The position numbers were made by a program, and so were the translations under genes. The notes below the pieces were generated by a model, which saw only the letters and a list, made by a program, of their open reading frames with translations, had not been told where the DNA came from and made no database searches. A stretch of 64,000 nucleotides of DNA from Paraburkholderia nodosa (GTDB lineage: Bacteria; Pseudomonadota; Gammaproteobacteria; Burkholderiales; Burkholderiaceae), in NCBI RefSeq assembly GCF_001718195.1, contig NZ_MCNV01000010.1, forward strand, positions 186,001 to 250,000, read 5' to 3'. Shown here one piece after another: positions 1-64,000 of this stretch. Numbering within the stretch: the stretch's first letter is position 1; each line of letters opens with the position of its first letter.

Positions 1-626
1 TGGGCATGGGCCTCGGCGGCGCGCGTGGCTTCGTGGGCGAGATGCAGCTCGCGGGACTTTTCGCACAACGTATCGAAGGCATGCGCCATCGCGCCGATCT
101 CGTCGGTGCGGTTCATGTCGGGCAATGCGCGCATGTCTTCGCCGTGCGCGAGGCGCACGAGCGAATCGGTCAAGGTATGCAGCGGACGCAGCAGCGTACG
201 CTCGAGGTAGTGCAGCAGCACGAGGCCAAAGGCGAGCGTGGCGAGCGCGATCGCAAAGGCGGCTTCGAGCGTGTGACGCACGCGCAGGATGCCGCGCTGG
301 ACCTGGTTGTGCAGCTTCTCGACCGCGAGTTCGCGCGGCGCGGCGGAGACGGCTTGCCTCGGCGGTGCGTCGGTTTCCTGCCCGGCGCTTTCATCGTGCC
401 AGCTCGTATCCACGCGTTCGAAGGCGTGGCCAAACGCGATCAACTGGCTCGCAAGCAGTGTGGTTTGCGTGGCGAACAATGCAAAGAACAGGCCGATGAA
501 AAACTTCGTGCGTGCGCGGATCGAGGCGCGCAACGTTGCGCGCGCACGCACTAACCAGGGAAGCGCCGCTGAGGGATTCAAGGCAGCGGCGGGATCGGGC
601 ATGGCCGCCACGGTTTCCTGTCTCAT
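1..626 (-). CDS. HAMP-domain membrane sensor, N-terminal part (runs off left edge)
   Basis: The reading frame is open from the ATG at 626 to the window edge and gives 208 residues of an incomplete protein. Two membrane segments are visible (about residues 41-65 and 122-141) flanking a short periplasmic stretch of about 55 residues. A HAMP linker follows (about 142-191, ending in DEIGAMAHAFDTL), then the start of a helical stretch rich in E/A/H. This architecture is typical of sensor histidine kinases, chemoreceptors or GGDEF proteins. The output domain lies outside the window, so the class cannot be decided. A second in-frame ATG at 647 overlaps the stop of a small upstream ORF (TAATG), so translation could start there instead. 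Neither start has a strong Shine-Dalgarno. Confidence 0.75.
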   Translation of the reverse strand, partial: MRQETVAAMPDPAAALNPSAALPWLVRARATLRASIRARTKFFIGLFFALFATQTTLLASQLIAFGHAFERVDTSWHDESAGQETDAPPRQAVSAAPRELAVEKLHNQVQRGILRVRHTLEAAFAIALATLAFGLVLLHYLERTLLRPLHTLTDSLVRLAHGEDMRALPDMNRTDEIGAMAHAFDTLCEKSRELHLAHEATRAAEAHA

Positions 627-646
627 GTCTCGATGTCCGTGTGGCA

Positions 647-859
647 TTAGATTCTGCGTGTGCGCACCTGCGCCGCGAGGCGGCGCACGGCGTAGTGACA
701 CGACGTGCCGGTCTGCTCATGAGCGCTGCGTGACGGCGCGCGGCGCGCACGCGGCGCGGCGCTCATGCGCGCGCCGGCGCCGCGGCCGGCGGCAATACGC
801 GCTGCGGTGGCGATGCGGGTAGTCTGTTTCAGTCGCAGGGTTTGCGCGAGGGTTCTCAT
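647..859 (-). CDS. possible small basic ORF coupled to the HAMP sensor gene
   Basis: A 70-codon ORF starting MRTLAQTLRLKQ ends in a TAATG overlap with the alternative start of the downstream HAMP gene, which suggests translational coupling. Third positions are mostly G/C, and no competing gene lies on the opposite strand. The product is very arginine/alanine rich and has no recognisable domain or membrane segment. No convincing ribosome binding site precedes it. It may simply be GC-rich leader sequence that stays open by chance. Function unknown. Confidence 0.22.
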   Translation of the reverse strand: MRTLAQTLRLKQTTRIATAARIAAGRGAGARMSAAPRARRAPSRSAHEQTGTSCHYAVRRLAAQVRTRRI

Positions 860-1267
860 GGTGACACCGGAAGGGTGGAGCTTTGCCCTTTTTACGGCCT
901 TGAAAAAGCGTTGCTGAAGTCGCCAGACAAGTTTTTTTTGAGGGCTTGATCGATTTCGCAACGCGTTAGCCAGCCGGTTAAAAACCGCCTTTATTTCGGA
1001 TATCGAAGTAATTAGACCGCTGTGACATTTCATGCAGAAAGTGCGCAACGCCCGTTGGGCCGGGCTACGCGAGCAGCGCGGGTGTGACGGCCGTGGCGCT
1101 CGATGATTGCGCGACCCACACGTATACCGAACGTTCGTGCGCTTATATTGCGATTCCTGCATAAGGGAAATGCCTGGCGCGCAAGGCTGGCGCGATAGGC
1201 GCGGTGCGGGCATTCCCACGCTTCAGTTTTCGCTTGATCTGGCCGTAAACCCAGGTGAGGCGCGCCG
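860..1267. other. intergenic region, divergent promoters expected
   Basis: This gap separates the leftward sensor gene from the rightward diguanylate cyclase. It is AT-richer than its surroundings around 930-1020, with a run of eight T and a short stem (CGGTT-AAA-AACCG, 975-987). No convincing ORF is present. Promoters for both directions probably lie here, but I could not pick clear -35/-10 pairs. Confidence 0.4.
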
Positions 1268-3226
1268 GTGCGGAAAGCGCCACGCAAACCGTATCCGTCC
1301 TGCCGGGCCCCCCACACGATGATCACTGCTCCGCTTCCTCTGGATGAGGACGTCCGCCTTCGGGCGCTGCGGCAACTCGACATACTCGACACCGATCCCG
1401 AAGAGGCGTTCGATCGCATCTCGCGGCTCGCCGCCTTCGCGTTCGACATGCCGATCGTGCTGATCTCGCTCGTGGACGAAGACCGCCAATGGTTCAAGTC
1501 GCACCATGGGCTGGCCGCGTGCGAAACGCCGCGCAGCGTGTCGTTCTGCGCGCACGCCGTGCTGAGCAAGTGCATGCTCGTGGTGGAAGACGCGCTCGAC
1601 GACGAGCGCTTTCTCGACAATCCGCTCGTCACGGGCGCGCCGAACATCCGCTTCTATGCAGGTTCGCCGCTGTGCCTCGCCGACGGCCAGGTGGTCGGCA
1701 CACTGTGCCTGATCGACGAAAAGCCGCGCACGTTCGACGCGGCCCAGGCCGCCATGCTCGCGGATTTCGCGCATCTCGTCGAGCGCGAGCTGGAATTGCG
1801 CCGGCAGTTGAACCGCTCGCGCACGGCGCACGAGCGCGACCGCCGTTCGCTCGCCATCAGCGAGGCGCGCTTTCGGACCGTGTTCCAGCAAACGCCGATC
1901 GGCAAGGCCGTGGTCGATCTCGACGGCCGTTTTCTCGACGTGAACCAGAAGTTCTCGGAGATCATCGGCTACGAGGAGAGCGAACTGCGCCGCCGCACGT
2001 TCGCCTCGGTCACGCACCCGGCCGACATTGCCGCCGATCTCGCGCAAGTGGCCGAGCTGCTCGCGGGCCGCCAGGCCACGTATGCGATCGAAAAGCGCTA
2101 TCTGCGGCGCGACGGCCAGGCTGTGTGGGTCAATCTCGCGGTGTCGCTCGTGCGCGACGTGTCGGGCACGCCGCTGCATTTCATCGCGGCGGTGCAGGAC
2201 ATTACGAGCCGCAAGAAGAGCGAAGAGGCATTGCGCAACTATCACGTCGAGCTCGAAGAGCGCGTGCGCGAACGCACGGGAGAACTGCGGCGCAGCCGCG
2301 ACGCGCTGCAGACCATCACCGACAACGTGCCGGCGCTCATCGCCGTGGTCGATCGCGATCTGTGCTACCAGTTCAACAACGAGACGTTCAAGCGCGTATT
2401 CGGCGCGGAGCCGGCGGCGCTGCGCGGACGCAGCCTGAGCGAGACGCTGCGCCCCGAAGTGTTCGAGCAGTTGCAGCCGCTCTTTGCGCGCGCGCTGGCC
2501 GGTGAACGCGTGACCTGCGACGAGGTGCGGTATCGGGCCGATGCCGACCGCGTGTGGTCGGCCACCTACATTCCGGCCAAGCGCGAAGGCAAGGTGACGG
2601 GCTTCTACGTGATGGCGCACGACGTGACCGAGCAGCGCCGTACCGAGCAACGCCTGCGCGAGGGCGCGCTGATCGACCCGCTCACGGGGCTCGCGAACCG
2701 GCGCGCGCTGCAGGAGACGCTGCGCGAACTGCGCACGAGCGGTGAGCCCTTCGCACTCTTCTTCATGGACATGGACGGCTTCAAGTCCATCAACGACCGT
2801 TACGGCCACGACGTGGGCGACGCTTTGCTCAGGGAGGTCGCGCGCAGGCTCGTCGCCACCGTGCGCACGGGCGACGTGGTGAGCCGCCTGGGCGGTGACG
2901 AATTCGCGGTGGCGAGCCGCGGCGTGAGCGACGCGCGCACCGGCGAGCGCATCGCAGCGGCCATTTGCCGTGAAGTGTCGAAGGCGTTCATCGTCGCGGG
3001 CCGCGTGATCGAGACGAGCGCGAGCGTGGGCGTCGTGCTGACGGGCGTGACAGGCGCGGCCGGTGTGGTGGACGCAACGAGCGCGATGCTCTCGACCGAA
3101 GCCGGGAACAGGGCGCTGGCCGACGATGCGCTGTGTCTCGCCGATGCGGCCATGTACGAAGCGAAGCGCGCGGGGCGCAACACGTGGCGGTTGGCGCCGT
3201 GCGCTGAAGCGATGGTGGCGTCGTGA
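1268..3226 (+). CDS. GAF-PAS-PAS-GGDEF diguanylate cyclase
   Basis: Predicted soluble sensor that makes cyclic di-GMP from two GTP. An N-terminal GAF domain spans about residues 30-180 (MPIVLISLVDEDRQWFKSHHG is the typical signature). A first PAS/PAC follows (about 198-310, starting RTVFQQTPIGKAVVDLDG), then a short helix and a second PAS (about 341-460). The GGDEF domain spans about 466-640. The active-site motif GGDEF is intact at 542-546. An RxxD inhibitory site (RTGD, 533-536) sits five residues upstream, so product feedback is expected. No membrane segment is seen. GTG at 1268 has a good Shine-Dalgarno (AGGTGAGG, 1253-1260). An ATG at 1319 is the alternative start but lacks one. The input signal is unknown. 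Confidence 0.9.
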   Translation: MRKAPRKPYPSCRAPHTMITAPLPLDEDVRLRALRQLDILDTDPEEAFDRISRLAAFAFDMPIVLISLVDEDRQWFKSHHGLAACETPRSVSFCAHAVLSKCMLVVEDALDDERFLDNPLVTGAPNIRFYAGSPLCLADGQVVGTLCLIDEKPRTFDAAQAAMLADFAHLVERELELRRQLNRSRTAHERDRRSLAISEARFRTVFQQTPIGKAVVDLDGRFLDVNQKFSEIIGYEESELRRRTFASVTHPADIAADLAQVAELLAGRQATYAIEKRYLRRDGQAVWVNLAVSLVRDVSGTPLHFIAAVQDITSRKKSEEALRNYHVELEERVRERTGELRRSRDALQTITDNVPALIAVVDRDLCYQFNNETFKRVFGAEPAALRGRSLSETLRPEVFEQLQPLFARALAGERVTCDEVRYRADADRVWSATYIPAKREGKVTGFYVMAHDVTEQRRTEQRLREGALIDPLTGLANRRALQETLRELRTSGEPFALFFMDMDGFKSINDRYGHDVGDALLREVARRLVATVRTGDVVSRLGGDEFAVASRGVSDARTGERIAAAICREVSKAFIVAGRVIETSASVGVVLTGVTGAAGVVDATSAMLSTEAGNRALADDALCLADAAMYEAKRAGRNTWRLAPCAEAMVAS

Positions 3227-3481
3227 AGCTGCACGCTCCGTTCTCATGTGACTGATTCGATTGCCGCTAGCGTCTGGTTGTCGGCAAGTGCGGCGCCACT
3301 CTCCACGCGTAGCCGCGCCTTATCTCGCCTGCGGGCGAAATGCTTTCCGGCATCCGCCCCTGCCGGCTTCTCGTTCCAGGTTCCAGCAACGTGTTCGACG
3401 CGCGCAGCTTCGCTCCTCGTTGCGCCCGATCAAGCCAATTTCTCCCGCGCTTTGCTCGAATAGGGTAAACCCCGGGCGCGA

Positions 3482-3497
3482 TGAAAATTAATTTTCA
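3482..3497. promoter_or_regulatory. perfect 16-bp palindrome, candidate RpiR operator
   Basis: TGAAAATTAATTTTCA reads identically on both strands and lies 72 bp before the rpiR start. Many RpiR-family regulators bind AT-rich palindromes of this general form and often repress their own operon, so it is the best operator candidate for the rpiR-iaaA-gsi-dmpA-dppA operon. The rest of the 342-bp gap from 3227 shows no gene. Confidence 0.5.
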
Positions 3498-3512
3498 CTA
3501 AGATCCGCCCAT

Positions 3513-3526
3513 GTAATTTCATTTAC
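3513..3526. promoter_or_regulatory. second AT-rich imperfect palindrome before rpiR
   Basis: GTAATTTCATTTAC has inverted arms GTAA/TTAC and lies 16 bp downstream of the perfect palindrome. It may be a second half of the control region or part of the promoter. Evidence is weak alone. Confidence 0.3.
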
Positions 3527-3568
3527 GGCACGTGCCGTTCCCCTCAGCGTCCCGACTCCCGTTCACGT

Positions 3569-4510
3569 ATGCCAACCCGACCGTCGACTCCCGACACGCC
3601 CGAAGCCGAGATCGTCGCGCGCATCACTGCCGCGATGCCCGTCCTCACACCGGGCCACCGGCGCATGGCCGAGTATGTGCTCGCAAACCTGTTCCATGCC
3701 GCGACCATGCGCATCGACGAACTGGCGGACGCGGTGGGCGCTTCGGTGGCCACGGCCAACCGCTTTGCGCGCTCGCTCGGGTTCGACGGCTATCCGCAGT
3801 TTCGCGAGGCGCTCGTGCGCGGCTTCGAGGCCACGCTCGCGCCGGTCGAGCGGCTGCGCAGCGCGCAGGAATCGCCGACCAGCGGCGCCGAGCTATTCGG
3901 CGCCTCGCTGGAGCAGGCCGAGTCGAACCTGCGTTTGTCGCGCCAGTCGATCGACAGCGCAGCGGCTGCCGCAGCCGTGGACGCGATTCTCTCTGCGCGC
4001 CGCGTCTACATAATCGGCTCGGGCACGAGCGCGTTTCTCGCCGGACTCATGGAGAACGCCCTGCTGCCGTATCTCGACAACGTGCAGGCGCTCGCCTCGG
4101 TCGGCGGCCCCACGCATTCGGCGCGCAGGCTGCTCGGCGCGAACAGGGACGATCTGGTGATCGGCATCGCGTTTCCGCGCTACGTGGACGACACGATCAA
4201 GCTCTCGCGCCACGCCGCGAAGCTGGGCGCGCGCGTGCTCGCGCTCACCGACAGCATCGACTCGCCGCTCGCGCGCTTCGCCGATCTCACGCTGCCGATC
4301 CGTTCCGAACGTCGCCTTGCGGCGAACTCGGAGGCCGCGGTGCTGGCCGTCATCGAAGCGCTTTGCGACGCCGTGGCGTTGCGCGCGAAGGATTCCGTCG
4401 TCGCTGCGGCGGCCATCACCGAATCGGTGCTGCCGTGGCTCACTTCGGCCCCGGCGCAGGCGTCTGTCGCGCCAGCCGCTCCGTCTTCCCCAACGAAAAA
4501 GAAGTCATGA
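3569..4510 (+). CDS. RpiR-family transcriptional regulator (HTH + SIS)
   Basis: This 313-residue protein has an N-terminal RpiR helix-turn-helix (about 12-90, including MRIDELADAVGASVATANRF). A SIS sugar-phosphate isomerase-like sensing domain follows (about 135-275, with VYIIGSGTSAFLAG), then an Ala/Pro tail. SIS domains usually sense a phosphosugar or amino-sugar derivative. Here the regulator leads a peptide-uptake and peptidase operon, so the effector could be a peptidoglycan or amino-sugar metabolite; that is inference. Its stop codon overlaps the iaaA start (ATGA), so the two are co-translated. Palindromes at 3482 and 3513 are likely autoregulatory sites. Confidence 0.88.
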   Translation: MPTRPSTPDTPEAEIVARITAAMPVLTPGHRRMAEYVLANLFHAATMRIDELADAVGASVATANRFARSLGFDGYPQFREALVRGFEATLAPVERLRSAQESPTSGAELFGASLEQAESNLRLSRQSIDSAAAAAAVDAILSARRVYIIGSGTSAFLAGLMENALLPYLDNVQALASVGGPTHSARRLLGANRDDLVIGIAFPRYVDDTIKLSRHAAKLGARVLALTDSIDSPLARFADLTLPIRSERRLAANSEAAVLAVIEALCDAVALRAKDSVVAAAAITESVLPWLTSAPAQASVAPAAPSSPTKKKS

Positions 4511-5502
4511 AATCGAACGCAGTCATTGCCATTCACGGCGGCGCCGGCACGATCCTGCGCGCATCGATGGCGCCCGAAGTCGAAACCCAGTATCTCGACG
4601 CGCTGAGCGGCATTCTCGCGGCTGGCCAGCGCATCCTCTCGGAAGGCGGCAGCGCGCTCGACGCCGTCGAAGAAGCGGTGCGCCTGCTCGAAGACTGTCC
4701 GCTATTCAACGCGGGCCACGGCGCGGTGTTCACGTCCGCAGGCACACATGAACTCGACGCCTCGATCATGGACGGCCGTACGCTCGAAGCGGGCGCCGTG
4801 TGCTGCGTGACGCGCGTGCGCAATCCGGTGCTGGCGGCGCGCCGCGTGCTGGAGCAGAGCGAACACGTGCTGTTCACGGGCGAAGGCGCGGAAGCGTTTG
4901 CAGCGGCCCAGGGCCTCGAATTTGTCGATTCCTCCTACTTCCACACCGATGCGCGCTACCGCCAGTGGCAGCTCGCCCGCGGTGAAGCGCGCGCGATGCT
5001 CGATCACGACGGGGCAACGCTCGAAGCAAAGGCAGCTGCAAACGCATCGGCGGACAGCCTGCCGCACGAGCCGATCGACCCGAACCGCAAGTTCGGCACG
5101 GTGGGCGCGGTGGCGCTCGACGCGCACGGCCACGTCGCGGCGGCGACTTCGACGGGCGGCATTACGAACAAGCAGGTGGGCCGCGTGGGCGACGCGCCGC
5201 TGATCGGTGCGGGCTGCTATGCCGACGACGCCACCTGTGCGGTGTCCACCACGGGATCGGGCGAAATGTTCATGCGCATGGTCGCGGCCTACGACGTGGC
5301 GGCGCAAATGAAATATCGCGGTGTTTCGCTATCCGAAGCAGCCACGAACGTCGTGATGGAGCAGTTGCCGCGCATCGACGGCCGCGGCGGCCTGATCGCC
5401 GTGGATGCACAAGGCAACGTGGTCCTGCCGTTCAATACCGAAGGTATGTACCGTGGCTACGCGCGCGTGGGCGAAGCGCCCGTTGCGTCGATCTACGCTT
5501 AA
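4507..5502 (+). CDS. iaaA: isoaspartyl peptidase / plant-type L-asparaginase
   Basis: Ntn-hydrolase of the asparaginase-2 family, 331 residues, which cleaves beta-aspartyl dipeptides and asparagine. The start [11 protein letters not shown] is the family signature. The autocatalytic cleavage site is present as [10 protein letters not shown], with Thr198 as the predicted N-terminal nucleophile after self-cleavage. The downstream [20 protein letters not shown] contains the usual substrate-binding residues. The start overlaps the rpiR stop by 4 bp. E. coli has the same pairing of iaaA with gsiABCD, so the enzyme probably digests imported beta-aspartyl or glutathione-like peptides in the cytoplasm. 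Confidence 0.93.
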
Positions 5503-5545
5503 GCGGCGCATCCTTTTTTGCGCACCAAACGAAGGAATCCTCATC

Positions 5546-7453
5546 GTGCAGATGTCATCGAACCGTCCTGATATCGCGCCGGCCAGCGGAAAGGCCGCGC
5601 TGCCGCCGAATCGCGTGATCGACGTCCGTAACCTTTCCGTGTCGTTCAGGCGCGGCGCGGGCGCGTTCGAAGCCGTGCGCAATCTGTCGTTCCACGTCGA
5701 CCGGGGCGAGACGCTCGCCATCGTCGGCGAATCGGGTTCGGGCAAGTCGGTCACATCGCTTTCGCTGATGCGGCTCGCCGAGCACGGCGGCGGCCGCATT
5801 ACGGGCGGCAGCATCGACCTGCGCCGTCGCAACGGCAGCGTGCTCGATCTCACGCGTGCGAGTAGCTCGACCATGCGCTCGGTGCGCGGCGCGGATATCG
5901 CGATGATCTTCCAGGAGCCGATGACTTCGCTGAACCCGGTGTTCACGGTGGGCAACCAGATCAGCGAGGCGATCGCGTTGCATCAACAGATGAACGCCGC
6001 GCAGGCGCGCGCCGAAACGCTGCGCCTGCTCGACCTCGTGCGCATTCCCGAGGCGCGCCGCGTGATGGACCGCTTCCCGCATCAGCTTTCGGGCGGCATG
6101 CGCCAGCGCGTGATGATTGCGATGGCGCTCTCGTGCAAGCCCGCGCTCCTGATTGCCGACGAACCGACCACGGCACTCGACGTGACGATCCAGGCGCAGA
6201 TCCTGCAACTCATTCGCGGCCTGCAGGACGAGATGGATATGGGCGTGGTCTTCATCACGCACGACATGGGCGTGGTCGCCGAAGTGGCGGACCGCATTCT
6301 CGTGATGTATCGCGGGGAAAAGGTGGAAGAGGGCGCATCCGATGCGCTGTTCGCCGCGCCTTCGCACCGTTACACGCAGGCGTTGCTCGCCGCGGTGCCG
6401 AGGCTTGGCGCAATGCAGGGCACGGACTTGCCGGAGAAGTTCCCGCTGCTGTCGATGAGCGAAGCGGCGCGCCCGGTCGCCACGTCGAACCCTCCGGCGA
6501 ACGCGCCAGAAACGAACGCGCCGCCGGTCCTGCGCGTGCGCGACCTCGTCACGCGCTTTCCCGTGCGCAGCGGATTGTTCGGCAAGGTCACAGGCCGCGT
6601 GCATGCGGTCGAAAAAGTCAGCTTCGATCTTCACGCCGGCGAAACGCTCGCGCTGGTGGGCGAGTCCGGTTGCGGTAAATCGACCACGGGCCGCTCGCTG
6701 CTGCGGCTCGTCGAGAGCCAGAGCGGCACGATCGAATTCGGCGGCCGGAATATCAGCACCCTCACGGGCCCCGCGCTACAGACGTTGCGCCGCGATATCC
6801 AGTTCATTTTTCAGGACCCGTTCGCCTCGCTCAACCCGCGCCTCACGGTGGGCTTCTCGATCATGGAGCCATTGCTCGTGCACGGCATCGCGAAGGGCGC
6901 AGAGGCGCAGGCCCGCGTGGAATGGCTGCTCGATCGCGTGGGCTTGCCGAAGTCGGCGGCGGGCCGCTATCCGCACGAATTCTCGGGCGGCCAGCGTCAG
7001 CGCATTGCCATCGCACGAGCGCTGTCGATGAACCCGAAAGTCGTGATCGCCGACGAATCGGTGTCGGCGCTCGACGTTTCCGTGCAGGCGCAGATCGTCA
7101 ACCTGATGCTCGACCTGCAGCAGGAGCTTGGTGTGGCGTATCTCTTCATCTCGCACGATATGGCCGTGGTGGAACGCGTGAGCCATCGCGTCGCGGTGAT
7201 GTACCTGGGGCAGATCGTCGAGATCGGCCCGCGCCGCGCCGTGTTCGAGAACCCGCAGCACGCCTATACAAGGAAGCTCATGGGCGCGGTGCCGATCGCC
7301 GATCCGGCGCGCCGCCACGCGAAGCGCGTGCTCGCCGCCGACGAACTGCCGAGCCCGATTCGCGCACCCGGCGACGAGCCGCAGGTCCTGCCGCTTGTGT
7401 CGGTCGGCCCCGGCCACTTCGTTGCAAAGCATCGGGTGGGCGGCGCGTACTGA
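5546..7453 (+). CDS. gsiA: peptide ABC transporter, fused double ATP-binding protein
   Basis: Two complete OppD/OppF-type ATPase domains are fused in one chain of about 635 residues, as in GsiA of the glutathione/peptide importer. Domain 1 has Walker A GESGSGKS (about 61-68) and signature LSGGMRQRV. Domain 2 has Walker A GESGCGKS (about 371-378) and signature FSGGQRQRI. Both have intact Walker B regions ending ADEPTTALD and ADESVSALD. An Ala/Pro linker separates them. GTG at 5546 is chosen because GAAGGAA (5531-5537) is well spaced from it; ATG at 5552 is the alternative. It would energise the permeases encoded at 9155 and 10083. Confidence 0.9.
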
Positions 7454-7540
7454 ACACGCCCGCATGCCACGCAATCGTTCACTGTTTAGCTGGAATATTT
7501 CGCCGAGTCGTCAAGATTCATTGCTATGGAGACCTGATTG

Positions 7541-9085
7541 ATGAAAGAAGTCAAAACATGGATGAAGGGCAGCGCGCTCGCACTCGCGCTGATCGCCGGC
7601 GCGACTGCCGTACATGCCGCCGAACAGCGCGCGGTGATGGCCGTCGATTCGACCTTCTCGACGCTCGACCCGTACGACGCCAACGATACGCTTTCGCAGG
7701 CGGTTTCGAAGTCGTTCTACCAGGGCCTGTTCGGTTTCGACAAGGACCTCAAGCTCACCAATGTGCTCGCCACGAGCTATGAAGTGAGCGGCGACGGTCT
7801 CGTCTACACCTTCAAGCTGCGCGAAGGCGTCAAGTTCCAGGACGGCACCGACTTCAACGCGGCGGCTGTGAAGGCGAACTTCGACCGTGTGACGGACCCG
7901 GCGAATCACCTGAAGCGCTACAACATGTTCCGCCGCATCGCGAAGACCGAAGCGGTCGATCCGTACACGGTAAAGGTCACGCTGAACGCGCCGTTCTCGG
8001 CGTTCGTGAACGTGCTCGCGCACCCGTCGGCGGTGATGATTTCGCCGGCGGCCATGAAGAAGTGGGGCAAGGACATCGGCCTGCATCCGGTGGGCACGGG
8101 CCCGTTCGCGTTCGTGAAGTGGGACCCGGCCGGCGACCTCGTCGTGCACAAGTTCGACGGCTACTGGAAGAAGGGCTACCCGAAGATCGACGAGATCGAC
8201 TGGAAGCCGGTGGCCGACAACAACACGCGCGCGGCGCTCATGCGTACCGGCGAAGCGGACTTTGCCTTCCGCATTCCGTTCGAGCAGGCGAGCGCGTTCC
8301 AGTCGAACCCGAAGGTGGACCTGATCGCCACCCCCTCGATCATCCAGCGCTACATCAGCCTGAACACCGCGAAGAAACCGTTCGACAACCCGCTCGTGCG
8401 CCAGGCGCTGAACTACGCGATCAACAAGGACGCGCTGGCGAAGGTGGCATTCGGGGGCTACGCGCTGCCTTCGGACGGCGTACTGCCGCAAGGTGTGGAC
8501 TACTCGATCAAGCTCGGCCCCTGGCCGTACGATCCGGCCAAGGCGCGCGAACTGCTCAAGCAGGCCGGTTACCCGAACGGCTTCGAAACGACGCTGTGGT
8601 CGGCGTATAACAACTCAACCGCGCAAAAGGCGATTCAGTTCGTGCAGCAACAGCTCGCGCAGGTGGGCGTGAAGGCGAACGTCGAAGCGCTTGAAACGGG
8701 CACGGCGGTCGCGCGCGTGGAAAGCGCGCAGGACCCGGCAACGGCCGGCGTGCGCATGTATTACATCGGCTGGTCGTCGTCCACGGGTGAGGCGGACTGG
8801 GGCATCTCGCCGCTGCTCGCTTCGGCATCGTGGCCGCCCAAGCTCATGAACACGGCGTACTACAAGAACCCGGCGGTCGATGAGGACCTCGCGAAGGCGC
8901 TCGAAACGACGGACCGCGCGCAAAAGACGGCGCTCTACACCGACGCGCAAAAGCGCATCTGGGCCGACGCCCCGTGGGTATTCCTCGTGAAGGAGAAGGT
9001 CGTGTACGCCCGCAGCAAGCGCCTGGCCGGCGCGTATGTGGCGCCGGACGGCTCGTTCAACTTCGACGAGATCTCGATTCGCTAA
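7541..9085 (+). CDS. gsiB: peptide ABC transporter substrate-binding protein
   Basis: Periplasmic solute-binding protein of the SBP_bac_5 (DppA/OppA/GsiB) family, 514 residues. The N-terminus has a charged start, a hydrophobic stretch and an AHA-type cleavage site near residue 25 ([10 protein letters not shown]). The [18 protein letters not shown] segment is a family hallmark. A GGAG ribosome site lies 9 bp before the ATG. It captures peptides and delivers them to the two permeases. Its ligand cannot be read from the sequence. The flanking beta-aspartyl and D-aminopeptidases suggest peptides with non-standard linkages or D residues. Confidence 0.9.
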
Positions 9086-9154
9086 TGCGTTGCGCGCCGC
9101 GCCGGATCGCTAGTGTCCGGCGCGGCGCGCACGCCCCGATGCAGTAACGCGCTC

Positions 9155-10075
9155 ATGCTGAATTTCATTGTCAAACGCTCGCTGGGTCTGCTGCCGACGC
9201 TCCTGATCGTCGCGGTCCTCGTGTTCCTGTTCGTGCACCTGCTGCCGGGCGACCCGGCGCGCCTCGCAGCGGGTCCCGAAGCGGACGACGCCACGGTTGC
9301 GCTCGTGCGCGCCGATCTCGGCCTTGACCAGCCGCTGCCGCAGCAGTTCCTCCACTTCTTCGTGCGCATCGCTCACGGCGATTTCGGTGTTTCGATGCGC
9401 AGCAAGCGCCCCGTCGTCACCGAAATCGGCGAGCGTTTCATGCCCACGCTGCTGCTCACGCTCACCAGCATGGTCTGGGCCGTGGTGTTCGGCATGGCGA
9501 TCGGCATCGTCTCGGCCGTGTGGCGCAATCGCTGGCCCGATCGCATCGGCATGGCGCTCGCGGTGTCGGGCATTTCGTTTCCGGCTTTCGCGCTCGGCAT
9601 GGCGCTCATGGAGCTGTTCTCGGTGCACCTGGGCTGGCTGCCCGTGGTGAGCGACGGTTCGTGGCGCAGCTACGTGCTGCCGTCGGTCACGCTCGGCGCG
9701 GCCGTGGCGGCGGTGATGGCGCGCTTCACGCGGGCTTCTTTCGTCGAGGTGCTCAACGAGGACTTCGTTCGCACGGCGCGCGCGAAGGGCGTCGCCGAAC
9801 AATGGGTGGTGATCAGGCATTGCCTGCGCAACGCGATGATTCCCGTGGTCACGATGATGGGCCTGCAGTTCGGCTTCCTGCTGGGCGGCTCGATCGTCGT
9901 GGAGGTGGTGTTCAACTGGCCGGGCCTTGGGCGGCTGCTCGTCGATTCCGTTGCGATGCGCGATTACCCCGTGATTCAGGCCGAAGTGCTGTTGTTCTCG
10001 CTCGAGTTCATCGTCATCAATCTGATCGTGGACGTGTTGTACGCGGTCATCAATCCGACCATTCGATTCAGGTGA
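9155..10075 (+). CDS. gsiC: peptide ABC transporter permease
   Basis: DppB/GsiC-type inner-membrane permease of 306 residues with about six membrane helices. The N-terminus [20 protein letters not shown] matches the family start and justifies ATG 9155 over an upstream alternative. The EAA coupling loop is present ([20 protein letters not shown]). It pairs with the following permease and docks on the GsiA-like ATPase. Confidence 0.9.
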
Positions 10076-10082
10076 GCCCGCC

Positions 10083-10976
10083 ATGAGCACGACCCTAAAC
10101 GAAGCCGTACGCGCAGAGGACGAAGCGATCCGCACGCCGTGGCGCGAATTCTGGCGCAAGTTCCGCAAGCAGCACGTCGCGCTCGGCGCGGGCGCGTTCG
10201 TGCTGCTGCTGGTGGTGATCGCGGTGTTCGCACCGCATCTCGTGCCTTACGACCCGGAAAATTACTTCGATTACGACTCGCTCAACGCGGGTCCCTCGGC
10301 GGCCCACTGGTTCGGCGTGGACGCGCTGGGCCGCGATATTTTCAGCCGCATTCTCGCGGGCACGCGCATTTCGCTCGCGGCGGGTTTTCTTTCGGTGGCG
10401 CTGGGCGCTATAGTCGGCACGTTCTTCGGCTTGCTCGCGGGTTACTATGAAGGCTGGTGGGATCGCATCACCATGCGTGTAGCCGACGTGCTGTTCGCAT
10501 TCCCAGGCATTCTGCTCGCCATCGGCGTGGTGGCGATCCTCGGCAACGGCATGATCAACGTGGTGTGCGCGGTGGCGGTGTTCAGCATTCCGGCGTTCGC
10601 GCGGCTCGTGCGCGGCAATACGCTCATGCTCAAGCATCTCACGTATGTGGAGGCCGCGCGCAGCATTGGCGCGTCGGACTGGACGATCATCATGCGGCAT
10701 ATCCTGCCGGGCACCGTGTCGTCCGTGATCGTGTATCTGACCATGCGTATCGGCACGTCGATCATCACGGCCGCGAGCCTGTCGTTCATCGGCCTCGGCG
10801 CGCAGCCGCCCACGCCGGAGTGGGGCGCCATGCTCAACGAGGCGCGCGCCGATATGGTGACGGCGCCGCATATCGCGCTGTTCCCGAGCCTCGCCATCTT
10901 CCTCACCGTGCTCGCGTTCAATCTGCTGGGTGACGGCTTGCGCGACGCACTCGACCCGAAGCTGGACCGCGCATGA
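10083..10976 (+). CDS. gsiD: peptide ABC transporter permease
   Basis: DppC/GsiD-type permease, 297 residues. It has an N-terminal cytoplasmic tail, an OppC-like first helix and the characteristic [20 protein letters not shown] segment after it. The EAA loop is [20 protein letters not shown]. The ATG lies 7 bp after the gsiC stop, and the 3' end overlaps the dmpA start by 4 bp, so translation is coupled. Confidence 0.9.
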
Positions 10977-12049
10977 GCATCGATCGTGGAGATACTGCGC
11001 CGCATATCGGCACACTGGCGAGCGGCGCAACGGGAACGATTGCCGACGTCAGCGGTGTGCGCGTCGGGCACTGCACGCTCGACGCGGGCGACGTGCAAAC
11101 GGGCGTGACCGTGCTGCTGCCGCATGCAGGCGACCTCTTTCGCGAGAAGGTGCCGGCGAGCGCTTGTGTGATCAACGGATTCGGCAAGAGCATCGGGCTC
11201 ATGCAGCTCGAAGCGTTGGGCGTGCTCGAAACGCCGGTTGCGCTGAGCAACACGTTTGCGGTGGGCACGCTCGCACAGGCGCAGGTTCGCGCGGCGGTCG
11301 CGGCGAATCCGCAAATCGGGCGCGGCCTGCCGACCGTCAATCCGCTCGTGTTCGAGTGCAACGACGGTTACCTGAACGACATTCAGGCGCTGGCCGTTCA
11401 TGAGGAACACTATCTCGCGGCCTGCGCCGCCGCGAGCGCCGACTTCGCACGCGGCAGCGTAGGCGCGGGGCGCGGCATGTCGAGCTTTGATCTGAAAGGC
11501 GGCATCGGCACGGCGTCGCGCGTCGTGCAGGCGGCGGGCGTGCAGTACACCGTGGGCGCGCTCGTGCTGGCGAACTTCGGCCGCTTGCCGATGCTGACGA
11601 TCAGCGGCGTGCCCGTGGGGCGCGTGCTTGCTGCGCGCGCGGCGTCGAACCGCGCGACGCAGGAGCCCGAGAAGGGCTCGATCATCATGCTGATCGCCAC
11701 GGACGCGCCGCTCGACGCGCGGCAGCTTCGACGCGTTGCGCTGCGCGCGGCAGCAGGTCTTGCGCGCACGGGGTCCGTCTATGGACACGGCAGCGGCGAT
11801 ATCGCCATGGCGTTCAGCACCGCGTACACATTGGCGCACGACGCATCGACCCACGCGTTGCCGCCCTTGCTCGCCGACTCGCAACTCGATCCGCTGTTTC
11901 AGGCAGGCGCCGATTGCGTCGAGCAGGCGATTCTCGACGCCTTGTGGAGCGCACGCACTGTGCAGGGCCGCGATGGCCACGTGCGTCTCGCGCTGCGCGA
12001 AGCGGCGCCCGATCTCGCCGATCTTCGTTCAGGCGGAGTGCACGCGTGA
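10973..12049 (+). CDS. dmpA: P1-family (S58) L-aminopeptidase/D-esterase or beta-peptidase
   Basis: 358 residues of the DmpA/BapA self-processing Ntn-like hydrolase family. Known members release N-terminal D- or beta-amino acids. The signatures [20 protein letters not shown] and [13 protein letters not shown] are present. By family analogy the chain would cleave before Ser236 (the G-S in EKGSIIM), exposing the nucleophile of the small subunit. No signal peptide is obvious, so it should act in the cytoplasm on peptides brought in by the adjacent importer. It overlaps gsiD upstream and dppA downstream by 4 bp each. Confidence 0.88.
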
Positions 12050-12879
12050 AGGTACTCATTTCGGTCGATATCGAAGGCATAGGCGGCGTCTTCAACGTTC
12101 AGCAAACGCGCGCGGGAAACGCCGAGTACGAACAGGCCCGCCGCTGGATGACGCTCGAGGCGAACGCGGCCGTGGAAGGCGCATTCTCGGGCGGCGCGAG
12201 CGAAGTGTGGGTCAACGACTCGCATGGCGGTTTCAACAACCTGCTGCTCGACGAGATCGACGCGCGCGCACGCGTGATACTCGGCAAGCCGCGCACGCTT
12301 GGCATGATGGCGGGGCTCGAGCACCGGCCCGCGCTTGTTTTCATGATCGGCTATCACGCCATGGCGCAAAGCCGCGGCATGCTTGCGCACACCATCAACA
12401 GCTTTGCGTTCGCGCGCGTGCTCGTGGACGGCGTGGCGACGGGCGAGGCGGGGCTGTATGGCGCGCTCGCGCAGGAATACGGCGCACGCGTGGCGCTGCT
12501 CAGCGGTGACGATGTATTCGAAGACGAAACGCGGCCCGCTTTTCCCGATGCGAAGTTCGTCGTGGTGAAGCGCGCCCGCGGCCACGCGAGCGGCGATCTG
12601 CTGACGCCCGCCGCGAGCCGCGAACGGGTTCGCGACGCGGCGCGCGAAGCCGCCGGGCAGGTCGCACGCGACGGCGAATGGTGGGACCGCGCGTGTGCGG
12701 CGCCGCGTATGCGCACGTGCGAACTGCACACGCAGACGACTGCGCTGGCGGATCTCTTTGCGCAGTGGCCGGGTGTCGAGCGCGCGGCGGGCTGCGTGAT
12801 CCGGTTTGGGGCGCCAACCGCCGAGTTTCTCGTGCGCACGCTCAATAGCTTGTCGGCGATGTCGGCGGTGCTGCGATGA
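12046..12879 (+). CDS. dppA: M55-family D-aminopeptidase (DppA-like)
   Basis: 277 residues homologous to the zinc D-aminopeptidase DppA of Bacillus. The metal and catalytic residues fall almost exactly where expected: Asp8 and Glu10 (SVDIEGIGG), His60 (WVNDSHGG), His104 (IGYHAMA), His115 and Glu134 (TGEAGL). Translation starts at GTG 12046, overlapping the dmpA stop (GTGA). Known relatives hydrolyse D-Ala-D-Ala and D-Ala-Gly-Gly and form cytoplasmic decamers. As the last gene of the operon it supports a role in using D-amino-acid peptides, for example cell-wall fragments. Confidence 0.9.
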   Translation: MKVLISVDIEGIGGVFNVQQTRAGNAEYEQARRWMTLEANAAVEGAFSGGASEVWVNDSHGGFNNLLLDEIDARARVILGKPRTLGMMAGLEHRPALVFMIGYHAMAQSRGMLAHTINSFAFARVLVDGVATGEAGLYGALAQEYGARVALLSGDDVFEDETRPAFPDAKFVVVKRARGHASGDLLTPAASRERVRDAAREAAGQVARDGEWWDRACAAPRMRTCELHTQTTALADLFAQWPGVERAAGCVIRFGAPTAEFLVRTLNSLSAMSAVLR

Positions 12880-12929
12880 GGCGGCCGCTGGTCTCGGCAT
12901 TGTGCAACTAACAGTCAGCCCCGTCACGC

Positions 12930-12960
12930 CCAACAAAACGGACTGGCGGCCTCGCCGCCA
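12930..12960 (-). terminator. hairpin between dppA and glgX
   Basis: A stem TGGCGGC-CTC-GCCGCCA (12944-12960) lies in the gap between convergent dppA and glgX. Read on the minus strand it is followed by GTCCGTTTTGTT, so it could end glgX transcripts. On the plus strand there is no T-run. Confidence 0.4.
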
Positions 12961-12980
12961 ATCCGCCAAAAGCCTGCCGT

Positions 12981-15158
12981 TCAACCCGTCAGGTCTTCCT
13001 CCAGCCGGTCGAACACCCGCTGTGTCGCGCCACGCGCATGCAGCGCGAACAGCAGCAGCGAACGGCCCGTCACCTGGTAGATATCGCCCGCTTCGAATTC
13101 GGGCAGTTCGTCGCGCACGGGCATGTTCGTGTCGATGAGGCAGTTCCACTGGTCGTTGCCCGGCACCGAAGGAAGCGTGAAATCCACCACGTCGTGATAG
13201 GCGTTGAACACGATGAGCATGGTCGCATCCGAGGCGAGGCGCATGATGCCACTCGTTTGCGATCGTCCATCGATCAGCATGCCGAAGCAACGCATGGCCG
13301 CATCGTCCCACTGCTCCTGAGCGAGCGGTACGCCTGCGGGCGAGAGCCATTCGACGTCGGTGACGTCGAGCGTCGCGTTGTGCTCGCCGATGAGAAACCG
13401 GTTGCGTCGCAGCACCGGCAGCGCATGGCGCAGCGCGGTAAGCTTGCGCACGAAGTCGGCGAGCGCGCGGCCCGTGTCGTCGATGCCGTCCCAGTCCACC
13501 CAGCTCACGTCGTTGTCCTGGCAGTACGCGTTGTTGTTGCCTCGCTGCGTGCGACCGAACTCGTCGCCCGCGAGCAGCATCGGCGTGCCCTGCGAGAGCA
13601 GCAGCGTGGCGAGGAAGTTGCGCTTCTGGCGCTCGCGCAGCGCGCGGATCTCGGGGTCATCGGTCGGGCCTTCCGCGCCGCAGTTCCACGAGAGATTGTC
13701 GCCGTGGCCGTCGCGGTTCTCTTCGCCGTTGGCTTCGTTGTGACGGTCGTTGTACGAAACGAGATCGTTCAGCGTGAAGCCGTCGTGCGCAGTGACGAAG
13801 TTCACGCTCGACCATGGCCGCCGTCCGCGCCGGTTGAAGCTGTCGCCCGAAGCGCACAGGCGCGTGGCGAGTTCGGGCGCCTTGCCCTCGTCGCCTTTCC
13901 ACCAGGCGCGCGCGGTGTCGCGAAAGCGGTCGTTCCATTCCATCCAGCCGGGCGGGAAGCCGCCCACCTGGTAGCCGCCCGGCCCGCAGTCCCACGGCTC
14001 GGCAATCAGCTTCACGCTCGCGAGAATCGGGTCCTGGCGGCAGCTGTCGAGAAAGCCGCCGCCTTCGTCGAAGCCATAGGGCTCGCGCCCGAGGATCGTC
14101 GCGAGGTCGAAGCGAAAACCGTCCACGCCCATTTCGAGCACCCAGTAGCGCAGGCTGTCCGTGACCATCTGCAGCACGCGCGGGTGCGAGAGGTTGAGCG
14201 TATTGCCCGTGCCTGTGTCGTTGATGTAGTAGCGCCGGTCTTCGGGTAGCCGGTAGTACGAAGCATTGTCGATGCCGCGAAACGAGAGCGTCGGACCGAG
14301 TTCGCTGCCTTCAGCGGTGTGGTTATAGACCACGTCGAGTATCACTTCGAGACCCGCCTGGTGCAGGCGGTCCACCATGTTCTTGAACTCGTCGATCGAG
14401 CCGTGCGCGCCCACCGAGTAGCGCGGGTCCGGCGCGAAGAAGCCGATGGTGTTGTAGCCCCAGTAGTTCGTGAGACCGCGTTCGAGCAGGTGCGAGTCAT
14501 TCACGAAGGTGTGGATGGGCAGCAACTCCACGGATGTCACGCCGAGCCCGCGGATATATTCGAGCACCGGCGTCTGCGCGAGCCCCGCGAAGGTGCCGCG
14601 CTCTTCGTGCGGCACGTCGGGGTGGCGGATCGTGAAGCCGCGCACATGCGTTTCGTAGATGATCGTGCGCTCGCGCGGCACACGTTCGCGCATCGGGTGG
14701 TGCCATGTGAAGCCCTGATCGACCACGCGGCAGCGCGGCACATAACGCGCGCTGTCTCGCGTGTCGAACGAGAGATCGCCGTCGGGGCTCCCGATCGTGT
14801 AGCCGAACACGGCGGGATGCCAGCGCAGCGCGCCCACGTGCGCCTTCGCGTAGGGATCGAGCAGCAGCTTGTGCGGATTGAAGCGATGGCCCGCCTGCGG
14901 CTCGTAGGGCCCGTGCACGCGATAGCCGTAGATGGCGCCCGGTGCGAGGTCGGGCAGATAGACGTGCCACACCTCGTCGGTGTATTCGGGCAACTCGATG
15001 CGTTCGAGTTCGCGCAGGCCGCTCTTGTCGAAGAGACACAACTCGACCTTGGCAGCGTTCGCGGAGAAGAGCGCGAAGTTCACGCCGCGGCCGTTCCAGG
15101 TGGCGCCGAGCGGGAACGGCTGTCCTTCTACGATACGGGTGGCGGTTTTTTTCTTCAT
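12981..15158 (-). CDS. glgX: glycogen debranching enzyme GlgX
   Basis: GH13 isoamylase-type enzyme of 725 residues that hydrolyses alpha-1,6 branches of limit dextrins. An N-terminal CBM48/isoamylase domain (FPLGATWNGRGVNFALFSA) is followed by the (beta/alpha)8 barrel. The catalytic triad regions are visible: nucleophile in DGFRFDLATILG, acid/base Glu in LIAEPWDCG and the third Asp in FVTAHDGFTLNDL. The family-typical ETHVRGFT stretch is also intact. ATG 15158 (MKKKTATRIVEG) is preferred because the longer in-frame extension looks non-coding. It stands alone with no other glycogen gene in the window. Confidence 0.92.
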   Translation of the reverse strand: MKKKTATRIVEGQPFPLGATWNGRGVNFALFSANAAKVELCLFDKSGLRELERIELPEYTDEVWHVYLPDLAPGAIYGYRVHGPYEPQAGHRFNPHKLLLDPYAKAHVGALRWHPAVFGYTIGSPDGDLSFDTRDSARYVPRCRVVDQGFTWHHPMRERVPRERTIIYETHVRGFTIRHPDVPHEERGTFAGLAQTPVLEYIRGLGVTSVELLPIHTFVNDSHLLERGLTNYWGYNTIGFFAPDPRYSVGAHGSIDEFKNMVDRLHQAGLEVILDVVYNHTAEGSELGPTLSFRGIDNASYYRLPEDRRYYINDTGTGNTLNLSHPRVLQMVTDSLRYWVLEMGVDGFRFDLATILGREPYGFDEGGGFLDSCRQDPILASVKLIAEPWDCGPGGYQVGGFPPGWMEWNDRFRDTARAWWKGDEGKAPELATRLCASGDSFNRRGRRPWSSVNFVTAHDGFTLNDLVSYNDRHNEANGEENRDGHGDNLSWNCGAEGPTDDPEIRALRERQKRNFLATLLLSQGTPMLLAGDEFGRTQRGNNNAYCQDNDVSWVDWDGIDDTGRALADFVRKLTALRHALPVLRRNRFLIGEHNATLDVTDVEWLSPAGVPLAQEQWDDAAMRCFGMLIDGRSQTSGIMRLASDATMLIVFNAYHDVVDFTLPSVPGNDQWNCLIDTNMPVRDELPEFEAGDIYQVTGRSLLLFALHARGATQRVFDRLEEDLTG

Positions 15159-15385
15159 GGGCTCGTCGGTTGGGGACGCGATGGCGCGCGCCACCAATGC
15201 CGTTGCGCGCGAGGGCGGGCTTGTGTCAAGCAAGGTTTGGGCCCAGGGCCCGCAGCGCAGCGGATAGACGAGAAGAGAGGGGCCGGATACACGGGGCACC
15301 GCGGTGGTGCGCGCTGCGCGCGTGTAGCTTTGGCGCAGCGCGTGCCCAGATTTACCGATGTCGACCCAGACTTCGCGTGCAGCGC

Positions 15386-15709
15386 CTACTTCACGGTTTG
15401 CACGACTTCGAAGCCTTCGAACTCGGGATGGCTCAAATAGACCGGACGGTTTGCCCCTCCCGCATTGCCCGCGTTTCGATGCGCCGCGCGAAAGGCGTCG
15501 GAACGCGTCCAGTCTTCGAAGTGCGCGTGGCTCGCCCAGATCGTGTGGCTCGCGTAGAGCACGTGGTCTTCGCGCTGCGGGCCTTTGAGCAGATGAAATT
15601 CGATGAAGCCGGGCACTTGCTTCAAGTGCGTGTCGCGCGTGGCCCAGACTTCCTCGAATGCGGCCTCGGAGCCCGGCGCGACCTTGAAGCGATTCATGGC
15701 GATGTACAT
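15386..15709 (-). CDS. antibiotic biosynthesis monooxygenase / HmoA-like protein
   Basis: A 107-residue ABM-fold protein beginning MYIAMNRFKVAPGSEAAFEE, typical of the IsdG/HmoA-like family in proteobacteria. Conserved features are Asn6, the WATRDTHLKQVPGF segment and the YASHTIWASHAHFEDW region, where His/Trp residues would line a heme or aromatic pocket. The ATG at 15709 has a good GAGGAA ribosome site. Relatives degrade heme or oxidise aromatics as small dimers without cofactor, but the substrate here is not known. The gene stands between a chemoreceptor remnant and glgX. Confidence 0.82.
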   Translation of the reverse strand: MYIAMNRFKVAPGSEAAFEEVWATRDTHLKQVPGFIEFHLLKGPQREDHVLYASHTIWASHAHFEDWTRSDAFRAAHRNAGNAGGANRPVYLSHPEFEGFEVVQTVK

Positions 15710-15788
15710 TGCGGCGTTCCTCTTCGCGTACGAAAAATCGATAGGCAAGGCGGCGGGTGACTGCGCCCGCCGCCGCTTCGAGATCCGA

Positions 15789-15965
15789 TTATAAGAGGCC
15801 GCGAAGGCGCTCGCGCCGCGTCGGTCCGTCGGCCTCAGCCAACACGGAACACTTGTACGGTGCCAGCGCCGCCGCGTTGAGCGCGAGGATATTGGTTTGA
15901 AACGCGATGCCTTCGATGATGGCGCTTCGGCTTCCCCATAACGTATCTTCGCGTTGTCGTAGAGG
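15789..15965 (-). pseudogene. remnant of a chemoreceptor (MCP) signalling tip
   Basis: The minus strand has an open stretch ending at 15789 that contains [16 protein letters not shown] (about 15873-15920). This is the near-invariant hairpin tip of methyl-accepting chemotaxis proteins; the intact receptor in this window reads [16 protein letters not shown]. Both flanks (TLWGSRS before, LAPYKCSVLAEADG after) are unlike any MCP, and no start codon or other MCP region is nearby. It appears to be a short fragment left from a deleted or rearranged chemoreceptor gene. Confidence 0.6.
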
Positions 15966-16013
15966 TGCTTCTTGACTAGCCGCCGGGATTTAGGGCTGAG
16001 CCTGACCCGCCGC

Positions 16014-17183
16014 TCACGCGATCGCGGCCGCCGGACGCACCGCCGCGCTCGGCGGCTGTCCGGTCTGCTGCCGCGAGCGGCCCGAGCTGAGATAGTCGGC
16101 GATCGAATCCTGTGTGATCTCGCCCACGTAGGCGCCGTCGGCGTCGAGCACCGGCATCCACGAGGCGCGGAACTGGTACATCTTGGAGAGCACGATGCGC
16201 AGGTTGTCGTCGACAGAAACCGTAGCCGGGAAGGGCGTGATGCGATCGCCGCAGACGCCTTCGACCCCGCGCGCGGCGCGGCGCGCCACGAAGCCGAGCG
16301 CGTGCTGCGCGTCGTCGAGCACGGTGAGATAGCGAGAATCGCTTTCGTCCATCGCGGCGAACGCGTGCGAGAGCGGCGTTTCGGCGCGCGCCGTTTCGGG
16401 TTGCGTGGCGGCGTCGCCGGCCTTCACGAGCAACAGGCGCTTGAGTGTGCTGTCCTGACCCACGAACTGCGCGACGAAGTCGTCATGCGGGCGCGCGAGC
16501 AGCGTATCGGGGTGGTCGTATTGCACGAGCCTGCCGCGCCGGAAGACCGCGATGCGGTCGCCCAGCTTGATCGCCTCGTCGATATCGTGGCTCACCATGA
16601 TGACGGTCTTCTTCAGTTGCCGCTGCATCTGGAAGAACTCGTTCTGGATGGCCTCGCGATTGATCGGATCGACCGCGCCGAACGGCTCGTCCATGAGCAG
16701 CACGGGCGGATCGGCAGCGAGCGCGCGAATCACGCCGATACGCTGCTGCTGACCGCCCGAAAGCTCGCGCGGATAACGCTTCAAATACAGCTTCGGGTCG
16801 AGCGCGACCATCGACATCAGCTCTGCCGCGCGTTCGGCGCAGCGCTTCTTGTCCCAGCCGAGCAGCCGCGGCACGACCGTGATGTTCTCCGCGATCGTCA
16901 TGTTCGGGAAGAGGCCGATCTGCTGGATCACATAGCCGATGCGGCGGCGCAGATCCACTTCGTTCAGGCCCGTCGTGTCTTCGCCGTTGATGAGCACGCG
17001 GCCCGAGGTCGGCTCGATCAGCCGGTTGATCATCTTCAGCGTGGTGGTCTTGCCGCAGCCCGAGGGGCCGAGGAACACGCAGATCTCGCCTTCGGCCACC
17101 GAAAGGCTCACCGAATCGACGGCGCGCACGGCCTGGCCGTCTTTCTGCGTGAAGGTCTTCGTCAGTTGGTCGAGTTCGATCAT
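16014..17183 (-). CDS. glycine betaine/choline-type ABC transporter ATP-binding protein
   Basis: OpuCA/YehX-type ATPase of 389 residues. The N-terminal ABC domain has Walker A GPSGCGKTTT, Q-loop region YVIQQIGLFPN, signature LSGGQQQRIGVIRAL and Walker B VLLMDEPFGAVD. The C-terminal part (about 250-365) resembles a CBS pair, which in OpuA-type importers senses ionic strength. The start at 17183 has AAAGGAG upstream and overlaps the stop of the preceding permease gene by 4 bp. Last gene of a four-gene minus-strand operon. Confidence 0.9.
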   Translation of the reverse strand: MIELDQLTKTFTQKDGQAVRAVDSVSLSVAEGEICVFLGPSGCGKTTTLKMINRLIEPTSGRVLINGEDTTGLNEVDLRRRIGYVIQQIGLFPNMTIAENITVVPRLLGWDKKRCAERAAELMSMVALDPKLYLKRYPRELSGGQQQRIGVIRALAADPPVLLMDEPFGAVDPINREAIQNEFFQMQRQLKKTVIMVSHDIDEAIKLGDRIAVFRRGRLVQYDHPDTLLARPHDDFVAQFVGQDSTLKRLLLVKAGDAATQPETARAETPLSHAFAAMDESDSRYLTVLDDAQHALGFVARRAARGVEGVCGDRITPFPATVSVDDNLRIVLSKMYQFRASWMPVLDADGAYVGEITQDSIADYLSSGRSRQQTGQPPSAAVRPAAAIA

Positions 17184-17833
17184 GTCTTCTGTACTCCTTT
17201 CGGTGTCAAAGCGCGCTGCAGCATCTGCAACAACAGGTCGGCGACGATCGCGAGCACGCTCACGAGCACGGCGCCCACGAGCAGCTTCATCATGCTGCTC
17301 TGGCCAATGGCGCGAATGATCAACGTGCCGAGGCCGCCCGCGCCGATCACGGCGGCAATGGTCATCACGCCGATGTTCATCACGACCGCCGTGCGCACGC
17401 CCGCAAGAATCACGGGCACGGCCAGCGGCAGATCGACGAGACGCAGCCGCTGCCACGACGTCATGCCGATGCCGGTGCCGGCTTCCTTGATGCCCGCATC
17501 CACGTTGCGTAGCGCGAGGTAGGTGTTGCGCATGATCGGCAGCAGCGAGTAGAGAAACACAGCCGTAATGGCGGGCACCGCGCCAATGCCCTGACCGAAG
17601 CGCGAGAATACCGGGATCATCAGGCCGAATAGCGCGATGGAGGGCAGCGTGAGGATGATGGTCGCCAGTCCCAGCAGCGGTGCGGCGAGCCAGTCATGGC
17701 GGCTGATGAGCACGCCGAGCGGCACGCCCGCGATGATCGCGCAGCCCACGGCGATGCCCACGAGGTAGAGGTGCTGGAGCGTGAGTTGCAGCAGCTCGGG
17801 CCAGCTCGAAGCGAGATAGTCGAATACGTTCAT
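17180..17833 (-). CDS. osmoprotectant ABC transporter permease
   Basis: 217-residue OpuCB/YehW-type permease with about five to six membrane helices and an EAA-like loop (GIKEAGTGIGMTSWQRLRLVDLP is the coupling region). It overlaps the ATPase gene by 4 bp and follows the binding-protein gene by 15 bp. It forms half of the membrane channel with the permease encoded at 18769-19485. Confidence 0.9.
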   Translation of the reverse strand: MNVFDYLASSWPELLQLTLQHLYLVGIAVGCAIIAGVPLGVLISRHDWLAAPLLGLATIILTLPSIALFGLMIPVFSRFGQGIGAVPAITAVFLYSLLPIMRNTYLALRNVDAGIKEAGTGIGMTSWQRLRLVDLPLAVPVILAGVRTAVVMNIGVMTIAAVIGAGGLGTLIIRAIGQSSMMKLLVGAVLVSVLAIVADLLLQMLQRALTPKGVQKT

Positions 17834-17848
17834 AGGGCCTGGCCTCCT

Positions 17849-18772
17849 TCAGGGGAGCGTATGCGTGCGCAGGAACTCCGCCGCGACTTGCTGGGCGGAC
17901 TTGCCGTCGAGATCGACGGCCTTGTTCATGTCTTGCATCGCGTCGTTGTTGAGGGCGGCGGACAGCGCGTTGAGCTGCGCGGCCAGTTTGGGATCGCGCT
18001 CCAGCACTTCCTTGCGTACCACGGGCGTGGCGTTGTACGGCGGGAAGAAGTGCTTGTCGTCTTCGAGCGGCACGATGCCGAAGCCCTTCACGCGGCCATC
18101 GGTCGTGTAGACGAGGCCGATCTTCAACTGGTTGTTATGCAGCGCCGTGTAGACGAGGCCGGGGTCCATCTGCTTCATCTGCGAGCGGTCAAAGCTCATG
18201 TCGTAGGTGGCGAGCAGGGGCTTGAGACCATCCGGACGATTCGCGAACTCGGCGTCCATGCCGAACACGTAGCGCTTCGCGTCGGGGTCCGTCTTCAACT
18301 TTTGCGCAAGCTGCGAGACCGTGGTGATGCCGGTTTCCTCGGCGAATTTGCTTGGCAGGCCTAATGCATACGTGTCGTTGAGCGGCGAGGCATTGAGCCA
18401 GACGAGACCGCGCGGCGCATCGAGCGCCTTCACGCGCTCGTACATCGCTTCGGGCGAAAGCTTCTCCGTCAGCTTGTCGTAGACGAGTGCCGCCGTGCCC
18501 GTGTAGTCCCAAACGAGGTCGAACTGGCCGTTCTCCAGCGCACTGCGCATGAGCGTGCTGCCAAGGCCGGAGCGCACCTCAACGGAATAGCCGCGCGAGC
18601 GCAGGTATTGCGCTGTGACTTCGGCTAGCACGTATTGCTCGGTGAAGTTCTTCGCGCCCAGTACGAGCTTGGGCTGTGCGAATGCGGGTGTGGCGGCGGC
18701 GACGAGCGCCGTGCCGATCAGGCAGGCCTGAACGAAGCGGCGCAGAGATTTGAACGGTGACGCGAGCATCAT
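17849..18772 (-). CDS. osmoprotectant ABC transporter substrate-binding protein
   Basis: OpuAC/YehZ-type periplasmic binding protein of about 307 residues. The signal peptide runs to a TPAFAQ cleavage site. The mature N-terminus KLVLGAKNFTEQYVLAEV is diagnostic of the quaternary-amine binding family, and WDYTGTAALVYDKL is also conserved. The ATG at 18772 overlaps the stop of the upstream permease (ATGA). Expected ligands are glycine betaine, choline or relatives. Which one cannot be told. Confidence 0.9.
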   Translation of the reverse strand: MMLASPFKSLRRFVQACLIGTALVAAATPAFAQPKLVLGAKNFTEQYVLAEVTAQYLRSRGYSVEVRSGLGSTLMRSALENGQFDLVWDYTGTAALVYDKLTEKLSPEAMYERVKALDAPRGLVWLNASPLNDTYALGLPSKFAEETGITTVSQLAQKLKTDPDAKRYVFGMDAEFANRPDGLKPLLATYDMSFDRSQMKQMDPGLVYTALHNNQLKIGLVYTTDGRVKGFGIVPLEDDKHFFPPYNATPVVRKEVLERDPKLAAQLNALSAALNNDAMQDMNKAVDLDGKSAQQVAAEFLRTHTLP

Positions 18773-19485
18773 GCGAGCCCTCCGTGACGCGCGAGCCACT
18801 GATGGCTGCCGGCGGCAACCACGCCGTCGAGCACGAGCGCGAGCGCGGCCGTGAACGCGGCGCCGAGCAGCAGCAAGGGCTGATCGTTCAGATAGATGCC
18901 GGGGAAAATGAGCGAGCCGAGGCTGTCGGCGCCGATCAGATAGGCGAGCGGCGCCGTGCCCACGTTGATGGCGAGCGCGGTGCGCACACCGCCCACGATG
19001 ATGGGCAGCGCGCCCGGCAATTCCACGCGCGTGAGCGACTGCCAGCCCGTCATGCCGATGCCGCGCGCGGCTTCGCGCAGCGCGGCCGGCACGTTCTTCA
19101 CGCCTTCATACGTATTGCGCGTGATGGGCAGCAGCGACGCGAGAAAGAGCGCGACGATCGCGGGAACGTCGCCGATGCCGAACACGCCGAGTGCAATGGC
19201 GAGCACCGCGAGCGAGGGGATCGTGTTGCCCACGTTGAAGATTTGCATGAAGCGTTCGGCCTGTCGCACGAAGCGCGGCCGGCTCAGCAGCACACCGGCG
19301 GGTACGCCGACCACGATGGCGAGCGCCATCGAATAGCCGACGAGCAGCAGGTGCCGCCCAGTGTAGTAGGCGAGGTCGCCTGCGTGGCTTTGCCACGTAT
19401 CGGCGCCGATGGCGCGTGAGAGTGCCCACGCGATGACGGCAAGGGCGATCAGGCTGCCCGCGAGCAGGGCAGAGCGTCGAGTCAT
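18769..19485 (-). CDS. osmoprotectant ABC transporter permease (first gene of operon)
   Basis: 238-residue permease of the OpuC/YehY class and paralogue of the one at 17180-17833; both carry a GMTxWQ coupling loop. A strong AGGAGG ribosome site precedes the ATG. The four-gene order permease, binding protein, permease, ATPase is common for this importer in beta- and gammaproteobacteria. The operon promoter should lie in the 19.5-kb gap. Confidence 0.9.
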   Translation of the reverse strand: MTRRSALLAGSLIALAVIAWALSRAIGADTWQSHAGDLAYYTGRHLLLVGYSMALAIVVGVPAGVLLSRPRFVRQAERFMQIFNVGNTIPSLAVLAIALGVFGIGDVPAIVALFLASLLPITRNTYEGVKNVPAALREAARGIGMTGWQSLTRVELPGALPIIVGGVRTALAINVGTAPLAYLIGADSLGSLIFPGIYLNDQPLLLLGAAFTAALALVLDGVVAAGSHQWLARHGGLA

Positions 19486-19683
19486 GAAGGTACGCCTCCT
19501 TGTTTTTGTGCCGCGCGGCGCAACGCTGCGCAGCGGGGACGCCGATGAGGATGCTCAAGGCGCCGCGAAGGAAGTTCGTGATCCCGGCATGGCCGCGATT
19601 GGAACCGACTAAAACTACGGACCAGAAAACGAACGAAAACCAGTCCGCCCGCGCACGTTAGCTACGTGGCGGCAGTGATATGA

Positions 19684-19914
19684 ACGCGCTTCTCGCGTTC
19701 TTCTGGTTGTCATGTTCAGCTCAACGGCACCGAGCAGATCGATGCGCGCTGGAGCAGGAAACCGCCTTTTGGCGGCTTGGATGCGGCGGCTTTGGGCCGC
19801 TACGCGAGGGCCGGAGGCCCGCTTGAATGGCGCTTGCGACGCAGTGGACCTTTAGCGTGGACCCTGTATCTCAATGCGCACGAGAACGACTTCGTGGTGA
19901 TCGAAACGAGATGA
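19684..19914 (+). pseudogene. unidentified coding remnant (C-terminal tail)
   Basis: A 76-codon stretch lies open between stops at 19681 and 19912 and has no start codon at its head. From about 19715 it looks like real coding sequence: VQLNGTEQIDARW, then PLEWRLRRSGPLAWTLYL and NAHENDFVVIETR at the end. By hand count roughly three quarters of third positions are G or C from the CAG codon on. I recognise no family. The rest of the 19486-20274 gap shows no gene and becomes AT-rich toward the M23 peptidase. Confidence 0.35.
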
Positions 19915-20113
19915 GTATAGATCATTCGATTAGGTGCGTCTACCGTGGGGAACGATCGCGAGTTGACGGGCAATCGCATTGCTTTATTCGGTATGTCATT
20001 TCCGGGAATTAATCAGGTATCCGATTAAAATATTTCGGTAGTATTTCCCGTTTAAAAAGTGACAGAAAATAGTCACTGCGGCAGAATGCTCCGCTCATTG
20101 GGCGCTCATTGGA

Positions 20114-20136
20114 TTTCTTAAGTTTCGTTTAAGAAA
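20114..20136. repeat. inverted repeat TTTCTTAA-N7-TTAAGAAA
   Basis: Perfect 8-bp arms with a 7-bp spacer lie in an AT-rich segment about 140 bp upstream of the M23 peptidase. It may be a regulator site or the hairpin of a weak terminator. No T-run follows. Confidence 0.35.
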
Positions 20137-20274
20137 CGCCATTTATTTTGAACCCCTTCGCATCATCGATGCTCGCCGATTCAGCGATGCGGCCATCGAT
20201 CTCACTTCCGAATTCACCTCGAGAAGCGCGGCGCGCGTTCGCATTTCTCTGCTCTGCAATCCGTCATTCGATTC

Positions 20275-21354
20275 ATGGCATTTCGTGCAATAGCGGCCTC
20301 CCCCGGCCTCGCGGGCAAACTCATCGTTGTGTCCGCAATCGGTTTGACGAGCGCCGCGTGGCTCGCCCATCGGCACGCGAACATTGCCACCGACGATCCG
20401 CTTGCCGACGCGGCGACGGCGACGTCCGCAGCGCCGGCGCAAGATGCGGCGTCGCAGGCGGCCAGCGCGACGCCTGCGGGCGAAAGCGAGCCCGCGTTTC
20501 GCGTGGAGACCGCTGTGGTCGAACACAGCTTTTCCGAAGCCGCCCAGCGTCTCGGCGTGGATGCAGCGACGACGGCGAGGCTTGCGCGCGCATTCTCGGG
20601 CCGGCTCGATTTCCGGCGCGATCTGCAGCGTGGCAGCGAGATCCGCTTCGTGTTTCGCAATGACACAAACGGCGCGGATGGCGCGAATGGCGCGAGCGAC
20701 GCAAGAGATACAGACGATGTGAGCCCTGCGAACGCCGGCGCGTCACAAAACGCATCGTCTTCGGACGACACGCCTGTCGCGATCCGCATTTCGAACGGCA
20801 ACGTCTCGCACGATCTCTTTCTCTACCGGAACCTTGCGGGCAAGGCGTTCTACTATTGCGCAGACGGTCACGCCGCCGCGCCGTCGTTCTTGCGCTATCC
20901 CGTGAAGTTTACGCGCGTGTCTTCGTATTTCTCGCTGCGACGGCTCGATCCGGTCACGCATCGCGTGCAGCCGCACGAAGGTGTCGATCTCGCGGCGCCC
21001 GTCGGCACGCCCGTTCACGCGACCGCGCGCGGCACCGTGACGTTCGCCGGCTGGCAGGCGGGCTACGGCAAGGTCGTGAAGCTCGACAACTTCGGCCCGT
21101 ACTCCACGACCTTCGCCCACCTTTCGCGCTTTGCGAAGCATTTGAAGGTCGGGCAGACGGTAAGCAAGGGACAGGTGATCGGATACGTGGGCGCGACGGG
21201 TTGGGCGACCGGCCCGCATCTGCACTATGAGGTGCACGTGGATCAGGTCGCGCAGGATCCGCTCACCGTCGACCTGCCGCATCGCGATCCCTTGCTGGGC
21301 GAAGACAAGCAACGCTTCGCCCAGCAGGTCGCGCTGATCGACCCGCTGCTCTAG
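20275..21354 (+). CDS. M23-family peptidoglycan endopeptidase
   Basis: 359-residue membrane-anchored or secreted LytM-type protein. The N-terminal hydrophobic segment spans about 13-30. A LysM/OapA-like region follows (FSEAAQRLGVDAATTARLA to SEIRFVF). A low-complexity insert (NGADGANGASDARDTDD) lies near 125. The C-terminal peptidase M23 domain spans about 215-330. The zinc ligands are intact: HEGVDLAAPVGTPV (HxxxD) and GPHLHYEVHV (HxH). Expected role is cutting peptidoglycan cross-links during growth or division. The ATG is kept because it gives a clean membrane anchor, but I see no clear ribosome site. Confidence 0.85.
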   Translation: MAFRAIAASPGLAGKLIVVSAIGLTSAAWLAHRHANIATDDPLADAATATSAAPAQDAASQAASATPAGESEPAFRVETAVVEHSFSEAAQRLGVDAATTARLARAFSGRLDFRRDLQRGSEIRFVFRNDTNGADGANGASDARDTDDVSPANAGASQNASSSDDTPVAIRISNGNVSHDLFLYRNLAGKAFYYCADGHAAAPSFLRYPVKFTRVSSYFSLRRLDPVTHRVQPHEGVDLAAPVGTPVHATARGTVTFAGWQAGYGKVVKLDNFGPYSTTFAHLSRFAKHLKVGQTVSKGQVIGYVGATGWATGPHLHYEVHVDQVAQDPLTVDLPHRDPLLGEDKQRFAQQVALIDPLL

Positions 21355-21523
21355 GCGCAACGCGCGAAAGGCTGCCGCAAGGAAGCGGGCAAAAGGCCTG
21401 TGCTGCGCCGCAGCCACGATTTGCCGATTTTCGATAACACGTCGATTAATGACTCAATAGCATGGTTCCACTCAACCGTGGCGGCCAGGGCCGGCCGCCC
21501 GGGCCACCCAGAGGGAGAAAACC

Positions 21524-22957
21524 ATGCAAGGCGAGTCGAACGCACGCCCCGCTGCAATTGGCGTGACAGTCGGTACATCATCGGGCAAGCCAGGTGTGCC
21601 GGCGCTCAATCAAACGCTCGGCACGTGGCAGTTGTGGGGCATCGCAGTCGGCCTCGTGATATCGGGCGAGTACTTCGGCTGGAGCTACGGCTGGGCCAGC
21701 GCCGGCACGCTCGGCTTCGTCGTCACGGCACTGTTCGTCGCGGCGATGTACACCACGTTCATCTTCAGCTTTACCGAACTCACCACCTCCATTCCGCATG
21801 CGGGCGGTCCTTTCGCCTACGCCCGCCGCGCGTTCGGGCCGACCGGCGGGTATCTGGCGGGTGCGGCCACGCTCGTGGAATTCGTGTTCGCGCCGCCCGC
21901 CATCGCGCTCGCCATCGGCGCGTACCTGCATGTGCAGTTCCCCGGCCTCGAGCCCAAACACGCTGCCATGGGCGCGTATCTCGTGTTCATGGCGCTCAAT
22001 ATCGTGGGCGTGCAGATCGCCGCGACTTTCGAGCTGATTGTCACGCTGCTCGCCATCTTCGAACTGCTCGTGTTTATGGGCGTGGTGTCGCCGGGCTTCG
22101 CATGGACCCACTTCATGAAGGGCGGCTGGTCGGGCAACGATCACTTTTCGCTGGGTTCGTTTCATGGCATGTTCGCCGCGATCCCGTTCGCGATCTGGTT
22201 TTTCCTCGCGATCGAAGGCGTGGCCATGGCCGCCGAGGAAGCGAAGAACCCGCGCCGCTCGATTCCCATCGCCTACGTGGCCGGCATTCTCACGCTCGTC
22301 GCGCTTGCCGTGGGCGTGATGGTGTTCGCGGGCGGCGCGGGAGACTGGACCAAACTCGCGAATATCAACGACCCGCTGCCGCAAGCCATGAAGTTCATCG
22401 TCGGCGAGCACAGCGGCTGGATGCACATGCTCGTCTGGCTCGGGCTGTTCGGTCTCGTGGCCTCGTTTCACGGCATCATCCTCGGCTATTCGCGGCAGAT
22501 CTTCGCGCTGGCCCGCGAAGGCTATCTGCCCGCGTGGCTCGCGAAAATCCATCCGCGCTTCAAGACGCCGTATCGCGCGATCCTTGCGGGTGGCGTGGTC
22601 GGTATCGCCGCGATTTATAGCGACGAGCTGATCCAGTTCGGCGGGCAGACGCTCACGGCCAACATCGTCACGATGTCGGTGTTCGGCGCGATCGTGATGT
22701 ACATTGTCAGCATGGCGGCGCTCTTCAGGCTGCGCCGCGTGCAGCCGGCCATGGACCGGCCGTTTCGCGCGCCGGTGTACCCGTTTTTCCCGGCGTTCGC
22801 GCTCGTGGCCGCGCTCGTTTGCCTCGGCACGATGGTGTATTTCAATGCGCTGGTCGCGGGGGTGTTCGTGGTGTTTCTCGCGCTCGGCTACGCATATTTC
22901 CTTGCCACGCGCACGCAGCGCGAGGTGGTGCCCGCCGACGGGCTGCTCGAGGAGTGA
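21524..22957 (+). CDS. eat: ethanolamine permease
   Basis: APC-superfamily transporter of 477 residues with about twelve membrane helices. The N-terminus LGTWQLWGIAVGLVISGEYF and the GGPFAYARRAFGPTGGYLAG segment are typical of the Eat ethanolamine permease. The ATG follows GAGGGAGAAAACC. It is placed 20 bp before eutB and co-directional with eutC and eutR, so it should feed ethanolamine to the lyase. Confidence 0.9.
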   Translation: MQGESNARPAAIGVTVGTSSGKPGVPALNQTLGTWQLWGIAVGLVISGEYFGWSYGWASAGTLGFVVTALFVAAMYTTFIFSFTELTTSIPHAGGPFAYARRAFGPTGGYLAGAATLVEFVFAPPAIALAIGAYLHVQFPGLEPKHAAMGAYLVFMALNIVGVQIAATFELIVTLLAIFELLVFMGVVSPGFAWTHFMKGGWSGNDHFSLGSFHGMFAAIPFAIWFFLAIEGVAMAAEEAKNPRRSIPIAYVAGILTLVALAVGVMVFAGGAGDWTKLANINDPLPQAMKFIVGEHSGWMHMLVWLGLFGLVASFHGIILGYSRQIFALAREGYLPAWLAKIHPRFKTPYRAILAGGVVGIAAIYSDELIQFGGQTLTANIVTMSVFGAIVMYIVSMAALFRLRRVQPAMDRPFRAPVYPFFPAFALVAALVCLGTMVYFNALVAGVFVVFLALGYAYFLATRTQREVVPADGLLEE

Positions 22958-22977
22958 GCTTTGCAGGAGTCCAACGC

Positions 22978-24379
22978 ATGAACTATACGGAGTCGATCGG
23001 CGCGCGCACCTACCGCTTCGCGGACCTCAAGACGCTGCTCGCCAAAGCCAGCCCGCTGCGCTCGGGTGACCAGCTCGCGGGCGTGGCGGCGGGCGGCGAG
23101 CGAAGAGGAACGCGTGGCCGCGAAAATGGCGCTCGCCGCGGTGCCGCTCAAGGTGTTTCTCTCCGAAGCGCTCGTGCCGTATGAAGACGACGAGGTCACG
23201 CGCCTCATCGTCGACGATCACGACGCAGCCGCGTTCGCAGCCGTTGCCCACCTCACCGTGGGCGACTTTCGCGACTGGCTGCTTTCCGGCGCGGCAACGA
23301 CCGAGGCGCTTGAATGCCTGGCGCCGGGCCTCACGCCCGAGATGGTCGCGGCGGTGTCGAAGCTCATGCGCAATCAGGACCTGATCGCCGTGGCGAAAAA
23401 GCGCCCCGTGGTCACGCGCTTTCGCAACACCGTGGGGCTGCCGGGCCGCATGTCGGTGCGCCTGCAGCCTAACCACCCCACCGACGACGTGAAGGGCATC
23501 GCAGCCTCGATGCTCGACGGCCTGATGTACGGGTGCGGCGACGCGATGATCGGCATCAATCCCGCCTCGGACAGCCTGGCGGCCATCGTGAAGCTGCTCG
23601 CGATGATCGACGGATTTCGCGAGCGCTATCGCGTGCCCACGCAGTCCTGCGTGCTCACGCACGTGACCAACACGATCGCGGCGATCGAAAAGGGCGCCCC
23701 TGTCGATCTCGTGTTCCAGTCGATCGCGGGCACGGAAAAGGCGAACGCGAGCTTCGGCATTTCGCTGGCGCTTTTAAAAGAGGCGCGCGAGGCGGCGCTC
23801 TCGCTCAAGCGCGGCACGGTCGGCAACAACCTCATGTACTTCGAGACGGGGCAGGGCAGCGCGCTGTCGGCAAATGCGCACTACGGCGTGGACCAGCAAA
23901 CCTGCGAGGTGCGTGCCTATGCGGTCGCGCGCAAGTTCGAGCCGTTTCTCGTCAATACGGTGGTCGGTTTCATCGGCCCCGAATATTTGTACGATGGAAA
24001 GCAGATCATTCGCGCGGGTCTCGAAGATCACTTCTGCGGCAAGCTGCTAGGCGTGCCGATGGGTTGCGACATTTGCTATACGAACCACGCCGAAGCCGAC
24101 CAGGACGATATGGACACGCTGCTCACGCTGCTGGGCGCGGCCGGCGTCAACTTCATCATGGGCATTCCGGGCGCTGACGACGTGATGCTCAACTACCAGA
24201 GCACCTCATTTCACGACGCGCTCTATGTGCGCGATCTGCTCGGCCTGCGCCGCGCGCCGGAGTTCGAGGAGTGGCTGGAGACCATGGAGATCGTCGACGC
24301 GAAAGGCGCGCTCCTGCCAGGCTCCGCGCGCGTGCCGCTGCTCGCGGGCGCGCACGAATGGATGGGGATCGACGCATGA
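22978..24379 (+). pseudogene. eutB: ethanolamine ammonia-lyase large subunit, frameshifted near codon 38
   Basis: The B12-dependent lyase subunit that converts ethanolamine to acetaldehyde and ammonia. The first 37 codons (MNYTESIGARTYRF to DQLAGVAAG) are in one frame. The remaining body (ASEEERVAAKMAL onward to 24379) is in the +1 frame. The break lies in GGCGGCGGGCGGCGAGC (about 23086-23102). Removing four bases (GGCG) restores VAAASEEERVAAK, the sequence expected from EutB homologues. The body is otherwise complete, with LQPNHPTDDV, EKANASFGISL, FETGQGSALSAN and GLEDHFCGKLLGVPMGCD. It ends overlapping eutC by 4 bp. An assembly error in this GC-rich repeat is possible. Confidence 0.85.
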
Positions 24380-25176
24380 GCGACGCCGTCGAAAAGAACC
24401 CATGGGGCGGGCTCAAGGCGTTCACGAACGCGCGCATCGCGCTCGGGCGCGCGGGCAGCGGCTTGCCCACGGCGCCGCTGCTCGCGTTCAATCTCTCGCA
24501 CGCGCAGGCGCGCGACGCCGTGCATCACCCGCTCGACGCCGAAGCATTGCGGCGCACCCTCGAAGCCGAAGGGTTCGCCACGCTCGGCGTGGAAAGCGCG
24601 GCGCCGGACCGGCAGCATTATTTACGCAGGCCGGACCTCGGGCGGCGCTTGTCGGAGGCGAGCCGGGCAGCGTTGGTCGAAGCGGCGGGTTCGGCCATCG
24701 CAGCGCATGAGGAGCCGCCTGAAGTCGTATTCGTGATTGGCGACGGCCTTTCGGCGATCGCTGCCGCGAAACAGGCCGCGCCGCTGCTCCTCGCGGTTCG
24801 CGCGCGCCTTGCGGACTGGCGGATCGGCCCAGTGGTGGTCGCGCGCCAGGCACGCGTGGCGCTCGGCGACGAGATCGGCGAGCTGCTGGGCGCGAAGCTC
24901 GTGGCCATGCTGATCGGCGAGCGGCCTGGGCTGAGTTCGCCAGACAGCCTCGGTGTCTATCTCACCTACGCGCCGAAGGTGGGCTGTCATGACGCGCAGC
25001 GCAACTGCATCTCGAACGTGCGTCCCGAGGGGCTGCCGTATGAGGCGGCCGCGCACAAGCTCCATTACCTCCTCACGCACGCGCGGCGGCTCGGGCTGAC
25101 CGGCGTCGGGCTGAAGGACGATAGCGACGCGACGCTGCCGGGCATCGGTGCGCGTGGGCAGATCACGTCTGCGTGA
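24376..25176 (+). CDS. eutC: ethanolamine ammonia-lyase small subunit
   Basis: 266-residue EutC, the partner that completes the adenosylcobalamin site of the lyase. Signatures include GGLKAFTNARIALGRAGSGL at the N-terminus, VFVIGDGLSAIA and the C-terminal NCISNVRPEGLPYEAAA. Its ATG overlaps the eutB stop (ATGA), so translation is normally coupled to eutB. The upstream frameshift might therefore reduce its expression. Confidence 0.92.
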   Translation: MSDAVEKNPWGGLKAFTNARIALGRAGSGLPTAPLLAFNLSHAQARDAVHHPLDAEALRRTLEAEGFATLGVESAAPDRQHYLRRPDLGRRLSEASRAALVEAAGSAIAAHEEPPEVVFVIGDGLSAIAAAKQAAPLLLAVRARLADWRIGPVVVARQARVALGDEIGELLGAKLVAMLIGERPGLSSPDSLGVYLTYAPKVGCHDAQRNCISNVRPEGLPYEAAAHKLHYLLTHARRLGLTGVGLKDDSDATLPGIGARGQITSA

Positions 25177-25333
25177 CGGGCCACACGCGGCTGCATCGGC
25201 TGCAACCATCGAAGCCGGCGACGCACCCGGCGGTGCTGCCGCCTGTGCAGGGATTGAGCACTCCGCTAACCGCCATTGCGCCGCCGTGGAGCAGCGCGGC
25301 CCCCGGCATGGCCATTGCGCATACCGTTGTCGC

Positions 25334-25349
25334 TGGCCCGACTCTTGCA
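25334..25349 (+). promoter_or_regulatory. sigma-54-like promoter before eutR
   Basis: TGGCCCGACTCTTGCA matches the -24/-12 consensus TGGCAC-N5-TTGCA with a single change and correct spacing. Transcription would start about 35 bp before the eutR ATG. Nitrogen-limitation control would suit an ethanolamine locus. Confidence 0.4.
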
Positions 25350-25393
25350 TCACTCGACGATCGATCGAAGCAAGTGCGTGCTGGGAGGCAATC

Positions 25394-26305
25394 ATGAACG
25401 AAACGGCGGAGCGAACCGAAGCGACGGCAGGCCAAGCGCAATGCAGCGCGCATGGCGCCCGCACCGTCGTTAGCGTCGCGCACGACGCCGACGAGCAGGC
25501 GCGCAACCTCGTGGGATGGCGGCAGACCTACGACCAGCTCGCGGCGGGCCGCTTCGTCGGCACGCTCACGGAGCTGCCGCTCGACACCATGAAGGTGTTT
25601 CGCGAGACCACGAGCCATACGCTGCGCCAGGCGTGCGAAGTGCGCGGCGACGCCTGGTGGTTCGGCATACCGGTTGCGCGCGAAGGCGAGGCGCGTATCG
25701 ACGCGCAGGCCTTTGGCGCGCAGGCGTTTGCGCTGCGTCCGGGCAACGTCGAGTTCGAGCTTCTCACACCGGCGCAATTTTCGATCTACGGCGTGGTCGT
25801 GCGCGGCGACGTGCTGCGCCACTACGCAGCCACGGTCGAGCGTACGGCGCTCGAGGAACGTCTCACGGGTGCGCCTGTCGTGCAGGCGGCCGCTGCGTGC
25901 ATCGAGCGCCTTTGTGCACGGCTCGCGAGGTGTCTCGACGATGGCGGCCAGGCGCATGAGAACGTGCCGGTCTCACCGCTTTCGAACGTCGAGCGCAATG
26001 CATTGCAGGCGGAAGTGCTCGCCGCGCTATTCGACGCCTGCGCGGGGCTTTGCGAGCAGTTGCATGTGAGCCGGCGCACGCTCCAGTACTGCTTTCAGGA
26101 CGTGCTTGGCATGGCGCCCGCAACGTACCTGCGCGCGCTGCGTCTGAACGGCGCTCGCCGCGACCTGTGCGGGCGCGCGGCCGGTTCGGTGCAGGACGTT
26201 GCGGCGGCCTGGGGCTTCTGGCATCTGAGCCAGTTCGCCACCGATTACCGGCGCATGTTCGGCATGCGGCCTTCGGAGGCATTGCGCGCGGTGGCAATGC
26301 CCTGA
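25394..26305 (+). CDS. eutR: AraC-type ethanolamine regulator with truncated DNA-binding domain
   Basis: 303-residue AraC/XylS-family regulator next to eat-eutBC, which makes EutR the likely identity. A ribosome site GGAGG lies before the ATG. The N-terminal half is a family-type sensor region. The C-terminal half has GLCEQLHVSRRTLQYCFQDV and the second HTH (VQDVAAAWGFWHLSQFATDY). The first helix of the AraC domain and its linker, normally about 30-45 residues before LCEQLHV, is missing: the sequence jumps from EVLAALFDACA straight to GLCEQL near 26040. The frame is kept, so this looks like an in-frame deletion. DNA binding is probably impaired. Confidence 0.78.
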   Translation: MNETAERTEATAGQAQCSAHGARTVVSVAHDADEQARNLVGWRQTYDQLAAGRFVGTLTELPLDTMKVFRETTSHTLRQACEVRGDAWWFGIPVAREGEARIDAQAFGAQAFALRPGNVEFELLTPAQFSIYGVVVRGDVLRHYAATVERTALEERLTGAPVVQAAAACIERLCARLARCLDDGGQAHENVPVSPLSNVERNALQAEVLAALFDACAGLCEQLHVSRRTLQYCFQDVLGMAPATYLRALRLNGARRDLCGRAAGSVQDVAAAWGFWHLSQFATDYRRMFGMRPSEALRAVAMP

Positions 26306-26322
26306 ATTTCCTGGACGAGACT

Positions 26323-27105
26323 ATGAATTCATTCGCCATCGATGACAGGGAGAACGTCCTTCGCTACGTGGATTTATATTCCGCCACGAACTCGTCCGAG
26401 CCGCTTCTCTTCGTTCATGGTTTGGGTTGTGCGTCCAGCAGCGATTACCCACTGGTAGTGGGTTCACATTCGTACTCGAAACGCCGACCGCTCCTCATCG
26501 ATCTCATCGGAGCGGGGTTCAGCGACAAGCCAGAGGACGGAACCTATACTTCGGATGCCCAGGCGAATGTCATCTCAAACCTCGTCACGAGCGAGCATTT
26601 CACGCGGGCGAATATCTTCGGTCATAGCGCTGGGGCGTTCATCGCACTGAAGCTCGCAAAGCGCCTGGCGGTCCCCGTGGGTAGCGTGATTTTATGTGCG
26701 CCCGGTCTGAACGAGTACGGCAAAGCGATGTTGTCGGAAATCACGTCGATGACCGAAGCGCAATTCGTCGCGGAAGGGTTTTCGCAGCTTCTGGCGCAGT
26801 TAAAAGCGGCGGGCGGCAACGGCGCCTGGCTGGGGCCGTTTGCCGTCGCATCGCCTCATGCCATTTACCAATGGGCAAAATCCGCGCTGGACGATAACGC
26901 GGAAAACTGGCTCGAAGATTTTGCGAGGCTGAGTTCGAATAAAGGGGTGATTCTTCCGGATACGGCTGCGAGTGAGGAAATTGCCCAGTTCGAGCAAGCC
27001 GGCTGCGCCGTCGAACTCGTTGCCAATACCGAGCACATGATGGCATACGACAATCCGGATGGCCTCGCGCGCGCCATCAGCAATAGGCTCGAACGAGGCG
27101 CGTGA
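26323..27105 (+). CDS. alpha/beta hydrolase
   Basis: 260 residues with a classic alpha/beta-hydrolase fold. The oxyanion region is LLFVHGLGCASSS, the nucleophile elbow GHSAGAFIALKLA, and the C-terminal catalytic His lies in NTEHMMAYDNPDG. A likely acid is in the VILPDTAASEE region. It starts 17 bp after eutR, so it may be co-transcribed. Its base composition is visibly AT-richer than its neighbours and codons such as TTA and ATA-like forms are more frequent, suggesting a separate origin. Substrate unknown; I see no motif tying it to ethanolamine. Confidence 0.82.
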   Translation: MNSFAIDDRENVLRYVDLYSATNSSEPLLFVHGLGCASSSDYPLVVGSHSYSKRRPLLIDLIGAGFSDKPEDGTYTSDAQANVISNLVTSEHFTRANIFGHSAGAFIALKLAKRLAVPVGSVILCAPGLNEYGKAMLSEITSMTEAQFVAEGFSQLLAQLKAAGGNGAWLGPFAVASPHAIYQWAKSALDDNAENWLEDFARLSSNKGVILPDTAASEEIAQFEQAGCAVELVANTEHMMAYDNPDGLARAISNRLERGA

Positions 27106-27120
27106 GGAACCGGCGGTGTC

Positions 27121-27657
27121 TCACCGACTCAGCAGTTGCTTGTGATAGAACGTGGTGCCGCAGAATGCCCCGTCCGGCATTAGCGCGTAATTCGGCACGG
27201 CGCCCACCCGCTCCCACCCCGCACGCACATAAAGCCGTTCGGCCGCGCCGCCCGTCACGGTGTCGAGCACCAGCACCGATTTTCCGGCCTGCCTTGCCGC
27301 CTCGTCGATCGCGAGCATGAGGCGCAGTCCCACACCTTGTCCGCGCGCGGTGCGGTGCACCAGCACCTTGGCGACATCGGCGCGATGCGGCTGGTTTTCC
27401 GGCTGCGCCGTCACGAGCTGCGCCGTGCCCACGATGCGCTGCTGCGCGTCTTCGGCCGCGAGCAGAATGCGTTCGCCGCGCGCCACGTTTTGCGCCACGC
27501 CGAGCCAGAACGCGAGCGCCGTCTCGCGCGCAATCGGCAGCATGAAGCTCACCGAGGCGCCCCCTTCGACGCAGTCGATGAGTACGTCTGCAAGCGCGCT
27601 CGCGCAGGTTTGCGCCTGTTCGGCGGTGAGGCGGCGTACCTTGATGGCTTCGCTCAT
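27121..27657 (-). CDS. GNAT-family N-acetyltransferase
   Basis: 178-residue acetyl-CoA-dependent acetyltransferase. The acetyl-CoA binding motif A is VLVHRTARGQGVGLRLMLAI (about 107-126), followed by the C-terminal GGAAERLYVRAGWERVGAVP region. ATG 27657 is chosen to avoid overlap with the regulator gene; a longer in-frame start at 27705 exists. Gap to the XRE gene is 16 bp, so both probably form one operon. Acceptor substrate unknown. Confidence 0.85.
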   Translation of the reverse strand: MSEAIKVRRLTAEQAQTCASALADVLIDCVEGGASVSFMLPIARETALAFWLGVAQNVARGERILLAAEDAQQRIVGTAQLVTAQPENQPHRADVAKVLVHRTARGQGVGLRLMLAIDEAARQAGKSVLVLDTVTGGAAERLYVRAGWERVGAVPNYALMPDGAFCGTTFYHKQLLSR

Positions 27658-27673
27658 ATGAATGTGAACCGGC

Positions 27674-28246
27674 TTAATTAGTGATCCTGCAGAGCGCGAC
27701 GACATAACGCGCCGGCTCGCTCGTGGGATTGCGATAAACGACAGGGCAATCCAGGCGCATCGCGAGGCAGTCGCCGGTTTCGAGCCGCCACAGGCGCTCG
27801 CCCACCGTCATCTCCATCACGCCTTCCATCACCCAAACCTGTTGATGAATCTCCGCGTCGCGCAGGCTCGTGTCGTAGGCCACGCGCTGGCCGGGCGGAA
27901 AGTGCACTTCCACGAGCTGGATGGGCGACCATGCGGGCGGCGAGAGATTGCGCCGCACATAGCCCGACTCGGGATCGGTCCAGAACGCTTGATCGTGGGC
28001 CGCGGCATGCGGGGAAGGGGCCTGCCGCACTTCGTCGCCCGGCGCCTCGAAGAGCGACGCGAGCGAGACGCCGAGTGCCGTAGCGAGCTTGTCGAGCACG
28101 ACGGCCGTGGGGCTGCTTTGACCTCGTTCGATGAGCGAGATGTTCGAGCGGCTCACCGAACTGCGTTCGGCCAGCGCTTCGAGCGACCAGCCTTTGGCGT
28201 CGCGCAGTTCGCGCAGGCGGCGGGCGATGTTCGTGTGAATATCCAT
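27674..28246 (-). CDS. XRE-family regulator with C-terminal cupin
   Basis: 190 residues. An N-terminal HTH_3 domain (about 8-62, LAERSSVSRSNISLIERGQS) is joined to a cupin sensor domain (about 110-185, HFPPGQRVAYDTSL and WRLETGDCLAMRL). Proteins of this layout usually control an adjacent small-molecule modification or uptake gene, here the GNAT downstream. ATG 28246 is chosen because the upstream extension to 28396 is AT-rich and lacks domain content. An inverted repeat directly upstream (28254-28283) is the probable autoregulatory operator. Confidence 0.88.
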   Translation of the reverse strand: MDIHTNIARRLRELRDAKGWSLEALAERSSVSRSNISLIERGQSSPTAVVLDKLATALGVSLASLFEAPGDEVRQAPSPHAAAHDQAFWTDPESGYVRRNLSPPAWSPIQLVEVHFPPGQRVAYDTSLRDAEIHQQVWVMEGVMEMTVGERLWRLETGDCLAMRLDCPVVYRNPTSEPARYVVALCRITN

Positions 28247-28253
28247 CTTGTCC

Positions 28254-28283
28254 AGTTTAATGGATTCATTCGTCCAGTAAACT
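28254..28283. promoter_or_regulatory. inverted repeat before the XRE gene, candidate operator
   Basis: AGTTTA-N2-GGA and TCC-N2-TAAACT form inverted arms around an 8-bp centre, starting 8 bp upstream of the XRE start codon. On the minus strand ACTGGAC occurs twice. A site this close to the start fits autorepression. Confidence 0.45.
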
Positions 28284-28326
28284 AGATTTTGCGATTGCAC
28301 ATATAAAAGTTTATGCGCATCAAGTT

Positions 28327-28344
28327 TGTCGCAGGCGTGCGACA
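28327..28344. repeat. inverted repeat TGTCGCA-GGCG-TGCGACA
   Basis: Perfect 7-bp arms in the divergent region between the XRE regulator and the CBS-GGDEF-EAL gene. Possibly a regulator site. Confidence 0.3.
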
Positions 28345-28378
28345 GATGATGCCGCCCTGATATTTCCAATAGTCGATG

Positions 28379-28392
28379 CGCAAACGTTTGCG
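28379..28392. promoter_or_regulatory. perfect LacI/PurR-like palindrome
   Basis: CGCAAACGTTTGCG is a perfect 14-bp palindrome with the central CG and AAACGTTT core of LacI-family operators. It matches the core of the E. coli PurR consensus. It lies 106 bp before the start of the CBS-PAS-GGDEF-EAL gene. Confidence 0.5.
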
Positions 28393-28497
28393 TCATCCTC
28401 GGCGGCCAAAACCTTGATTTTCGTCAATTGACGGCCTCCAGCCCGCTGTTAGCTTCCCGCTATCTCAAAAGACATCGCAGTGCGGTTCGGGGCGCAA

Positions 28498-31041
28498 ATG
28501 CAACACCACACGCTGGACCTGGAAATCGGGCAGCTACTTTCAGGGCCGCCGCTTGCCTGCGGGCCAGACCTGCCGATTCGCGAAGCGGCGCGCATGATGA
28601 GCGAGCGGCGCTATAGCGCCATCGTGATTACCGAAATGGGGCGGCCCGTCGGCATCTGGACCGAGCACGACGCGCTCGCGTTGGGCGAAGACGCCGCCGC
28701 GCTCGCGCTACCCATCCGCCATGCCATGAGCCATCCAGTGCGCGCGCTGCCTGCGAGCACGCGCCTGCGCGACGCCGCCTTGCGCTTCAAGCGCGAGGGC
28801 ATCCGCCATTGTCTCGTCGTGGACCAGGCAGGCCGCTCGCTCGGCATCGTCACGCAAACCGATCTGGTCATGAACCAGGGGCTCGAGTGCTTTCTGCGGC
28901 TGAAGACGGTCGGCTCGGTCAACGCGGCGATGCCGCTCGTGGTCGACGCGCGCATGTCCATGCACGAAGCCATGCAGCGCATGCGTGCGCGGCGTCTGAG
29001 CGCGCTCGTCGTGAGCTATGCCGAAGGCGACTTCGGCATCGTGACCGAGCGCGACGTGGTGCGCCTCGCTGCGGCCGGCGCGCTCGACGGCGCGGTCGGG
29101 GCGCGCGCGAGCCGGCCGCTGCGCTCGCTTGCGCACTCGCAAAGCCTCTATGCGGCGCGTCAGTATCTCGTCGAACACCGCATGCGCCACGTGGGCGTGA
29201 TCGGCGAAGACGGGCGTCTCGCGGGCCTGCTCGACCTCTCGCATATCCTGCACGACATCGAAGACGGCTTCGTGCGCGAGCTGCAGCTGGCGCTGCGCGA
29301 GCGCGACGACGCGCTGCTCGCCTCGCGCGCGAACCTGCGCCTCGCCGACCAGGTGGTGGAATCGACGCTCGATGGTGTGATGATCACCGACCTCGACGGC
29401 ACCATCGAGCGCGTGAATCCCGCTTTTACACGGCTCACGGGCTATACGGAGCACGAGGCGCTAGGGCGCAACGCGAGCCTGCTCAACTCGGGCCGCCAGG
29501 GCGCGGCGTTCTACAGCGCGCTCTGGCGCAGCCTGCAGCAGAACGGCCACTGGAAGGGCGAAATCTGGAACCGCCGCAAGGACGGTGCGCTTTACCTGGA
29601 ATACCTGACGATTTCCAGCATCTGCGACCCGAGCGGCCGCTGCACACATTACGCCGCGATCTTCGCGGATATCACGCAGCGCCGCGAGACCGAGGAGCGC
29701 CTGAGCTACCTCGCGACGCACGACGCCTTGACGGGCCTGCCCAATCGTACGCTCTTCACGGAGCGCCTCACGCTCTCGCTCGCTCGCGCACGCCGCTCGG
29801 GCAAGCGCGTCGCCGTGATGTTCCTCGACCTCGACCGCTTCAAGCTCATCAACGACACGATGGGCCACGGCGTGGGCGACGAGGCACTCACCGTGATCGC
29901 CACGCGCCTGCGTGAAGCGGTACGCGAGACCGATACGGTGGCGCGCCTCGGCGGCGACGAGTTCACGCTGCTGATCGAGGATATCGAAGACGTTCGCCAT
30001 GTCGGGCAGATCGCCCAAGGGCTGCTCGCCCGCGTGGGCGCCGCGATGCACATCGGCGAGCAACTGCTGTTCGTCACGCCGAGCATCGGCATCAGCATGT
30101 ATCCGGACGACGCGCACGATCCTCGGCAACTGCTCATGCAGGCCGACCGCGCGATGTACGAGGCCAAGGACGCGGGCAAGAACAACTTCCGCTTCTTCGC
30201 CGCGCCGATGACGTCTTCGGCAATGGAGCGCATCGTGCTCGAAAGCGAGTTGCACCACGCGCTGGAAGCTGGCGAACTCGTGCTCCACTATCAGCCTGAA
30301 TTCGATGTGGCGAGCGGGGCGCTCGTCAACATCGAGGCGCTCGTGCGCTGGCAGCACCCGCGCCGCGGGCTCGTGCCGCCCGACCAGTTCATACCGATTG
30401 CCGAGGAATCCTCATTGATCGTGCCGCTCGGCGCGTGGGTGCTGCGCGAGGCCTGCCGGCAGGCGCGCGACTGGCTGGACGAGGGCTTCGACTTCGGCCG
30501 TATCAGCGTGAATCTTTCGGCGCGGCAATGCCTGCACGACGGCTTTCTGCATCAGCTCACGACCCTACTCAGCGAAACGGGCCTGCCGGCCACGCGCCTG
30601 CAGCTCGAACTCGTGGAGAGCATGGCGATGACGTCGGGCCGCGGCGGTATCGAAGCGTTGCTGCAAGAACTCGCGGCGCGCGGCATCAGCCTCGCGATTG
30701 ACGACTTCGGCACCGGCTATTCGTCGTTCAAGTATCTGCAGTCCTTGCCGGTCGACACGCTCAAGGTGGACCGGTCGTTCCTCGCGGACATGGCCGAACC
30801 GGGGCCGGGGATGTCGCTGCGTGTGAAGAAAAGCGCCGCGCGAGACCGCTCGATCGTGCGCGCGATCGTCGCGATGGCGCGCACGCTCGGTGTCACGGTG
30901 GTAGCCGAGGGCGTCGAGACGCCACGGCAACTCGAGTTCCTGCGCGAGATCGGCTGCGACCGCGCACAAGGTTTCCTGCTTGCGCGTCCCGCGCCGGCTG
31001 AATTGATGCCGCGCGCGCTCGAAGCGTGCGTGGCTGGCTGA
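28498..31041 (+). CDS. CBS-PAS-GGDEF-EAL cyclic di-GMP protein
   Basis: About 847 residues, no membrane segment. Four CBS motifs (about 13-260) suggest control by adenine nucleotides or similar ligands. A PAS/PAC domain follows (about 278-392). A GGDEF domain (motif GGDEF at about 485, RxxD I-site RETD upstream) suggests cyclase activity. A C-terminal EAL domain (NIEALVRW, about 613; [13 protein letters not shown], about 735; ELVESM) suggests phosphodiesterase activity. Key residues of both enzymes look intact, so activity could switch with the CBS/PAS signal. ATG 28498 is preferred over GTG 28480 because GGGG sits at good distance. Likely operon with the two following genes. Confidence 0.9.
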
Positions 31042-31087
31042 AGGCCGCCTTTTCTTTTCCCTTTAGCCGAAGTATCTGGAGAGTTCC

Positions 31088-31396
31088 GTGAGCACCAGTG
31101 ACGAGATGTTGTTGAACTCGATGACCGCGCTAGTGAGCGCGCATGGCAAGGCCATCTCGCGCTTCGGCGCGAGTGTGGTGGTGATGACAAAGTTCGTTGA
31201 AGCGGTGCTGCCGCAACTGTCCACGGCGCAGATCGACCGCACCCTCCTCGCGTTTCGCGCGCAGCTTGCCGAAGCGATGGCCGTGGCCGACGACGTGCTG
31301 TTGCCCAGCGAATACCGCGCCACGCTGATCGAACAGGCGAACATGCTGCTGGCCCGGCTGGGCAGCGATGCAGTGCCAACCATGTTGAGGCCCTGA
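31088..31396 (+). CDS. conserved small protein of unknown function
   Basis: 102 residues starting at GTG 31088, with GGAG at 31078-31081. Predicted mostly helical, with no signal peptide and no cysteines. The sequence SMTALVSAHGKAISRFGASV is followed by an amphipathic C-terminal half ending in SEYRATLIEQANMLLARLG. It sits 46 bp after the cyclic di-GMP gene and 15 bp before a chemoreceptor, so it is probably co-expressed and may link the two. I do not recognise a family. Confidence 0.65.
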   Translation: MSTSDEMLLNSMTALVSAHGKAISRFGASVVVMTKFVEAVLPQLSTAQIDRTLLAFRAQLAEAMAVADDVLLPSEYRATLIEQANMLLARLGSDAVPTMLRP

Positions 31397-31411
31397 CGCG
31401 GGAATAAGGTA

Positions 31412-33046
31412 ATGCGAAATCTGACGATTCGAAAAGGGCTGCTGCTCGTGCTCTGCACCTTTGCGGCGATGCTTGTGGTGGGTGCAGCGGTAGGTGTCCT
31501 CATGATCGGCCGCGCCGACGATTCGGCGCGCTTCATCCACGAAGTTGCGCGCCAGGACTCGCTCGCGCTCGCCTTGCGCGAGGACGCGGCGCTTGCGCAA
31601 ACGGCGCTGGCGCGTGCTTATCAGGCCGAGAAGGAGAAAGGCGCCGCCGAAGCACAACAGCACGCGCAGCAGGAAGCACGCGATCTCCTCGATCAAGCCT
31701 CGACGCGCAGCAATGCGCTGCGCGAGAGCGCACCGTTCGACGCTCATGCGGCCCAGCAGCGCGACACCTTGCTCGGCGCGTGGAGCGCACTCGCGCAGTC
31801 GCTGCAGCGCGCGGCCACGGTGCTCGAATCCGGCGACACGACAACCTATGCCACGCTGGCCGCCGGGGATGTCGCCAATGCGAACACGCAGTTTTCGGCG
31901 AGCGTGGCCGCATTGCGCGCGAACGCCGATGCTGCCACGCGCGCGACGCTCGACCAGTCCGTGCGCGAGCACAACTGGGTGATGGCGATGGTGGCGGTGG
32001 GCCTGCTGGGCGCGCTGGCGCTCGTCGTTGCGACCCACATGGCGCTGCGCCGCCTCGTGACGGCACCGCTCAAAGAGGCGGTGGAAGTGCTGAACCAGAT
32101 TGCCGCGAACGATCTCTCGGTCCACATCGAAGGTGGCGGGCGCAACGAAATCGGCCAGTTGCTCGGCGCGATGCGGCGCATGCAGGGAGGCCTGAGCCAC
32201 ACGGTGCGCAGCGTGCGTTCGAGCTGCGATGCGATCAACACGGGCGCACGCGAAATCGCCGCGGGCAATCTCGATCTGTCGAGCCGCACGGAACAGCAGT
32301 CTGCGTCGCTCGAGCAGACGGCGTCGAGCATGGAGCAGCTCACGTCGAGCGTGCGCCAGAACGCGCAGCATGCGAACGCCGCGAGCGCACTCGCCACGGG
32401 GGCCGCGGATGTCGCGCAGCGCGGCGGACGCGTGGTCGAGCAGGTGATCGACACGATGGAGGAGATCAGCCGCAGCTCGGGCAAGATCGCGGACATCACG
32501 GGCATCATCGACGGCATTGCGTTTCAGACCAATATTCTCGCGCTCAACGCTTCGGTCGAGGCCGCGCGCGCGGGCGAGCAGGGGCGTGGCTTCGCCGTCG
32601 TCGCGGGCGAGGTGCGCATGCTCGCGCAGCGCAGTGCCTCCGCGGCGCGCGAGATCAAGTCGCTGATCGACGCCTCGGTGCACGACGTGCGCAATGGCCG
32701 CTCGCTCGTCGGCGAGGCGGGCGCGACGATGGCGGAGATCGTCGCATCGGTGGACAAGGTGTCGGGCCTCATGAAGGAGATCGCCTCGGCCACCGTCGAG
32801 CAGAGCGCCGGCATCGAGCAGGTCGAGACCGCGGTGAGTCAGATGGATCAGGTCACGCAGCAGAACGCGGCGCTCGTGGAACAGGCGGCGGCGGCCGCCG
32901 AGTCGCTCGAGCAGCAGGCGAGCCAGATGGCCGAGGCCGTGGCGACGTTCCGCGTGAGCGAGACGGCGGACACACTGCCCGTGACGCCGCCCGTGACACC
33001 GTTGGCGGTTGCGCACGAGGAAAGCGCGCTGCCTGCGGCGGCATAA
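31412..33046 (+). CDS. methyl-accepting chemotaxis protein
   Basis: 544-residue transmembrane chemoreceptor. First membrane helix about 8-32. A periplasmic four-helix-bundle region (about 33-188) is rich in Ala/Gln. Second helix about 190-212, then HAMP (about 213-266). The cytoplasmic signalling domain has the invariant tip [20 protein letters not shown] and flanking [19 protein letters not shown]. No C-terminal CheR-binding pentapeptide is visible; the tail is Pro/Val/Thr rich. Attractant unknown. Gene order suggests co-expression with the cyclic di-GMP protein upstream. Confidence 0.92.
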
Positions 33047-33050
33047 GCGG

Positions 33051-33794
33051 CTAACGCCAGGCCTGCGTGAACTCGCCGATCACGCGTGCGAGATGCGCCT
33101 GCATCGCCGCACGCGCGGCCTCTGCGTCGCGCGCCATGATGGCCGAAAAAATGCGCTGATGATCTTCCTGCGACGCCGCGCGTAACGCGGGCGTATGGAA
33201 GTGCTCCTCGATCTTTTTCCACAACGGGTCGGCGCGCGAGTTGTCCCACATCGCGCTCACCACGTGCCGCAGCATGTCGTTGCCGGTCGCGCCCGCAATC
33301 GCCAGATGGAATTCGCGGTCGGCGGCCTCGTACGCGGCCTTGTCGTCCATGGTTTCGCGCATCGCGCGCAACGCGGCGAACAGGCGGTCGAGGTCCGAAT
33401 CCTTGCGTTCGGTCGCGGCGAGCGCCGCGATCCCGCTCTCGATCACTTCGCGCGCGCGCAGCGTCTCGATCGGTCCCGGCCCGCGCGGCAGTTCGAACGC
33501 GACGGCGCGCGCCTCCTGCGCGTCGGCCACATAGATGCCCGACCCCACGCGCACCTCGACCACGCCCTGCACTTCGAGCGCGATGATCGCCTCTCTCACC
33601 TGTGTGCGGCTCACGCCGAAACGCTCGGCGAGCGTGCGCTCCGAGGGCAGGCGGGCGCGAGGCGCGCCCGGCGCGCGCCCGACGTCGCCTGCCGCGATCA
33701 GGTCGTAGATCTGTTTCGCGAGGCCGACGTAGGAGCGGTCGGTTGCGTCCGCATCGGCGGCACGACCGGTTGGCGTGTGCGAAAGATCGGCCAT
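33051..33794 (-). CDS. GntR-family (FadR/FCD) regulator
   Basis: 247 residues. The N-terminal winged helix (about 22-90, LPSERTLAERFGVSRTQVRE) is joined to an FCD effector domain. Metal-binding-type residues are visible in YEAADREFHLAIAGATGN and SQEDHQRIFSAIMARD. Such proteins usually sense a sugar acid or carboxylate and control a neighbouring catabolic operon. It is divergent from the sugar-type ABC operon that begins at 34184. Three TGGTNNNCCA sites in between support direct control. Confidence 0.9.
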   Translation of the reverse strand: MADLSHTPTGRAADADATDRSYVGLAKQIYDLIAAGDVGRAPGAPRARLPSERTLAERFGVSRTQVREAIIALEVQGVVEVRVGSGIYVADAQEARAVAFELPRGPGPIETLRAREVIESGIAALAATERKDSDLDRLFAALRAMRETMDDKAAYEAADREFHLAIAGATGNDMLRHVVSAMWDNSRADPLWKKIEEHFHTPALRAASQEDHQRIFSAIMARDAEAARAAMQAHLARVIGEFTQAWR

Positions 33795-33847
33795 CCAGGA
33801 TTCTCGAAAGCGTCGAAGCCGCCGGGCGGCGATTGAAGTTCGCAGAA

Positions 33848-33857
33848 TGGTACACCA
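33848..33857. promoter_or_regulatory. GntR-type operator half of control region, site A
   Basis: TGGTACACCA (arms TGGT/ACCA) lies 54 bp upstream of the gntR start. The core agrees with UxuR/ExuR-type GntR operators (TGGTATACCA). Confidence 0.45.
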
Positions 33858-33932
33858 GTTGCCGCGCCGTCAAGCTTAGGGATGGCGGGGGTTTCCGCCC
33901 GATTGCCGGCCAATCGGGCCTGCGCCGGGTCC

Positions 33933-33946
33933 AGTGGTAAACCACT
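33933..33946. promoter_or_regulatory. GntR-type operator, site B
   Basis: AGTGGTAAACCACT has 6-bp perfect inverted arms AGTGGT/ACCACT. It shares the TGGTNNACCA core with site A. Confidence 0.5.
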
Positions 33947-33959
33947 ATCGCGCGCGGAT

Positions 33960-33969
33960 TGGTATGCCA
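33960..33969. promoter_or_regulatory. GntR-type operator, imperfect site C
   Basis: TGGTATGCCA differs from the TGGTNNACCA core by one base and lies 25 bp from site B. The remaining 200 bp up to the binding-protein gene shows no ORF. Confidence 0.3.
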
Positions 33970-34183
33970 GTACTGTCAGACGGGGAGGCGTTCACGCATG
34001 CCCGTCGTTTTGCTTCGAGGGGACGCCTTTGAAGAGGTCATTCCGCTGGTCCGGCGCGTCCGGTCCAGTCCCGCTGCAGCACATCCAGCAAGATTCCCTG
34101 CGTCACGCACACGGTGTCGGCCATTCCCGACGAACCCGGTGTGCCGGCAATCAGTAAGTTCTATCCGACAAAAAGGAGACAAC

Positions 34184-35311
34184 ATGCTTTCAGGAATCCA
34201 GGTGCTTCGAGCGGCGGCGACCGCGGCAATGGCGCTGTGCGCAGGCGCGGCTTTCGCGCAGGCATCGATCGTTTCCGGCCCGTCCAGCGACCCAACGTGC
34301 ATGGTCCCCTGGAAGACCGACACCAAATTCATCAAGTATCCGAAGAAGAGCGGGCCGTATCGCGTCGCGCTCGTGAACGGCTACATCGCCAATACCTGGC
34401 GCATCCAGATGATCAAGACGGCCAAGGCCTATACGGCGGAACCGGCCGTCGCCGCCAAGCTCAAGGAGTTCAAGGTCGTCTCGACGGGTGAGGACGTGCC
34501 CGCGCAGATCTCGGCCGTCAACAACTTCATCGACGCCGGCTACGACGCGATCATCGTCGACGCGCAGAATCCCGCCTCGTTCGGACCCGCGATCCGCCGC
34601 GCGAAGAAAGCCGGCGTCGTGCTGGTCGCGTTCGACAATACGCTCGACAGCGAAGACGCGATCAACGTGGACGTCGACCAGTACGGGCTCGGCGTGCTGT
34701 GGGCCAAGTGGCTCGCGACTCATGTGCCAAACGGCGGCAAGGTGCTGGAAGTCCGCGGCGTGGCTGGCACCTCGGTCGACACCGATCGGCACAACGGCTT
34801 CACGAAGACGCTCGACGAGACCGGCAAGAAGTGGAACGTCGTGCAGGTCTACGGCAAGTGGGACGACGCGGTCGCGCAGAAGGCCACCGCCGACGCCATC
34901 GCCGTGCAGGGCCATTTCGACGGTATTTCGGCGCAGGGCGGCGACACGGGGGTGGTGCGCGCGATGATCGATGCGAAACATCCGTTCGTGCCGTTCGGCG
35001 GCGAGACGGAGAACGGCTTTCGCAAGTTCTGCGCGCAGTACGGCGCCCAGGGTCTGAAGTGCACGTCGGCGGGCACCGGTCCCGCGCAGGTGGCCGTGGC
35101 GATCAAGACGGCGCTCGCGGCGCTCGATGGGCAGACCATTCCCGTGGCGATCAAGCTGCCGCTGGACGTCACCGACGATTCGATGCTGAAGGCGGGCACC
35201 AACTATTTCCCGAACGAGTCGGACAACTTCTTCGTGGGCAACTCGTTTCCCACTTGCGGCATCAACTTCTCCGCCCAGGCAATCATGAAGCAGAGCCAGG
35301 GCAACCAGTGA
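34184..35311 (+). CDS. sugar-type ABC transporter substrate-binding protein
   Basis: 375-residue periplasmic binding protein of the RbsB/PBP1 class. The signal peptide ends at GAAFAQ. The mature part contains YRVALVNGYIANTWRIQM and a clear second lobe (GGKVLEVRGVAGTSVDTDRH). A GGAG ribosome site precedes the ATG. It begins a four-gene operon for an importer of the ribose/xylose class. The ligand is unknown; the GntR/FCD regulator next door hints at a sugar acid or polyol rather than a simple hexose. Confidence 0.88.
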   Translation: MLSGIQVLRAAATAAMALCAGAAFAQASIVSGPSSDPTCMVPWKTDTKFIKYPKKSGPYRVALVNGYIANTWRIQMIKTAKAYTAEPAVAAKLKEFKVVSTGEDVPAQISAVNNFIDAGYDAIIVDAQNPASFGPAIRRAKKAGVVLVAFDNTLDSEDAINVDVDQYGLGVLWAKWLATHVPNGGKVLEVRGVAGTSVDTDRHNGFTKTLDETGKKWNVVQVYGKWDDAVAQKATADAIAVQGHFDGISAQGGDTGVVRAMIDAKHPFVPFGGETENGFRKFCAQYGAQGLKCTSAGTGPAQVAVAIKTALAALDGQTIPVAIKLPLDVTDDSMLKAGTNYFPNESDNFFVGNSFPTCGINFSAQAIMKQSQGNQ

Positions 35312-35348
35312 CCGCGTGATTGCCACGTGACGTGACGGGAGGCGAAGC

Positions 35349-36917
35349 ATGCAGCAGGATGCAGGGCAGCCGTTCTTTCAGATGTCTGGCGTGTCGAAAA
35401 GCTATGGCGGCGCGGTGGCGCTGGATCATGCGGACCTCGCGGTGCGCCGGGGCCGCATTCACGCGATCCTCGGCGAGAACGGCGCGGGCAAGTCGACGCT
35501 GCTGAAGGTGATGTCCGGCGTGGTGCAGCCGGACGAGGGCGTGATGCACCTCGAAGGCCGTGAAGTCGCGTTCGCCTCGCCCGCCGAGGCGAACGCGGCG
35601 GGCATCGTCTGCGTGTATCAGGAGCTGTCGCTGATCCCCGACCTGAGCGTGGCCGACAACATCTTCGCGTCGAACCCGCCGCGCCGCTTCGGCATGATCG
35701 ACCGCCGGGCCCAGCGCCGCCAGGCCGAGGAAGCGCTGGCCCGCGCGGGCGCGGCCGACATCAACCCGCTCGCGAAAGTGCGCGACCTGCCGCTGTCGCG
35801 CCAGCAGATGGTCGAGCTGGCCAAGGGGCTCGCGCACGAACCGCGCATCCTGATTCTCGACGAGGCCACCTCGGCGCTGACCGCCGCCGACGTGGCGCGC
35901 GTGATCGAGGTGCTCAAGCGGCTGCGCGAAGAGGGGCTCGCGCTGCTCTTCATTTCGCACCGCATGCACGAGGTGAAGGCGCTCGCGGACGAATGCACGG
36001 TGTATCGCAATGGCCGTCACGTGATGAGTTTCGAGGCGGGCACGCGCTCGGATAATGAGGTCATCGAAATGATGATCGGGCGGAAGTACCAGCATGTCTT
36101 CCCCGACAAACCCGCGGAAAAGGCCGAGCGCCCGCCGGTGCTCGCCTGTCACGATCTCGCGTGGAGCGACACGCTGCAGGGCATCAGCTTTTCGCTGCAG
36201 CCCGGTGAAATTCTCGGGCTGGGCGGTCTCGACGGGCAAGGGCAGCGCGAACTGTTGCTCGCGCTGTTCGGCGTGCTGCGCGGCTGCGCGGGCAAGATCG
36301 AGATCGACGGCAAGGCCGTGTCGATCGGCAGCCCCGTTGCCGCGCGCGCAAAGGGAATCGGCATGGCGCTGATACCGGAGGACCGCAAGACCGAAGGCCT
36401 GATGCTGCCGATGTCGGTGCGCGAGAACCTCTCGTTTGCCGCGCTCGATCGCATGTCGACCGCAGGCGTCATCGATCGCACCCGCCAGCAGTCCTTCGTC
36501 GACCGGATGATGGAGCTTCTCGCGATCAAATCGCACGGCGTCGACGCGCCCGTGGGCTCTTTATCGGGCGGCAATCAGCAGAAAGTGGTCATCGCGAAGT
36601 GGCTGATCCGCAAGCCCAGAATCCTGCTCCTCAGCGACCCGACGCGCGGCATCGACGTGGGCACCAAGCAGGAGCTTTATCAGCTGCTCAGGCGCCTCGC
36701 CGACGAAGGCGCCGCGATCCTGTTCTATTCGACCGACTACGACGAACTGATCGGCTGCTGCGACCGCGTGCTCGTGCTGTACGAAGGCAGGATCAAGAAG
36801 GAACTCGTCGGGCCGGCGATCACCGAACAGAACCTGATCGCGAGCGCACTGGACCTGCCGGTTGGACAAGTCGGACAGGTTGCGCAGGGTTCGTCTTCCA
36901 CGGGAGTCGCGCCATGA
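35349..36917 (+). CDS. sugar ABC transporter, double ATP-binding protein
   Basis: 522-residue RbsA/AraG-type protein with two ABC domains. Domain 1 has Walker A GENGAGKST and Walker B ILILDEATSALT; its signature region is the degenerate LPLSRQQMVELAKGL. Domain 2 has the usual degenerate Walker A (GLGGLDGQGQREL), signature LSGGNQQKVVIAKWL and an altered Walker B ILLLSDPTRGID, where D-E is replaced by S-D. The second site is therefore probably non-hydrolytic. The gene overlaps the next permease by 4 bp. Confidence 0.9.
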   Translation: MQQDAGQPFFQMSGVSKSYGGAVALDHADLAVRRGRIHAILGENGAGKSTLLKVMSGVVQPDEGVMHLEGREVAFASPAEANAAGIVCVYQELSLIPDLSVADNIFASNPPRRFGMIDRRAQRRQAEEALARAGAADINPLAKVRDLPLSRQQMVELAKGLAHEPRILILDEATSALTAADVARVIEVLKRLREEGLALLFISHRMHEVKALADECTVYRNGRHVMSFEAGTRSDNEVIEMMIGRKYQHVFPDKPAEKAERPPVLACHDLAWSDTLQGISFSLQPGEILGLGGLDGQGQRELLLALFGVLRGCAGKIEIDGKAVSIGSPVAARAKGIGMALIPEDRKTEGLMLPMSVRENLSFAALDRMSTAGVIDRTRQQSFVDRMMELLAIKSHGVDAPVGSLSGGNQQKVVIAKWLIRKPRILLLSDPTRGIDVGTKQELYQLLRRLADEGAAILFYSTDYDELIGCCDRVLVLYEGRIKKELVGPAITEQNLIASALDLPVGQVGQVAQGSSSTGVAP

Positions 36918-37894
36918 GCGGGCTGCGTTACTGGTATGCGGAAAATCGCGGAACGGTGTTCGCGTTCGGCCTGTTCGTGCTGATGTTCGCGATTTACCTC
37001 GTCAACTATCCGTCGAGCTTATCGGCGAACGTGTTTCAGACCGCGGCGAACAAGGCCGTGCTGCTCGCGCTGGTGTCGATGGGGCAGGCGCTCGTCGTGC
37101 TCACGGCCGGCATCGACCTCTCGATCGGCATGATGCTCGTGCTGACGAATTGCATCGCCTCGTGGATCGTCACGGGCGACGCGCTGCACAGCGCGCTCGG
37201 TATCGTCGGCGTGCTCGCGGCGGGCGCGCTGTGCGGCGCGCTCAACGGCGTGATCATCATTTTCGGCCGCCTGCAGCCGATCGTGACGACGATCGCGACC
37301 GGCGCCGTGTTTTACGGGCTGGCGCTGCTGCTGCGCCCCGTGCCCGGCGGCACGATCAACGAAGATCTCGCCGACGCCCTGACAGGCAAGGTCGCGGGCG
37401 CCGTGCCGGCGAGTCTGCTGATCCTGATCGCGACCGTGGTGATCGTCTGGATTCCTTTCAAACGCTCGGCGGTGGGCCGCGCGGCGTATGCGACAGGCTC
37501 CTCCGAACCCGCGGCCTTCCTCTCCGGCATGCCGATCCGTCGCGCCAAGTTCGCGAGCTATACGCTGGCGGGCCTGCTCGCCGCAATCGGCGGCCTGTTT
37601 CTGACCTTCTTCACCGACACCGGCGAAGCGAGCCTTGGCAGCGCGAACTCGTACACGCTCTTTTCTATTGCCGCCGTGGTGATCGGCGGCGTGTCGCTGC
37701 TCGGCGGAAAGGGCAGCGCGATAGGCGCGATCTTCGGCGCGTTCGCGTTCCGCTCCATCGGCGACCTGCTGTTCGTCTTCAACGTCGACGCGCTCTGGCA
37801 GCCGCTATTCCAGGGCGTGATTCTGCTGCTTGCCGTCGCGATCGGCGCGTGCGGGTTGTTCAGCGTGCGCAACCGTCTGGAGTGGTTCCAATGA
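36914..37894 (+). CDS. sugar ABC transporter permease 1
   Basis: 326-residue RbsC-type permease with about nine to ten membrane helices. Conserved stretches are SMGQALVVLTAGIDLSIG and the C-terminal VIGGVSLLGGKGSAIGAIFG. Start and stop overlap the neighbouring genes by 4 bp (ATGA on both sides). It forms the channel together with permease 2. Confidence 0.9.
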   Translation: MSGLRYWYAENRGTVFAFGLFVLMFAIYLVNYPSSLSANVFQTAANKAVLLALVSMGQALVVLTAGIDLSIGMMLVLTNCIASWIVTGDALHSALGIVGVLAAGALCGALNGVIIIFGRLQPIVTTIATGAVFYGLALLLRPVPGGTINEDLADALTGKVAGAVPASLLILIATVVIVWIPFKRSAVGRAAYATGSSEPAAFLSGMPIRRAKFASYTLAGLLAAIGGLFLTFFTDTGEASLGSANSYTLFSIAAVVIGGVSLLGGKGSAIGAIFGAFAFRSIGDLLFVFNVDALWQPLFQGVILLLAVAIGACGLFSVRNRLEWFQ

Positions 37895-38877
37895 GCGGCG
37901 TTTCTGCAAGCACCCGCACCACCTTCGTGTCGAGGCTCACGCGCAGGATCGACAAGCCGATCCTGATCTCGTTCGGGTGCATCGTTGCGCTGCTGCTCGT
38001 CGGCGGGATGTATTCGCGCAACTTCACGTCGCCGGAATACATCCTGCTGCAGCTGAAGGTCGGCGCGTTTCTCGGCATCATCGCGACCGGCTTGATGATG
38101 GTGATTCTGCTCGGCCACATCGACCTCTCGTTGCCGTGGACGATCACGGTGGGCGCAATGATGGCCTGTGCCGTCGCCGGACATGGCGAACTCGGGCAGA
38201 TTCTCGCGATTCCGGTCGGCATTGGCTGCGGCGTGCTGATCGGCATCGTCAACGGCATTCTCGTCGCGCTCCTGCGTATTCCTTCGATGATCGCGACGCT
38301 CGCGACCAACGCGGTCGCGCAGGGCATCATGATCGTCTATACGGGCGGATCGTCGCCGCAGGATTCCGCGCCGCTCGTCATGCGCTGGCTCGCCGCGGGC
38401 TGGCTCTTGCCGGGCGTGCCGAATGCCGTGGCGCTGTGGGTGGTGATCGGGGCCGCGACGATGTTCCTGCTCTCGCGCACGACCTTCGGGCGCACGCTGT
38501 ACGCGATCGGCAACACCGAGCGCGCGGCGTATCTTTCCGGCATCGATACCCGGCTCGTGACCGTGGCCGCGTTCGCCGTGTGCAGCGCCTTCGCCGCGTT
38601 CGGCGGCGTGCTGCTCGCGGGCTATGCGTCGAAGGCCGCGCAGTCGATGGGCGACGCCTACCTGCTGCCCGCGATCGCGGCGGTGGTGCTGGGCGGCACC
38701 TCCATTCTGGGCGGCCGCGGGTCGTACCTCGGCACTGTCGCCGGCGCGATCCTCATCACGCTGCTGCAGTCCATTCTCTCGGTCGCGCAGATGCCGGAGG
38801 CGGGGCGGCAGATCATCTACGGCGTGGTGATCGCGGCCATGCTGCTGCTGTACGGGCGCAGCAGGCGCGAAGTCTAG
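37891..38877 (+). CDS. sugar ABC transporter permease 2
   Basis: 328-residue RbsC-type permease and paralogue of the preceding one. It has TGLMMVILLGHIDLSLPWTI near helix 3 and VVLGGTSILGGRGSYLGTVA near the C-terminus. Last gene of the operon. A strong GC hairpin follows at 38881. No enzyme gene is attached, so catabolism of the imported compound must be encoded elsewhere. Confidence 0.9.
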   Translation: MSGVSASTRTTFVSRLTRRIDKPILISFGCIVALLLVGGMYSRNFTSPEYILLQLKVGAFLGIIATGLMMVILLGHIDLSLPWTITVGAMMACAVAGHGELGQILAIPVGIGCGVLIGIVNGILVALLRIPSMIATLATNAVAQGIMIVYTGGSSPQDSAPLVMRWLAAGWLLPGVPNAVALWVVIGAATMFLLSRTTFGRTLYAIGNTERAAYLSGIDTRLVTVAAFAVCSAFAAFGGVLLAGYASKAAQSMGDAYLLPAIAAVVLGGTSILGGRGSYLGTVAGAILITLLQSILSVAQMPEAGRQIIYGVVIAAMLLLYGRSRREV

Positions 38878-38880
38878 GGC

Positions 38881-38898
38881 GCGGGGGCGAGCCCCCGC
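38881..38898. terminator. GC hairpin after the sugar ABC operon
   Basis: GCGGGGGC-GA-GCCCCCGC is a perfect 8-bp stem in the gap between the convergent permease and SDR genes. No T-run follows, so it may stabilise 3' ends rather than terminate intrinsically. Confidence 0.4.
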
Positions 38899-38931
38899 TA
38901 CATGCTCAATCCATCTGAACGAACCGGAACG

Positions 38932-39735
38932 TCACTGCGCGACGCGATAGCGCGGCGCGGGCGTGTTGCTGGACAGCTGCGTGGACATCGCGCGGCGAGC
39001 CGTCTCGAACGCGTTCCATTGCTCCACGTCGTGCAGCGACGGAATCGTCACGGTTTCACCGCGCTCGAAGCCGGTGAGGGCGGCGCGCACCATGTCCTGC
39101 GCCGACATCACGATCGCGCTGTCGAGATGTTCGAGCGGCAGGCCGCCCGTCTCCCAGAACTCCGTAGCCGTGGCGCCGGGCAGCACCGCCTGCACGCGGA
39201 TGCCCTTGCTCGCCAGTTCGTGATGCAGCGACTGGCTGAACGCGAGCACGAAGGCCTTGGTGCCGCCATACACGCCGTTGAGAATCTCGGGCGCGATGCT
39301 CACGATGGAAGCGATGTTGATGATCGCCCCCTGGCCGCGCGCCACGAAACCCGGCACGGCCGCATACGTGAGCCGCGTGAGCGCGGTGACGTTCAACTCG
39401 ATCATGCGCGTCATGTAATCGACGTCGCTCTCCACGAGCGGCGTGTGCGTGCCGATGCCCGCGTTGTTCACGAGCAGCGTGAGGCTGGCGTCTTCGCGCA
39501 GATGCGCTTCCACGGCGGCGAGATCGTCACGGTCGTTGAGATCGGCGGCGAGCACTTCCACGTCGCGCCGGGTTTCGCTCGTGATGCGCTCAGCGAGCGC
39601 GGCGAGCCGCTCGCGATTGCGCGCGACGAGCACGAGGTCGTAGCCCTGGCGCGCGAGTTCCGCGGCGTACACGGCGCCGATGCCGGACGATGCGCCGGTG
39701 ACGAGCGCGGTGCCGCGATGGGTTGGCTGGTTCAT
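38932..39735 (-). CDS. SDR-family oxidoreductase
   Basis: 267-residue short-chain dehydrogenase with an N-terminal Rossmann motif TGASSGIGAVYA, LLVNNAGIGTHTPL, catalytic Ser in IINIASIVSI and Tyr-Lys in VYGGTKAFVLAF. ATG 39735 has AAGGAG at ideal spacing. It is divergent from the GlxA-type regulator at 39878 by about 140 bp, which likely controls it. Substrate unknown; the layout resembles DltE-type reductases. Confidence 0.88.
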   Translation of the reverse strand: MNQPTHRGTALVTGASSGIGAVYAAELARQGYDLVLVARNRERLAALAERITSETRRDVEVLAADLNDRDDLAAVEAHLREDASLTLLVNNAGIGTHTPLVESDVDYMTRMIELNVTALTRLTYAAVPGFVARGQGAIINIASIVSIAPEILNGVYGGTKAFVLAFSQSLHHELASKGIRVQAVLPGATATEFWETGGLPLEHLDSAIVMSAQDMVRAALTGFERGETVTIPSLHDVEQWNAFETARRAMSTQLSSNTPAPRYRVAQ

Positions 39736-39814
39736 GATCAAGCTCCTTGGCGTAGCGGCGCGGGTGGTTAGGTAACGTGCAAGTGGCGCTGCTGTGAATA
39801 CATTCTGGCCGCGA

Positions 39815-39841
39815 TTGACCGTGGCGCAAATGACGTATAAG
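39815..39841 (+). promoter_or_regulatory. possible promoter for the GlxA-type regulator
   Basis: TTGACC and TATAAG are separated by 15 bp and lie about 37 bp before the ATG at 39878. The spacer is short, so the call is tentative. Confidence 0.25.
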
Positions 39842-39877
39842 GTCGTGATTCAGGACATGCAGCGACAGGAACAGGAC

Positions 39878-40831
39878 ATGCACCGCATCGGCTACCTTTT
39901 GAGCGACGAATTCCAGGTGATGGCGCTCGCAACCCAAAGCGTTTTCGAATACGCGAACATGATGGCCGACTCGCCGTTCTACGCGATCGAGAACTATTCG
40001 GTGGAGGGTGGCGCGGTGCGTTCGTCGCTCGGCATGAGCGTGGAGACGCTGCGCACCCCCGCGCCCGCGCGCAGCCGCGTGGACACCTGGATCGTGGCGG
40101 GCGTGAACGACCCGCGTACCGTGGACGCGGAGCCCGCGGTGCTGGCGTTCCTGCGCCGCGCGAGCGGCCGCGCGCGACGGGTGGCGGGTATCTGCACGGG
40201 CGGTTTCGTGCTGGCCGAGGCGGGCCTGCTCGACGGTCGCCGCGCCACCACGCACTGGTACTACGCGCGCGATCTGCAGCAGCGCTTTCCCGAAGTGCGC
40301 GTGGAAGACGACCGCATCTATATCGTCGACGGGCCGGTCTGGACTTCGGCGGGCATGACGGCGGGGCTCGATCTCGCGCTTGCCATGGTCGAACGCGACC
40401 TCGGCGCTGAGACGGCGCGCTCGGTGGCGCACAAGCTAGTCATGCATCAGCGGCGCTCGGGCGGCCAGTCGCAGCATTCCGAAATGCTCGCGCTCGCGCC
40501 GAAATCGGACCGCATTCAGAACGCGCTCGACTACGCGCGCCGCAACCTGAGCAGCGCGCTCACGGTGGAGCAGCTTGCAGAGGCCGTGCACCTGAGCCCG
40601 CGCCAGTTCAGCCGCGTGTTCACAGCGGAAACGGGGCAGTCGCCGGCGCGCGCCGTGGAAGGCCTGCGTCTCGAGGCGGCGCGCCTCATGATCGAACAGA
40701 GCACGCATCCGCTCGATGTCATCGCACGCGAGACCGGCTTTCGCGACCGGCGGCACATGCGCGAAGCGTTCGTGCGTGGGTTCGGCGTGCCGCCGCAGGC
40801 GGTGCGGCGCGAGGTGCGGGCGGGGCCGTAG
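39878..40831 (+). CDS. GlxA-family AraC-type regulator (DJ-1/PfpI + HTH)
   Basis: 317 residues. The N-terminal class I glutamine amidotransferase-like domain (about 1-185, with RRVAGICTGGFVLAEAG around the conserved Cys) is joined to a C-terminal AraC HTH domain (about 210-310, with LAEAVHLSPRQFSRVFTAET). ATG 39878 is chosen since AGGA lies 7 bp upstream; earlier in-frame starts give only a non-conserved extension. It ends 14 bp from the convergent second GlxA-type gene. Confidence 0.85.
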   Translation: MHRIGYLLSDEFQVMALATQSVFEYANMMADSPFYAIENYSVEGGAVRSSLGMSVETLRTPAPARSRVDTWIVAGVNDPRTVDAEPAVLAFLRRASGRARRVAGICTGGFVLAEAGLLDGRRATTHWYYARDLQQRFPEVRVEDDRIYIVDGPVWTSAGMTAGLDLALAMVERDLGAETARSVAHKLVMHQRRSGGQSQHSEMLALAPKSDRIQNALDYARRNLSSALTVEQLAEAVHLSPRQFSRVFTAETGQSPARAVEGLRLEAARLMIEQSTHPLDVIARETGFRDRRHMREAFVRGFGVPPQAVRREVRAGP

Positions 40832-40845
40832 GCGCAACGAGGCTG

Positions 40846-41841
40846 CTAGGTATCGGCCTTTGCGGTGCGTTTGGCTTTTGCTGTGACAGCGCCGAAGTGC
40901 GCGCGATATTGCTGCGGCGTGGTGCCCAGCTTGCGCTTGAATGCCACGCGCAATTGGTCGGCGTCGCGCATGCCGCATCGAAAGGCCACCGTCTTCAACG
41001 GCGCCGTGCTGTTTTCCAGCATCACGCGCGCGGCGTCGATGCGTGCGCTCTCGACAAATTCGGCGGGCGTCACATTGGTGTCGCGCACAAAAATTCTCGC
41101 GAAGTTTCGCTTGCTCATCTGCGCGACGCCGGCGAGCACCTCAACGCCAAGATCTTCATTCAGATGCCCGAGCACGTACTGCTGCACCTGGGCGATGGGC
41201 GACGTCGCTTCCGCGTAGGGCGTGAGATACGGGCTGAATTGCGACTGGCCGCCCGCGCGCTGCACGAACACCACGAGCCGTCGCGCCACCTGCAGCGCGA
41301 TTTCCGGGCCATGATCCTGAGCGAGCAGGTACAGCGAGAGATCGATGCCCGCCGTCACGCCCGCCGAGGTATAGAGATTGCCGTCCTGTATGAAGATGCG
41401 GTCGAATTCGACGTTCGCGGTCGGGCACATCGCGGCGAGCGCGGCTGCGTCGTTCCAGTGCGTCGTCACGCTGCGGCCGTCGAGCAAGCCCGCGCGCCCC
41501 AGCGTCAGCGCGCCGTTGCAGATGGAGCCGAAGCGCCAGGCGCGCGTGCTAGCTTCGCGCAGCCACGCGTGCGCCGTATCGGCAAGCGGCTGCTCAACGA
41601 GCGATGGGCCGCCCGCAACGAGCAGCAAATCGTAATGGCCGCCTGCTTCGTCGAAGTACCGGTCCGCGCCGATCCGCACACCGCTGGAACAGCGTACGGT
41701 GTCGCGTTCCGTTGCGATCAGCTCGAGCTGGTATTGCGCCTCGGGCGGCAGCAGGCGATTGGCCTCCGAGAAGACGTCGGTGGGCCCGAACACATCGAGG
41801 GCCTGGACGCCTGGAAAGACGAATAGCGCAACGGTCAGCAT
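40846..41841 (-). CDS. second GlxA-family AraC-type regulator
   Basis: 331 residues with the same two-domain layout: DJ-1/PfpI-like sensor (MLTVALFVFPGVQALDVFG, GSICNGALTLGRAGLLDG) and AraC HTH (VLAGVAQMSKRNFARIF, FRCGMRDADQLRVAFKRKLG). It follows the DHA2 transporter gene by 39 bp on the same strand and probably regulates it. Although tail-to-tail with the regulator at 39878, the two are clearly different sequences and not a recent duplication. Confidence 0.88.
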   Translation of the reverse strand: MLTVALFVFPGVQALDVFGPTDVFSEANRLLPPEAQYQLELIATERDTVRCSSGVRIGADRYFDEAGGHYDLLLVAGGPSLVEQPLADTAHAWLREASTRAWRFGSICNGALTLGRAGLLDGRSVTTHWNDAAALAAMCPTANVEFDRIFIQDGNLYTSAGVTAGIDLSLYLLAQDHGPEIALQVARRLVVFVQRAGGQSQFSPYLTPYAEATSPIAQVQQYVLGHLNEDLGVEVLAGVAQMSKRNFARIFVRDTNVTPAEFVESARIDAARVMLENSTAPLKTVAFRCGMRDADQLRVAFKRKLGTTPQQYRAHFGAVTAKAKRTAKADT

Positions 41842-41880
41842 CGTGTTGAACGAAGAACGGAATCAGGGATCGGAGGTTCG

Positions 41881-43278
41881 CTAGCGTCGCGCGAGAATAT
41901 GCGCGCCCGCGCTGCGCGGCAGCAGCACGCTGTCGACCACGCCAAGCGCCGCGAGCGCCGTGATGAACCAGAACGCGAGATGGAAGTCGGCTGCGCCCGC
42001 CGTGCCCGCATGGGTGCCGCGCAGCGCCTCGGCAACCGAAAGCGCCAGCGCACCCACGGCGATCCCCATGCCGGCGTTCATCTGCTGCAGCACGGAGAAG
42101 AGCGTCGTCGCGTCGCGCATCTGCGCCTGGGGCACGTCGGCGAAACCAATGGTGTTCAGGGCGGTGAACTGCATCGAGCGCACGAGGCCGCTGAAGAACA
42201 GCAACGCGGCCACGACGACACGCGGCGTATCGGCCCCGAGCAGCGTGAAGCCCGCAAAGCCGAGCGCGACCAGCGTGCCGTTGCCGATCAAGACGGTGCG
42301 AAAGCCGAAGCGGTTCATGACCCACGTGGTGCCCGGCTTCATGCATAGATTGCCGGCGAACAGCCACAGCAGCAGTGCGCCCGATGCCACGGCGCTCCAC
42401 CCGAACGCCACCTGGAACATGAGCGGCAGCAGAAACGGCGCGGTGCCGATGGCCGTGTGAAACAGCGAGCCGCCGAACACGGTCACGCGAAAGGTGTTGA
42501 TCTTCACGGGCGCGAGATCGAACAGCGGATGCGGCACGCGCCGCACATGCACGACGGCCGCCGCCAACAGTGCAATGCCCGCCACGCAGGTGCCGATCGA
42601 CACGGGCGCGGTGACGTCGGAGCGGCTCGCCATCTCGATGCCGCTCATGACGAACGCGAAGCCGAGGCCGCTCAACAAGAAGCCGAAGGTATCGAAGCGC
42701 CGCGGTTGCGTATGCTCGTCGCGCAGGAGCAGCAGAGCGGCCACGAGCGCGGCCACGCCCAGCGGCAGGTTGAGCAGGAAGATCCAGTGCCAGCTCCAGT
42801 GCGTGCTGATCCAGCCGCCGAGCGGCGGTCCGAGAATCGGCGCGACCAGCGCGGGCCAGGTGAGGATCGCAATGGCGCGCACGATCTCGTGCTTCGGCGT
42901 GTCGCGCAGCACGACGAGCCGGCCCACCGGCACCATCATCGCGCCGCCCAGCCCCTGCAGCACGCGCGCGGCGGTGAAGGCGAACAGGCCCGAACTCAGC
43001 GCGCACAGCAGCGAGGCCACGCTGAACACGGTGATGGCCGTGGCGAACACGCGCCGCGCGCCGAAGCGCTCGGCGAACCAGCCGCTCACGGGGATGAACA
43101 TCGTCAGCGCGACGAGGTACGCGGAGACGCCGATCGAGAGATACGCGGGCGCCGTGTGAAAGTCGCGCGCGATGATGGGCAGCGAGGTGGTGATGACGGT
43201 GGCGTCGAGGTTCTCCATGAAGAACGTTGCGGCCACAAGGAATGCGACGGCGGTGCGGCGATCGAGGGCGTGCGGCAT
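41881..43278 (-). CDS. MFS transporter, DHA2 family
   Basis: 465-residue drug:H+ antiporter-like protein with about 14 membrane helices. The first helix contains the family motif FMENLDATVITTSLPIIARD; motif C-like GPPLGGWISTHWSWHWIF is also present. The ATG at 43278 gives a short cytoplasmic N-terminus as in relatives; the longer in-frame extension is not supported. Likely exports a toxic small molecule under control of the adjacent GlxA-type regulator. Confidence 0.88.
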   Translation of the reverse strand: MPHALDRRTAVAFLVAATFFMENLDATVITTSLPIIARDFHTAPAYLSIGVSAYLVALTMFIPVSGWFAERFGARRVFATAITVFSVASLLCALSSGLFAFTAARVLQGLGGAMMVPVGRLVVLRDTPKHEIVRAIAILTWPALVAPILGPPLGGWISTHWSWHWIFLLNLPLGVAALVAALLLLRDEHTQPRRFDTFGFLLSGLGFAFVMSGIEMASRSDVTAPVSIGTCVAGIALLAAAVVHVRRVPHPLFDLAPVKINTFRVTVFGGSLFHTAIGTAPFLLPLMFQVAFGWSAVASGALLLWLFAGNLCMKPGTTWVMNRFGFRTVLIGNGTLVALGFAGFTLLGADTPRVVVAALLFFSGLVRSMQFTALNTIGFADVPQAQMRDATTLFSVLQQMNAGMGIAVGALALSVAEALRGTHAGTAGAADFHLAFWFITALAALGVVDSVLLPRSAGAHILARR

Positions 43279-43440
43279 CAGGGCGTGTTCCAGGATTTTC
43301 CGGGCGTGATTCTTCGTCGGCCGCCGGATTCGGCGCTCAGTGTCCCTCATTCTACTGAAGTTGGCCCCGCTGCCACTGGCACGGTCCCTGCATGATCTGG
43401 CGGGACCATGCGATATCCATCGCGAAGGGAGGTCGATACG

Positions 43441-43728
43441 ATGAGCAACCAGTCCGACGAGTCCGAACATCCCGAACAGCCCGACGATGCACCGGAACCG
43501 CGCGGCACGGATCTGCCCAAGCCAATTGGGGACGCTGTGCCTGCACCCACCGAGCCGGGTCTCGATCAGCCGCTGCCACCCAAGACTTTGCCAACGGAGG
43601 AGGCGGGCAAGGACCCAGGCGAGAAAGATCGGGCGCCGCACAACGACATTTCCAGGCCGCTGGGCGATGCGGTGCCCACGCCGGTCGAGCCCGGCCTCGA
43701 TCAGCCTCTGCCGCCTAAACAGCACTAG
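43441..43728 (+). CDS. small proline-rich protein with an internal 21-residue duplication
   Basis: 95 residues, acidic and proline rich, predicted disordered, with no signal peptide. The segment starting PIGDAVPAPTEPGLDQ (28-48) recurs as PLGDAVPTPVEPGLDQ (73-93), identical at 18 of 21 positions; both copies end in PLPPK. A very good ribosome site (GGGAGG) precedes the ATG, which supports expression. Divergent from the DHA2 gene and convergent with the dehydrogenase operon. No function can be assigned. Confidence 0.7.
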   Translation: MSNQSDESEHPEQPDDAPEPRGTDLPKPIGDAVPAPTEPGLDQPLPPKTLPTEEAGKDPGEKDRAPHNDISRPLGDAVPTPVEPGLDQPLPPKQH

Positions 43729-43748
43729 CGAAACACGCGGCGGCTTCG

Positions 43749-46043
43749 CTACGCCTTGAGCGCGTTCCGCGACTTCGGCCCGAGCAGCGGCAAGTCGCGG
43801 ATTCTCACACCGGTCGCGTCGGCAATCGCGTTGGCGAGCGCTGCCGCGGCCGGTCCTTGCGCCGCTTCGCCCACACCGAGAAACGGCAGGCCGGGGCGAT
43901 CGATCAGCACAACCTCCACGCGCCCGGGCACCGACGCGAAGCGCATGATCGGGTAAGTGCTCCAGTCGAAGCTCGTAATACCTTCGCGGTCGAAATGCGT
44001 TTCCTCGAAGAGCGTCCAGCTCGCGGACTGCAAAATGCCGCCTTCGACCTGGTTGCGCACGCCATCCGGATTGACGATCTGACCGCAGTCGATGGCGGAG
44101 ACCACGCGCTCGATACGCACCTCGCCGGTATCGCGCATGACGGTCACGTCCATGGCAATGGCGAGGTAGGCCATCAGGTTCTTGTATTGGGCGAATGCAA
44201 AGCCGGAGCCGGACGCGCGCACGTCCGGGTGCGTCGCACGCGCGGCATGTGCACGCCAGCCGAATCGATCGGCCACGGCATGAATGACGGCTTGCGCGCG
44301 TGGGTCGTCGAGATGCTTGAGCCGGAACGCGACAGGGTCTGCTTGCGCGGCACTCGCAAGCTCGTCGATCAAGCTCTCGATGGCGAACACGTTCATATGC
44401 GCGCCGAGCGAGCGCATGGCCGAGACGCGTATCGGCATATCGGGCAGGAAGTGATGCTGCACGTGCAGCATCGGCACGCGGTAGAGCGGAATGCTGTTGC
44501 GGTCGCCGCCGCCTTCCGGCATGGGAATCGGCTTGGGCGGCGCGGGCGTGAAGGGTTGCGCGAGCAGCTGCGCCGGCAAGAGCCGGCCCGCGTTCTCGAT
44601 GCGATTGTTATGGGTATTGCTCCATAGTTCGTATTGCCAGGCGACGATCGATCCGCCGGCGTCGAGCGACGCGCTCGCCTCCACGGTCATCGCGGGGCCG
44701 AACGGCTCCCACAGGTGTTCCTGCTCGCGCATGAACTGCACGCGCACCGGCCGGCCGGGCAGCTCGCGGGCGATGAGCGCGGCGTCACCGGAGGCGTCGT
44801 CCGCGCCGTTGTGTCCGTAGCAGCCCGAACCTTCCACGTGCACGCAGCGCACTTTCTCGCCCGGCATGCCGAGCATCTCGGCTATGCCGGCGCGCAGCGG
44901 GTAGACGCCTTGCGTGTGCGTCCAGACCGTCATGACGCCGTTGTCGAGTTGCGCGAGCGCGCACGAAGGCCCGATCGATCCGTGCGTCAAATAGGGCTTC
45001 GAATAGCGGGCTTTCAACGTCACCGCCGACTGGCGTGCGGGCGCGCCCTGATCCGCCACGACGATTTCCTGTGCGGGCAGGTTCATTAGAAACGCGTGAA
45101 CTCCGGCGGGGTCGGGCAGCGGAGGGCCCGGCTGCCACTGCGCCGCGAGCGCGAGTTCGCGCATGGCGACGATGGCGCGCCATTCGTCGTCGGCGACCAC
45201 GGCGAGGTAGTCGCCGTTGCGCACGACCTTGACGACGCCAGGCAGCGCCGCCACGCGCGCGCTATCGACAGCAACGAGCCGCGCGCCATAGGAGGGCGGC
45301 CTCACGACGCGCGCGTGCAGCATGCCGGCGAGCCGTAGGTCCTGAACATAGCTCGGGCCGCCCGTGACCTTGCCCGGAATATCAACGCGCGGCAGCGTGT
45401 GCCCGATCACGGCGTAGTGCGCGGGCGGCTTTGTCGCGGCGTTGGGCTGCGCGTCCTGGTGCAGGTTCGCGTGCTGCACCGCTTCGCTGTAGGTCACGCG
45501 CCTTCCGTCGGCAGCGAGGATCGCGCCGTCGCGCGTGGTGAGCGCGTTGGCATCGACGCCCAACTGCGCCGCTGCGCTTTCGACGAGCAGCGTGCGCACC
45601 TGGGCCGCCGCGTTGAGGATGGCCGTGCCGCTGTCCGCCATCGTGTGGCTGCCCGCCGTGTAGCCCTCATTCGGCGTGGCGGCCGTATCGGCCGTGATCA
45701 GTTCGATCGCGTGAGGCGCGAGGTCGAGTTCTTCGGCGGCGAGTTGCAGGAGCGCCGTGCGAACGCCGGTGCCCAATTCCACCTTGCCCGTGAACACGCT
45801 CACGTGACCGTCCGGTGCGACCTTGATCCACGCGTCGAGCGATGGCGTGGTCTTGAGGCTGCCGGGCAGCTTCGGGGCGCTCGCGTGGAAAGTGCCCGCT
45901 TCGGTGGTGGTTTGGGCGAGGGCGGCCATGCCCGGCACGATGGCGAAGCTCACCATGAGCGAGCCGCCCACGAGGAAGCGACGGCGCGTGGCGTCGTCGG
46001 GGCCGCCAGGGGCGAGCGAAGAGGATGGGCGAGTGCGGCTCAT
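43749..46043 (-). CDS. iorB: molybdopterin-binding aldehyde/isoquinoline oxidoreductase large subunit
   Basis: 764-residue xanthine-oxidase-family subunit of the IorB type. The N-terminus carries a twin-arginine signal (RRRFLVGGSLMVSFAIVPG), so it is exported folded to the periplasm. Core stretches include FTGKVELGTGVRTALLQLA, GHNGADDASGDAALIAREL and the C-terminal LPFLGVGEAAQGPAAAALANA, whose GVGE contains the family's catalytic Glu. It overlaps the 2Fe-2S subunit gene by 4 bp. Substrate unknown; aldehydes or N-heterocycles are typical. Confidence 0.88.
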   Translation of the reverse strand: MSRTRPSSSLAPGGPDDATRRRFLVGGSLMVSFAIVPGMAALAQTTTEAGTFHASAPKLPGSLKTTPSLDAWIKVAPDGHVSVFTGKVELGTGVRTALLQLAAEELDLAPHAIELITADTAATPNEGYTAGSHTMADSGTAILNAAAQVRTLLVESAAAQLGVDANALTTRDGAILAADGRRVTYSEAVQHANLHQDAQPNAATKPPAHYAVIGHTLPRVDIPGKVTGGPSYVQDLRLAGMLHARVVRPPSYGARLVAVDSARVAALPGVVKVVRNGDYLAVVADDEWRAIVAMRELALAAQWQPGPPLPDPAGVHAFLMNLPAQEIVVADQGAPARQSAVTLKARYSKPYLTHGSIGPSCALAQLDNGVMTVWTHTQGVYPLRAGIAEMLGMPGEKVRCVHVEGSGCYGHNGADDASGDAALIARELPGRPVRVQFMREQEHLWEPFGPAMTVEASASLDAGGSIVAWQYELWSNTHNNRIENAGRLLPAQLLAQPFTPAPPKPIPMPEGGGDRNSIPLYRVPMLHVQHHFLPDMPIRVSAMRSLGAHMNVFAIESLIDELASAAQADPVAFRLKHLDDPRAQAVIHAVADRFGWRAHAARATHPDVRASGSGFAFAQYKNLMAYLAIAMDVTVMRDTGEVRIERVVSAIDCGQIVNPDGVRNQVEGGILQSASWTLFEETHFDREGITSFDWSTYPIMRFASVPGRVEVVLIDRPGLPFLGVGEAAQGPAAAALANAIADATGVRIRDLPLLGPKSRNALKA

Positions 46044-46501
46044 GACTGCGTGGCCGCCGCTACTTGCCGGATCGCCGCGAGGATGCGCATATGCGTGCCA
46101 CAGCGGCACAGATTCGGCTGCATATAACGGCGAATCTCGTCGTCCGTGGCGTGCGGCGTGCGCTCCAGAAGCGTTTGCGCGCGCATGATCATGCCCGCGA
46201 TGCAGTAGCCGCACTGCGCGGCCTGCTGATCGATAAAGGCCTGTTGCAGCGGCCCAGGATGATCTGCGCTGCCGAGTCCTTCGACGGTGCGCACGGGCCG
46301 CTCGGCCACGGCCACGACCGGCAGCAGGCACGAGAACACCGGCTCGCCGCCCACGCTCACCGTGCACGCGCCGCATTGCCCGAGCCCGCAGCCGAACTTT
46401 GCGCCATTGAGCCGCAACTGGTTGCGCAGCACATAGAGCAGCGGCGTGGACGGATCGGCATCGACGGTATGGCTGACGCCGTTGACGTTGAGCGTAATCA
46501 T
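46040..46501 (-). CDS. iorA: 2Fe-2S subunit of the molybdenum dehydrogenase
   Basis: 153 residues with the plant-type ferredoxin fold and a second all-helical 2Fe-2S domain. The first cluster ligands are CGLGQCGACTV plus a later Cys (FSCLLP). The second cluster uses CGYCIAGM and CRCGTH. It passes electrons from the molybdopterin site to the cytochrome encoded upstream. It overlaps both neighbours by 4 bp. Confidence 0.92.
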   Translation of the reverse strand: MITLNVNGVSHTVDADPSTPLLYVLRNQLRLNGAKFGCGLGQCGACTVSVGGEPVFSCLLPVVAVAERPVRTVEGLGSADHPGPLQQAFIDQQAAQCGYCIAGMIMRAQTLLERTPHATDDEIRRYMQPNLCRCGTHMRILAAIRQVAAATQS

Positions 46502-47802
46502 CGTGATGGGCTTTCCTTGCGAAGACGCGCCACGGCCTGGGCGTCGAGCGCGGACCAGGGGCCAAGCGCGGTGAAGCGCACGCGCGTGTAGTTGGCAAGC
46601 TCCGCGATCTGCGTGTCCGTGAAGGTGCCGGCAAATGGCGGCATGAAAGACCCGGCTTCGCTCTCGTGCCAGGCAATGCCGTCGAGCATGATGCGCACCA
46701 TGTTGCGCGGGCTATCGGCGTTGACGGCGGTGGAGAGCGACAGCGACGGACGATGGCCGTCGATCGACATCGCCGCGCCTTCGCCGTGGCACGACGCGCA
46801 GGCCGCGGCAAACAGGGTGGCGCCGTTGGCGGGCGCAGTCGAGACATGGACGCTGGCGGCGGCGGGCGGCGCGGCGGCATTCGGATTGGACTGCAGTGTC
46901 ATCAGATACGCGGCGATCGCCTCGACGTCTTCGGCAGACGCGTCGCCGAGCGAGCGCGTCACCGTACGCATCGGGCCCGCCGCCGCGCCGTGCTCGCTGG
47001 CGTAGCCCGTACGCAGATAGTTCGTCAGTTGTGCTTGCGTCCAGGGTCTTGGGCGCGCTGTGAGGTCGGTCAGCGCGGGCGCGTCCCAGCCCTCGAGGGT
47101 GCCGCCCTGCAACGCATGGTCGCGGCGCTCGGCGCCGAGACGGTTGAGCGGCGTGTGGCACGCGCCGCAATGACCGAGGCTCTCGACGAGATAGCGGCCG
47201 CGCGCGACCTCGGGCGCTTGTGTGTCTGTCGAGGTGGCAGACGGAGCAGAAGACGTAGGCGGCAGATAGAGCTTATTCCACACTGCCATGAGCGGCCGGA
47301 ACCCCAACGGAAAAATCAGCGCATTGTGCGGCGCCGGCGCGTTGACGCTCGCGCGGCTCATCAGCCACGCATAGAGCGCGGCGATATCGGCGTCGCTCAT
47401 CTGCGCGAAGTGCGGGTACGGGAACGCGGGATAGAGCAGATGCCCGTCGCGCGAAACGCCGCGCCGCATCGCGCGCGTGAACGCGTCGAGCGACCAGTCG
47501 CCGATGCCGGTGTCCTTGTCCGGGGTGATGTTGGTCGAGTAGATCACGCCGAAGGGCGTTTGCAACGGCAGACCGCCCGCGAGCGGCTGACCTTGAGTCG
47601 CGGTATGGCACGTCATGCAGTTGCCGACGGCCGCGAGCTTCGCGCCGCGCGCGATGGCCGCGGCGTCGCCCGCAGGCGGCGAGGGCGCGGCCACCGGCGC
47701 GAGCCCTCGCTCCCACGCACGCGCAACGTGGCCGCCATAGGCGGCAGCGAGAGCAAGAAGGACGACGGCCATGCCCGCCATCCGTACCCGCGTGCCTTTC
47801 AT
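46498..47802 (-). CDS. three-heme cytochrome c electron acceptor
   Basis: 434-residue c-type cytochrome with three heme attachment motifs (CMTCH, CGACH, CASCH) and an N-terminal membrane anchor or signal (MAGMAVVLLALAAAYGG). GGAGG precedes ATG 47802, which is preferred over the longer frame start. Such triheme proteins pair with periplasmic molybdenum or PQQ dehydrogenases and hand electrons to the respiratory chain. First gene of the three-gene operon. Confidence 0.9.
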   Translation of the reverse strand: MKGTRVRMAGMAVVLLALAAAYGGHVARAWERGLAPVAAPSPPAGDAAAIARGAKLAAVGNCMTCHTATQGQPLAGGLPLQTPFGVIYSTNITPDKDTGIGDWSLDAFTRAMRRGVSRDGHLLYPAFPYPHFAQMSDADIAALYAWLMSRASVNAPAPHNALIFPLGFRPLMAVWNKLYLPPTSSAPSATSTDTQAPEVARGRYLVESLGHCGACHTPLNRLGAERRDHALQGGTLEGWDAPALTDLTARPRPWTQAQLTNYLRTGYASEHGAAAGPMRTVTRSLGDASAEDVEAIAAYLMTLQSNPNAAAPPAAASVHVSTAPANGATLFAAACASCHGEGAAMSIDGHRPSLSLSTAVNADSPRNMVRIMLDGIAWHESEAGSFMPPFAGTFTDTQIAELANYTRVRFTALGPWSALDAQAVARLRKESPSR

Positions 47803-47940
47803 CGAGCCTCCAGAGCCGAGAGGGCCATCGCTCAACATGGCGATCGGCATGCGCCGTTCGATCGCGCGCAAATGACGTGCCCGGTTCGCAGGTGGTTCAC
47901 TGTATTACGATGCTGGGCAAATCGATACGGAGATGACGAG

Positions 47941-48840
47941 ATGAACGAGCTTCGGGGCCTGCAGTGTTTCGTGACACTCGCCGAGGAACTGAACTTCAGC
48001 CGCGCCGCGGAGCGTCTGCACATCGCGCAGCCGGCCTTGAGCCAGCAGATCCGCTCCCTCGAGGACCGGGTGGGCACGCAACTGATCGATCGCACGCGCC
48101 GCCCGCTGCGCCTGACGGAAGCGGGCCAGTACCTGGCCACCGAAGCGCGGCAGATTCTCGGCTCGCTCGCCGAGGTGACGCACGGCGCGCTGGAGATCGG
48201 CGTGGGCCGGCGCGGCTGGCTCAGTGTCGGCTTCACGCGCTCGTCGATGTACAGCGTGCTGCCGCCCGCGCTCAAGGCGTTTCATCAGGCGTATCCGCAG
48301 GTCGAGCTCAAGCTGTTCGAAATGCTGACCGACGAGCAGACCGACGCGTTGCGCGACATGCGCATCCATATCGGCATTGGGCGGCAGCCGCTCGCCGTGC
48401 CCGGCTACACGACCTTGCCGCTGCTGCGCGAGCGGCTCGTGGTGTTGATGGCGTCGGATCACCCGCTCGCCAAACGACAGAAGGTGCGCATCGATGAGCT
48501 CGCCGATACGCCATTGATCCTCTACCCGAAGCATCAGAACGCGCAGTTCAAGCGCACGGTTCAGGCGCTCTACCGCGACGCGGGCGTGACGCCCTTCGTC
48601 GCGCACCAGGCCTATGAGATCCAGACCGCCATTGCGCTCGTGGCGGCGGGGCTCGGCGTGACCGTGGTGGGCGAGTCGGTGGCGCGTCATGGCCGCGCCG
48701 ACGTCGTGGCGCGCCACCTCGCGGGCCCTGGCGCCGCACAGCGCACCGTGCTGGCCGCGACGTTCCGCAGCGACGACGCCTCGCCGCATCTGCGCGCGTT
48801 TCTCGAATGCCTGCCGCCGCCGCTCGCCAGCACACTATAA
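47941..48840 (+). CDS. LysR-family transcriptional regulator
   Basis: 299 residues with an N-terminal winged HTH (LNFSRAAERLHIAQPALSQQ) and a LysR effector-binding domain. The gene is divergent from the cytochrome/molybdenum dehydrogenase operon and directly upstream of the MFS-ligJ-aldolase operon, so it could control either one. A T-N11-A type inverted repeat right after its stop (48848) favours the downstream aromatic-acid operon. Confidence 0.9.
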   Translation: MNELRGLQCFVTLAEELNFSRAAERLHIAQPALSQQIRSLEDRVGTQLIDRTRRPLRLTEAGQYLATEARQILGSLAEVTHGALEIGVGRRGWLSVGFTRSSMYSVLPPALKAFHQAYPQVELKLFEMLTDEQTDALRDMRIHIGIGRQPLAVPGYTTLPLLRERLVVLMASDHPLAKRQKVRIDELADTPLILYPKHQNAQFKRTVQALYRDAGVTPFVAHQAYEIQTAIALVAAGLGVTVVGESVARHGRADVVARHLAGPGAAQRTVLAATFRSDDASPHLRAFLECLPPPLASTL

Positions 48841-48847
48841 GCGCACG

Positions 48848-48863
48848 CTTATAGAAGCATAAG
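48848..48863. promoter_or_regulatory. LysR-type inverted repeat CTTAT-N6-ATAAG
   Basis: CTTAT AGAAGC ATAAG contains the T-N11-A pattern of LysR sites. It lies about 150 bp before the MFS gene and 8 bp after the lysR stop. Confidence 0.45.
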
Positions 48864-49009
48864 TATCGCGTCTTGGACTCGACGCCCCCCGCTTCTTATT
48901 ATCGAAACTCAGGCGCCCTGTCTCGAGGGGTGCCGCCGGCAACGCTCACCGCTGCCGGCCGATAACTATGCAGCGACGGCACCGCCCGTCGCCATGAAGC
49001 GGAGACAGC

Positions 49010-50338
49010 ATGAGTCACTTCGATGAAGCAGCAACCATGCGAAAGGTTTACAAGCGGCTCGTGCCGCTCCTTTTCTGCATGATGTTTTTCAATTATCTGG
49101 ACCGCATCAATATCGGGTTCGCCGCACTCGACATGAACTCGGACATGGGCTTCGACCCTGCCGTGTTCGGCTTCGCGGGCAGCATTTTCTTTGTCGGCTA
49201 CATGCTGCTGGAAGTGCCCAGCAATCTGTTGTTGCACCGCGTGGGCGCGCGCCGCTGGATCGCGCGCATTCTGCTCACGTGGGGTGCCGTTGCGGCCGCA
49301 ACGGCCTTCGTGTTCAACGCGTCGAGCTTCTACGTGCTGCGCTTTTTGCTCGGCGTGATGGAAGCGGGCTTTCTGCCGGGTATCGCCGTGTATCTGACCT
49401 ACTGGTTTCCGGAGCGCTATCGCGCCCGCGCCGTGGGCGGGTACATCATCGCGGGGTCGTTCTCGGCCGTGCTGGGCGGCCCGCTCTCGACCACCGTCAT
49501 GACTTACGCGAATGGCGTGCTCGGCATGCACGGCTGGCAGTGGATGTTCATTATCGAAGGCGTGCCCGCCATGCTGCTCGGCCTCGTCACGCTGCGCATC
49601 ATGACCGAGCGCCCCGCCGACGCCGACTGGCTTTCCACGGAAGAGAAGCACTGGCTCGAAGCCACACTCGCCACGGAGCGCGAGGCGCTGGGAGGCCATC
49701 GGCATTTTCCGCTGCTGAAGGTCGCGAGTGACATTCGCGTCTGGAGTCTCGCGTGTCTGTTCGGCTGCGCGCTGGTCGGCATTTATGGCCTGTTCCTGTG
49801 GCTGCCGCAGATCGTGAAGAGCCTGGGCCACCTCAACAACATCGAAGTGGGTTTCCTCTCCGCCGCGCCGCCGCTGCTGGGCGTGCTGGGCACGTTCCTC
49901 GTGAGCCGCAGCTCGGACCGCACCGGCGACCGCAAGTACCACCTCGCATTCGTCTACGGCATGAGCGCGCTGGCGATTGCGGGCAGCGCGTATGCGCCGA
50001 ATCCGCTGCTCGCGTATGCGCTGCTTTGCGTGACGGGCCTCTTCATCTACGCGGGCAACCCGCTGTTCTGGAGCCTTGCCGCTTCGTTCAGAACCGGTGC
50101 CGCAGGTGCGGCGACGATCGCGCTCATCAACACGATCGCCCAGTTCGGCGGCGTGGTGGGGCCGTGGACCATCGGTCTCGTGCGTCACGCCACCGGCAAC
50201 TTCAAGCTCGCGCTGCTCACCATCGCCGCTTTTCTCGTGGTCGCCACGCTCATCGCCATCGTGATGCGCGTGAAGCCTGCCGAGCGCGGCGCCTCGAACC
50301 CGGCGCTCGTCGGCCATGACGAAGCGACGGAAAGCTGA
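49010..50338 (+). CDS. MFS transporter of the anion:cation symporter (aromatic acid) type
   Basis: 442-residue ACS-family permease with twelve helices. The start includes LLFCMMFFNYLDRINIGFAA, a hallmark of the tartrate/phthalate/4-hydroxyphenylacetate subgroup. GGAGACAGC precedes the ATG. It lies 34 bp before ligJ, so it probably imports an aromatic acid or an intermediate of the 4,5-cleavage pathway. Confidence 0.9.
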   Translation: MSHFDEAATMRKVYKRLVPLLFCMMFFNYLDRINIGFAALDMNSDMGFDPAVFGFAGSIFFVGYMLLEVPSNLLLHRVGARRWIARILLTWGAVAAATAFVFNASSFYVLRFLLGVMEAGFLPGIAVYLTYWFPERYRARAVGGYIIAGSFSAVLGGPLSTTVMTYANGVLGMHGWQWMFIIEGVPAMLLGLVTLRIMTERPADADWLSTEEKHWLEATLATEREALGGHRHFPLLKVASDIRVWSLACLFGCALVGIYGLFLWLPQIVKSLGHLNNIEVGFLSAAPPLLGVLGTFLVSRSSDRTGDRKYHLAFVYGMSALAIAGSAYAPNPLLAYALLCVTGLFIYAGNPLFWSLAASFRTGAAGAATIALINTIAQFGGVVGPWTIGLVRHATGNFKLALLTIAAFLVVATLIAIVMRVKPAERGASNPALVGHDEATES

Positions 50339-50372
50339 CTTGATTCATCCGTACACCTGATGGAATTGCTAC

Positions 50373-51413
50373 ATGATCATTGATTGCCACGGTCACTACA
50401 CGACCTCGCCGCCCCAGCACGAAGCCTGGCGCGCCAAACAGATCGCCGCGCTCAAGGACGGCACGCCGATGCCGCCGCGCCCGTCGATCAGCGACGACGA
50501 GATTCGCGAAAGCATCGAAAACGGCCAGCGCCGCATTCAGCGCGAGCGCGGCACGGACCTGACGATCTTTTCCCCGCGCGCTGCGGGCATGGGCCACCAT
50601 CAGGCGGGCGCAGAGGCAAATGCGCTTTGGTCCAGCGAATGCAACGATCTCGTGCATCGCGTGTGCGCGCTTTTCCCGCAGCATTTCGTGGGTGTTTGCC
50701 AGTTGCCTCAAGCGCCGGGCGTGACGCCGGAAAACTGCATTCCCGAGCTGCGCCGCTGCGTGGAGGAACTGGGGTTCGTCGGCTGCAACCTCAACCCGGA
50801 CCCCTCGGGCGGGCACTGGTCGGGGCCGCCGGTCACGGATCGCTCGTGGTATCCGCTTTACGAGGCCATGGTGGAGCTCGACGTGCCCGCGATGATCCAC
50901 GTTTCGTCGTCGTGCAATCCCAACTTTCATGCGACGGGCGCACATTACATCAACGGCGACACCTCGGTGTTCATGCAGTTGCTGCAGGGCGATCTGTTTG
51001 CCGACTTCCCGGCCTTGCGCTTCATCATTCCACACGGCGGCGGTGCGGTTCCGTATCACTGGGGACGCTATCGCGGCCTGGCGCAGGACATGAAGCGCCC
51101 GCTCCTGAAGGACTACCTGCTCAAGAACGTGTTCTTCGATACCTGCGTTTATCACCAGCCGGGCTCCGATCTGCTCGCCAAGGTGATACCGGTTGAGAAC
51201 ATTTTGTTCGCCTCGGAGACGATCGGCGCGGTGCAGGGCATCGACCCGGAAACCGGCCACTACTACGACGACACGCGCCGCTATATCGACGCGATCGAAT
51301 GGCTCAGCGACGCCGACCGGCAACGCATTTACGAAGGCAACGCGCGCGCGGTGTACAGCCGGCTTTCCGCGCAGATCGAACGACAAACCGCACTGGAAGG
51401 GATCACAAAATGA
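50373..51413 (+). CDS. ligJ: 4-oxalomesaconate hydratase (amidohydrolase fold)
   Basis: 346 residues similar to LigJ, which hydrates 4-oxalomesaconate to 4-carboxy-4-hydroxy-2-oxoadipate in protocatechuate 4,5-cleavage and gallate degradation. The family signature is strong: MIIDCHGHYTT with metal ligands His6 and His8, NLNPDPSGGHWSGPP, and IPHGGGAVPYHWGRYRGLAQ. A conserved acid lies in ILFASETIGAVQGIDPETGH. It overlaps the aldolase gene by 4 bp. The ring-cleavage dioxygenase and isomerase are not in this window. Confidence 0.9.
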   Translation: MIIDCHGHYTTSPPQHEAWRAKQIAALKDGTPMPPRPSISDDEIRESIENGQRRIQRERGTDLTIFSPRAAGMGHHQAGAEANALWSSECNDLVHRVCALFPQHFVGVCQLPQAPGVTPENCIPELRRCVEELGFVGCNLNPDPSGGHWSGPPVTDRSWYPLYEAMVELDVPAMIHVSSSCNPNFHATGAHYINGDTSVFMQLLQGDLFADFPALRFIIPHGGGAVPYHWGRYRGLAQDMKRPLLKDYLLKNVFFDTCVYHQPGSDLLAKVIPVENILFASETIGAVQGIDPETGHYYDDTRRYIDAIEWLSDADRQRIYEGNARAVYSRLSAQIERQTALEGITK

Positions 51414-52081
51414 ACCAGATTGGCTGGCGCGAACACGAGTCTGCCCCGCAGGCCAGCGCAGCGACGCTCGCCGCGTTGCGCGAACTGCAGGTGTCGCTCC
51501 TGAGCGACAACATGGCGCGCTCGAGCGGCATTCTCGGCCTGCAGCCGTTCCACAAGCCGAGGCCGATGGCGGGCACGGCGGTGACGGTGCGCACGCGTCC
51601 CGGCGACAATCTCGCCATCCATCGCGCGTTCGACTTCTGCCGGCCGGGCGACGTGCTCGTGATCGATGGGGCGGGCGAGGTGACCCAGGCCCTGATGGGC
51701 GACATCATGTCGAGCTACGCGGAAAGCCTCGGTGTGCAGGGGCTCGTGATCGACGGCGCGATCCGCGACGTCGGCGCGATTCGTCAGCGCGACTTTCCGG
51801 TGTATGCGCGCGGCGTGACACACCGCGGGCCCTACAAGAACGGACCGGGCGAAATCAACGTGCCGGTGACCATCGGCAGGATGGTCGTCAATCCCGGCGA
51901 CATCATCGTGGGGGACGAGGACGGCTTGCTCGCCATCGCGCCCGCAGATGTGGAGGCCGTCATTGCGGGCGCGCGCCGGCAGGCCGAAAAGGAGGCCGCC
52001 GCATTGCAGGCGATCTCCGAAGGGCGCTTCGACCGCGCATGGGTGATGCCCCACATCGAGCGCATGAGAAGCGGCGCCTGA
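51410..52081 (+). CDS. ligK: RraA-like 4-carboxy-4-hydroxy-2-oxoadipate aldolase
   Basis: 223-residue class II aldolase of the RraA/HMG-aldolase fold that would cleave the LigJ product into pyruvate and oxaloacetate. The Mg/pyruvate-binding segment LVIDGAIRDVGAIRQRDFPV contains the key Arg-Asp pair. VNPGDIIVGDEDGLLAI is also conserved. Coupled to ligJ through an ATGA overlap. The symbol is by analogy; RraA-like proteins have several functions and context is the main support. Confidence 0.85.
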   Translation: MNQIGWREHESAPQASAATLAALRELQVSLLSDNMARSSGILGLQPFHKPRPMAGTAVTVRTRPGDNLAIHRAFDFCRPGDVLVIDGAGEVTQALMGDIMSSYAESLGVQGLVIDGAIRDVGAIRQRDFPVYARGVTHRGPYKNGPGEINVPVTIGRMVVNPGDIIVGDEDGLLAIAPADVEAVIAGARRQAEKEAAALQAISEGRFDRAWVMPHIERMRSGA

Positions 52082-52160
52082 TGAGCCCAGGCGGCTCCAG
52101 GCGTTAAGATGCGCGCTGGAGCTTGTGCTCCCTCGCTCAATCGCAGACCCCTCTTGTTCC

Positions 52161-52553
52161 ATGACCCGATATCTTGACGCTGCCGCGCTGCGCGAACTCG
52201 CCGAACGCGCGGAGCAAACCGACCCGCCGCCGTGTACCTGCACGAAAACGCCGCTGGATGGCTGGCAATCGCAGCCGCTCTCGCTCGACGAGCGGCAACT
52301 GGAACAGATCGGCACGCTCGTTAGTGCGGACGAGGCCGAACCGACCTTCGCCGAACATCTGCCTGGAGAGACGGGCTACTGGTCGGAGAATGCGCCGATC
52401 GCGCCCCGGTACTTTCCGTATAACCGTTGCGGCGTGTGGAAATGCACGCTGTGCGGACGGCTTTACCTTCGTTATACGGAAGGTGGCGGCTATTTCGTCG
52501 ATCAGCGTATCCGTGCGTTGAAAGCGCGTTTGATCGAGGATGTGCCGCTTTGA
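52161..52553 (+). CDS. conserved small cysteine-containing protein
   Basis: 130 residues beginning MTRYLDAAALRELAERAEQ. Cysteine pairs CTC (about 28-30) and CTLCGRLYLRY (about 99-109) look like a zinc or structural cluster, and YFPYNRCGVWKC is nearby. No signal or membrane segment. I believe relatives occur as immunity-like or hypothetical proteins, but cannot name the family. A hairpin at 52596 probably ends the transcript. Confidence 0.7.
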   Translation: MTRYLDAAALRELAERAEQTDPPPCTCTKTPLDGWQSQPLSLDERQLEQIGTLVSADEAEPTFAEHLPGETGYWSENAPIAPRYFPYNRCGVWKCTLCGRLYLRYTEGGGYFVDQRIRALKARLIEDVPL

Positions 52554-52595
52554 ACTTCTGATTCCCGCGCGCTTATATTCGTGGTGAATCAAACG

Positions 52596-52626
52596 GAGGT
52601 CAGGCTTTTCCCTGGCCTCTAATTCA
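52596..52626 (+). terminator. probable terminator after the cysteine-containing protein gene
   Basis: Stem GAGGTCAGG-CTTTTC-CCTGGCCTC (one wobble pair) followed by an AT-rich tail TAATTCATTT. Confidence 0.5.
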
Positions 52627-53180
52627 TTTCTGGCGGCTTGATCTTCGAATGACCGCCAATGTCGCTTTCGACTTCACAACCGAACCTTACATGCGTGTCC
52701 CGTTTGCGCGCGGCTCAATCGACGCCGCGCCAAACGCCGCATATCGATGTGCCCCCGCATCAAAACCTCCCAAGACAAGCTAAAGCTCGCTCTTCAAGGC
52801 CCTCGCGGCATTGCAGTGCAGGAAATGGCGCGGCACAGCACGTCTGGATTCTTTTGCCGATCTGATCAATTCTGAGTTTCATTCCAGAAAAAAAGATGTG
52901 AACCGAAACTTACTGAGCGCGATGCTTCTAGTCCTCGATAAGTTTCTACAGCCATACATTCATAGGCGCTTTTAAATAGAAACGATCAATTTCTTTTGCT
53001 GTGCATTATTACCGCTCCTTGCGCATCCTTACGTCCATATCGAAGCCCGCCATTGCGCCGCTTCAAGAAAATGGATGACGTGAGCCGCGGCGCGATGAGG
53101 ATTCATCGAGGCGCTCCCGCAGATTCCGAGAGGCATTCGCGTGTTGATCCACTTGTTCTGTTGCTCAAAGGAGCCGACTG
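52627..53180. other. AT-richer intergenic region without a gene
   Basis: About 550 bp of lower-GC DNA precedes the lipoprotein gene. Short frames exist but none has a convincing start site or family. Stretches such as TTTAAATAG (52973) could hold promoter elements. Such composition in a GC-rich genome suggests transferred or decayed sequence. Confidence 0.4.
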
Positions 53181-54326
53181 ATGAATAAACCCTTATTGGC
53201 CTTTCTACTCGCGGCGACGGTGGCCGTTGCCGGTTGCGGAGGCTCGGACTCCTCGAGTTCCAACCCGGCGTCGGCCGCGGCCACACCGTCTGCGCCCAAA
53301 CTGCTCTCGAACATTGTCGTGCCCAATACGACGAGCCCGGCGTTCAGCTTCGATATCGGCTATGTCGAAGCGGGCCGGTACTATCTGGCCGATCGCAACA
53401 ACAAGTCCGTCGATGTCGTCGATACCAAAACGAAAGCGCTGCTCGCGCAGATTCCGGGCAACTTCACCGGTGCGGGCGCGAGCACCGATGCGTCCGGGCC
53501 TGACGGCATCGTGGGCGTGACAGGAACGAATACGCTGTACGTAGGGGACGTCGATAGCGTGAAGATCGTCGACACGTCCGCGATGCAAACGGTCAAGACG
53601 ATCCCCATCAGCACGTCGGGCTCGCGCGTCGATGAAGGCTGCTACGATCCCGACGACCATCTCGTCATCTTTGCGAGCCCCGGCGACACGCCGCCCTACG
53701 TGACCTTCATTTCGACCACGACGCAAGCTGTCGTCAACAAACTGGTATTCAACGGCTCTTCAGGCCTGGAAGCCTGCGTGTACGATCCGGTCTCGAAGAA
53801 CTTTCTCATCAACAACGACGGAACCGCCGCCAACCCCGACGGCGAACTCGACGTGATCACCGCCAGTTCGGTCACGTCGGGCGCGCCTGCGGTGAGCAAG
53901 GCGTTTGCGCTCGGCAAATGCGGCCCCTCCGGCATTGCGCTCGGTCCCAACAGCGACGTGCTGATTGGTTGCGATCCTTCTGCGGGCGATCCGCTCATTA
54001 CGCTGATCCTCGATCGCAATGCGGGTACGCAACTCGCGTCGGTGCCGTTCGGCGGCGTGGACCAGGTGGCTTATGATCCCGCGTCGAATCGCTACTTCCT
54101 GCCTGCGCGCCACTACGTCACGAGCGGGACCGCGGCGTCTTCGGGCTATACGCCGACCATGGGTGTGATCGACGGCGCGACGCGCAAGCTCATTTATACC
54201 GTGGCGGTGGGGACAGGCGCGCACTCGGTGGGCATCGACAGCAGCCTTGGTGAGGTCTTCGTGCCGTACCAGCCCGGGTCGACGGCATTCCCGAATGGCG
54301 GGATATCGGTGTTCTCGACGCAGTAG
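53181..54326 (+). CDS. lipoprotein with YncE-like beta-propeller
   Basis: 381 residues. A lipoprotein signal ends at the lipobox VAGC (Cys19), followed by a Ser/Ala/Pro linker. The rest shows repeated blades with YVGDVDSVKIVDTSAM and YLADRNNKSVDVVDTKT type motifs, as in YncE/NHL-like propellers. AAAGGAG precedes the ATG. Expected to be anchored in the periplasmic face of the membrane; role unknown. A strong terminator follows, so it is probably monocistronic. Confidence 0.82.
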   Translation: MNKPLLAFLLAATVAVAGCGGSDSSSSNPASAAATPSAPKLLSNIVVPNTTSPAFSFDIGYVEAGRYYLADRNNKSVDVVDTKTKALLAQIPGNFTGAGASTDASGPDGIVGVTGTNTLYVGDVDSVKIVDTSAMQTVKTIPISTSGSRVDEGCYDPDDHLVIFASPGDTPPYVTFISTTTQAVVNKLVFNGSSGLEACVYDPVSKNFLINNDGTAANPDGELDVITASSVTSGAPAVSKAFALGKCGPSGIALGPNSDVLIGCDPSAGDPLITLILDRNAGTQLASVPFGGVDQVAYDPASNRYFLPARHYVTSGTAASSGYTPTMGVIDGATRKLIYTVAVGTGAHSVGIDSSLGEVFVPYQPGSTAFPNGGISVFSTQ

Positions 54327-54352
54327 CCGCAAAGTTTCAGGCCTTGGCACAC

Positions 54353-54388
54353 AGCCGGCGGACGTGAAAATCGTCCGCTGGCTTTTTT
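54353..54388 (+). terminator. rho-independent terminator after the lipoprotein gene
   Basis: Arms AGCCGGCGGAC and GTCCGCTGGCT form an 11-bp stem with one wobble pair around a 9-base loop. A run of six T follows. Confidence 0.85.
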
Positions 54389-54484
54389 GTTTCTTCCGCC
54401 ACTTCGGCCCAGCGCTCCCTTACGGTGATGACGTTTCGCACGGTGCGGGCTCCCGGACCTGTTCCAACATCATTGAACCGGCGC

Positions 54485-54547
54485 ATGGGTGTTCGGGAAC
54501 TCGCCAATGTAGTGAAGCTGTCCGTTTCGGCCGTGTCGCGCGCCTGA
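54485..54547 (+). pseudogene. remnant of a LacI-type helix-turn-helix
   Basis: A 20-codon frame reads MGVRELANVVKLSVSAVSRA and then stops. It resembles the N-terminal recognition helix of LacI-family regulators (VRELA...LSVSTVSRAL). The following in-frame sequence after the stop (RRERIVAA) is also LacI-like. Nothing of the sugar-binding domain remains. Short, so the call is tentative. Confidence 0.35.
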
Positions 54548-54551
54548 CGGC

Positions 54552-54695
54552 GTGAACGAATCGTTGCCGCTCACCCTGCGGCAATGGCCCGAACTGCGCG
54601 ATGCCGGCGAGCTGAAGGCGCAAGCGGCTGAGCCGGGCGTGCAGGTGCAGTTGCCGTCGGGCGGCGGAGAGGTCGTGTTGCGCATTCGGGCTTAA
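54552..54695 (+). pseudogene. unidentified 47-codon ORF, possible C-terminal fragment
   Basis: GTG-started frame reading MNESLPLTLRQWPELR and ending LPSGGGEVVLRIRA. It looks like a protein C-terminus, with no ribosome site and no recognisable family. It lies in the gap between the lipoprotein terminator and the DUF4148 gene. Confidence 0.25.
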
Positions 54696-54736
54696 CAACG
54701 CGCAACGCGAAGCGTTGCAAACGCCAGAAATACAAC

Positions 54737-54772
54737 TGGCCCGCCATCGCAACACACTGCGATGGCGGGCCA
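54737..54772 (-). terminator. terminator of the DUF4148 gene
   Basis: Perfect 15-bp stem (TGGCCCGCCATCGCA and complement) with a 6-base loop, 42 bp past the stop of the minus-strand gene. On that strand a T-rich GTTGTATTTCT follows. Confidence 0.75.
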
Positions 54773-54814
54773 GAAGGCAACGACTACAAAAGCGCGGCTA
54801 TTCAGCCTGGCAAC

Positions 54815-55081
54815 TTACTGCGCTGCCTGACCGGCTTGCGACGAACCGTTGTTCACGCCGCCCACTGCGCTGTTTTGCGCAGCGACGCGAGCTTCGGCGG
54901 CTTGAACGTTCGCCGGATATTCATTGGGGTTCGAACGTGCCGGATTGAAGCCGGCCTTTTCGACCTGGACCATGTCTGCACGGACTTGCGCGCGCGTCAC
55001 GGGCTGGTTCGACTGGGCGAACACGGCAACGGGAGCGGCGAGGGCGGCAGCGATAACGACGGCTTGGACGAGCGATTTCAT
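54815..55081 (-). CDS. DUF4148 secreted protein
   Basis: 88 residues with a signal peptide (MKSLVQAVVIAAALAAPVAVFAQ). The mature part has the DUF4148 core VTRAQVRADMVQVEKAGFNP followed by an Ala/Asn-rich tail. These small periplasmic proteins are abundant in Burkholderiaceae and have no known function. GGAGG lies 6 bp before the ATG. A short palindrome GGTAAATACC sits upstream at 55168. Confidence 0.88.
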   Translation of the reverse strand: MKSLVQAVVIAAALAAPVAVFAQSNQPVTRAQVRADMVQVEKAGFNPARSNPNEYPANVQAAEARVAAQNSAVGGVNNGSSQAGQAAQ

Positions 55082-55272
55082 GACTAACCTCCAGATTTAC
55101 TTTCTTCTTGAACTGCCTACAGGGTTGTAAGCAGCGGTGAAGTCAGTGTAGGAGGGCCGGGCACTAGGGTAAATACCTAATAGCCGAATTCACTGTTTCC
55201 GCCAGGAGAACAATCCGGGCACGACGGTGGCACGAGCCAGCAATTCCCCGAACGCGGCGGGAGCGAATGGGG

Positions 55273-56349
55273 TCAGACTATGCCGGGCGCGACACCGACC
55301 GTATCGACGAACTCGGTCTTGCCCATGCCGCGCGACTTGGCCCGATACATGGCGCTGTCCACGGCGCGCATCAAGGTTCGCGCATCGAGCGAGCGGCTGC
55401 CGCTGCCTTCCGTGAGCAGGCACACACCGATGCTGCACGACACGGTCACCGGATAGCCGCCCACGGTGCGCATGTTGGCGAGAATCGCGTGGATGCTGTT
55501 GGCGACGGTCAGCGCGTCGTTCTTGTCGTAGACGTGACGCGCCAGCACCACGAACTCGTCGCCGCCCAATCGTGCGAGCGTGTCGCCGCGCCGCATGCGG
55601 CGCACCAGTGCCGCGGCGAAGCTGCGCAGCAGTTCGTCGCCTACCGCGTGCCCGAAGGAGTCGTTCACTTCCTTGAAGCCGTCGAGATCGACGAGCAGCA
55701 TGGCCGTGCGATCGACTTCGGCGGTGCGCGTAAAGAGCGTGCGCCCAATGGCCTGCTCGAGACGCACGCGGTTGTAGAGTCCGGTGAGCGGATCGGTCGA
55801 GGCCTGGCGTTCCAGCCGGTGGACGAGTACCGCCAGATAGATGGACGTCGCAACGATGCTGAGCGCAATGCCGAGCGCGGCCGTGATATTGGCGCCCCAC
55901 CACGGTTGCCAATGCATCAGGCCCATGATGCCGACGAGCGCCACGAAGCAGGAAAGGCCCAGCATGCGCTGGCCATAGCGGCAGCCCGCGCCGACCAGAA
56001 ACCAGAAGGCCACCCACAAGAGCGGCAGCGCGGCCGTTCCGCCTACGGCCAGCGCGCCGGTGACGATGGCCTGATCGGCGAACGTGGCGAGCGTGAGGCG
56101 TACGAGCGAGCGCGCTGGCGCGACGGTGACTGCCACATACGATATGACGCCGAACGCCACATAAGCGGTGACCGCCAGAAGCGTTGCGTAGACGTGGGTC
56201 GAGCGATAGATCGAGCAGGCAACGAGGTAGGCAAGAAGGACGACAGAACCGAGCGTGATGCGCAGTACGGCCTGCTCCTTCTCTGGGTCCTTCGGAAATG
56301 CACGAAACAACGCTTTCCCGGGCCAGGAATATGTTTCCGTCTCGCCCAT
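55273..56349 (-). CDS. membrane-bound GGDEF diguanylate cyclase
   Basis: 358 residues. About six membrane helices (residues 28-180) form an integral sensory module. A GGDEF domain follows (about 190-350) with DPLTGLYNRVRLEQAI, active motif GGDEF at about 262 and an RxxD I-site (RRGD) five residues upstream. ATG 56349 follows a GGGGG-rich ribosome region; the longer frame start adds no conserved sequence. Signal unknown. Third cyclic di-GMP enzyme in this window. Confidence 0.9.
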   Translation of the reverse strand: MGETETYSWPGKALFRAFPKDPEKEQAVLRITLGSVVLLAYLVACSIYRSTHVYATLLAVTAYVAFGVISYVAVTVAPARSLVRLTLATFADQAIVTGALAVGGTAALPLLWVAFWFLVGAGCRYGQRMLGLSCFVALVGIMGLMHWQPWWGANITAALGIALSIVATSIYLAVLVHRLERQASTDPLTGLYNRVRLEQAIGRTLFTRTAEVDRTAMLLVDLDGFKEVNDSFGHAVGDELLRSFAAALVRRMRRGDTLARLGGDEFVVLARHVYDKNDALTVANSIHAILANMRTVGGYPVTVSCSIGVCLLTEGSGSRSLDARTLMRAVDSAMYRAKSRGMGKTEFVDTVGVAPGIV

Positions 56350-56561
56350 CGCAGCCCCCCGCTGTAATTCTGTATTTTGTCGCCCGGTAGTGTACCCCAC
56401 ACATACTGCGAGTCGAGGCGCTAAAAAAACGAAATTTCAGCTCGCAGGATGGCGGCGCGTGTGGCAATGCGACTTCGCGCCGAATGACCGATACTGTGAC
56501 GCGCATCGCGTGCAATCCATCGGTTCCGAATACGCTCGGTCAATGCATTCAAGGAGGCGTC

Positions 56562-57815
56562 ATGGGTAGGGAAGGTCTGGAAAAGCAGGGCATGTCGTGT
56601 GAGCGGCTCGCGCGGATCGAACGTTTTCTCGAAGAGAACTACGTCGCGACCGGTACGCTCGCGGGCACCGTCACGCAGGTATGGCGGCGCGGCGAACTCG
56701 CGCTGAACTCGGTGCTGGGTCTCGCCGACCGCGAACGGCGCACGCCGATGGCCGAGGACTCCATCTTCCGCATCTACTCGATGACCAAACCCGTTACGTC
56801 GGTGGCGATCATGATGCTGGTCGAGGAGTGCAGGATTGCGCTCGACGACCCCGTCAGCAAGTACATCCCGTCGTGGGAAAAACTTGCCGTGTACGCGGGC
56901 GGTTTCATGGAGAGCTTCCAGACCCGCGCGAGCGCGCGCCCGATGCGCGTGGTCGACCTGTTGCGGCATACCTCGGGGCTGACCTACGGCTTTCAGCAGA
57001 ACACCAATGTCGATGCGGCCTATCGCAAGCTGAAAGTGGGCGAGCTTGCGACCGCGGGCACGCTCGACGAAATGATCGAGAAACTGGCCACGCTGCCGCT
57101 GGAATTCTCTCCGGGCGACGCGTGGAATTATTCGGTTTCCACGGACGTGCTCGGCTATCTCGTCGGCAAGGTCAGCGGCATGGCCTTCGAGGACTTTCTG
57201 AAAACGCGGATCTTCGATCCGCTCGGCATGGTCGACACGGCCTTTTATGTGCCGCCGGAGAAGGTGTCGCGCTTCTGCGCCTGCTATGCCATCGGCGCGC
57301 TCGGCTCGAAGGTCGTTTCCGAAAAGGGTCCGGAGCTGCAGGACGATCCTCACACGAGCCCATATCGCGAGCCGCCCTCGTTCGTTTCGGGCGGTGGCGG
57401 CCTCGTTTCCACGGCGGCGGATTACATGCGGTTTGCGCGCATGCTGCTGCAGGGCGGCGAGCTGGACGGCGTGCGGCTCCTGGGGCCGAAGACCATCGAG
57501 CTGATGACCGCCAACCATCTGCCGGGCGGTGTCGACCTGCCGCGCCTCTCGCGCTCGATGTTCACCGAAGCGGCTTATGAAGGCGTTGGCTTCGGGCTCG
57601 GCTTCGCCACGACGATTGCGCCCGCATCCACGCTGATTCCGGGCAGCGCGGGCGACTTCTTCTGGGGCGGCGCGGCCAGCACCTTCTTCTGGGCCGATCC
57701 GCGCGAGGACATGATCGTGCTGTTTCTCACCCAACTCCTGCCTTCGACTGCGTACCCGATTCGCCGGCAGTTGCGCACGCTCGTTTACAGCGCGATTACG
57801 GAGTGCGAACGCTGA
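56562..57815 (+). CDS. beta-lactamase-fold serine hydrolase (S12 family)
   Basis: 417 residues of the EstB/PBP4-type family. The active-site SxxK is SMTK in FRIYSMTKPVTSVAIMML, and the Tyr motif is NYSVSTDVLGYLVG. A GGGxG-type third element appears as FVSGGGGLVS plus FFWGGAASTFFW near the C-terminus. ATG 56562 has AAGGAGG directly upstream. No signal peptide is obvious, so an intracellular esterase rather than a cell-wall enzyme is likely. A terminator follows. Confidence 0.87.
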   Translation: MGREGLEKQGMSCERLARIERFLEENYVATGTLAGTVTQVWRRGELALNSVLGLADRERRTPMAEDSIFRIYSMTKPVTSVAIMMLVEECRIALDDPVSKYIPSWEKLAVYAGGFMESFQTRASARPMRVVDLLRHTSGLTYGFQQNTNVDAAYRKLKVGELATAGTLDEMIEKLATLPLEFSPGDAWNYSVSTDVLGYLVGKVSGMAFEDFLKTRIFDPLGMVDTAFYVPPEKVSRFCACYAIGALGSKVVSEKGPELQDDPHTSPYREPPSFVSGGGGLVSTAADYMRFARMLLQGGELDGVRLLGPKTIELMTANHLPGGVDLPRLSRSMFTEAAYEGVGFGLGFATTIAPASTLIPGSAGDFFWGGAASTFFWADPREDMIVLFLTQLLPSTAYPIRRQLRTLVYSAITECER

Positions 57816-57853
57816 GCGGCGCGCCTGGCGTTCGCGCGTGGCAATGACATTGT

Positions 57854-57890
57854 AAGAGGCTTGCTGGCGGGACTGCTGGCGGCCTCTTTT
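57854..57890 (+). terminator. terminator after the serine hydrolase gene
   Basis: AAGAGGC and GCCTCTT pair around an inner imperfect hairpin and end in TTTT. Confidence 0.6.
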
Positions 57891-58002
57891 ACGTTCCGCA
57901 ATACCTTCCCGTTAATTGGAAGATAGGTTCCTGATATCAACGGATTCTCTCGCGATTCAGAGTGCGTAGCATCTGCCGCGATGCAAGCGGTGCATTGGCG
58001 CG

Positions 58003-58025
58003 CGAAAGCCCGCTATCGAGCGGGC
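58003..58025 (-). terminator. hairpin terminating the tautomerase operon
   Basis: GCCCGC-TATCGA-GCGGGC stem just past the stop of the minus-strand tautomerase gene, followed on that strand by TTTCG. Confidence 0.5.
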
Positions 58026-58034
58026 CGCGCGCGT

Positions 58035-58268
58035 TTACTTGATGAGTCCCTTCTGTCGTCGATAGACGTCGGTCGGCAGGCCGCCCCATCCCCAGTTTTC
58101 CGTTGGTACCTCTTCGATGACGACGAAAGTCGCCTCCAGTGGCTTGTTCAGCACGTCGAGCATGAGCTGGCTCGCGCCCTTGATGAGCAGCGCCTTTTCT
58201 TCCGCCGTGACGGAATCCGTGCCGGGCCGTGTGCCCTCGCGCGTAACCTGAATTGTGACGATCGGCAT
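58035..58268 (-). CDS. 4-oxalocrotonate tautomerase-family protein
   Basis: 77 residues starting MPIVTIQVTREGTRPGTDSV. Pro2 becomes the catalytic N-terminal base after methionine removal. The chain is longer than the classical 62-residue enzyme, with VVIEEVPTENWGWGGLPTDV at the C-terminal half, as in the DmpI-like or TAUT subgroup of proteobacteria. Likely acts as an oligomer on an enol/keto substrate. It follows an SDR gene by 90 bp on the same strand. Confidence 0.85.
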   Translation of the reverse strand: MPIVTIQVTREGTRPGTDSVTAEEKALLIKGASQLMLDVLNKPLEATFVVIEEVPTENWGWGGLPTDVYRRQKGLIK

Positions 58269-58297
58269 TTCGCTTTCCTTAATGGTGATCGTTGGAA

Positions 58298-58320
58298 GGA
58301 GCGCCGGCGACCGGCGCTCC
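58298..58320. repeat. hairpin between the SDR and tautomerase genes
   Basis: GGAGCGCCGG-CGA-CCGGCGCTCC is a perfect 10-bp stem in the 90-bp gap. No T-run on either side, so it may protect or separate the two transcript parts. Confidence 0.5.
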
Positions 58321-58358
58321 TCTTCGGCCCGGTGGGGCCCTGTGGAGCGCAGTGCTCT

Positions 58359-59069
58359 TTAGTGGCCGGCGACCTGGCCGCCGTCAACGTGGAGGATTTC
58401 GCCCGTCACGAAGGGCGCCGAGTCGAGATAGAGGATGGCGTTCACGATGTCGCTCATCTCGCCCATATGCCCCATCGGATGCAGCGCGCCGAGCGCAGCG
58501 TGGGTTTCAGGCGCGTGCATCGGCGACTTGATGATGCCAGGCGAAACCGCATTGGCGCGAATGCCGCGCTTCGCGTACTCGATCGCCAGCGAGCGCGTTG
58601 CGGCAGCAAGACCGCCCTTGCTCAGCGAGGCCAGCACCGACGGGACGCCGTCGATTGCGTGATCGACGAGCGTCGTCGTGATCGTGAGGACGTGGCCGCT
58701 CTCGTGCTTTTCCATCTCTGCAATGGCGAGCTGCGTGATATGGAAGAAACCGTCGAGGTTGGTGCCCTTGATCGCCGCGTAGTCTTCCGCGGTGTATTGC
58801 GTGAACGGCTTCGCGATGAAAATGCCCGCGTTGTTGATCAGCGTATCGACGCGGCCAAAACGCGAGACGGCCGTTTCGATGACGCGGCGAGCCGTGGCCG
58901 GGTCGGCGATATCGCCGGCCACTGCGACGAGATCGCTATCGTCAGTCTGTTTGATGTTGCGCGACGTCGCGACCACCTTGTGGCCGAGTGCGCGGAATGC
59001 CCTGGCGGCTTCGGCGCCGATGCCTTGCGATGCGCCAGTGATCACGATGACTTTGGGGGATTGACTCAT
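58359..59069 (-). CDS. SDR-family protein without the catalytic tyrosine
   Basis: 236-residue Rossmann protein with TGASQGIGAEAARAF, LINNAGIFIAKPF and the C-terminal NAVSPGIIKSPMHAP and FVTGEILHVDGGQ. The usual YxxxK active site reads ASLSK in PSVLASLSKGGLAAATRSL, so the tyrosine position is alanine. The catalytic serine is replaced by threonine (LTITTTLVD). Either another residue acts as acid or the enzyme is not a classical reductase. It lies between a VOC gene and the tautomerase gene on the same strand. Confidence 0.85.
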   Translation of the reverse strand: MSQSPKVIVITGASQGIGAEAARAFRALGHKVVATSRNIKQTDDSDLVAVAGDIADPATARRVIETAVSRFGRVDTLINNAGIFIAKPFTQYTAEDYAAIKGTNLDGFFHITQLAIAEMEKHESGHVLTITTTLVDHAIDGVPSVLASLSKGGLAAATRSLAIEYAKRGIRANAVSPGIIKSPMHAPETHAALGALHPMGHMGEMSDIVNAILYLDSAPFVTGEILHVDGGQVAGH

Positions 59070-59328
59070 ATGAACCTCGAAGTACGTTGGACTCAGTTTC
59101 TGATCGGGCTTGCTGCTCCGATGACGACCAATTTACGCATCCGCGCTCCCCGTTTGAATACAGGACGCGGACAAACAGTTGTGAGTCGCAGGAACAAATG
59201 AGAGCGGGCAGGGGGCGACGGCGTGCGGCGGAAAAGGTCATGCGAATGACGCTTGCGTCGATTTGGATAACTGATTGATTGGGGAAGACCTTGCCGCGCC
59301 AATCCTCACACGCGGTTGTCTGCGAAGC

Positions 59329-59751
59329 TCAGGAGGCGTGCGTGCGCGGACCGTGGTCGAATTCGAGCCTGATCCCGCCCGGTTCGTACACCATGGTATG
59401 GCGTTTCGGCCCCGGACCGAGGTTTTCCGGCGCAAATTCGATGTTCACGCCGGGCCAGTCGGACACGCGCGAAAAGATATCGTCGAGCGCTTCTTCGCTG
59501 CCTACGCGCAAGGCAAGATGATGCAGGCCCACATGGGTCTTGCGGTCGAACTCGACCAGGCGGCTTGGGTCGGTGACTTGCCAGAGGGTCAACATGACGT
59601 GACCGTCCGAAACGAACGCCGCTGGATAACTGGGTCTTTCGCCAACCTGTTTCCAACCCAGGCAATTCACGAAGAAGTCACGCGTGAGATTCAGGTCGCG
59701 CACAGTCAGTCCGACGTGATCGATGCCCAGCGTAAGCGGTTTGTCAGTCAT
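59329..59751 (-). CDS. VOC-family (glyoxalase/dioxygenase-like) protein
   Basis: 140 residues with the paired beta-alpha-beta-beta-beta layout. LGIDHVGLTVRDLNLTRDFF starts the first module with metal ligand His12. KTHVGLHHLALRVGSEEALD begins the second module, and the last ligand Glu lies in GGIRLEFDHG. Divergent from marR at 60010, so a shared control region is likely. Function within the family cannot be fixed. Confidence 0.85.
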   Translation of the reverse strand: MTDKPLTLGIDHVGLTVRDLNLTRDFFVNCLGWKQVGERPSYPAAFVSDGHVMLTLWQVTDPSRLVEFDRKTHVGLHHLALRVGSEEALDDIFSRVSDWPGVNIEFAPENLGPGPKRHTMVYEPGGIRLEFDHGPRTHAS

Positions 59752-59952
59752 GTTTCGATTCTCCTGAATAAAGAGTGCGCCGATCTCGCGTTCCGCACTT
59801 CACGGATCAAAACTCTGCCGAAACAATATAGCTGTGAAGTTCGGCGTCGATTATCGCTTGCCGGTCACATCACTTTTTACACCGTGTATCGCGTCGCGCA
59901 GAGGGCGGTTGGGCGAGGCGCCGGCCCGTCTCATGCGGCTTCGGAAACTTTC

Positions 59953-59981
59953 TTGCACACATCTGCAATGTCAGATATAGT
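59953..59981 (+). promoter_or_regulatory. marR promoter with MarR-type operator, site 1
   Basis: TTGCAC (-35) and TATAGT (-10) are separated by exactly 17 bp. The spacer is almost filled by ATCTGCAATGTCAGAT (59961-59976), inverted arms ATCTG/CAGAT. Binding here would block RNA polymerase, fitting autorepression of the MarR gene. Confidence 0.6.
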
Positions 59982-60009
59982 CCGGATCAGATATCCAGGA
60001 GGGCAATCG

Positions 60010-60447
60010 ATGAACGATCCCGTCAATGAAGATTTCGAGCGCACGCAGAAGCTGGCGTTTGTGCTCGGTCAGGCGCACCACTTGATGGCCACCGAACTCA
60101 GGGCAGGGCTGAAGGACGCCGGGCTGAACCTGCAGGAGCGCGGCATTCTGCTGACGCTGGCCGGTGGGAGCGCGAAGACGCCGGCGGCGCTGGCAAAGCT
60201 GCTTGGCGTCCACCCCGCCCGGATGACCCGCGTGCTGGACAAGCTCGAAACCAGCGGGCTCGTGGAGCGCGCGCGCAACGGCACGGATCGGCGCCTCGTG
60301 GACGTTTCGTTGACGCGGGAGGGCAGCGTGGTCGCGGCGCGAAATACAGACGTCGCGCCTGGCGCCTGGAGCGAGCGGCTCTCGCACTTCTCGAAGTCCG
60401 ACTTCGACGCGTTGAGCACGCTGCTGTTCAGATTGCTTCATGGCTAG
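60010..60447 (+). CDS. MarR-family regulator 1
   Basis: 145 residues with a MarR winged HTH: TPAALAKLLGVHPARMTRVL, wing about RARNGTDRRLVDVSLTREG. ATG 60010 follows AGGAGGG at 7 bp; an in-frame upstream ATG inside the operator is unlikely to be used. Paralogous to the MarR at 62204, with the same length and a shared LLG...MTRxLDKLET segment. Probably represses itself and the emrB-type gene 89 bp downstream. Confidence 0.88.
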   Translation: MNDPVNEDFERTQKLAFVLGQAHHLMATELRAGLKDAGLNLQERGILLTLAGGSAKTPAALAKLLGVHPARMTRVLDKLETSGLVERARNGTDRRLVDVSLTREGSVVAARNTDVAPGAWSERLSHFSKSDFDALSTLLFRLLHG

Positions 60448-60460
60448 GACGGCATTTTTT

Positions 60461-60489
60461 TTGCCCAATTATCAGACATGTCAGATAAC
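60461..60489 (+). promoter_or_regulatory. emrB control region with operator, site 2
   Basis: ATCAGACATGTCAGAT (60471-60486) matches the ATCTG-N6-CAGAT pattern with one change. It lies between TTGCCC and GATAAC, a weak promoter with a 17-bp spacer, 50 bp before the transporter start. Confidence 0.45.
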
Positions 60490-60535
60490 GGCCCGTGGTT
60501 GACGGGACATTCGCATCCAGACGAGAGAACCTAAC

Positions 60536-62098
60536 ATGAATTCTTCGACCAACCCAGGCGGGCCGCCCCAGCTGACTGGCGCGAAGTTCGCACTGGGCAC
60601 CTTCGCCGTGGCGCTCGCCACCTTCATGAACGTGCTGGATTCGTCGATCGCCAACGTTGCGATTCCCACGCTCTCCGGTAACCTCGGTGTGTCGATCGAC
60701 GAAGGGACATGGGTCATCACGCTGTTCGCCGCGGCCAATGCGGTGTCCATTCCGTTGACCGGGTGGCTGACGCAGCGCGTGGGCCAGGTCAAGCTGTTCG
60801 TCTGGGCGATCCTGCTGTTCGTGCTTTCGTCGGCAGCGTGCGGCATGGCCCCGAACCTGCTGACACTGCTGGTCGCCCGTATCGTTCAGGGCGCCGTGGC
60901 GGGGCCACTTGTGCCATTGTCGCAAGCCTTGCTGCTCGCTTCCTTCCCCAAGGAAAAGAGTTCGAACGCGCTGGCGCTGTGGGCGATGACCGCAACCGTT
61001 GGACCCATCGCGGGCCCGGCGCTCGGCGGCTGGATTACCGACAGCTACAGCTGGTCGTGGATCTTCTATATCAACGTACCGGTCGGCCTCTTTGCCGCCG
61101 GCGTGGTATGGGCAATCTATCGCGACCGCGAGACGCCGGCACGCAAACTGCCCATCGACAAGGTCGGGCTGATCTCGCTTATCGCGTGGGTCGCGCCGCT
61201 GCAGATCATGCTCGACAAGGGCAAGGACCTCGACTGGTTCAGCTCGCCGGTCATCTGGGTGCTCACGATCGTCGCCGCGGTCGGCTTCGTGTTCTTCCTG
61301 ATCTGGGAATTGACAGAGGAAAAACCGATCGTCAACCTGCGGCTGTTCGCCAAACGCAACTTCCTCGGCGGCACGATTGCGATTTCGGTCGCGTATGCGA
61401 TCTTCTTTGCAAACCTCGTGATCCTGCCGCAGTGGATTCAGGGCTTTCTCGGCTACCGCGCGGTGGATGCGGGGCTCGTTACCGCGCCGCTGGGGATTTT
61501 CGCGGTGATTCTGGCCCCCGTGATGGGCAAGGTCATGCCGCGCTCCGATTTGCGGGTGCTAGCCACCCTGGCGTTCGTGGGCTTCGCCGCCGTGTTCTTC
61601 ATGCGCTCGAACTACACGACCGGCGTGGATGCGTGGACGCTGATTCTGCCGACGCTGCAGCAAGGCGTTCCCACGGCGCTGTTCTTCACGCCGCTCACCG
61701 GCATCATCCTCTCGGGTCTGCGGCCCGACGAGATTCCGGCGGCCGCGGGTCTGTCCAACTTCGCGCGCATTTTCGCCGGCGCCGTGGGTACGTCGCTGAT
61801 GAGCAACGCCTGGAACGACCGCACGATCCTCCACCACGCCCGGCTCGCCGAGCAGACGAGCGTCGAGAATCCCGCGTTCACCGGCGCGATTGCGCACCTG
61901 CAGGCGACGCTGGGCGGCGGCGTTCCCAAGGCCACGGCCTTCTACGAAAGCTCGCTCAACGCGCAAGCCACCATGCTGGGGTTGAACGACATCTTCTGGA
62001 TATCGGCGGTGATCTTCGTCGTCATCATCCCGCTGATCTGGGTGACGAGGCCGGTCAAGGGCGGTGGCGCGGGCGCGGCAGCCGCTGGCGGACACTGA
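60536..62098 (+). CDS. emrB: EmrB-type MFS efflux transporter (DHA2)
   Basis: 520 residues with about 14 membrane helices. The N-terminus contains FMNVLDSSIANVAIPTLSG, the signature of EmrB pumps that work with a membrane-fusion protein and an outer-membrane channel. GWITDSYSWSWIFYINVPVG and the C-terminal Gly/Ala tail fit. The channel NodT is encoded at 62698; no EmrA-like adaptor is seen inside the window, so it may lie to the right. Likely expels hydrophobic drugs or uncouplers. Confidence 0.9.
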   Translation: MNSSTNPGGPPQLTGAKFALGTFAVALATFMNVLDSSIANVAIPTLSGNLGVSIDEGTWVITLFAAANAVSIPLTGWLTQRVGQVKLFVWAILLFVLSSAACGMAPNLLTLLVARIVQGAVAGPLVPLSQALLLASFPKEKSSNALALWAMTATVGPIAGPALGGWITDSYSWSWIFYINVPVGLFAAGVVWAIYRDRETPARKLPIDKVGLISLIAWVAPLQIMLDKGKDLDWFSSPVIWVLTIVAAVGFVFFLIWELTEEKPIVNLRLFAKRNFLGGTIAISVAYAIFFANLVILPQWIQGFLGYRAVDAGLVTAPLGIFAVILAPVMGKVMPRSDLRVLATLAFVGFAAVFFMRSNYTTGVDAWTLILPTLQQGVPTALFFTPLTGIILSGLRPDEIPAAAGLSNFARIFAGAVGTSLMSNAWNDRTILHHARLAEQTSVENPAFTGAIAHLQATLGGGVPKATAFYESSLNAQATMLGLNDIFWISAVIFVVIIPLIWVTRPVKGGGAGAAAAGGH

Positions 62099-62149
62099 AT
62101 TCTGCAGTTGAACCCGGTCCGGAGGGCCGACGAGTCTCGCGTGTTTTTC

Positions 62150-62178
62150 TTGACAGTATCTGATAATGCAGATATTGT
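62150..62178 (+). promoter_or_regulatory. second marR promoter with operator, site 3
   Basis: A perfect -35 TTGACA and a -10 TATTGT flank a 17-bp spacer holding ATCTGATAATGCAGAT (62158-62173, arms TATCTG/CAGATA). Same architecture as site 1, so both MarR genes probably share control logic. Confidence 0.65.
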
Positions 62179-62203
62179 GCCGTTCAACACGGAGGATGTC
62201 GCG

Positions 62204-62641
62204 ATGGACCACTACACGACGAGAAATTTCATGCTTACGGAAAGTGTCGGTTTCAGGATCGTCAAGGCGCGCAATCTGATCGTCGCTGAGATGGATTCCG
62301 CGCTCAAGGACCTCGACATCACGGGCCAGCAAATGGGCATTCTGCTTTCGCTGAAGCAGGGTATGGCGACCACGCCGTTCGAACTGTCGAAGCTGCTCGG
62401 CATCGATACGGGCCTCATGACGCGGATGCTGGACAAGCTGGAAACCAAGGGATTGCTGGAGCGTTCGCGCGACGCAGACGACCGTCGTGTGGTCAATCTG
62501 AACCTCACGCCAAAGGGACTGGAAACGGCAGCGCAGATTCCGGAAGTCGCGCCGCAAGTGTTGAACGCACGCCTGCGCAAATTCACCAAGGCGGAGTTCG
62601 CCGAACTGAACCGCCTGCTTCGCAAGTTCACAGACGACTGA
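62204..62641 (+). CDS. MarR-family regulator 2
   Basis: 145 residues, paralogue of the MarR at 60010. HTH region TPFELSKLLGIDTGLMTRML, wing RSRDADDRRVVNLNLTPKG. A GGAGG site precedes the ATG. It sits between the EmrB-type pump and the NodT lipoprotein and likely co-regulates them with MarR 1. Whether the two form heterodimers or sense different ligands is unknown. Confidence 0.88.
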   Translation: MDHYTTRNFMLTESVGFRIVKARNLIVAEMDSALKDLDITGQQMGILLSLKQGMATTPFELSKLLGIDTGLMTRMLDKLETKGLLERSRDADDRRVVNLNLTPKGLETAAQIPEVAPQVLNARLRKFTKAEFAELNRLLRKFTDD

Positions 62642-62646
62642 ACGGT

Positions 62647-62671
62647 GCGGCCGTGGCGCCGCGCTTTTTTT
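62647..62671 (+). terminator. terminator between marR2 and nodT
   Basis: GCGGC-CGTGGC-GCCGC stem followed by GC and seven T. It would separate marR2 from the outer-membrane gene or act as an attenuator. Confidence 0.6.
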
Positions 62672-62680
62672 CGACCATTA

Positions 62681-62696
62681 ATCTGATATGTCAGAA
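62681..62696. promoter_or_regulatory. operator site 4, abutting the nodT start codon
   Basis: ATCTGATATGTCAGAA matches ATCTG-N6-CAGAT except for the last base and ends one base before the ATG at 62698, where a ribosome site should be. Confidence 0.5.
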
Positions 62697-62697
62697 A

Positions 62698-64000
62698 ATG
62701 AAATCTCAGACTTCTAAAGCAAGCATCGGTACCCATACGCTGAAGCTGGGCGTATCGGCGATCGCAATGGCCACGCTGGCGGCTTGCGCCAACTACGCGG
62801 GCATCCACAGCGACAAGCAGATGCCCCAGCCGCAACAGTTCGAGACGGCGCAGAGCCTGCCGCAGGAGCAGGGGCACTGGCCGTCCGCCGATTGGGTCGA
62901 CCAGTTCGGCGACGCGCAGCTCAAGGCGCTGATTGCCGAAGCGCTGCAGGGTAGCCCGAGCGTCGAGCAGGCCAAGGCACGGGTGGCCCAGGCACAGGCC
63001 TATAGCGAAACCGCGAAAGCGGGCACGCTGCCGCGCGTGGACGCCAGCTACACGCTCACGCGTCAGCAGTACAGCAGCACGGCGCTGATTCCGCCGCCGT
63101 ATGCCGGCTCGTGGCAGACCGAAAACAAGGGGCTGCTTACCGCATCCTACGATCTCGATCTGTGGGGCAAGAACCGCGAGGCACTGCGCGCAGCCGTTTC
63201 GGAGACGGCCGCGAGCGAGGCCGACGAGGAAGTGGTCAAGCTGACGCTGGATACCTCGATCGCACGCACCTACAACCAGCTGGCGCGGCTCTACGCGCTG
63301 CGCGACATCGCGCAGGAAGAAGTCACGCGCCGCGAGCAGATCGACCGCATCACGGCGGGCCGCATTGCCACGGGTCTCGACACGCAGGTGGAACGCAAGA
63401 CCGCGCAGGCGAACCTGGCGACGAGCCGTTCTCGCGTGAGCGCGCTCGACGGCAGCATTCTCACGACGCGCTACCAGCTGGCCGCGCTGCTGGGCAAGGG
63501 CCCCGACCGCGGACTCGCGATCACGCGGCCGACGCTCGGCGTGGGCGACGAGGTGCGTTTGCCGGACAACCTGCCCGCCGACCTCGTGAGCCGGCGCCCG
63601 GACATCGTCGCGGCCCGCTGGCGCGTGGACGCGATCACGCACGAGGTCAAGGAGGCGAAGGCCGAGTTCTATCCGGACATCAACCTGAGCGCCGCGCTCG
63701 GTCTGGACGCCTTCGGCTTCGGCCGCTTCCTGACCGCCGCGAGCCGCACGGCGTCGGTTGGCCCCGCGGTCCATCTGCCGATCTTCGACGGCGGCGAACT
63801 GCGTGCGCAGTTGAAGGGCCGCTACGCCGAGTTCGACTACGCCGTGGCCGCTTACGACCAGACGCTCATTGGCGCGCTCAGCGGCGTGGCCACGCAGCTC
63901 GCGCAGATCCATTCGAGCGACGCACAGCTCGTCGATGCCGAAACCGCGCAGCAGGCGGCACGCGACGCCGATCAGCTCGCGCTTACGCAATACAAGGGCG
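62698..64000 (+). CDS. NodT-family outer-membrane efflux lipoprotein (runs off right edge)
   Basis: 434 residues are visible of an expected 490-500. The lipoprotein signal ends at lipobox LAAC (Cys30). The body has TolC-like coiled-coil repeats, including LTASYDLDLWGKNREALRAA, GLDTQVERKTAQANLATSRS and SRRPDIVAARWRVDAITHEV, typical of NodT/OprM. It would form the outer-membrane exit duct for the EmrB-type pump. No Shine-Dalgarno is visible: the space is taken by operator site 4. A 9-codon frame (ATG 62688) overlaps the start. Confidence 0.88.
   Translation, partial: MKSQTSKASIGTHTLKLGVSAIAMATLAACANYAGIHSDKQMPQPQQFETAQSLPQEQGHWPSADWVDQFGDAQLKALIAEALQGSPSVEQAKARVAQAQAYSETAKAGTLPRVDASYTLTRQQYSSTALIPPPYAGSWQTENKGLLTASYDLDLWGKNREALRAAVSETAASEADEEVVKLTLDTSIARTYNQLARLYALRDIAQEEVTRREQIDRITAGRIATGLDTQVERKTAQANLATSRSRVSALDGSILTTRYQLAALLGKGPDRGLAITRPTLGVGDEVRLPDNLPADLVSRRPDIVAARWRVDAITHEVKEAKAEFYPDINLSAALGLDAFGFGRFLTAASRTASVGPAVHLPIFDGGELRAQLKGRYAEFDYAVAAYDQTLIGALSGVATQLAQIHSSDAQLVDAETAQQAARDADQLALTQYKG

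Follow-up and report, generated by a model that had tools for sequence, protein, structure and literature searches.

A conserved MarR-EmrB-NodT efflux cluster of Paraburkholderia nodosa with two classes of one predicted 16-bp operator

We analysed a 64-kb stretch of the 8.6-Mb genome of Paraburkholderia nodosa (GCF_001718195.1, NZ_MCNV01000010.1, positions 186,001-250,000), which is referred to here as the window. It holds a gene cluster in the order marR1-emrB-marR2-nodT, and the emrA gene follows next, outside the window. The features of the cluster are listed in Table 1. EmrB scored 467 bits with TIGR00711 (cutoff 230), and NodT scored 390 bits with TIGR01845 (cutoff 210), so that an outer-membrane factor is present in the cluster. 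The EmrA-like (HlyD/EmrA) adaptor reached 444 bits with PRK15136 (cutoff 563) and 378 bits with TIGR00998 (cutoff 390.8). Both MarR proteins were above the Pfam MarR and MarR_2 cutoffs and their genes adjoin the pump genes. Neither scored as an equivalog of E. coli MprA/EmrR; the two proteins reached 25.1 and 41.7 bits with NF008122, against a cutoff of 157. A divergent glyoxalase-family gene (59329-59751) lies upstream of marR1; it was also seen in many close relatives, and not in the deeper ones.

Table 1. Features of the marR1-emrB-marR2-nodT cluster, in window coordinates.
Feature	Position	Strand	Basis or details
P1, sigma-70-like promoter of marR1	59953..59981	+	TTGCAC-17-TATAGT or TGCACA-16-TATAGT (9/12)
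Putative operator O1, regulator class, one TGCA half	59961..59976	+	ATCTGCAATGTCAGAT
marR1, MarR-family regulator, 145 aa	60010..60447	+	Pfam MarR/MarR_2, tree, dN/dS
T8 tract preceding O2	60455..60462	+	read from sequence
Putative operator O2, pump class	60471..60486	+	ATCAGACATGTCAGAT
emrB, DHA2-family MFS efflux permease, 520 aa	60536..62098	+	TIGR00711
Sigma-70 promoter of marR2	62150..62178	+	TTGACA-17-TATTGT, 10/12
Putative operator O3, regulator class	62158..62173	+	ATCTGATAATGCAGAT; reverse complement ATCTGCATTATCAGAT = O1 form
marR2, MarR-family regulator, 145 aa	62204..62641	+	Pfam MarR/MarR_2
Terminator-like hairpin and T7 tract, marR2/nodT gap	62644..62671	+	dG -14.3 kcal/mol, z -0.9 only
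Putative operator O4, pump class, ends 1 bp 5' of nodT ATG	62681..62696	+	ATCTGATATGTCAGAA
nodT-type outer-membrane efflux lipoprotein	62698..64000, continues beyond window	+	TIGR01845; 507 aa in L004

The initial annotation of this DNA had described the same inverted repeat, ATCTG-N6-CAGAT, at four sites, each before a gene. The four positions were correct. However, when matches were counted over the 10 fixed bases, the repeat was exact only at 59961 and 62158, and had one mismatch at 60471 and 62681. The gap from the end of the operator to the ATG was 33 bp for marR1, 49 bp for emrB, 30 bp for marR2 and 1 bp for nodT.

We considered whether these repeats are chance palindromes. The bare 10-base pattern is indeed not rare, as it occurs at 17 places in the genome. 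However, the window contained seven sites at up to one mismatch, four of which fell within 2.74 kb, while first-order Markov sequences had 1.2 of them in 64 kb, and no 2.75-kb stretch held more than two; the Poisson probability of at least four sites so clustered is therefore about 3e-7. We also built an operator model (R1) in which 53 distinct sites were used, all from other species; the window and its near relatives were left out. At E<=10 a whole-genome search with R1, in which 150 of 1301 first-look candidates were scored, returned cluster sites only (O1, O3 and O4). O2 was not found in that search at this threshold; within the window it scored 10.7 bits, and the best unrelated place 6.4 bits. 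On account of the cluster probability, the specificity of R1 and the conservation of the sites in other genera (see below), chance palindromes were rejected, and we regard their probability as negligible.

Four of the 15 exact copies outside the cluster were inspected; three were inside long open reading frames and one was intergenic (C1:521872), with no MarR neighbour. A genome-wide regulon was rejected as far as tested. The motif was also absent from three further emrB loci of the same genome (L005, L006 and L007; C2, C16 and C46), two of which have marR neighbours. The emrB copies at these loci were 71, 57 and 49% identical; these are separate efflux systems without the cluster operator. 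A literature search gave nothing specific to the operator or to the cluster.

To follow the cluster in relatives, we compared 40 congener loci, which occur in several gene orders. Of the main ones, order A is marR1-emrB-marR2-nodT-emrA and order B is the same without marR1; order C has two tandem marR genes followed by nodT-emrA-emrB, and order D is marR2-nodT-emrA-emrB. Nearly all 40 loci had a site with 8-10 of the 10 fixed bases before marR, emrB and nodT. The exceptions were the emrB site of L106 and the marR2 site of L104 (7/10 each), and L087, where both marR genes were without a convincing site. Most of the loci checked in other genera of the family showed the arrangement; five of 16 short loci were without a site at >=9 matches. 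The predicted operator family is conserved across the Burkholderiaceae. We also observed that the whole marR1-emrB-marR2-nodT-emrA cluster was doubled in two genomes (L077/L078 in G040, and L081/L082 in G068).

Several loci were without an intact marR1. In L093 and L095 we found marR1 remnants with internal deletions, and among L094 and L098-L105 those with the emrB-first order had no marR1 gene. P1 was conserved in 15 loci, and it was retained as a 'ghost' in nine loci that lack marR1. In nine of the 10 marR1-less loci O1 and its promoter were still seen 156-223 bp upstream of emrB; they were decaying in L095. A recent insertion of marR1 between two old operators is disfavoured by the scars in L093 and L095, although deeper branches may differ.

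The two MarR proteins had been taken as paralogues of equal length, and this was borne out: both have 145 residues and they are 42% identical. Relatives of MarR2 were found at E<=1e-40 in 82 of 299 family genomes. MarR1 of the window's lineage formed its own clade in the tree, on a long branch of 1.08 changes per site, and the named loci with the nearest marR1 were all Paraburkholderia (P. nodosa, P. guartelaensis, P. heleia, P. hiiakae and P. monticola). The dN/dS values were 0.11-0.20 for marR1 and 0.08-0.17 for marR2, and both genes (marR1 where present) are under purifying selection. Judged from these sequences, MarR1 is a diverged, lineage-restricted and dispensable paralogue that was deleted several times. 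Neither protein contains cysteine, which sets them apart from the DUF24 group of redox/quinone sensors.

MarR1 and MarR2 have in common the MTR..LDKLE recognition core and the DRR wing. Their identity was 52% in the winged helix and 26-36% in the dimer/ligand parts, but the former value is weak evidence of shared operators because the winged helix is the best conserved part of most MarR pairs. The recognition helix starts with HPAR in MarR1 of the window's lineage, and with aspartate in other groups. The long branch and this altered start mean that MarR1 may read something else. Having diverged towards a different DNA site or function, it could be a mere target of MarR2, with a promoter that inherited the MarR2 operator; the repeated loss of marR1, and the relatives that manage with MarR2 alone, also fit with such a role. 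However, marR1 is under purifying selection, its close orthologues were located within the cluster at the loci that we read, and it has retained the MTR core and the wing. We therefore consider that MarR1 as a mere target is unlikely, though it keeps some weight. Since the single-MarR2 gene orders B and D keep the operators, MarR2 is the economical reader, and it is likely to be the core operator reader. It is plausible that MarR1 reads the same operators as MarR2.

We further examined the claim that all four sites share one operator code. One family does precede marR1, emrB, marR2 and nodT, but the sites are not equivalent and fall into two classes. The form CTGC..TCAG, which is asymmetric, was present at 13/15 marR1 sites and at 9/9 ghosts, and 27/32 marR2 sites had CTGA..GCAG, which is the marR1 form reversed, whereas 32/34 emrB sites and 35/36 nodT sites had the symmetric CTGA..TCAG; these are counts over related sequences and not independent events. 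The operators of the tandem regulators in gene order C were symmetric. This difference between the putative marR and pump operators is new here.

One could suppose that the asymmetric operators are read by MarR1:MarR2 heterodimers, as the marR1 and marR2 operators have one TGCA half each, in opposite orientation. However, an asymmetric operator was also present before marR2 in 5/6 single-MarR loci of order D, so MarR1 is not needed. The single-MarR loci contradict heterodimers as the cause of the asymmetry, and this explanation is very improbable.

The operator had also been said to fill the 17-bp spacer between the -35 and -10 boxes of both marR genes. We confirmed this at 59953-59981 and at 62150-62178, and these two promoters were the only promoter-like matches within 59800-62900. 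The marR2 promoter had a hexamer match of at least 9/12 in 29/32 loci. Downstream of O1 (59976-60000) we observed an additional TCAGAT, about 17 nt 3' of the O1 half-site (GGATCAGATATC), which may be an additional half-site; most of the marR1 promoters, and most ghosts, retained a TCAG at about that spacing.

The cluster is a variant of EmrR/EmrCAB autoregulation. In EmrR-EmrCAB of Chromobacterium violaceum and Stenotrophomonas maltophilia, and in EmrR(MprA)-EmrAB of E. coli, a MarR-family repressor controls a DHA2 MFS pump (PMC6249546). In systems of this type the repressor is released by a ligand, for example salicylate. The present cluster likewise has a MarR-family regulator and a DHA2 MFS pump, with an outer-membrane protein as in EmrCAB (PMC6249546); its adaptor is clearly EmrA-like, though below the curated cutoffs. 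Unlike in EmrCAB and EmrAB, emrB is separated from nodT-emrA, and a second MarR is interleaved.

Our preferred reading, to which we give a probability of roughly 70%, is an autoregulated EmrCAB-type regulon in which MarR2 would repress itself and the pump, with MarR1 as an optional extra that probably co-binds. MarR2 would bind the 16-bp operator family, whose conservation is described above, at its own promoter and at every pump unit. In the promoters of the marR genes the 16-bp element fills the -35/-10 spacer, so that a bound repressor would exclude RNA polymerase and limit its own synthesis. The emrB and nodT operators, which are symmetric and lie right before the gene, would presumably be bound more tightly. 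The pump genes would open once a ligand, probably some small aromatic or hydrophobic molecule, frees MarR. MarR1, encoded between P1 and the emrB operator, would be under the same control; it probably binds the same sites, and is perhaps tuned to another ligand.

The two classes also differed in their surroundings. Sigma-70-like hexamers (>=9/12) overlapped 40/47 marR sites and 3/9 ghosts, as against 1/70 pump sites, in a consensus scan that unusual promoters escape. A T run of at least six was found upstream of 67/70 pump sites (34/34 for emrB), as against 2/56 regulator and ghost sites. These contrasts suggest a refinement, in which the marR sites are promoter operators and the pump sites (T7-8, about 8 nt, operator, gene) are repressor roadblocks inside the operon. 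RNA polymerase coming from P1 or its ghost (for emrB), or from the marR2 promoter (for nodT-emrA), would be halted at the T tract by MarR, and would go on to transcribe the pump genes once the ligand has freed MarR. The persistence of the ghost P1 before emrB after the loss of marR1 agrees with this, as the ghost would then serve as the promoter of emrB, which would explain its retention.

The nodT gene bears on the same point. Its operator ended one base 5' of the ATG in nearly all nodT loci. Codon 4 was glutamine throughout (MxxQ) although both CAG and CAA were used, and the ATG is therefore likely to be the true start. As the operator abuts this ATG, there is no room for a promoter that straddles it, and a -10 box beyond the operator would start within the gene. 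About half of the loci had AGGT at -10 to -7, in the middle of the nodT operator, and it is possible that this doubles as a Shine-Dalgarno sequence. The window's lineage has lost AGGT, and nodT there is without a visible ribosome-binding site.

On the other side, the consensus scan could have overlooked promoters at the pump sites, and the emrB sites could themselves be promoters in another register (TTGCCC-17-GATAAC). The T tracts of the pump sites were conserved, but the hairpins before them were overall not clearly better than shuffles; a conventional intrinsic terminator before each pump gene was rejected on these grounds. Between marR2 and nodT the hairpin was also less conserved than the T tract. 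We thus hold it as a tentative proposal, with the odds somewhat against it, that one 16-bp operator works in two modes, as a promoter block at the repressor genes and as a T-tract roadblock gate at the pump genes.

There is some precedent for both the pairing and the roadblock. GbsR and OpcR of Bacillus subtilis are close MarR-type repressors that act on a shared opuB, one by blocking the promoter and the other, GbsR, by an inferred roadblock (PMC7396694); LacI roadblocks have been analysed as well (PMC4132739). As with GbsR and OpcR, our cluster has two related MarRs with a probable shared target. However, each of those two has its own operator, whereas one operator family occurs at all sites of our cluster and the suspected modes follow the operator class. 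B. subtilis YodB and CatR, according to a reference cited in PMC10458429, are paralogous repressors of catE of the MarR/DUF24 type. As for the initial view that interleaved duplicate MarRs are unusual, it is uncommon for two related MarR repressors to act on one target, yet these two systems provide precedents.

Together, these comparisons have led us to conclude that the predicted regulon is real, conserved and local, and that what deserves testing is the distinct layout of the operators at the pump genes. The approximately 40 natural variants, in which the second repressor is present, absent or decaying in several gene orders, form a set in which it can be studied how a duplicated repressor joins and leaves a regulon. 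With the two operator classes one can test directly if a MarR protein gates elongation besides initiation. If the two-mode reading is true, one repressor pool would set its own level and also gate the read-through into the pump, and if MarR does gate elongation, the derepression models of such pumps would change.
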